Below, in pieces: positions 1-22,850 of a stretch of 22,850 nucleotides of DNA; position 1 is the stretch's first letter, and each line of letters starts with the position of its first letter. The notes under the pieces are model-generated. The model did not search any database, had not been told where the DNA came from, and saw only the letters and a program-made list of their open reading frames with translations. Origin of the DNA: a virus; the IMG/VR virus record IMGVR_UViG_3300010370_000262, positions 1 through 22,850 of that record. One strand, written 5' to 3'. Made by a program: the position numbers and the translations under genes.

Positions 1-1
1 G

Positions 2-208
2 CCCATTCCACTAACAGAAGGATGGCTGATAAAGTTAGGTGCTAAAAAAGGCAAAATTGATAATACATATTATTTGCCTGAACTTGAAATAATGCTTCCT
101 AATTTTTTTAGATATAAGACTTCAATTATTAGTCGGATAGACTATGTCCACCAACTTCAAAACTTATACTTTGCATTAAGAGGTGAAGAACTAACACGAA
201 AGCCATGA
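2..208 (+). CDS. Conserved phage protein, VHQLQNLYFAL family (5' partial)
   Basis: The frame is open from the left edge and stops with TGA at 206-208, leaving about 68 residues of the C-terminal part; the start lies outside the window. The fragment begins PIPLTEGWLIKLG and ends with YVHQLQNLYFALRGEEL. I recognise this pairing (PLTE.WL near the start, VHQLQNLYFAL.GEEL at the end) as a small conserved hypothetical family common in phages and prophages of Bacteroidota. No biochemical function is known to me. The next start codon overlaps the stop (ATGA at 205-208), so it is probably translationally coupled to the 29-aa ORF that follows. The family call is from memory of the motif; the function is unknown. 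Confidence 0.8.
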   Translation, partial: PIPLTEGWLIKLGAKKGKIDNTYYLPELEIMLPNFFRYKTSIISRIDYVHQLQNLYFALRGEELTRKP

Positions 209-294
209 AACCAATCGAACGCCACCGCCTCACGTTTTGGGGCAGCATCCTGCTACTCGCAACCCTACTCATCATAAAACTCGCATCATGTTAG
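205..294 (+). CDS. 29-aa single-helix membrane micropeptide
   Basis: A 29-codon ORF starts at an ATG overlapping the upstream stop (ATGA) and ends at TAG 292-294, overlapping the next start at 288. Its N-terminus is basic (MKPIERHR), followed by a hydrophobic stretch of about 18 residues rich in Leu and Ile and a C-terminal Cys. That is what a tiny single-pass membrane peptide looks like. The double overlap with both neighbours argues for real translation within the operon. I recognise no family and assign no function; a chance ORF cannot be excluded. Confidence 0.5.
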   Translation: MKPIERHRLTFWGSILLLATLLIIKLASC

Positions 295-581
295 AGCACA
301 TTGTTAGAAAGCGTGCCGAGCGTTTAGAGCCTTACCGCATTGTTGACGCACAATTCACTTACGGGCCCAAATGGTTCAAAGCGGATAACTACGAACTGCA
401 CGGCTATTTAGCCGGTGAACGCGTCGACATGATTGAAGGGCTTACGCTAGAGCATTTCGATGAACTGCACTACATTAGCAGAAGCCGAAACGCAAAGAAT
501 GATCGTGAGTTTATCCATGTGGTGGGCACGCGCTACAAAGACAAAAAGCAAACAGTACTTATTTTAAAAGTGAAGTCATGA
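288..581 (+). CDS. Hypothetical phage protein, 97 aa
   Basis: The protein begins MLEHIVRKRAERLEPYRIV and has 97 residues. The frame is open further upstream, but the ATG at 288 is preferred: it overlaps the stop of the preceding micropeptide, and the residues encoded upstream (MGQHPATRNP...) look like out-of-frame translation. It has a basic first third, then mixed alpha/beta-looking sequence with several aromatic residues, and ends in a Lys-rich strand-like tail. There is no signal peptide or membrane segment. The next gene starts inside its stop (ATGA at 578-581), so the genes are coupled. I do not recognise the family. Confidence 0.7.
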   Translation: MLEHIVRKRAERLEPYRIVDAQFTYGPKWFKADNYELHGYLAGERVDMIEGLTLEHFDELHYISRSRNAKNDREFIHVVGTRYKDKKQTVLILKVKS

Positions 582-838
582 GCACCCAAAAAGGACCCAA
601 AACAAAACGCGTTTACATTACGCTTGAATACTACAATACAACTAGTTTGGATAGTTTGTTAAGCAAACTGCGCAAAGAGCTCTTAGAAGGCATTGAAAGT
701 AGCAATGAAAGCCATTCATACAACAAGCGCGACCTTCATTTTGAATTTAAACAGGTGTTTATTAACCAAACCGATCGCGAAACTATTGTTTCGATAGTTG
801 ACGGTCGGCCGTGTGAATTAATTAGTAGCAATGTATAG
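578..838 (+). CDS. Hypothetical phage protein, 86 aa
   Basis: The 86-residue protein starts at the ATG of the ATGA overlap with the gene before it. It opens with a Lys-rich segment (MSTQKGPKTKRVYITLEYY), then a predicted amphipathic helix (SLLSKLRKELLEGIE), and ends with strand-like sequence around FKQVFINQTDRETIVSIVDG. No catalytic motif, signal peptide or membrane helix is visible. It sits in a run of small coupled genes before the replication gene, as accessory early phage genes often do. I do not recognise the family. Confidence 0.7.
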   Translation: MSTQKGPKTKRVYITLEYYNTTSLDSLLSKLRKELLEGIESSNESHSYNKRDLHFEFKQVFINQTDRETIVSIVDGRPCELISSNV

Positions 839-941
839 ACGAACTACTAAACGGGTCATTGTGAGCCCAGGACACAAGATTTCTTACCGGGAAGTTTGCA
901 GAATTTTTAAGTTAGCAAAGCCTTGTATTGAAGAAGATTAG
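831..941 (+). CDS. 36-aa basic hypothetical protein
   Basis: A short ORF of 36 codons begins MYRRTTKRVIVSPGHKISYR and stops with TAG at 939-941. It starts 8 nt inside the end of the preceding gene, continuing the coupled overlaps of this operon. The N-terminal half is strongly basic, and the segment KISYREVCRIFKLAKPCIEED could fold as a short helix pair, so nucleic-acid binding is conceivable but unproven. The promoter box at 942-949 follows immediately, making this the last gene of the small-gene run. Confidence 0.5.
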   Translation: MYRRTTKRVIVSPGHKISYREVCRIFKLAKPCIEED

Positions 942-949
942 TATATTTG
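942..949 (+). promoter_or_regulatory. -7 promoter box TATATTTG
   Basis: The octamer TATATTTG matches the Bacteroidota -7 element TAnnTTTG exactly. A TTG at 923-925 lies 16 nt upstream, slightly closer than the usual -33 spacing. It directly follows the last codon of the 36-aa ORF. Two nt after the box is an ATG opening an 11-codon ORF, and a terminator lies about 50 nt further on. It would drive a transcript of about 95 nt, or longer on readthrough. Confidence 0.5.
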
Positions 950-951
950 CT

Positions 952-987
952 ATGTATATGGCTGTTGCAGAGCTATATTGTTATTAA
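952..987 (+). CDS. Possible 11-codon leader peptide, Tyr-rich
   Basis: Two nt after the TATATTTG box, an ATG opens an 11-codon ORF (MYMAVAELYCY) ending in TAA at 985-987, just before the terminator hairpin at 998-1047. Three of its eleven codons are Tyr (TAT). A promoter, a short peptide and a terminator upstream of a large gene are the parts of a transcription attenuator. An ORF this short readily arises by chance, and I know of no phage replication gene controlled this way, so this is a candidate only. Confidence 0.25.
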   Translation: MYMAVAELYCY

Positions 988-997
988 GAAATTATTG

Positions 998-1048
998 AAA
1001 GCTCATTGGGGGAAGTACTGCAACTGCTGAACCTAATGGGCTTTTTTG
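998..1048 (+). terminator. Rho-independent terminator before the replication gene
   Basis: AAAGCTCATTGGG (998-1010) pairs with CCTAATGGGCTTT (1032-1044) over 13 positions, including two G-T wobbles, and the downstream arm runs into a six-T tract (1042-1047). The loop is about 21 nt. Inside it, CTGCAAC (1018-1024) is the exact complement of GTTGCAG (964-970) upstream, so a pseudoknot-type contact is possible. It could end the upstream operon, end a short RNA started at 942, or act as an attenuator for the replication gene. Confidence 0.75.
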
Positions 1049-1055
1049 TTGCCAA

Positions 1056-1063
1056 TAAATTTG
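1056..1063 (+). promoter_or_regulatory. -7 box TAAATTTG directly before the replication gene
   Basis: TAAATTTG matches TAnnTTTG and ends 2 nt before the ATG at 1066, just downstream of the terminator T-tract. If used, the transcript would be leaderless or nearly so. There is no TTG at -33 spacing, so the match may be chance in A/T-rich DNA. The same terminator, box, ATG order recurs near 10250 and 18300. Confidence 0.3.
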
Positions 1064-1065
1064 AA

Positions 1066-2040
1066 ATGAGCCAAGAAAATCAAGGTTACATAAGTCTACA
1101 CAGGAAGGTAATGCAGAACTTTCTATTTAAGGAAAAACGCGCTTTTTCAAAGTTTGAAGCATGGCTTTATTTATTGATGAATGCCAACCATACGGACACA
1201 AAAGTTTTGCTAGGCAACCAATTGATAGATGTAAAAAAAGGCTCGTTTATTACCTCAGAAATCAAATTAATGGCTGAATTTTCATGGTCAAAAAGTAAGC
1301 TCAGGACTTTTCTAAGTCTGCTCGAAAGTCAATCAATGATTGAAAAAGTTACTGATTCAAAAAAGACCACCTTAACCATAGTAAAATATAGCGATTACCA
1401 AGAGCATCAGACCGCAAAAAAACCGCAAAAAAACCGCAAGCCGACTGCAAAAGAACTGCGTTCCGACACAGACAATAATGAGAATAATGATAATAATGAA
1501 AATAATATTACTAATCCTACTGAAGTAGAATTAGTATTGGAGCCAAAACTCAATTTTCAAGATTTTAACGATCCTATTTTAGCTGAAAAATTATGGTCGC
1601 AATGGGTTAGGTATAAACACACTCAACACAAAGAAAAGTACAAGGAATTAGAAACGGAGCAAACAGCAATCAATGCCTTGAATAAAATTTGCGGGGGAAA
1701 TAGCCAACTTGCTCAAGAAATCATTGATCAGTCAATATCAAGCCTTTGGAGAGGCCTATTTAAATTAAAATCAACTCAATCAAATAACAATCAAATAACA
1801 ACTCAAAATGGAACACAACCAAAACAACAGCGTCACGCATTCATCCTCAAAACTCTTAGAAATTTGGAGCGCCTCGGAACATTCAATTCAAGACAAGTTG
1901 AAATCGCGGAATATTATCTTGAGCACGCAACAGGTCCAATCAATTCTGAAGAGTTCTTCGCAAGACTTGAAAAACTCGATTGGAGCAGTCCAGAGTTTCA
2001 TCCTGAAAACATTGGAAGTACGTTACGGATTGGAGAGTGA
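1066..2040 (+). CDS. Phage replication protein, DnaD-like winged helix
   Basis: This is probably the replication initiator or replisome organiser, which binds the phage origin and recruits host helicase. The ATG at 1066 is preferred over the upstream TTG (1006) and ATG (1036), which lie inside the terminator hairpin. The first ~95 residues (GYISLHRKVMQNFLF, WLYLLMNANH, GSFITSEIKLM, then YSDYQ) match the N-terminal winged helix of phage replication proteins. A low-complexity Asn/Asp/Glu linker follows (DNNENNDNNENN). A C-terminal domain (W.QWVRYK..QHKEKYKELET..TAINAL, ending SLWRGLFKLK) is also typical of these proteins. The last 233 nt overlap another open frame, and the end may be affected by a frameshift. 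The linker coding contains 11-bp tandem repeats with A7 runs. Confidence 0.85.
   Translation: MSQENQGYISLHRKVMQNFLFKEKRAFSKFEAWLYLLMNANHTDTKVLLGNQLIDVKKGSFITSEIKLMAEFSWSKSKLRTFLSLLESQSMIEKVTDSKKTTLTIVKYSDYQEHQTAKKPQKNRKPTAKELRSDTDNNENNDNNENNITNPTEVELVLEPKLNFQDFNDPILAEKLWSQWVRYKHTQHKEKYKELETEQTAINALNKICGGNSQLAQEIIDQSISSLWRGLFKLKSTQSNNNQITTQNGTQPKQQRHAFILKTLRNLERLGTFNSRQVEIAEYYLEHATGPINSEEFFARLEKLDWSSPEFHPENIGSTLRIGE
1411..1440 (+). repeat. 11-bp tandem repeat with two A7 runs
   Basis: ACCGCAAAAAA occurs twice in tandem (1411-1421, 1422-1432), followed by a partial third copy (ACCGCAAG). The period is not a multiple of three, so each copy is read in a different phase. A7 runs lie at 1416-1422 and 1427-1433. 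The first is read as gcA AAA AAA, the form of a -1 slippery heptamer. Confidence 0.8.
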
Positions 2041-2572
2041 TAGAATATCAGATTTATTGCTAAGCTCAATAATTGAAACATTGTTGAACTCACGTGAACC
2101 GCTTTCACTCGATGACCTAAACACCTGTTTTGAGTTTACACCGGTGCAAAAGATTCCCGGCCAAAAGATGACCCTTGACGAGTTCATGACCCCCATTCGC
2201 CAATACATAACCACCAAGCAAATGCTAAAGCAGGTTGTATTGCAGCAGCACATCGAGAACACAAAGCAAGTTGCACAGGATGAAGCTGAGGAGCAATTTT
2301 TCTTACGCGCCAAGCAAAAATACATTGATAGCTTAGAGTTCAATGAGTGGATGGGCACCATGTTTGAAGCCAAAGCGATAGCCGATAAGTTTTGGCGAGC
2401 CATGACTAAAGCCGAGCGTGATGCTTTACTCAAGCATACAGCCGATATTTACTATCGAGAAAAGGCGCACAATGATCAAGAGGGCGTTATCCCTAAAATC
2501 ATGGCCAGCAAAAAGCACTATTTAGCGCACGAAGCGATTAAACACGCTTGTAAAAATGGGATGCAATGGTAA
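1808..2572 (+). CDS. Hypothetical replication-region protein, start uncertain
   Basis: The frame is open for 254 codons from the ATG at 1808, but its first 233 nt overlap the end of the replication gene in another frame. In that overlap the replication frame looks more coding-like (more G in first codon positions, more protein-like composition). The convincing part of this protein begins near 2012 (LEVRYGLESDRISDLLLSS). A TTG at 2012 could be its start, or it could be the continuation of the replication protein after a +1 shift. The body is helical and charged, with FTPVQKIPGQKMTLDEFMTPI and then a Gln/Glu/Lys-rich helix (residues ~130-180). I know no function; by position it is likely a replication accessory protein. 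No membrane or signal segment is visible. Confidence 0.6.
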   Translation: MEHNQNNSVTHSSSKLLEIWSASEHSIQDKLKSRNIILSTQQVQSILKSSSQDLKNSIGAVQSFILKTLEVRYGLESDRISDLLLSSIIETLLNSREPLSLDDLNTCFEFTPVQKIPGQKMTLDEFMTPIRQYITTKQMLKQVVLQQHIENTKQVAQDEAEEQFFLRAKQKYIDSLEFNEWMGTMFEAKAIADKFWRAMTKAERDALLKHTADIYYREKAHNDQEGVIPKIMASKKHYLAHEAIKHACKNGMQW

Positions 2573-2592
2573 ATAAAAAGAAAAATAAATTA

Positions 2593-2778
2593 ATGAAAAC
2601 ACCACTACAAGAGCTCATTGAGCAATTAGAGCAAAAAATAGAAAAGGCAAATGAATTTATTAACAAGCAAGATGAGAGCGCAGGATTTAGCATGTCGATA
2701 GGTGTGCTTGCTGGCTTTTCTGAAGCTAAAGTAATGGCAGAAAAAATACTTGAAAAAGAAAAAATAAACCAACTATAA
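2593..2778 (+). CDS. Small conserved phage protein (MKTPLQELIEQLE family)
   Basis: The protein starts MKTPLQELIEQLEQKIEKAN, a beginning I recognise from small proteins of about 60-80 residues encoded between replication and recombination genes in Bacteroidota phages. It is mostly helical and highly charged, with a short central segment SMSIGVLAGFSEAKV and a Lys/Glu-rich tail. An alternative ATG at 2566 overlaps the previous stop and would add nine Lys/Asn-rich residues; 2593 fits the family start better. The function is unknown. A promoter-like sequence shared with the region before RecT follows its stop. Confidence 0.7.
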   Translation: MKTPLQELIEQLEQKIEKANEFINKQDESAGFSMSIGVLAGFSEAKVMAEKILEKEKINQL

Positions 2779-2789
2779 ATAATTATACC

Positions 2790-2797
2790 TATATTTA
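2790..2797 (+). promoter_or_regulatory. Near-consensus -7 box before the ATPase gene
   Basis: TATATTTA differs from TAnnTTTG only in its last base and lies 24 nt before the ATG at 2822. The 10-mer ACTATAAATA at 2772-2781 upstream recurs at 5713-5722 ahead of the TATATTTG box of the RecT gene, and the box-to-ATG distance is almost the same there (23 nt). Confidence 0.35.
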
Positions 2798-2821
2798 CAC
2801 CCAAAACCAATATACAACAAC

Positions 2822-4756
2822 ATGAAAAAGCTAATTTTAAGCAAGTTGCACATCCGCGACTTTAAGAAAATCAATGAGCTAGAGATTGATTTTGATTTAC
2901 AACAAACAACCATTGCTGGAACCAACGGCGTAGGTAAATCAACCGTGTTTGACGCTTACACGTGGTTGCTCTACGGCAAGAATTCGCACGACCAACAAGA
3001 TTTCAGCATTAAACGCCATGATTCTAACGGCAAAGTGATTCACAACTTAGTTGCAAGCGTGCGCGGTGTATTTATCCTAGACAGCAATGTCATTCAATTA
3101 GAGCGCCGCTACAAAGAGAAGTGGCAAAAGAAGCGCGGCAATGAGCATGAAGAGCTTACAGGCCATACAACCGAGTATTTCATTGACCAAATACCAAAGA
3201 GCAAGGCAGAGTTTGACACCTACGTCAAAAGCATGATTTCTGACACTATTGCAAAAGTCATCAGCTCGCCGCTTTATTTCAATGAAAAAATGAAATGGCA
3301 GGAGCGCCGCGAGATTTTAACTTCCATTGCAGGCGATACAACACCCGAGGACGTGCTAAATTTTGCGCCTGACGAATTTAAATCAGCAAATGAACTACTT
3401 GCTTTACTCGAGGCTAGAAAGTCGCTTACAGACGAAAAAACGCGCATCGCATCGGAGCGCAAAAGATTAAAGGAGCAATTAGATGGCATTGCGCCCAAGA
3501 TTGAAGAGCTTACAAGCATGACCGTAACCGAGTTGGATGCTACTGAGCTAGACACTAAGAAAGCCGAGCTAAACACAGCTAAAGAGCAAATCAATAAGCA
3601 ACTCGATGACATCGCCGAGCAGAACAAAGCCGAGCAACAAAAGGTCATTGATAGCAACAATCAGCTTTACAAATGGCAAGATGAGCTAAGCAAGGCAAAA
3701 CGCGAGCTACTTAAAGACCATAACGACCGAGCACAGGCATACGAGAAACGCAAAGCAGATTTGCGCCTTGAAATCCAAAAGCTAGAGTTTGAGCAGGCTG
3801 AAACTAAGTCAAAACTTACAGCACTCGAAAAGTCAATCGAGCAGCGCCAAGCCGCATCGGATAAACTCAAAGAGGCATGGACTAAAAAGAAAGCCGAGCA
3901 ATTTACGTTTGTAGCTGAAAACTGCCCATGTTGCCACCGCCCAATGGACAACAACGAAGAGCAGCAACTCGAAAAGTTCAATGTAGCTAGAGCCAACGCA
4001 ATAGCGCAAATACTCAAAGAGGCTACCGACATTAAAGAGCTTAAAGAGGCCGAGCAACGCCAGGCGCAAACTATTGACTTAACATTGATCCGAATTGCTA
4101 ACGACATCGAGACTAAAAACACCTACTTGAAAGAAGTTGAGGCCTCATTTGTAGTCGAGCAAGAGCCTGCCGACACGCCTGATATGGTGGCATTGAAAAA
4201 CGCCATCGACAACCATAAGCCTTACACACCTGAGGCAGTTTGTAATAACGCATTGAAGCAGGAACGCGAGCAACTCGATGAGCAAATCAAAGAGGTAGAG
4301 GCATCTCTCGCTAAACTTAGCCACATTGCCGATATTAACACACGTATTGCCGAACTATCAGAAAACAAGCGCGTATTAGCGCAACAAATCGCAAGCCTTG
4401 AGCGCATAGCCTTCCAGATTGACGCATACGAAAAAGCGCACATTGAGCTAGTTGAGAGCCGAGTAAACGCGAAGTTTGCTATTGTCAAGTGGAAAATGTT
4501 TGACGAACAAATCAACGGAGGTCTGGCTCCAACGTGCGAGGCAACTGTAAACGGAACGCCATACAACGATCTAAACACAGCCATGAAAATAAACGCAGGC
4601 CTTGATGTAATCAACGCGCTTAACTACCATTTCGGAATGTTTGCACCTGTATTTATCGACGCACGTGAAAGCATTGTTGAAATCATAAATACCGACTGCC
4701 AAGTGATTAGCTTGCAAGTGGATAAGTCGTTTAGTGAATTGACTGTAATTGTGTAA
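2822..4756 (+). CDS. SbcC/Rad50-like AAA ATPase with zinc-hook motif
   Basis: This is an SMC-type recombination ATPase that probably acts on DNA ends during phage recombination. The N-terminus (KLILSKLHIRDFKKINELEIDF) is the usual first strand. Walker A is GTNGVGKST at residues 33-41. Long coiled coil flanks a CPCC motif (C368 to C371), the position of a Rad50-type zinc hook. The C-terminal lobe has NTAMKINAGLDVINAL in the ABC-signature position and APVFIDARESI (D613, E616) as Walker B. At 644 residues it is shorter than cellular SbcC, as phage versions are. No SbcD-type nuclease is encoded alongside; the MBL-fold protein and RecT downstream are likelier partners. A promoter-like element precedes it. 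The fold is secure; the exact role is inferred. Confidence 0.88.
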   Translation: MKKLILSKLHIRDFKKINELEIDFDLQQTTIAGTNGVGKSTVFDAYTWLLYGKNSHDQQDFSIKRHDSNGKVIHNLVASVRGVFILDSNVIQLERRYKEKWQKKRGNEHEELTGHTTEYFIDQIPKSKAEFDTYVKSMISDTIAKVISSPLYFNEKMKWQERREILTSIAGDTTPEDVLNFAPDEFKSANELLALLEARKSLTDEKTRIASERKRLKEQLDGIAPKIEELTSMTVTELDATELDTKKAELNTAKEQINKQLDDIAEQNKAEQQKVIDSNNQLYKWQDELSKAKRELLKDHNDRAQAYEKRKADLRLEIQKLEFEQAETKSKLTALEKSIEQRQAASDKLKEAWTKKKAEQFTFVAENCPCCHRPMDNNEEQQLEKFNVARANAIAQILKEATDIKELKEAEQRQAQTIDLTLIRIANDIETKNTYLKEVEASFVVEQEPADTPDMVALKNAIDNHKPYTPEAVCNNALKQEREQLDEQIKEVEASLAKLSHIADINTRIAELSENKRVLAQQIASLERIAFQIDAYEKAHIELVESRVNAKFAIVKWKMFDEQINGGLAPTCEATVNGTPYNDLNTAMKINAGLDVINALNYHFGMFAPVFIDARESIVEIINTDCQVISLQVDKSFSELTVIV

Positions 4757-4775
4757 CCCCTAAAATCAAAATAAA

Positions 4776-5045
4776 ATGGCAACTAGAAAAGAAATGGAAA
4801 ATGCGATTTCGCACTTTAAAATCAAAGCAAATCAATTAGTATATCCTCAAAAAATGGAATTTGGACAAGATGGAGAGATTTATTTTCACGGCCTAACCAA
4901 ACGCGAGTATTTTGCAGGGATGGCAATGATTGGACTATATTCTATGAAAGACGCTATTTGCTGGACAGATGAGGATATTGCTAAAATGTCAGTAAAACAA
5001 TCTGACGCGCTACTTGCAGAACTTGAAAAAACTGATAAGTCATGA
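4776..5045 (+). CDS. Conserved phage protein with GLTKREYFAGMAM motif
   Basis: The 89-residue soluble protein carries HGLTKREYFAGMAMIGLYS at its centre. I recognise the motif (GLTKREYFA.MAM) from small hypothetical proteins of many phages and prophages, usually near recombination genes; no function is known to me. The N-terminus is charged and the C-terminal third (WTDEDIAKMSVKQSDALLAEL) is a predicted helix pair, as in relatives that end with a similar ..V..ADAL..EL helix. It follows the ATPase gene by 19 nt and overlaps the next gene by ATGA, so it is part of the same operon. Confidence 0.8.
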   Translation: MATRKEMENAISHFKIKANQLVYPQKMEFGQDGEIYFHGLTKREYFAGMAMIGLYSMKDAICWTDEDIAKMSVKQSDALLAELEKTDKS

Positions 5046-5236
5046 GTAAAAGAGAACTAACCGAAAACGAAGCCAAAGTTATTGATCTAACCGGAAGGCT
5101 TTGGAGGGCTTTATTGGAAGTCGAAAGCGAGCATAGTTTACACCCGGATGATATTCATGAGCACAGGCGAAACATAAAAAATATCCAAAATAGAATACTC
5201 GCAAGAAGGTCAATAGTAATTATTAAAAAATCATAG
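5042..5236 (+). CDS. Conserved phage protein with HPDDI...IQNRILAR motif
   Basis: This 64-residue helical protein starts at an ATGA overlap with its neighbour. It contains LHPDDIHEHRRNIKNIQNRILAR, resembling a small family seen in phages of several bacterial groups, where HP.D......I..IQN.I..R is the conserved core. The family has no assigned function that I know. The C-terminus is short and basic. It belongs to the recombination operon by spacing. Confidence 0.7.
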   Translation: MSKRELTENEAKVIDLTGRLWRALLEVESEHSLHPDDIHEHRRNIKNIQNRILARRSIVIIKKS

Positions 5237-5238
5237 AA

Positions 5239-5436
5239 ATGACACCACAAGAAAAAGCAAGAGATTTATATTTCAATTATTATCAGCAAGTAGCAGACGG
5301 CTCATCTCCTGAACATAATGCTAAACAATGTGCATTAATTGCAGTTGATGAGATTTTATGTCAAATCAATAATTGGGGTGTTGTTTCAGTTAAAGGCTAT
5401 TGGGAGCAGGTAAAACAAGAAATAGAAAAATTTTAA
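5239..5436 (+). CDS. Conserved small phage protein (KQCALIAVDEI family)
   Basis: The 65-residue protein begins MTPQEKARDLYFNYYQQ and has AKQCALIAVDEILCQINN in the middle, then GYWEQVKQEIEKF at the end. I recognise this layout (MTP.EKA..L, K.CALIAVDEI, YW..VK.EI) as a very common small hypothetical protein of Bacteroidota phages. It is all-helical with no membrane segment. The function is unknown. It starts 2 nt after the previous stop and is followed closely by the next gene. Confidence 0.75.
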   Translation: MTPQEKARDLYFNYYQQVADGSSPEHNAKQCALIAVDEILCQINNWGVVSVKGYWEQVKQEIEKF

Positions 5437-5445
5437 TCTAGAATA

Positions 5446-5706
5446 ATGGAAACAAAAAAACAACAAACAGCAGTAGAATGGCTCGTAAACGAGTTTTTTA
5501 CTAAAAATGGTATGCAAGTAACAAAAGAAAGTAATCCTGCATTATTTGAAGTTGTTGAAAAAGCCAAAGCAATGGAGAAGGAGCAGGCAAAAGAATTGTG
5601 CTTTGAAACAATTAGAACTTGTGATGAGCCTATTGAAGGAACTTTGAATGATTACTTTGAAAAAACTTGGCATAATTCTCTAAGCAAAAAAGATGGTGAA
5701 GAATAA
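5446..5706 (+). CDS. Conserved small phage protein (QTAVEWL family)
   Basis: The 86-residue acidic, helical protein begins METKKQQTAVEWLVNEFF and carries VVEKAKAMEKEQAKEL. The pairing QTAVEWL ... A..ME..Q is typical of a small hypothetical family in Bacteroidota phages, usually encoded next to the KQCALIAVDEI protein as here. No catalytic residues or membrane segments stand out and the function is unknown. It is the last gene before the promoter in front of RecT. Confidence 0.72.
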   Translation: METKKQQTAVEWLVNEFFTKNGMQVTKESNPALFEVVEKAKAMEKEQAKELCFETIRTCDEPIEGTLNDYFEKTWHNSLSKKDGEE

Positions 5707-5724
5707 TAATCCACTATAAATACT

Positions 5725-5732
5725 TATATTTG
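5725..5732 (+). promoter_or_regulatory. -7 promoter box TATATTTG before RecT
   Basis: TATATTTG matches TAnnTTTG exactly and lies 23 nt before the RecT start, in a 49-nt A/T-rich gap. ACTATAAATA at 5713-5722 is shared with the region before the ATPase gene. No TTG is seen at -33 spacing, so it may be a weak or activator-dependent promoter. Confidence 0.5.
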
Positions 5733-5755
5733 TTAAAATTTTAAATTCATATACA

Positions 5756-6625
5756 ATGAACACAACAACGCAGCCAGCAGTGGCAGAAAAGGACATCACT
5801 ACGCAAGTCCTTCAGAAAGTGCAAGCCTTTGAGAAATCAGGCGAGCTAAGAATCCCAAAAGACTACTCACCCGAGAACGCGCTCAAAGGCGCAATGCTAG
5901 TCTTGTCAGACCTAAAAACAAAAGACGGCCATTCGGTTTTGCAGTATTGCTCAAAAACGAGTATTGCTCAATCCCTTTTGAAAATGGTTGTAGAGGGTCT
6001 AAGCGTGCTTAAAAAGCAAGGGTACTTTATTCCTTACGACAAGGAATTGACATGGTCTCGAAGCTACCAAGGCTCAATTGCTTTGGCTAAGCGAGTAGCT
6101 GAGGTAAAAGAGGTGAATGCAGTTGTAGTTTACCAAAACGATGTATTTGAGTACGGAACTGACGTGAAAACAGGCCGCCAAGAAATTTACAAGCACATTA
6201 ACAAGCTCGAGAATATCGCCAACGACAAGATTATTGCAGCCTACGCAATTGTAATCTACAAAGATGGATCTACAACGGCCACCGTAATGACCATGGAGCA
6301 AATCAGAGCCGCATGGAACCAAGGTGCAACACGTGGCAACTCACCTGCGCACAAAAACTTCACTGAGGAGATGGCTAAAAAGACGGTCATTAACCGCGCT
6401 TGCAAAACTCCTATCAATAGCTCAACGGATGTTATCCTGGTGGGTGGTTATGATGAGGACACAGACGAGCCGACAACGATTGATATTAAGCACGAAATTA
6501 TTGAGGACACGGCAAGCGAGCAAGTGACTTTTGAAATTGAGGCAAACGAGCCGAAAAGCGCCATTAAGTCAGCAAGACCAACCGAAGCTAAAGCAGAGGC
6601 AGAACCATCGGAATTTCCTGAGTAA
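5756..6625 (+). CDS. recT: RecT-family single-strand annealing recombinase
   Basis: RecT proteins coat single-stranded DNA and anneal it to a complementary strand in phage recombination and repair. The 289-residue product has the family signature: SVLQYCSKTSIAQSLLKMVV followed by EGLSVLKKQGYFIPYDKEL and TWSRSYQGSIALAKRV (about residues 58-115), then a VYQNDVFEYGTD region, a GNSPAHKNFTEEMAKKTVINRAC helix and the acidic tail typical of these proteins. Length is normal. It has its own promoter-like box. The stop overlaps the start of the MBL-fold gene by one base, suggesting the two products act together, in the place where RecE or another exonuclease is normally found. Confidence 0.93.
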   Translation: MNTTTQPAVAEKDITTQVLQKVQAFEKSGELRIPKDYSPENALKGAMLVLSDLKTKDGHSVLQYCSKTSIAQSLLKMVVEGLSVLKKQGYFIPYDKELTWSRSYQGSIALAKRVAEVKEVNAVVVYQNDVFEYGTDVKTGRQEIYKHINKLENIANDKIIAAYAIVIYKDGSTTATVMTMEQIRAAWNQGATRGNSPAHKNFTEEMAKKTVINRACKTPINSSTDVILVGGYDEDTDEPTTIDIKHEIIEDTASEQVTFEIEANEPKSAIKSARPTEAKAEAEPSEFPE

Positions 6626-7314
6626 TGAGAATCAACATTATTTCATCCGGAAGCAAGGGCAACGCCTATATAATCGAAAAGAACAACACCGCGCTCTTGG
6701 TTGAGTGCGGTGTAAAGTTCGCCGAGATACAAAAGGCAGTCAATTTCGATATGCTTAGAATCAAAGCGTGCCTTGTGAGTCATGAACACGGCGACCACTC
6801 GAAAGCATGGCGCCAAGTAATCGGAGCAGGAATACCAATGTTTGCAAGCGCAGGCACTTACGATGCACTGAAAGTAAGTCCAGAAGATAGGCAAAGAGCG
6901 CTTTATCATGGCGCGATTAGTGGGCCCGTTAAGTGCTTCAAAGCAAACCATGACGCAGCCGAACCGCTTAATTTCATCATTGACGACCTATTGTTCATTA
7001 CGGACAACTACAAGCTGCAATTTGACTTTTCGGCATTTAAGTTCACCTGCGTAATGATCGAGGCAAACTATTGTGAGGAGCTCATCAAAGGCAAGGCCGA
7101 TGACTTTGTAAACAAAAGACGCTTTCGCTCGCACATGAGCTTTCAAACAGCTTTATTAACCCTAAAAACGCTCGACTTAAGCGAGTGCAAACAAATCATT
7201 TTAATTCACCTCAGCGATGGATACACGGATGAAAAACGCTTCATTCAGGACACTGAAAAGGCTTTCGGCATTCCAACTATTTGCGCTGATAAAAACCAAG
7301 TAATTAACATTTAA
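6625..7314 (+). CDS. Phage MBL-fold metallo-hydrolase, likely nuclease
   Basis: The 229-residue protein has the metallo-beta-lactamase fold markers. GSKGNAYIIE comes near the start, then HxHxDH as H53-E-H55-G-D57-H58, ANHD at 107-110, a metal-ligand Asp candidate in FITDNYKL (D127), a conserved IEANY (E146, N148) and H195 in IHLSDGYTDEKRF. These match the phage and YycJ-like branch of MBL hydrolases, many of which are DNA or RNA nucleases. Its start overlaps the RecT stop by one base. A nuclease producing single strands for RecT is the simplest reading, but this is inference; the substrate is not shown by the sequence. Confidence 0.85.
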   Translation: MRINIISSGSKGNAYIIEKNNTALLVECGVKFAEIQKAVNFDMLRIKACLVSHEHGDHSKAWRQVIGAGIPMFASAGTYDALKVSPEDRQRALYHGAISGPVKCFKANHDAAEPLNFIIDDLLFITDNYKLQFDFSAFKFTCVMIEANYCEELIKGKADDFVNKRRFRSHMSFQTALLTLKTLDLSECKQIILIHLSDGYTDEKRFIQDTEKAFGIPTICADKNQVINI

Positions 7315-7323
7315 ACAACAAAA

Positions 7324-7629
7324 ATGAAAGTAACAACAAGAAGAACACACGCGTTTATTGACATAAAAGTAGACGAGTTGGAAACTACGATCTTTGGAAA
7401 CTCAAGAGAACTTGAAGAGGCTATTGAAAATATGCAAGAGTTCATTAACGAGCTAAAACTACTTAAAGATGGTCAATCAGAATCACCATTTGAAAGTGTT
7501 GCAAAGCCATTAATGAAATGGCTATGTGATAACAAGCATCCGCATACAACAGCAATTGTAACCGGAAATGTTGCAGAGTTAGTTGAAGGAGTGGAGACGG
7601 TAAAGACCGATGAATTTATTGTAGACTAA
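7324..7629 (+). CDS. Conserved phage protein with HPHTTAIVTGNVAELVEG motif
   Basis: The 101-residue protein has an N-terminal strand-helix part (THAFIDIKVDELETTIFG). Its conserved C-terminal half is PLMKWLCDNKHPHTTAIVTGNVAELVEG, ending in TDEFIVD. I recognise the second half (L.NHPH....VT...AEL..G) from small hypothetical proteins widespread in tailed phages; no activity is established to my knowledge. It is cytoplasmic by composition. Spacing to both neighbours is about 10 nt, so it is co-transcribed with the recombination genes. Confidence 0.75.
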   Translation: MKVTTRRTHAFIDIKVDELETTIFGNSRELEEAIENMQEFINELKLLKDGQSESPFESVAKPLMKWLCDNKHPHTTAIVTGNVAELVEGVETVKTDEFIVD

Positions 7630-7640
7630 AAACAGAAATC

Positions 7641-8078
7641 ATGAAACAAACATTTTTAACCAAAGTAAGCTACACCAAGCAATTCGATAACGGCACATTT
7701 AAGCGCGTTGTTGAACAATACCTATTCGATGGCCACACTTTCACCGACTGCGAGGCTAACGTATACACGCATTTAGGCTCCATGATTAAAGGCGAGTTCA
7801 CGATCATGAAAATGGACAAATTTATGGTTGATGAAATCATTGGAGACAAAGAAAATCAATTTGAAAAGTTCTTTTTAGTCAAGCAAATTCACACCGATAT
7901 CGACGACCGCGAAATCAAGATGAAAATGCTAGTGAACGCGTCAAACATCGAAAGAGCCAAAGAAATCGCTACACAATACAATGCGGAGGTATTTATGTTT
8001 GAGCCTGAAATCAATTCCATAGTAGAAACCAAAATTTTGGACTATTTCCAAAGTGCAACCGAAACAATTGAGGAATGA
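7641..8078 (+). CDS. DUF4494-like protein
   Basis: The 145-residue protein matches the DUF4494 pattern of Bacteroidota. It has a first strand pair (FLTKVSYTKQFDNGTFKRVVEQYLFDG), the motif HTFTDCEANVYTHLGSMIKGEF with TIMKMDKF, and then a second copy of the same fold (FFLVKQIHTDIDDREIKMKMLVNASNIERAKEIA). Each half ends in a helix following a D/N-x-T/S-F or NASN element, so it looks like an internally duplicated alpha/beta domain. The function is unknown, though it is often found in phages and mobile DNA of this phylum. It overlaps the next gene by ATGA. Confidence 0.78.
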   Translation: MKQTFLTKVSYTKQFDNGTFKRVVEQYLFDGHTFTDCEANVYTHLGSMIKGEFTIMKMDKFMVDEIIGDKENQFEKFFLVKQIHTDIDDREIKMKMLVNASNIERAKEIATQYNAEVFMFEPEINSIVETKILDYFQSATETIEE

Positions 8079-8296
8079 AAAAGGTTTTATTAAGTGCAAT
8101 GGTGTTAATGGTGTTAGCATCTTGTGAAGAGCCAAATGTACACCCGAAATCTACTACATATAGAATTGGTATGTCAGTTGGTATGGAAATTAAAGTGTAT
8201 GAACTTGAGGGGTGTGAATATTTTTATCTTCAATATGATAGAAGCGCGTCTTTAACGCACAAAGGTAATTGTAAAAATCCCATACATAAAAAATAG
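8075..8296 (+). CDS. Small phage-encoded lipoprotein
   Basis: The 73-residue protein starts with a lipoprotein signal peptide, MKKVLLSAMVLMVLASC: basic end, hydrophobic core and lipobox LASC with Cys17. The mature part is about 57 residues and includes LEGCEYFYLQYDRSASLTHKGNCKN, a GCEY...HKGNCK pattern I associate with small phage proteins. It should be secreted and lipid-anchored in the inner or outer membrane. Phage lipoproteins often block superinfection or DNA entry, which is a reasonable but unproven guess here. It starts in the ATGA overlap with the DUF4494 gene, so it is expressed with early genes. Two Cys in the mature part could form a disulfide. Confidence 0.72.
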   Translation: MKKVLLSAMVLMVLASCEEPNVHPKSTTYRIGMSVGMEIKVYELEGCEYFYLQYDRSASLTHKGNCKNPIHKK

Positions 8297-8298
8297 AA

Positions 8299-8499
8299 AT
8301 GACCCAAACCAAACTCGAAAAGCGCTTCGCCAAAAAAGTGGAGCGCTATTGTTTACAAAAGCAAACGACCCCTTGGATTATTTGTAGCTCATTTGGCTAC
8401 ACAAATATGCAGGCCATTGGCCGATTTTTAACAGGTGAGGGCACTATCAGCGCGCAAACCATGGGATTGATTGACGAATACATGAAAAAGAATAAGTAA
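8299..8499 (+). CDS. Small HTH-like phage protein
   Basis: This is a 66-residue basic protein. The central part (TPWIICSSFGYTNMQAIGRFLTGEGTISAQTMGLIDEYMKK, residues ~24-64) resembles a compact Xre-type helix-turn-helix: a FGY.N turn, RFL.GEGTIS in the position after the recognition helix, and a final helix T...ID.YM. It may be a DNA-binding regulator, but the helix-turn-helix match is by eye only. It starts 2 nt after the lipoprotein stop and is followed after 16 nt by the next gene. Confidence 0.6.
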   Translation: MTQTKLEKRFAKKVERYCLQKQTTPWIICSSFGYTNMQAIGRFLTGEGTISAQTMGLIDEYMKKNK

Positions 8500-8515
8500 C
8501 CTAAAAAGCAACAAA

Positions 8516-8929
8516 ATGGCAATACAAGAACAAATAAGAGAATGGCAGGAAAAGCAAATGCAAAAACTTCGTGAAATACTTTACAAAAACCGCAACAACT
8601 ACACCTCAACCATTGAACCAATCTTTGCGGAATCACTAAGCGAGCTAAATAATAAAACCATTGAAGCACGCAGGAAGCAACTACACCCAACCTATGACGA
8701 GGTAATTGCAATAGGCTTCAAACGTGAAGAGGCCAGCGATGACGTTTTCGAGAATAAACACGGCTATCCGTATTTTCTTGTCAATTTCGAGGCTCAGAAC
8801 CTCATTATTGAATGGGATGTATTAAGCCATGAGCTCACATTGACAGTCGCCCACCAACTCATTGGCAGAATCACTTTTGATAAAGCTAAGGCAATAATCG
8901 AAGAGCTCGATAGACCTAAACAAGACTAA
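8516..8929 (+). CDS. Hypothetical phage protein, 137 aa
   Basis: The first ~55 residues are a charged helix pair (MAIQEQIREWQEKQMQKLREIL...). The rest is a small alpha/beta domain: YDEVIAIGFKREEASDDVFENKHGYPYFLVNFEAQNLIIEWDVLSHELTL, with a closing helix. The pattern GFKR.E...D.VF....GYPYF..........IEWD resembles hypothetical proteins in other Bacteroidota phages, but no function is known to me. It is the last gene of the long operon; a clear terminator follows within 10 nt. Confidence 0.68.
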   Translation: MAIQEQIREWQEKQMQKLREILYKNRNNYTSTIEPIFAESLSELNNKTIEARRKQLHPTYDEVIAIGFKREEASDDVFENKHGYPYFLVNFEAQNLIIEWDVLSHELTLTVAHQLIGRITFDKAKAIIEELDRPKQD

Positions 8930-8936
8930 CAACCTC

Positions 8937-8966
8937 AAAGCCAATTCAATCGGATTGGCTTTTTAT
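8937..8966 (+). terminator. Rho-independent terminator of the replication/recombination operon
   Basis: AAAGCCAAT (8937-8945) pairs perfectly with ATTGGCTTT (8954-8962) around an 8-nt loop, followed by a T-rich tail. It begins 8 nt after the preceding stop codon and separates the long operon from the ParB-like unit. Being nearly symmetric, it could also work weakly on the other strand. Confidence 0.85.
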
Positions 8967-8967
8967 T

Positions 8968-8975
8968 TACCTTTG
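8968..8975 (+). promoter_or_regulatory. -7 box TACCTTTG before the ParB-like unit
   Basis: TACCTTTG fits TAnnTTTG and lies directly after the terminator, 26 nt before the ATG at 9002. No -33 TTG is found at normal spacing. Its position argues that the three genes 9002-10205 have their own promoter. Confidence 0.45.
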
Positions 8976-9001
8976 ATGTGTGAAATCCTAATACCTCAGC
9001 T

Positions 9002-9751
9002 ATGGAAACTACTTTTAACCATGTCGAATCGAACACAAAAATTTACTTTACAACCGATTACGGCCGCTTTAAATTCCTGAAAGGCAACCGCGATCTAGAC
9101 GAGCGCAAAGTAAACAAAATCAAAGACATCATTCAGCAAGGAGTTGACGTACTCAAATACGCGCCAATCATTGTAAATGAGGCGATGCAAATCATTGACG
9201 GACAACACCGCTATGTAGTTTCAAAAGAGCTCAGAACCAATGTTTACTATGTCATCCATAAAGAGGCAGATTTAACAATCGTTCCGGCAATCAATAGCAA
9301 TCACACCAAATGGAAAAACACGGATTTCTTGAATAGCTACATCGACCTTAAAAAACATGATTACATTGAGCTTCGCGAGTTCTTAGACCAACACCCAGGA
9401 CTAAGCCTTTCAACCGCAGTCAAATTGTTTCACGACGGCACGCCAAACGGCAAAGAGGGGATTGACGCTTTCAGAGATGGACAATTCAAATTGAACCATT
9501 ACGACCATATTGTTGAGCTCACCGAAATGTTAACCGACTTTATTGGCCACATGGACAACCCGTATAGCTCAAGGATGTACCTCGTTATGCTTGCACTTCA
9601 AAATAATGGCAAATACGATCATGGTAAAATGATAGCCAAACTCAGAGAGTCAGGCCGTAGAATCGAGGCAATCAAAACAACAAAGACTATCATTTCAGAA
9701 ATGGAGTCAATTATCAACCACAAAATGCGCGACCGCGTTTATATTCAGTAA
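9002..9751 (+). CDS. ParB/Srx-like nuclease-domain protein
   Basis: The 249-residue protein opens with a ParB-type N-terminal fold. FLKGNRDLDERKVNKIKDII (about 25-44) corresponds to the N-R-x-L box, and IIDGQHRY (D66-G-Q-H-R70) is the conserved nucleotide-binding or catalytic motif of the ParB/sulfiredoxin superfamily. The remaining ~175 residues are helical with no clear DNA-binding HTH, unlike plasmid ParB. Phage members of this superfamily include DNA nucleases and modification-linked proteins; partitioning is unlikely because no ParA is encoded. It heads a separate transcription unit between the early operon and the packaging genes. Superfamily is fairly sure, role unknown. Confidence 0.8.
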   Translation: METTFNHVESNTKIYFTTDYGRFKFLKGNRDLDERKVNKIKDIIQQGVDVLKYAPIIVNEAMQIIDGQHRYVVSKELRTNVYYVIHKEADLTIVPAINSNHTKWKNTDFLNSYIDLKKHDYIELREFLDQHPGLSLSTAVKLFHDGTPNGKEGIDAFRDGQFKLNHYDHIVELTEMLTDFIGHMDNPYSSRMYLVMLALQNNGKYDHGKMIAKLRESGRRIEAIKTTKTIISEMESIINHKMRDRVYIQ

Positions 9752-9754
9752 CAC

Positions 9755-9988
9755 ATGAAAAAAGCCATCACAATAGCAAAATTCATCATTTTAGCGCCTA
9801 TTTATCTTTACCTATTCATTGCAGATAGGTTGTTTACTTCATTCTATCCAATTGGCAACCAATGGCACCAGAATGTAGCGCTTAAACACCCAAATTGGTG
9901 GGTTGTTCTTCTGACTACTTACCGCATTGTTTGGGCACTCATCTTATTTTCAATCTTCAAATTCATTCAATATGTTTTCTTTTCTTAG
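9755..9988 (+). CDS. Two-helix membrane protein
   Basis: The 77-residue protein has two hydrophobic segments. The first is near residues 5-23 (ITIAKFIILAPIYLYLFIA) and the second near 48-76 (WWVVLLTTYRIVWALILFSI and onward), separated by a hydrophilic loop with HQNVALKHPN. It should span the inner membrane twice. The size suits a small phage membrane effector, but position between a ParB-like gene and a small basic protein, far from any endolysin, gives no direct support for a holin. It starts 3 nt after the ParB-like stop and overlaps the next gene by 17 nt. Confidence 0.65.
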   Translation: MKKAITIAKFIILAPIYLYLFIADRLFTSFYPIGNQWHQNVALKHPNWWVVLLTTYRIVWALILFSIFKFIQYVFFS

Positions 9989-10205
9989 ACGCTTATTCGG
10001 CAAAAAACAAAAAGACCTACAAGCTAAACAATACGAGCAAATCGGGCGTTTAATTGTTCACGGAGCAATGACAGATAGACGTTTTAACCGTGCCATTTCA
10101 GCGCTGCCACTTTATCCGAAACTCCTTGAAATAATTGGACAACACCCCGAACAAAGAAAGGAAAGGATGTTTGTTAAGTTTTTCAAATTGTACAGAAAAC
10201 GCTAA
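9972..10205 (+). CDS. Small basic hypothetical protein, 77 aa
   Basis: The protein starts MFSFLRRLFGKKQKDLQAKQ and ends KFFKLYRKR; both ends are strongly basic. The frame is open from a TTG at 9927, but the ATG at 9972 sits in the overlap with the membrane-protein gene and gives a sensible amphipathic N-terminus. Such an end (MFSFLRRLFGKK) commonly associates with membranes, fitting its upstream neighbour. The middle, GRLIVHGAMTDRRFNRAISALPLYPKLLEII, is helical. I do not recognise a family. A terminator follows 25 nt after its stop. Confidence 0.6.
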   Translation: MFSFLRRLFGKKQKDLQAKQYEQIGRLIVHGAMTDRRFNRAISALPLYPKLLEIIGQHPEQRKERMFVKFFKLYRKR

Positions 10206-10230
10206 ATTTGGTATGTTGATTGATGCAATT

Positions 10231-10256
10231 AGGTCGGCTCATTGTCGGCCTTTTTT
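10231..10256 (+). terminator. Rho-independent terminator before TerS
   Basis: AGGTCGGC (10231-10238) pairs with GTCGGCCT (10244-10251) around a TCATT loop, 8 bp with two G-T wobbles, followed by a run of T. It ends the ParB-like unit. Because of the wobbles the complementary strand would form a weaker hairpin, so it works in the plus direction only. Confidence 0.75.
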
Positions 10257-10257
10257 A

Positions 10258-10264
10258 TACATTG
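10258..10264 (+). promoter_or_regulatory. -7-like box TACATTG before TerS
   Basis: TACATTG resembles TAnnTTTG with one T missing and ends 4 nt before the TerS ATG. It directly follows the terminator T-tract. The same arrangement with nearly the same letters occurs at 18302. A start here would give a leaderless message. Confidence 0.3.
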
Positions 10265-10268
10265 TAAC

Positions 10269-10805
10269 ATGGAAAAGAAAGAGAAAAAACCAAGAGCACC
10301 AAGGAAAAAGCCTAGTCCATTAACAAAGGCCGGGCAACCAAGAAAGAAAACAGGTGTCCCAACGGTGAAGAATACGCCTGAAAAATTTGAGTTGCTTTGC
10401 CAAATGATTGAGATTGAGGGGATTAGCGCAATTAAAGGCATCAAAAGGCTTGGTTTAAGCACTGATATGTTCTATAAATGGCTAAATGAGGACGAAAATA
10501 ACGCGAAAAAATACGCGCGTGCGGCTGAAATACGTAGCGAAATGATATTCGAGGAGATGCTCGATATTGCCGATAAACAGGACAAAGACGTGTACATTGA
10601 TGCCGATGGAAAGGAGCGAACAGACCATAATGTGATTCACCGCAACAAGCTACAAATAGACACGCGCAAGTGGTATTTATCAAAGATAATGCCTAAGAAG
10701 TACGGCGATAAGGTCGACATTACAACCAACAATCAAAGCCTAAACGCCCCGAAAGGAATTGAGCTAAACGATGACCAAATAACGAAGCTCATTGACAAGC
10801 TATGA
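10269..10805 (+). CDS. terS: Terminase small subunit
   Basis: TerS recognises phage DNA and presents it to the large subunit for cutting and packaging. The 178-residue protein has a very basic N-terminus (KKEKKPRAPRKKPSPLTKAG) and then a helix-turn-helix at about residues 51-72 (GISAIKGIKRLGLSTDMFYKWL). A helical oligomerisation region follows (KYARAAEIRSEMIFEEMLDIAD), and the RNKLQIDTRKWYLSKIMPKKYGDKVD element is strongly conserved in small terminases of this type. The ATG at 10269 is chosen over the upstream TTG because it follows the terminator and yields the normal start. Its end overlaps the TerL frame by 14 nt. Confidence 0.88.
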   Translation: MEKKEKKPRAPRKKPSPLTKAGQPRKKTGVPTVKNTPEKFELLCQMIEIEGISAIKGIKRLGLSTDMFYKWLNEDENNAKKYARAAEIRSEMIFEEMLDIADKQDKDVYIDADGKERTDHNVIHRNKLQIDTRKWYLSKIMPKKYGDKVDITTNNQSLNAPKGIELNDDQITKLIDKL

Positions 10806-12147
10806 TGAAATAAAGCCATTACTGCAATCGGCCGCACGAAGTAATTTCGTTGCGTTCTGTTTCTTCTATGACTATGACTTTTTCAAATCACGTCCATATC
10901 TCAAAGAAATTGCACAAGCATTTCAGGACGTTGATGATGGAAAAATCAGAACGTTAGCAGTGTCATTACCACCCCGAGCAGGTAAATCCTACATAACCTC
11001 ATTGTTTTGTGCTTGGACGCTTGGAAAGCATCCAACTGAAAGCGTAATGAGAAACACCTGTACTGCTACTCTTGCTCAAAAACTGTCGTACGATGCACGC
11101 GACATTGTGCGATCAGAAAAATTCATGCAGGTATTTCCCGAAGTAAGGCTATCGGATGACCGAGGCAGTGTTGACGCTTGGTCGACTAATTACTCAAAGC
11201 AAGTCGGTTATTTTGGCCGAGGCGTTGGCGGTACAATTATTGGTTTTGGTGCAAGCAAGTTAGCTATTACCGATGACCTTTTTAAATCCATGGAGGACGC
11301 AATGAGCGAAACCATACGCGAAAAAACGCACTCATGGAAAGAGTCAACACATGATTCACGTAAAGAAAGTGGATGCGCTGAGATTGATATTGGCACGCGT
11401 TGGACCCGAGATGATGTCATTGGTAAAAATACCGAGCAAGGTTATTACGATAAGCAAATCATTGTGCCAGCACTAATTGAGCAAGATGGTGAGTTGCATT
11501 CCTTTTGTGAGGCTGTAATGACAACCGAGGAGTATTTGCGTAAACGCCAAAAGACCCGTGAGGAGATTTGGATGGCCGAATACATGCAGCAGCCTGTTGA
11601 CATTAAAGGCCGTTTATTTGAGCACTTACGCACGTTCAAAGACCTTGACGCGGTTTATAAACACAGCCAAGGCGCATTTGCTTACATTGACGTAGCTGAC
11701 GAGGGAAACGACTTTCTTTGCATGGTTTTGGGCCATGTGGTCAATAAAGACGTGTACATTACAGATGTGGTATTTACAAAGGCAAATACTGACGTAACTA
11801 TTCCGATGTGCGCCGAGCTACTCAATAAACACAACGTGCCGTATTGTCGTGTCGAAACCAATGGCATGGGCGCAATATTCGTGAAGTCTTTGCGTAAGGA
11901 AACCAAGACGGGTATTTTGCCTATTATCAACAACCAAAACAAGGAAACCAGAATACTGATGAATAGCAGCTATGTGCTGCGCAAATTTAGATTTAGAGCC
12001 GAGCCAATAGGCGAATACGCGCAGTACATTCACCAGCTTAAAGGCTATCAAAAAGAGGGTAAGAATAAGAATGATGATGCGCCCGACGCAACAACGGGTC
12101 TTGCATTGATGGTAAACGCTTTCTTGCCGAGCTTAGATTCCGAGTAA
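10792..12147 (+). CDS. terL: Terminase large subunit
   Basis: TerL is the ATP-driven DNA packaging motor and headful nuclease. In 451 residues it shows Walker A LPPRAGKS (59-66), Walker B LAITDD (D161, D162), and RNase-H-type nuclease residues: D300 in AYIDVADEGND, E355 in VETNGMG, and the DDAPDATTG cluster at 428-436. There is no ATG near the beginning. The TTG at 10792, inside the end of TerS, is the only good start before the conserved LLQSAARSNFVAF, so translation is probably coupled to TerS. Its last 15 nt overlap the 3' end of the portal gene on the opposite strand, an unusual convergent layout. Confidence 0.93.
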   Translation: MTSYDEIKPLLQSAARSNFVAFCFFYDYDFFKSRPYLKEIAQAFQDVDDGKIRTLAVSLPPRAGKSYITSLFCAWTLGKHPTESVMRNTCTATLAQKLSYDARDIVRSEKFMQVFPEVRLSDDRGSVDAWSTNYSKQVGYFGRGVGGTIIGFGASKLAITDDLFKSMEDAMSETIREKTHSWKESTHDSRKESGCAEIDIGTRWTRDDVIGKNTEQGYYDKQIIVPALIEQDGELHSFCEAVMTTEEYLRKRQKTREEIWMAEYMQQPVDIKGRLFEHLRTFKDLDAVYKHSQGAFAYIDVADEGNDFLCMVLGHVVNKDVYITDVVFTKANTDVTIPMCAELLNKHNVPYCRVETNGMGAIFVKSLRKETKTGILPIINNQNKETRILMNSSYVLRKFRFRAEPIGEYAQYIHQLKGYQKEGKNKNDDAPDATTGLALMVNAFLPSLDSE

Positions 12148-13314
12148 TTTGCGCATCTCCTCAGTGTTAAGTGGAGTAAGCTCGTTGATTTTAGACACTG
12201 CCTCAGCACGTTTAAGCAATGATTCAGCATCTTTTTTCTCATCTGCTTTCAATACCGATATGTGTGAAAAGTCAGGAACTAGGTACATGCCTTGTTTATC
12301 GAGCCCAAGTTGCTTTGTAAACTCATCGTACATGATTTGTGTGTCGGGAATAATAGTTGAGTTGTACGCCTGACGCTCCCCCATTTCAACGTTGGAAAAT
12401 GTGGAACCTTTACCGCCTTCACCTTGACCAAACATGTGTTGGTTCAGGCCGTATTCATCAATGATGGCTATTTTATCGGCGGTCATTTCCTCAAAAAGCA
12501 TCAAATCTTTTGTTGGAAATGTCATTGGGTCAAACTTCAAAGGCTTATCAGTTACCACAATCTCGCCTGAATGCCTGGCCTTAAGGTCTTCGCGTATTTG
12601 CTTAATGTCTTTAGGCTCTAAAGGCATAGCTGAGATACCGTCTTTGTTATCGCTCGATAAAATACCCAAACTGAAGAGGTTTGCAAGTAGCACATTTCTT
12701 TTTTCGTACTGCTTTTTTAGGTTGCTGATAGGGTAGCGCAAAGAGTCAATCTTTGACTTTGTGTTGAACAAATTAATACCATCCGGTTCGGTTAGGTAAA
12801 TGACATCCTGAGGATAAAAATCTTTATACGTATCAACAACCGATGTGGGTATTTGAAATTTCTCAATGAAGCTACCCATATCTACACTGATGAGGTTCTT
12901 GCCTGTTGGCACAATCTTGACGTTATTGAACGACAAAGGCAGCATCTGTTTAGCACCAAACGAGCCCATTGGTGCATAAATCAAAGCGTTATTTGTAACG
13001 CATTTATTCACAGCCGTCATGTAAATCATGGTTCCCCATGACTGCATAGCGTTAGGGCGGTCAATCAATCCAAAGATGTTGTTGCCGTTCGGCTTAATGC
13101 GCTCACCTTTGTCATTTACAATCATTGGATTTGCCGAAGCCACCATCTTTGCATAGCGATTAATCACAGCGTGAAGCTCGGGGATTTCATAGTAAAGGGC
13201 AAACTTGTCTGTTGTTGATACCCATACAGGAGAGACAACGCCAATTTGCTGAGTTGTGTAATAATTTGGGTTAGACCATCCTAGCAAACCGCGCAACCTC
13301 GTCATTAAATCCAT
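12133..13314 (-). CDS. Phage portal protein, inverted orientation
   Basis: The portal forms the dodecameric ring at one capsid vertex through which DNA enters. The protein (393 residues from the ATG at 13314: MDLMTRLRGLLGW) shows the portal pattern. The N-terminal part has FALYYEIPELHAVINRYAKMVASAN and NIFGLIDRPNAMQSWGTMIY; the C-terminal part has MLFEEMTADKIAIIDEYGLNQHMFGQGEGGKGSTFSNVEMGERQAYNSTIIP, typical of the clip/crown region. A GTG at 13386 in the same frame would add 24 residues encoded by apparent promoter sequence and is not preferred. It is the only gene here on the minus strand, between TerL and the protease, with its own divergent -7 box. Its 3' end overlaps TerL by 15 nt. Confidence 0.9.
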   Translation of the reverse strand: MDLMTRLRGLLGWSNPNYYTTQQIGVVSPVWVSTTDKFALYYEIPELHAVINRYAKMVASANPMIVNDKGERIKPNGNNIFGLIDRPNAMQSWGTMIYMTAVNKCVTNNALIYAPMGSFGAKQMLPLSFNNVKIVPTGKNLISVDMGSFIEKFQIPTSVVDTYKDFYPQDVIYLTEPDGINLFNTKSKIDSLRYPISNLKKQYEKRNVLLANLFSLGILSSDNKDGISAMPLEPKDIKQIREDLKARHSGEIVVTDKPLKFDPMTFPTKDLMLFEEMTADKIAIIDEYGLNQHMFGQGEGGKGSTFSNVEMGERQAYNSTIIPDTQIMYDEFTKQLGLDKQGMYLVPDFSHISVLKADEKKDAESLLKRAEAVSKINELTPLNTEEMRKLLGI

Positions 13315-13334
13315 TGAAAAAAGTTTATTTGCAA

Positions 13335-13342
13335 CAAATTTA
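13335..13342 (-). promoter_or_regulatory. -7 box TAAATTTG for the portal gene
   Basis: Reading the minus strand, TAAATTTG (13342 to 13335) fits TAnnTTTG and lies 20 nt upstream of the portal ATG at 13314. It is back-to-back with the plus-strand box at 13346-13353. No TTG occurs at the usual -33 distance. Confidence 0.45.
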
Positions 13343-13345
13343 TAA

Positions 13346-13353
13346 TAATTTTG
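13346..13353 (+). promoter_or_regulatory. -7 box TAATTTTG for the protease/capsid operon
   Basis: TAATTTTG fits TAnnTTTG and lies 17 nt before the ATG of the 28-aa ORF at 13371. With the opposite box at 13335-13342 it forms a near-palindrome CAAATTT...AATTTTG, so one protein bound here could affect both promoters. A TTTG at 13328-13331 is only 14 nt upstream. Confidence 0.45.
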
Positions 13354-13370
13354 AGGCTTAAAGGTAAGCA

Positions 13371-13457
13371 ATGGACAAATTGACACCCAAACAACTAGAG
13401 GCTATTAAGGACGTTAAGACCAAACAAATGGCCGAAAATGAAACTGTAAAGAAATGA
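13371..13457 (+). CDS. 28-aa basic peptide before the protease
   Basis: A 28-codon ORF (begins MDKLTPKQLEAIKDVKTKQM, ends in KK) lies between the divergent promoter and the protease gene. Its stop overlaps the protease start as ATGA at 13454-13457. It is an all-helical, Lys-rich peptide. I recall similar tiny K..I...K peptides at this position in related phages, but cannot verify that. It may serve mainly to couple translation, or be a small structural or scaffold peptide. Confidence 0.6.
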   Translation: MDKLTPKQLEAIKDVKTKQMAENETVKK

Positions 13458-14374
13458 CCAGAGAGCAAGAAATTAAGCACGTGTTAGCTAACAAAGAGAT
13501 TTTGCACGCTAAAAAAACGGCAGCGATTAAGCACGGCGATGTTGTGTTTGGCGATTATGGCAGCGTAAATAAAAAGCATCTGATCACAAAAGCGGAGGGC
13601 AATGATGACACGATGTTGGGCATGCTTAAATTAGAGCTTTGCATCAACACAACAAATGTCATTGATTCACACATGGACTGCCACATTCCTGGTCTTTGGA
13701 AAAAATCACTAAAGGAAACAAAATTGTTGTTCTTGCTCCAGGAGCACGAAATGGAGTTCGAGTATGTAATTGCCGACTCGAAAAACAATCAGTTCAAAGC
13801 CGATGCCAAGCGCATGCCATGGTCTGACCTTGGTGTCAACTACCCTGGAGACACTGAGGCGTTGATGTTTGACGTAACGATTGACCAAAAGCGCAATGAG
13901 TTTATGTTCAACCAATACAAAAGTGGTTACGTTTTGAATCATTCGGTTGGCATGCGCTACGTTAAACTTTTCCTTTGTGTAGACACCAACGAGCCAAGCT
14001 ATGCAAGCGAGAAAGCGAATTGGGATAAATACTATCCTCAGGTAGTCAACAAGGAAGTAGCTGACAACTACGGTTATTTTTGGGCGGTTACCGAAGCAAA
14101 AGTTATCGAGGGTTCAGCTGTTGTAAAAGGCAGCAACACAATTACTCCGGTTGTATCTATTTCAGAATACACTGACAAGCAATATTGCGATACCTGCCAA
14201 ACCGATACAGATAGCATTGAACTAGACAATGCAAAAAGCATTTGTAAGGGTTGCGGTACGCAAAGAAAAGAAGCCGCTGGCAGCAGCACTTCTGGTAAAA
14301 CAGAGCCGTCTAATGACACTCAAAGGGATAATGCTTCTACCTTGGATTGGAGCAAAGTAATTAGTAACTTCTAA
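13454..14374 (+). CDS. Putative prohead protease with C-terminal zinc ribbon
   Basis: The 306-residue protein lies directly before the major capsid gene, where HK97-type phages encode the maturation protease. Features that fit are VIDSHMDCHIPGLWKKSLKE (D71-S-H73), LLFLLQEHEMEF and VLNHSVGMRYVK (H163, S164), the last resembling the catalytic Ser region of this protease clan. Catalytic residues are assigned by eye. After the core, a zinc ribbon follows: C245-x2-C248 and C264-x2-C267 (YCDTCQTD ... SICKGCG), then a Ser/Thr-rich tail ending LDWSKVISNF. A zinc ribbon is not usual in HK97-type proteases; it could be a scaffold or capsid-binding tail. It may instead be a related structural protein, since homologs are often left as hypothetical. 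Confidence 0.7.
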   Translation: MTREQEIKHVLANKEILHAKKTAAIKHGDVVFGDYGSVNKKHLITKAEGNDDTMLGMLKLELCINTTNVIDSHMDCHIPGLWKKSLKETKLLFLLQEHEMEFEYVIADSKNNQFKADAKRMPWSDLGVNYPGDTEALMFDVTIDQKRNEFMFNQYKSGYVLNHSVGMRYVKLFLCVDTNEPSYASEKANWDKYYPQVVNKEVADNYGYFWAVTEAKVIEGSAVVKGSNTITPVVSISEYTDKQYCDTCQTDTDSIELDNAKSICKGCGTQRKEAAGSSTSGKTEPSNDTQRDNASTLDWSKVISNF

Positions 14375-14386
14375 ACAACTGTACAA

Positions 14387-15592
14387 ATGACCACAGAAGA
14401 AGTAATTAAAGCCTTAGAGGATAAATTAGAATCCAAAGGCTTTGCAAGCAAATCAGATGTTGAGGCTATCAAAGCATCCATCGAAGAGTTGAAAAGCGCG
14501 AATGATGCCACCGCGATTAAAGAGGCAATCACAAAAATTGAGTTGGAAATTGCGAGCTTAAAAGAGCCTGCTGCTAAGACTGAAAAAACCTTCAAATCTT
14601 TTGGTGAAGCGTTACGCGCAACACTCGAGGATAACAAAGAGGCAATCATCGAGAGCACCAACAAAAAAGGCGAGAGCGTAACTATGCAGATTAAAGCTGC
14701 TATTACCATCTCTGAAGGAGCTACTTTGTTTGCAGAGGGTTCTGATAGCCACTATTTGTTGACTGCTTTCACCGGTGTTATCTCTAAGATTCGTAGCCGC
14801 GTGAGCCGTTACCTTTCTTTGGTATCAGTTGGCACAATCAACAACCGCGTTGCAATGTGGGTTGAGGAATTAGACGAGCAAGGAACGCCTATCTTTATAT
14901 CTGAAGGAGCTACAAAAACACCTGTTTCTGTACGTTACGAAGAGCGTGAGGCTAAGGTTCAAAAAATCGCTGTTACTTGCAAAGTAACAATGGAGATGCT
15001 CCGCGATTTGCCGCAGTTGACTTCTTATATTCAATCTAACTTGTTGCGTCGCATTGAGGTGGCTACAATTACCGAGCTTTTTGCCGGTGATGGAACTATG
15101 CTTAACGGTCTTTTCGATTACGCAACTTCCTTTACAGGCGGTGGCCTAACAACCGAAACACCGTCATATGCTGACGTATTCCGCGCACTTGCATTGCAAG
15201 TTGAATTGGCTTTCGGTACGGCAACTGCTGTATTCGTTAACCCTGAAATCTTGGCTGCTATGGACGTTCAAAAATCAGTTGATGGCATCTATCTGCTCCC
15301 ACCATTTAAGTCTGCTGACGGCCGCGAGGTTGCAGGAATGGAGTTGATTCCAGATGTTGCTTTGGTTGGTTCTGATTTTGATTTCGTTGGTGGAGACCTT
15401 ACAGTTGTCAACGTTCGTTTCCGTGAGGGCTTAACCCTTGAAATCGGTGAGGACGGCAATGACTTCTCTAAGAACTTGAAAACCATCCGCGCAGAGCAAG
15501 CTCTTGTTCAGTTCGTTTCTGCTAATGACACGCAAGTGCTTGTCAAAGGCGTAATGGCTGACGCATTAGAATTGATTACTACGCCTGCATAG
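14387..15592 (+). CDS. Major capsid protein, HK97 fold
   Basis: This is the shell protein of the head. The 401 residues begin with about 65 residues of coiled coil (VIKALEDKLESKGFASKSDV, IKEAITKIELEIASLK), the delta scaffold domain that the protease normally removes. The HK97 core follows: ISKIRSRVSRYLSLVSVGTINNRVAMWVEE (spine helix and N-arm region), ISEGATKTPVSVRYEEREAKVQKIAVTCKVTMEMLRDLP (E-loop and P-domain), AVFVNPEILAAMDVQKSVDGIYLLPPF and FREGLTLEIGEDGNDFSKNLKTIRAEQALVQFVSANDTQVLVKG (A-domain end). Length is typical. It follows the protease gene by 12 nt and is followed by an unusual structured RNA region, consistent with control of a highly expressed gene. Confidence 0.92.
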   Translation: MTTEEVIKALEDKLESKGFASKSDVEAIKASIEELKSANDATAIKEAITKIELEIASLKEPAAKTEKTFKSFGEALRATLEDNKEAIIESTNKKGESVTMQIKAAITISEGATLFAEGSDSHYLLTAFTGVISKIRSRVSRYLSLVSVGTINNRVAMWVEELDEQGTPIFISEGATKTPVSVRYEEREAKVQKIAVTCKVTMEMLRDLPQLTSYIQSNLLRRIEVATITELFAGDGTMLNGLFDYATSFTGGGLTTETPSYADVFRALALQVELAFGTATAVFVNPEILAAMDVQKSVDGIYLLPPFKSADGREVAGMELIPDVALVGSDFDFVGGDLTVVNVRFREGLTLEIGEDGNDFSKNLKTIRAEQALVQFVSANDTQVLVKGVMADALELITTPA

Positions 15593-15597
15593 TAATT

Positions 15598-15643
15598 AAA
15601 CCGCTACACTTGCCCCGACATTAACCCAAGCGGTTTGTCGGGG
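15598..15643 (+). promoter_or_regulatory. Interleaved inverted repeats (possible pseudoknot or terminator) after the capsid gene
   Basis: Two perfect inverted repeats are interleaved. AAACCGCT (15598-15605) pairs with AGCGGTTT (15629-15636), and CCCCGACA (15613-15620) with TGTCGGGG (15636-15643). The order is a, b, a', b', the topology of an H-type pseudoknot; one T (15636) is shared, so 8 + 7 pairs are possible at once. The b/b' hairpin alone, followed by TTTG, could act as a weak terminator. The loops (7, 9 and 0 nt) make a fully stacked pseudoknot strained, so two alternative hairpins are also possible. Likely roles are partial termination or 3'-end protection of capsid mRNA. Confidence 0.6.
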
Positions 15644-15678
15644 TTTGTGGCGTAAACAACCACCATAAAACAACGATC

Positions 15679-15882
15679 ATGAAAATCAAATTAACCGCAA
15701 AATTTAGCCTTAAAAGACAAGGTGATGTTATCGAAGTAAGCGAGCTAACAGCAACGCAATTGATTAAAGAAGGTAAGGCAACCGCAGTTGGTGCCAAGGC
15801 AACTAGATCAAAAGATAAAAAGCAAGAAGAAGGTAAAGAAGAGCCTGCGACTGACGCAACTGAAAACATTGTAATCGAGTAG
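15679..15882 (+). CDS. Small head protein following the capsid gene
   Basis: The 67-residue protein starts MKIKLTAKFSLKRQGDVIEV, a short beta segment, then a helix (TATQLIKEGKATAVGAKATR) and a charged, disordered Lys/Glu-rich tail ending IVIE. A small protein with a K.K......KG..IEV.E..A..LI..GKA layout right after the major capsid gene is common in related phages. It could be a capsid or head-completion factor, but no activity is known. The ATG at 15679 is 36 nt after the structured region. It ends 4 nt before the connector gene. Confidence 0.65.
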   Translation: MKIKLTAKFSLKRQGDVIEVSELTATQLIKEGKATAVGAKATRSKDKKQEEGKEEPATDATENIVIE

Positions 15883-15886
15883 CAAC

Positions 15887-16390
15887 ATGCCTGCAATTAC
15901 ACAATTCATACAGCCTCAAGATTTTATCCTGCGCTATAAGTTGAGCGTAGCATTTAACGATGGCAATGCCTTAATTGAGCAATACATTAAGATGTACGAA
16001 AAGCCGTACATGTACCGCTTATTTGGGCAAGAATTGTGTGATTTGATTTACTTAAATTTTGATGATGAGCCGCTTTATCAAGCGCTCTCAGTGCCAACAG
16101 TTGTAAGTAATTGCCATGATATTTACACCTCGACTGGCTTTATTGATATTATCAGCTCATTCATTTACTCGCACTATGTACGCGAGAATATCAACACCAA
16201 TACAAGCATTGGCCAAATAGCTGCAAAAGTTGAAGCCGGAACGCCTGCAAATGACAACAACACTGTTGCATTTACGTTTTACAATGCTGCTGCCCGTAAT
16301 GCTTTGGCCTTACAAAAGTATGTTGAAGAGAATAAAGCTGATTACCCTCAGTATGCAGGTGAGCGCATTCAAACTACTTGGTTTATATGA
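15887..16390 (+). CDS. Head-tail connector protein (DUF6712-like)
   Basis: The 167-residue, mostly helical protein begins FIQPQDFILRYKLSVAFNDGNALIEQYIKMYEKPYMYRLFG, followed by GFIDIISSFIYSHYVRENINTNTSIG, an AFTFYNAAARNALALQKYV helix and a final strand near YPQYAGERIQTTWFI. Order and sequence fit the connector protein that binds the portal in siphoviruses of Bacteroidota (gp6-like helical fold; the DUF6712 name is from memory). It directly precedes a gene of similar context and its stop overlaps the next start (ATGA at 16387-16390). Confidence 0.72.
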   Translation: MPAITQFIQPQDFILRYKLSVAFNDGNALIEQYIKMYEKPYMYRLFGQELCDLIYLNFDDEPLYQALSVPTVVSNCHDIYTSTGFIDIISSFIYSHYVRENINTNTSIGQIAAKVEAGTPANDNNTVAFTFYNAAARNALALQKYVEENKADYPQYAGERIQTTWFI

Positions 16391-17106
16391 AGCTGATTTC
16401 ATCAATTTTACAGACCGAAGTAATCAATAAGCTCAACAACACTTTGGTTGCTATTGAGTTTGGAGTATTTAATCCAGAAGAGCAAACACAAGACGTTACC
16501 TTTTGTGATCTAAAGTGGCTTAAATTATACCTTGACCGCTTGCAAATCAACAATGTTGCACACCTTGTTACAGCCATAAACGGCAAAACCGTTACCATTA
16601 AATTAGGTGCTGAATTGATAGGAGACGAGGTGTTTACCTTGCCTATACCGCTATTTTTTAATGGCACGCTTTCCAACACCAAATGGGAGTGGAGCAAGTA
16701 CGTTAACCCGCAAACAAACATCAACAGCGAGCGAGATAAGCTGCCATTCATTTGGTTGATTTCACCAACTGATGAGCGAATTGATAGCTATAATGAAGGT
16801 GGCGGGCGCAATGTAGATGCAAAGATTTGGTTTGTGCATTGGTCCGATTGGACTAAGTTAAATGCAGATAGGCAAGATGAAGCCGTACAGCCGCTGTATG
16901 CTTTGGTTGATGAGTTTGTGAATACAATGCTTAGACAAAGCGCGACATTTGACGGCAATACGCTTGGTCATTTACGCAGGGACTTCCCTAAATTTGGTAC
17001 TGAAAACGAAAACGGAATTGATAAAGCAATTTTTGATAGCTCACTTTCTGCTGTTGAGTTGGATGCAAACTTTAAAATCATTAGCACTTATTGTGAAAAT
17101 TGCTAA
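16387..17106 (+). CDS. Putative neck or tail-completion protein
   Basis: The 239-residue protein starts at ATG 16387 in the ATGA overlap with the connector; a TTG at 16378 is less likely. It is alpha/beta with strands near the start (AIEFGVFNPEEQTQDVTFC), then KLPFIWLISPTDERID, AKIWFVHWSDW and a helix with ALVDEFVNTML. The hallmark segment PFIWL....ER....YN...AKIWF.. resembles hypothetical proteins found between connector and tail genes in related phages. By gene order it is probably a head-closure or tail-terminator protein. The assignment rests on position, not on a diagnostic motif. Confidence 0.6.
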   Translation: MKLISSILQTEVINKLNNTLVAIEFGVFNPEEQTQDVTFCDLKWLKLYLDRLQINNVAHLVTAINGKTVTIKLGAELIGDEVFTLPIPLFFNGTLSNTKWEWSKYVNPQTNINSERDKLPFIWLISPTDERIDSYNEGGGRNVDAKIWFVHWSDWTKLNADRQDEAVQPLYALVDEFVNTMLRQSATFDGNTLGHLRRDFPKFGTENENGIDKAIFDSSLSAVELDANFKIISTYCENC

Positions 17107-17111
17107 TTTTG
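17104..17111 (+). promoter_or_regulatory. Possible -7 box TAATTTTG before the major tail gene
   Basis: TAATTTTG fits TAnnTTTG, overlaps the stop codon of the neck gene and lies 40 nt before the tail gene ATG at 17152. The 45-nt gap is A/T-rich. No TTG sits at -33 spacing. A separate promoter would suit a highly expressed tail protein, but this match may be chance. Confidence 0.3.
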
Positions 17112-17151
17112 AACAAGTAATTATTATTTAACCCTTAAAAAACAAGAAATT

Positions 17152-18090
17152 ATGGCCACAGCTGGATGTAACTGCAACGGTCGAATTGGTAACACTGGTT
17201 ATCCTGGAGTAAAGCCGTTCGGCGTTACTGCTGGTTTGTACATGATGCCGATTCTTGCAAACGATGGTACCCGTAATGGTATCGATTTAACGAGTGTAGA
17301 CCTCGGTCAAGCTCTTTTGGATGGAATCAATAACCCTGACCCATCAAAACGCATTTACCCTTTTAACAACTTACGCAATGTAACGTTTGAAGAGGCTGAC
17401 CCGAACTTTGAAACTGCTGACAATGGTGAGCGTTTCAAGACTCGTAACGGTATTAAAACCGTAACGTTTGAGGCATGGGGCGTAAACGAGCAATTCTTTG
17501 CTAAAGCGTCTGAAAACTGCGTGAACTTTGGTATTTTCTTGGTTGATGTTTGCGGTAACGTAAAAGGTCAATTAGAAGAGGCTTTGGATTTATTGGCACC
17601 ACGTCCTGTAAACCAATACAGTTTCTTTGCTAAGTACATGGATGCAACTGCCGACACAGGTGCAAAAGTTATGTTCTCAATGGACTACTCTTTGTTGACT
17701 TCTGACGGTGGTCAATGGATGATTCCGGATAGCCTTTTATCTCCTTTCTCTGCTCTTGAGTTGAACGGACTTATCGATGTTACATTTGACATTACTGTCA
17801 ACTCTGCAACTGAAATCGAGTTCCAAGCTAACTATGAGTATGGAAACGCAGTAAATCGTTTACCATGGAGAGGTGCTGCCTTGGCTGACTTCGCGTTGTT
17901 TAACCAAACAACCAACTTGGCTGTAACTCCTTCTGCTGTTGTTGAGTCTGCTGTAACACCAGGTCTTTACACCTTGACATTCCCAGCTCAAACTGCAGCT
18001 GATGTTGTTGCTTTATCTGCATTCCGTGCAGCATCAGGCAACTTGGTAAATGGCTTTGAAGGTGAGTCAACAACCTTTGTAGCTCAATAA
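17152..18090 (+). CDS. Major tail (tube) protein
   Basis: The 312-residue protein lies where siphoviruses encode the tail tube, after neck genes and before the tail-chaperone and tape-measure region. It starts MATAGCNCNGRIGNTGYPG, with two Cys close together. The body is beta-rich: FKTRNGIKTVTFEAWGVNEQFF, FGIFLVDVCGNVKGQL, VMFSMDYSLLTSDGGQWMIP, and LNGLIDVTFDITVNSATEIEFQA. The final ~70 residues, Ala/Thr/Val-rich strands (AVTPSAVVESAVTPGLYTLTF), look like a small added domain, perhaps Ig-like and displayed on the tail. Codon choice (TTG, GTA, GCT) resembles that of the capsid gene, suggesting strong expression. It is called by position and composition. Confidence 0.78.
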   Translation: MATAGCNCNGRIGNTGYPGVKPFGVTAGLYMMPILANDGTRNGIDLTSVDLGQALLDGINNPDPSKRIYPFNNLRNVTFEEADPNFETADNGERFKTRNGIKTVTFEAWGVNEQFFAKASENCVNFGIFLVDVCGNVKGQLEEALDLLAPRPVNQYSFFAKYMDATADTGAKVMFSMDYSLLTSDGGQWMIPDSLLSPFSALELNGLIDVTFDITVNSATEIEFQANYEYGNAVNRLPWRGAALADFALFNQTTNLAVTPSAVVESAVTPGLYTLTFPAQTAADVVALSAFRAASGNLVNGFEGESTTFVAQ

Positions 18091-18092
18091 TC

Positions 18093-18245
18093 ATGAAAGT
18101 GATAACAATCGGCCGCTATCAATTCAATGCCTTAGCATTTGAAGGGATGACACAAAAGCAAGCGGTTGCGCATTTTGGCAGTTTTCCTGCCGATGTTGTT
18201 AAGCAGGCTTGGAAACAAGCGCAGCCGATTTTAAAAGCATTATAA
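18093..18245 (+). CDS. 50-aa ORF in the tail-chaperone position
   Basis: A 50-codon ORF starts 2 nt after the major tail stop and reads MKVITIGRYQFNALAFEGMT and onward, ending PILKAL. It combines a short strand with the helical stretch GMTQKQAVAHFGSFPADVVKQAWKQA. Position between the tube gene and tape measure is that of tail-assembly chaperones, but it is shorter than known ones, so only a tentative role is given. A strong terminator follows, so it is the last gene of the capsid-tail transcript. Confidence 0.65.
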   Translation: MKVITIGRYQFNALAFEGMTQKQAVAHFGSFPADVVKQAWKQAQPILKAL

Positions 18246-18273
18246 GACTTTTTTGTTTGTTTTGTTTGATGTG

Positions 18274-18299
18274 AAAAGGGGAGGCAACTCCCCTTTTTT
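18274..18299 (+). terminator. Strong Rho-independent terminator within the tail region
   Basis: AAAAGGGGAG (18274-18283) pairs perfectly with CTCCCCTTTT around a GCAA tetraloop, followed by more T. This GNRA-capped hairpin should be very stable. It splits the highly expressed capsid/tube genes from the tail-completion and tape-measure genes, probably lowering expression of the latter. Confidence 0.9.
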
Positions 18300-18301
18300 G
18301 T

Positions 18302-18308
18302 TACTTTG
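18302..18308 (+). promoter_or_regulatory. -7-like box TACTTTG after the terminator
   Basis: TACTTTG resembles TAnnTTTG with one base missing, directly after the terminator and 4 nt before the ATG at 18313. The surrounding letters (TTTTTT, then TTGTA..ATGG) are almost the same as before TerS. A transcript from here would be leaderless. Confidence 0.3.
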
Positions 18309-18312
18309 TATT

Positions 18313-18756
18313 ATGGCAATAGGTACGAGTAAGCTGCATGAGATGTTAAGAAAGGGCAAATTGCTAAATGAGGCAGTTGCATGGCACAACGCGTTTTCGC
18401 CAAAAACAAAGACCGAAGTTCTTGACTTAGTACGCCAGGAGCAGTTGATGAAAAAGGGAATAGATGGCACCGGCCAAGTAATTGGCTATTATTCGCGCCT
18501 CACCTCTCTTATCAATCCAAAAAAGAAATTTAATTCGCCTTTCACCTTGTTTGATACGGGTGATTTTTACCGCTCCATGTATGTTCGTGTACTGCAAAAC
18601 GCAATCATTATAGAAGCTGACACGCAAAAAATGGAGGAGCAAAGCTGGTTCACAGATAAAATATTAACACTCACAGATGAAAATTTGGCAATCCTTCAAA
18701 TCAAAGTTCGCGAAAGCTACATTAAGCAATTCAAAACACTACTGGGCCTCCATTGA
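18313..18756 (+). CDS. Tail-completion-like protein (HK97 gp10-like)
   Basis: The 147-residue protein is chosen from the ATG at 18313, after the terminator; the open frame upstream is within the hairpin. It starts MAIGTSKLHEMLRKGKLLNE. The central part has EQLMKKGIDGTGQVIGYYSRLTS followed by FTLFDTGDFYRSMYVRV, then a C-terminal LTDENLAILQIKVRESYIKQF. The pattern (L...G.D..G...G.Y........F.L.DTG.F..SM) matches phage proteins that seem related to gp10-like head-tail or tail-completion factors. Its final 80 nt overlap the next gene in another frame. Confidence 0.68.
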   Translation: MAIGTSKLHEMLRKGKLLNEAVAWHNAFSPKTKTEVLDLVRQEQLMKKGIDGTGQVIGYYSRLTSLINPKKKFNSPFTLFDTGDFYRSMYVRVLQNAIIIEADTQKMEEQSWFTDKILTLTDENLAILQIKVRESYIKQFKTLLGLH

Positions 18757-19171
18757 TGAGATGCCTTTGTACTTTTGGGAGAAGTGCCAAGAGGGTAAAT
18801 TGCAATTTGTAAACAAAGACCGCAAGCCAAGGCAATATGATGCCGATGTGTGGCTTGTTTTGTACAATGAGTATTTAGATTGTTACGGACTTGGTGAACA
18901 ATTAGATAGGTATTTGAGTCAAAAAATACACCTTGCAAAGCTGCGGCTTCAATATGTCCAAACAAACAACGTATTTTTGTTGAACAACATTGAAATTGCC
19001 CAGATTGAACTCGAGCAACTAGACCCGTCAAAGCATGAAGGAATGAGCACAGCGCAGGTTGTCGTGCATCTTTCTAAGTGGATAGGCTATCGAGTAGACA
19101 CCAGAGCGATTACAGTCGTAGAATTTAAAGAAATGTTAGAGGAATATGTCAGAAGCAATAAAGAAAAGTGA
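18677..19171 (+). CDS. Conserved phage tail-region protein, 164 aa
   Basis: The 164-residue protein contains HYWASIDEMPLYFWEKCQEGKLQF, a helix-rich middle and VVHLSKWIGYRVDTRAITVVEFKEML near the end. I recognise I.EMPLY.W..C.EG.L and LSKWIGY as marks of a hypothetical protein found just before the tape measure in Bacteroidota phages. Because the conserved region starts upstream of the internal ATG at 18761, the start must be earlier; ATG 18677 is the only suitable one, so the gene overlaps its neighbour by 80 nt. The function is unknown, though position suggests a tail-assembly role. Confidence 0.68.
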   Translation: MKIWQSFKSKFAKATLSNSKHYWASIDEMPLYFWEKCQEGKLQFVNKDRKPRQYDADVWLVLYNEYLDCYGLGEQLDRYLSQKIHLAKLRLQYVQTNNVFLLNNIEIAQIELEQLDPSKHEGMSTAQVVVHLSKWIGYRVDTRAITVVEFKEMLEEYVRSNKEK

Positions 19172-22100
19172 TATAGTACAAGGCGACCCATTTGGGGAAA
19201 TCGCCGCTGATATTACCGAAACGCTCGCAGCGTTAGACAAGTACGATAAGTCGATAAAAAGCATTGCTAACACGATGCAAAACGACCTTTCTAAGGCCGC
19301 CAAAAAGACCGTTCAAGACATTGAAGCGATTAACAAAGCGGAGATTGAAAGCGAAAAACTAGTGCAAGCTAAAATACGCACCTCAAAGCTGCAACTTGAT
19401 TTACAAGCCAAGCAAAACCAACTCAATGCCCAATCGGCAAAACAAGCTGAACAGCAGGCAAGGGCACTTGAAAGAGAGGCACGCGAAAAAGAAAAAGCAA
19501 ACAAACAATCTGAAAGAGCCGCTAAACTTGCAAGAGATGAGGCAAGTGCATACAAGCAACTAGAACGCAACACTAGAGATCTTAAAAACCAAAGTAAAGA
19601 GCTAGGGGCTCAAATGCTCAAACTAGAGCAGTCAGGCAAGCGTAACACAGCGGAATATCGCAAGCTAGAAAGCCAATACAAATCGGTTACCAAAGCCGCG
19701 CAGGCTGGCGATGTTCAGTTAAAAAAACTCGATAAGACCGTTGGGGATAATTTCCGCAACGTAGGTAACTATCAAAGCGCAATTGGTGGTCTTCGCAATG
19801 TATTGAGTAATCTAGGTATTGCATTTGGAGCATCCACGGTAATACAGGGAGCGGTTACAACCATTCGTGAATTTGACCAGGCCATTGCAGACTTGGTTTC
19901 TATTACGGGTGCAGGCGGTAAAGATTTAGAGTTCTTTAAAGAGCAAGCCATTGGCTTAGGTAAAGAGGTTCAGGGTGGTGCTTCTGCTGTAATTGAGGCT
20001 TATAAATTGATTGGCTCGGCAAAGCCAGAGCTTTTGCAAAACGCTGAGGCATTAAATGAGGTTACAAAATCAGCCATTACATTGAGTCAAGCCTCTGGCA
20101 TGGAGCTTCCTGCTGCCGCCACCGCGCTTACCGATGCAATGAACCAATTTGGCGCACCTGCCGAGCAAGCGGGTAAGTTTATCAATGTACTTGCAAACGG
20201 CGCATTGTTTGGAGCTGCTGAGATACCGCAAGTAACTGAGGCTTTGTTGCGATTTGGAGCCGTTGCTAAAACAGCAAATGTAAGCGTTGAGGAATCAACC
20301 GCGCTCATTGAAGCATTGGCTGAAAAAGGACTCAAGGGAGCTGATGCGGGTACCGCCTTACGAAATGTAATGCTTAAGCTAAGCGCACCGGACGCGTTGC
20401 CAAGAGAAGCCAAAGATCGATTAGATGCATTGGGTATTTCTTTTGCAACATTAGAGGACACCTCACAGCCATTCAGCAAGCGATTAGAAGCCTTAAAACC
20501 TTTGCTTAATGATAACGCTGCGCTTGTTAAAGTATTTGGAACTGAGAACGCTGTTGCCGCCACAAACTTAATTAGCAATTCAGGTCGCGTTGCCGAGCTT
20601 ACCAAGCAAATGGAAACGCAAGGAACTGCAACCAAGCAGGCAGAGGATAGAACAAAAACCCTCTCGCAGTCATTCATTGAATTACAAGGATCATTTGAGG
20701 GCTATTTGCTGCAACTTAATGAAGCCTCAGGAGCAGGGGCCACCTTTGCGAATGCAATTCAGTTCTTAGCTCAAAACCTTACAACCATTTTAAACACGGT
20801 TGCAAAGGTTGGCCGCGCATGGTTGTTATACCGAGCAGGCTTACTTGCTGCAAATGCGGCTCAATTCGTTTTCAATGGAGGCCTAAAAGAAACCTTGCAA
20901 GGCTTCCTAAAAAGCATTCCTACAACACGTGCGTATCGATTAGAGCAAATTCAACTAGCTAGAGCCACAACAGCAAGCGGTGAAGCTGTGAAAAACACAG
21001 GCCGCGCACTTGGTGCCGTTCCATGGATGGCAATCATTGGAGTTGTTGTTGAGCTTGCCACTGCGTTTTATGATGTGGCCAGCGGTGCAGCCGAGGCACG
21101 TAGACAGCAAGAGCTTACAGATAAATACACCGCGAGCGCAGCCAAAAAAGCCGACAAGCGCGTTTCTGAAAGAAGCGATAACCTGCAAAAAGAAATCAGC
21201 GCCTTGCAACGCTTGCGTAATGAAAACAAGATTACAGAAGATGAGTTTTTAAAGCGTAAAGAGCAGACAATTAAGAAAACAAATGAACAAGTTAGGCAAG
21301 ACATAAAAGCCGTGAATGCGAGAAAGCAAGGATATAAGGATGAGCTTGCCGCGCTTGAAGAGTCTGAAAGGGTTTATCAATCAGGAGGGCGAAGCGCTTT
21401 AACTGAAGAGCAGGCTAATTTAAGAGCAAAATATTTGAGCGGAGAGGGCGTAATCGGAAAGATACAATCTTTGCGAGCATCCATTGCTGCAAGCAATACC
21501 AAGCTAATTGAATACAACAAAGAGCTTTCTGATGTAGGCGAAACCACCAAGGATGCGACTAGCGAGATTGAGGCATATGATGCTCAACAGGTTAGAAGCG
21601 GCAACATAACAAAGTCAAACACAAAGACAGTCAAAGAGTACAAAACCGAGTTTAAAGACCTCAATGGGTACATATCAGAGCAAACGGATTTGCTTCAAAA
21701 GCTGCAGGAAATACAGCAAGAACGCACGCTTGAAGGTCAGCAGCAGAACATTGATGACATGCTTGCAAACCAAGTTAAAGCGGCTCGCGAAACAGGTGAA
21801 GCGCAGGTTGATCAGTTAGAGGCAACAATCGCTGCAATGTTTCAATTAGAAAAGGACTACATTGAGCAAAAACGCGACTTTCAATTACAGCAACTGGAGG
21901 CCGACTACCAGCTTAATAAAGCCAAACGCTTGCAAGAACTCAACGATGAGAAAGCGGATTTAATTGCGGCGGCAGATGGTAACGCGGAAGCTATTGCAAA
22001 AATCAATACTAACTACGACGCAAAGAAAAAGCAGCTTGACGCAGACGAAGCCTTGCGTTATGAAGATTTGCAGCTTCAAAAAACCATTGTAACAGAGGAA

Positions 22101-22850
22101 GCCACAGACCAAGTTACCGACCTAAAAAAGAAAGAGCACGACGAAATAAACCGCGTAAATGATGCTATTATTGAAGGTCAAAAAGAGTTTTCAGCAGAGG
22201 TAAACAATGTAAACAAAGAGGGTAGCGACAAGGATGTTGATACAATCAAAGAGCGTTACGACCTAATACAAGGCATTCAGCAAGCGGCAACGGATGCGCT
22301 CAAAGAGCAAATTGATAAGCGAATTGAGTTATTGCAAAAAGAGGCTGATGCAGCCAAAACGCAACAGGACTTTTTGCAGAATCTAGCTGCCAACGGCAAT
22401 ATTTACGCACAGCAATCCATTGCCGAACAGATACGCATACAGCGTGAAGCACAACAAGAGCAGTTGCGTTTAGAGCGTCAAAAGCAATCTATTGAGCTGA
22501 TAAGTGCAGGATTGAAAACATTTGAAGCCTCGTTGAGTGAGGGAAAAACACCAGCGGAGGCTTTAGCGGCAACCGTTGTAAATACACAAGTGCTCACAGG
22601 CTTTCTCAAAAACTTACAATTCTTTGAAAAAGGTACCATGAACGCACCGGGCGGGCTTTCTGTTGTGGATGAAAAAGGGGCAGAGCTTATTACTGACCGC
22701 CGAGGCAATATAAAAGAACTAGGCGCAGGAAAAGGCGCACGCTTCACGATGCTTTCACCAGGTGATAAAGTCTACACAGCAACCCAAACAAGCTCGCTTT
22801 TAAGTGCATTTGATAACGTTGGCAATATGTCCAAAATTCCTAAGGCATTA
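19146..22850 (+). CDS. Tail tape-measure protein (3' partial)
   Basis: The frame opens at ATG 19146, overlapping the previous gene by 26 nt, and stays open to the right edge: 1235 codons with no stop, so the end is missing. It begins MSEAIKKSDIVQGDPFGEIA, then long coiled coil rich in Lys/Gln/Glu (residues ~60-180). The TP901-type tape-measure domain follows (~215-420): VIQGAVTTIREFDQAIADLV, SQASGMELPAAATALTDAMNQFG and ALAEKGLKGADAGTALRNVMLKLS are strongly typical. A hydrophobic segment (WMAIIGVVVELATAF, about residues 629-643) and more coiled coil come next, and GTMNAPGGLSVVDEKGAELI with LSPGDKVYTA near the edge is typical of tape-measure C-termini. It sets tail length and is injected with DNA. 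Confidence 0.92.
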   Translation, partial: MSEAIKKSDIVQGDPFGEIAADITETLAALDKYDKSIKSIANTMQNDLSKAAKKTVQDIEAINKAEIESEKLVQAKIRTSKLQLDLQAKQNQLNAQSAKQAEQQARALEREAREKEKANKQSERAAKLARDEASAYKQLERNTRDLKNQSKELGAQMLKLEQSGKRNTAEYRKLESQYKSVTKAAQAGDVQLKKLDKTVGDNFRNVGNYQSAIGGLRNVLSNLGIAFGASTVIQGAVTTIREFDQAIADLVSITGAGGKDLEFFKEQAIGLGKEVQGGASAVIEAYKLIGSAKPELLQNAEALNEVTKSAITLSQASGMELPAAATALTDAMNQFGAPAEQAGKFINVLANGALFGAAEIPQVTEALLRFGAVAKTANVSVEESTALIEALAEKGLKGADAGTALRNVMLKLSAPDALPREAKDRLDALGISFATLEDTSQPFSKRLEALKPLLNDNAALVKVFGTENAVAATNLISNSGRVAELTKQMETQGTATKQAEDRTKTLSQSFIELQGSFEGYLLQLNEASGAGATFANAIQFLAQNLTTILNTVAKVGRAWLLYRAGLLAANAAQFVFNGGLKETLQGFLKSIPTTRAYRLEQIQLARATTASGEAVKNTGRALGAVPWMAIIGVVVELATAFYDVASGAAEARRQQELTDKYTASAAKKADKRVSERSDNLQKEISALQRLRNENKITEDEFLKRKEQTIKKTNEQVRQDIKAVNARKQGYKDELAALEESERVYQSGGRSALTEEQANLRAKYLSGEGVIGKIQSLRASIAASNTKLIEYNKELSDVGETTKDATSEIEAYDAQQVRSGNITKSNTKTVKEYKTEFKDLNGYISEQTDLLQKLQEIQQERTLEGQQQNIDDMLANQVKAARETGEAQVDQLEATIAAMFQLEKDYIEQKRDFQLQQLEADYQLNKAKRLQELNDEKADLIAAADGNAEAIAKINTNYDAKKKQLDADEALRYEDLQLQKTIVTEEATDQVTDLKKKEHDEINRVNDAIIEGQKEFSAEVNNVNKEGSDKDVDTIKERYDLIQGIQQAATDALKEQIDKRIELLQKEADAAKTQQDFLQNLAANGNIYAQQSIAEQIRIQREAQQEQLRLERQKQSIELISAGLKTFEASLSEGKTPAEALAATVVNTQVLTGFLKNLQFFEKGTMNAPGGLSVVDEKGAELITDRRGNIKELGAGKGARFTMLSPGDKVYTATQTSSLLSAFDNVGNMSKIPKAL

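Follow-up and report, generated by a model that had tools for sequence, protein, structure and literature searches.

A predicted RNA element of Bacteroidota phages with kissing loops between a 5' hairpin and a terminator

Is the short intergenic stretch ahead of the replication gene of an uncultured phage an RNA element in its own right, and, if so, would it act on that gene or elsewhere? We examined this question in IMG/VR virus record IMGVR_UViG_3300010370_000262, positions 1 to 22,850; these 22,850 bases are referred to as the window. The original prediction was of a structured RNA that runs from its own promoter to its own terminator and precedes the replication gene, and the analysis described below supports this; the gene is DnaD-like. 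Comparative sequence evidence indicates that the stretch is a genuine RNA element, not catalogued before, of Bacteroidota-infecting phages and that it probably governs the amount of transcription reaching the replication genes.

Anatomy of the element in the window

Inspection base by base confirmed the TAnnTTTG box and the run of six T that had been described at the two ends of the element (Table 1). In flavobacteria (Flavobacterium psychrophilum), the TAnnTTTG box occupies positions -12 to -5 (PMC9723704). Because of this spacing, transcription is predicted to start near 954 rather than 950, and the RNA would be approximately 94 nt long (954-1047), close to the 95 nt first proposed. RNAfold placed P1 at 956-963/971-978, P2 at 997-1010/1032-1045, and an inner P3 with a 7-nt loop at 1014-1017/1025-1028, with a minimum free energy of -29.4 kcal/mol (z = -2.2). 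The P2 pairs 1001-1010/1032-1041 followed directly by six T have the make-up of an intrinsic terminator, and a terminator is predicted here; a simple terminator scan missed this hairpin, as its loop limit was 8 nt.

Table 1. Coordinates of the element and of the genes around it in the window
Feature	Coordinates	Strand	Basis or remark
-7 box TATATTTG	942..949	+	Bacteroidota sigma-A type; predicted transcription start ~954
11-codon ORF MYMAVAELYCY	952..987	+	Judged chance, outside the element
P1 5' strand ATATGGCT	956..963	+	5'-terminal hairpin; fold and covariation in relatives
Kissing strand 1 (P1 loop GTTGCAG)	964..970	+	Partner 1018-1024; complementarity kept while sequences differ in relatives
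P1 3' strand AGCTATAT	971..978	+	Fold
A/T-rich unpaired linker	979..1000	+	ATTATT motif 991-996, kept by the majority of relatives but altered in cultured phages
P2 5' arm	1001..1010	+	Terminator hairpin; fold adds pairs 997-1000/1042-1045
P3 5' strand AGTA	1014..1017	+	Fold and member-by-member parse
Kissing strand 2 (P3 loop CTGCAAC)	1018..1024	+	Fold and covariation
P3 3' strand TGCT	1025..1028	+	Fold and member-by-member parse
P2 3' arm	1032..1041	+	Terminator hairpin; fold and covariation
T-tract (six T)	1042..1047	+	Intrinsic terminator; the short RNA is predicted to end here
DnaD-like helicase loader (downstream replication gene)	1066..2040	+	ATG ~27 nt past the GG of the terminator stem (most frequent distance in the family, 25-30 nt)

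The exact complementarity of GTTGCAG and CTGCAAC was likewise confirmed. Because each of these 7-mers coincides exactly with the loop of one of the hairpins, we interpret them as a loop-loop (kissing) pseudoknot in which both hairpins stay intact. The proposal that the leader forms interleaved stems thus holds for the complementarity, which covaries in relatives, but not in the sense of mutually exclusive structures; the complementary loops would kiss with both hairpins formed, compatible with the terminator and not as an alternative stem.

Two smaller features of the prediction did not persist in relatives. The 11-codon ORF with its three Tyr codons is present in the window but is not conserved and was assigned no role, and the suspicion that it is a chance occurrence was borne out, its ATG (952-954) lying ahead of the predicted start site and its frame not being kept. 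The idea of a translation-sensed attenuator is contradicted by the relatives: only 21 of 92 members (among the matches listed) have an ATG close to the start, ORF lengths vary, and 11 codons are found in the window alone. Leader-peptide attenuation was rejected on these grounds. GAGCT (970-974) and AGCTC (1000-1004) are complementary as described, but their proposed use as an antiterminator was discarded because the 5-nt match recurs in only 13 of the 92 (among the matches listed).

Relatives and covariation

Relatives were collected by using the replication protein of the window as a search query, and one of them, L002, carries the same element. A descriptor scan of loci found by protein homology alone identified the element in close relatives of the window, with many different loop words. 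In L003, L004, and L005, the leaders differ in sequence but not in architecture, their loop pairs including GGTCCGAC/GTCGGACC and GAGTCTC/GAGACTC. A family pattern consisting of the box, an ATTATT linker, and a T-tract matched at least 120 loci in viral contigs. At least 92 distinct environmental phage sequences passed the test for complementary (kissing) loops, and they use at least 33 different kissing words. These 92 members are biased toward the searched pattern, so conservation of ATTATT and of the T-tract can be judged solely from independent loci: the ATTATT motif is kept in the protein-homology loci and absent from cultured phages, and the T-tract is kept in the protein-homology loci, in cultured phages, and in members found with a covariance model.

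The common layout is TATATTTG, the 5' hairpin P1, a linker, the terminator hairpin P2/P3, a T-tract, and a gene about 27 nt further on. In type A (the window, L040, L058, L121, and others), AGUA and GAA flank P3 and loops of 6 to 7 nt are fully paired, whereas type B has a UGAA/GGAU internal loop and a kissing helix of 8 to 9 bp; L132, L167, L078, and L134 fall outside both types. The window has the features of the family and can be aligned with its type-A relatives L040, L058, and L121. The internal loop between P2 and P3 is conserved and non-canonical in both types, bulged-G and loop-E-like in type A (e.g., L121:1262-1349+) and of the tandem G-A kind in type B (e.g., L104:2078-2174-); in the window, the clear AGUA/GAA form has been lost. 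Read by eye, some type-B members have an open frame through linker and terminator; because it is interrupted in other members, we regard it as arising incidentally from structural conservation.

The original prediction had named compensatory changes in related phages as a check, and these are strong for P1, P2, P3, and the loop-loop helix. Among 66 aligned type-B members, 94.4% of the pair cells, kissing helix included, are paired, compared to 33-45% when the partners are slid, and both-sided changes occur in 22 of 25 pairs. The kissing helix itself is 95.6% paired in the same 66 members, with double compensatory changes at seven of its eight pairs. RNAalifold recovered P1, P2, and P3 from the type-B alignment unprompted. 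From the type-A alignment it chose the kissing helix over P1/P2, which we attribute to the shift in register between members with 6-nt and 7-nt loops. Type A was therefore parsed member by member. This parse gave a wrong, overlapping stem for L084, L085, and L088, the stems of which the descriptor scan placed as expected. The type-A P3 stems vary as GUG/CAC, GCA/UGC, GAG/CUC, GGA/UCC, GGG/CCC, and others, alongside several distinct kissing words. With a covariance model built on type B, members that were not used for training were recovered, among them L129 (82 bits), L132 (55 bits), and Cellulophaga phage phi18:3 (47 bits, E = 6.7e-7 in its own genome, E-values being rough); the window scored 29 bits. 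Altogether, comparative structure gives solid support for a conserved kissing pseudoknot predicted between the two loops. The diversity of the kissing pairs is 0.43, compared to 0.53 for P1, 0.53 for P2, and 0.65 for P3; diversifying selection on the kissing words, in the style of incompatibility groups, was rejected because the kissing pairs are the less diverse, a pattern more in keeping with a structural role than with an arms race over specificity.

Cultured phages were searched with the downstream replication proteins, and the gap ahead of the matching genes was read. The element was found in seven, Cellulophaga phages phi13:2, phi18:3, phi19:1, and phi19:3, Polaribacter phage Danklef_1, and Flavobacterium phages 11b and morran9-1, with descriptor scores of 31 to 37 and additional kissing words; all of these are phages of Flavobacteriaceae. 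A poor possible match in Cellulophaga phage Nekkels_1 did not pass the member-by-member parse and was left out of the count. The parts that were read of Riemerella phages GDF21, PT03, and CRP6, Flavobacterium phage elemoA, Leeuwenhoekiella phage Arctus_1, Bacteroides phage LoVEphage, Dulem virus 39, and one Vibrio phage did not show the element. From the promoter type and these relatives, the hosts of the uncultured phages are presumably Bacteroidota as well.

A pattern scan of genomes gave 62 matches, the sole convincing member being L178, a contig of an uncultured Bacteroidetes metagenome-assembled genome; the element, in the form searched, is thus rare in host genomes. Flavobacteriaceae genomes contain a look-alike, TATATTTG ... 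AAGGATTATTCC ... terminator, that adjoins Cas9 genes and lacks the kissing loops. Cas9-adjacent loci of the form TATATTTG...CACAATAAGGATTATTCCGTTGTG...terminator are L193:2494-, L210:6954-, L211:4999+, L217:5152-, and L220:2281-. The look-alike had no Rfam match at E-values up to 1 and is most likely a type II-C tracrRNA; because it lacks kissing loops, we take the ATTATT that it has in common with the element as coincidence.

Genomic position and candidate functions

Position relative to promoter and gene is regular. The first paired base of P1 lies within -1 to +2 of the predicted start site in 85 of 92 members (among the matches listed), so the RNA is expected to begin with P1. The next ATG follows 24 to 32 nt past the terminator GG in most members (among the matches listed). 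The upstream gap is more variable: among the matches listed, it exceeds 25 nt in 27 of 86 and 100 nt in 20 of 86. An upstream stop codon lies no more than 12 nt away in 52 of 86 (among the matches listed), often 4 to 11 nt from the box. A second TAnnTTTG box within about 50 nt past the terminator is present in just three of the 92 (among the matches listed). A promoter belonging to the replication gene itself was rejected for that reason, the TAAATTTG that precedes ATG 1066 in the window not being shared. Since there is no other nearby promoter, mRNA of the downstream gene must cross the terminator of the element.

What lies behind the leader varies. The 64 downstream proteins include DUF6291 (23), three DnaD-like PHROGs (17, 15, and 14), and an O-like PHROG (13), in sets that overlap, together with HNH (6), ParB_N (1), and PAPS reductase (1). 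The replication proteins among them thus come from several unrelated families (DUF6291, DnaD-like, and O-like), and the leader is kept while the downstream gene changes. In L127, L129, L132, and L148, two elements of different subtypes and loop words head two transcription units on one contig (L127:1588+ and 3957+; L129:7983- and 5944-; L132:1071+ and 2821+; L148:1983- and 106-).

Several observations concern the neighborhood in the window. L004 is 98% alike to the window over 827-949, up to the last base of TATATTTG, and has a different leader beyond it, and L005 matches over 918-949 and diverges directly after 949. In L004 (box at L004:3247-3254), the homology that breaks at 949 resumes in the C-terminal part of the replication gene, and leader and most of that gene have been exchanged as a cassette. 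The replication gene overlaps the next ORF (1808-2572) by approximately 230 nt (1808-2040) in different frames. This overlap is kept in L003, L004, and L005, so that otherwise different replication proteins have a common C terminus, a possible case of dual coding. Further along, at 10792-13386, the terminase large subunit (10792-12147, +) and the portal protein (12133-13386, -) are in an orientation unusual for a phage head module.

Because the downstream genes lack a promoter of their own, we favor, over an RNA acting elsewhere and with moderate confidence, a cis-acting attenuator or leader of early phage operons in which the kissing loops set termination. In such a mechanism, transcription would start near 954 from TATATTTG, and the first transcribed bases would fold into P1; after the A/T-rich linker, the terminator hairpin P2 capped by P3 would form, and pairing of the P1 and P3 loops would tether the RNA's 5' end to the terminator. 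At the T-tract, most polymerases would let go of a compact RNA approximately 94 nt long, and the remainder, in a proportion either fixed or under regulation, would continue into the replication gene. The kissing interaction would set the level of termination, and the control input would be a protein, a ribosome, or a further copy of the RNA that binds or disrupts it. Some points count against attenuation. The fold holds no conserved alternative antiterminator, the kissing helix being compatible with the terminator; the tight downstream spacing could partly reflect genome compaction, and the upstream stop codon is likewise close in 52 of 86; upstream transcripts could also read into the downstream gene; and some copies of the element stand before genes with no link to replication. 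An unlikely extension of this attenuator is a self-sensing switch, in which the terminated 94-nt RNA would kiss new leaders so that termination tracks the number of phage genomes. If true, many families of Bacteroidota phages, whose replication proteins differ, would use a single-strand equivalent of the antisense copy control known from plasmids.

A trans-acting small RNA is a possible but doubtful alternative. Here the terminator would work fully, the 94-nt RNA locked by its kissing loops would act on host or phage RNAs or proteins, and the replication gene would be transcribed by read-through from upstream. The precise 5' hairpin and 3' terminator, a kissing helix that joins both ends and would give a stable RNA, and a conserved unpaired linker all agree with this. 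However, no seed is conserved family-wide, the linkers of cultured phages differ, and the constant spacing to the ATG of a gene without another promoter is not what it would lead one to expect. In the phage DNA examined, complements or copies of the loops numbered 8, compared to 7.7 expected, and complements of the linker 0, compared to 2.3 expected; trans targets of loops or linker above chance were accordingly not found there.

Antitermination of the kind known from put RNAs, by which the folded leader would bind its own RNA polymerase and make it ignore later terminators at the head of early operons, seems improbable to us. It would explain why the element sits directly behind promoters, is folded, is independent of the following gene, and sometimes occurs twice per phage, and the conserved non-canonical internal loops of both types suggest a binding surface; unlike put elements, though, the element closes with a good predicted intrinsic terminator. 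We give slightly less credence still to a passive insulator that would stop upstream transcripts, allow a fresh start, and stabilize mRNA 5' ends without regulation. The short distance from the upstream stop codon to the box and the 5'-terminal hairpin would suit that role, but insulation alone would require neither a kissing helix that covaries nor internal loops that are conserved. Plasmid-style antisense control, in which an opposite-strand counter-transcript would trigger leader termination, matches the location before replication genes, the terminator, and the complementary loops, yet it is very improbable given that opposite-strand TAnnTTTG boxes within 400 nt numbered 20, compared to 28.7 expected. 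Finally, chance stems in A/T-rich intergenic DNA are refuted by the covariation and by the descriptor scan, in which the window element scores 36, a value reached by 0 of 111,049 random TAnnTTTG boxes (19 of which reach 31 or more, with box, P1, complementary loop, and T-tailed stem); chance suffices for the ORF and the GAGCT/AGCTC pairing alone.

Comparison with known systems

No Rfam 15 family matched the window or 16 relatives at the gathering cut-off, and no description of the element was found in the open-licence literature. The comparative data thus point to a new family of structured RNAs, unusual in that a 5' hairpin would kiss the terminator. Gene regulation in Bacteroidota phages is little known, and this element is widespread, uncatalogued in Rfam 15, supported by very strong covariation, and found at the head of early operons of uncultured and cultured phages alike. 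Should it determine how much transcription enters replication genes, phages with unrelated replication proteins would have a control point in common, and the cultured carriers make the element directly testable.

The put RNAs of phage HK022 are cis-acting, folded RNAs found directly behind early phage promoters, two per phage, and they bind the polymerase that made them so that later terminators are ignored; we know of no put element with a built-in intrinsic terminator. The element resembles them in being a folded RNA directly behind early phage promoters, with two copies in some phages, and differs in its terminator and predicted kissing pseudoknot. In ColE1 RNA I/RNA II and TAR-TAR*, fully paired loops of 6 to 8 nt form a kissing helix, by which ColE1 controls its replication. 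Fully paired hairpin loops forming a kissing helix are the likeness to both. Unlike in these systems, the kissing would occur within one molecule and not between an RNA and its antisense, and an antisense promoter is not enriched. The c4 RNAs of phages P1 and P7 and the CI RNA of P4 are short, are derived from leaders of phage operons, and have loops complementary to the same transcript; the leader of the P4 CI immunity RNA precedes replication genes and acts through early termination. The element is similar in being the leader RNA of a phage operon with loops complementary within the transcript, and its position fits P4. Here, in contrast, the two complementary stretches both form hairpin loops, within a single compact 94-nt RNA that has its own terminator, the hosts are Bacteroidota, and the c4 covariance model RF01695 was not matched. 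As for a separate target of the c4 type, complementarity in the element is internal, and loop complements elsewhere were not in excess in the phage DNA examined.

The c4 antisense RNA (RF01695) is listed in PMC2864571 together with 6S-flavo (RF01685) and Flavo-1 (RF01705), noncoding RNAs of Bacteroidetes; the latter two come from the same host phylum as the element and gave no match in the Rfam 15 scans. For flavobacteria, leader-peptide and riboswitch attenuators have been reported (PMC9723704). The element resembles these as a 5' leader with promoter, structure, and terminator before a gene, and differs in having no conserved leader peptide, known ligand, or mutually exclusive antiterminator. 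Altogether, we infer that it acts in the manner of a phage attenuator or leader RNA, outside the leader-peptide and counter-transcript classes as tested, and that, unlike the flavobacterial attenuators, it would have its terminator loop tied to the 5' hairpin.
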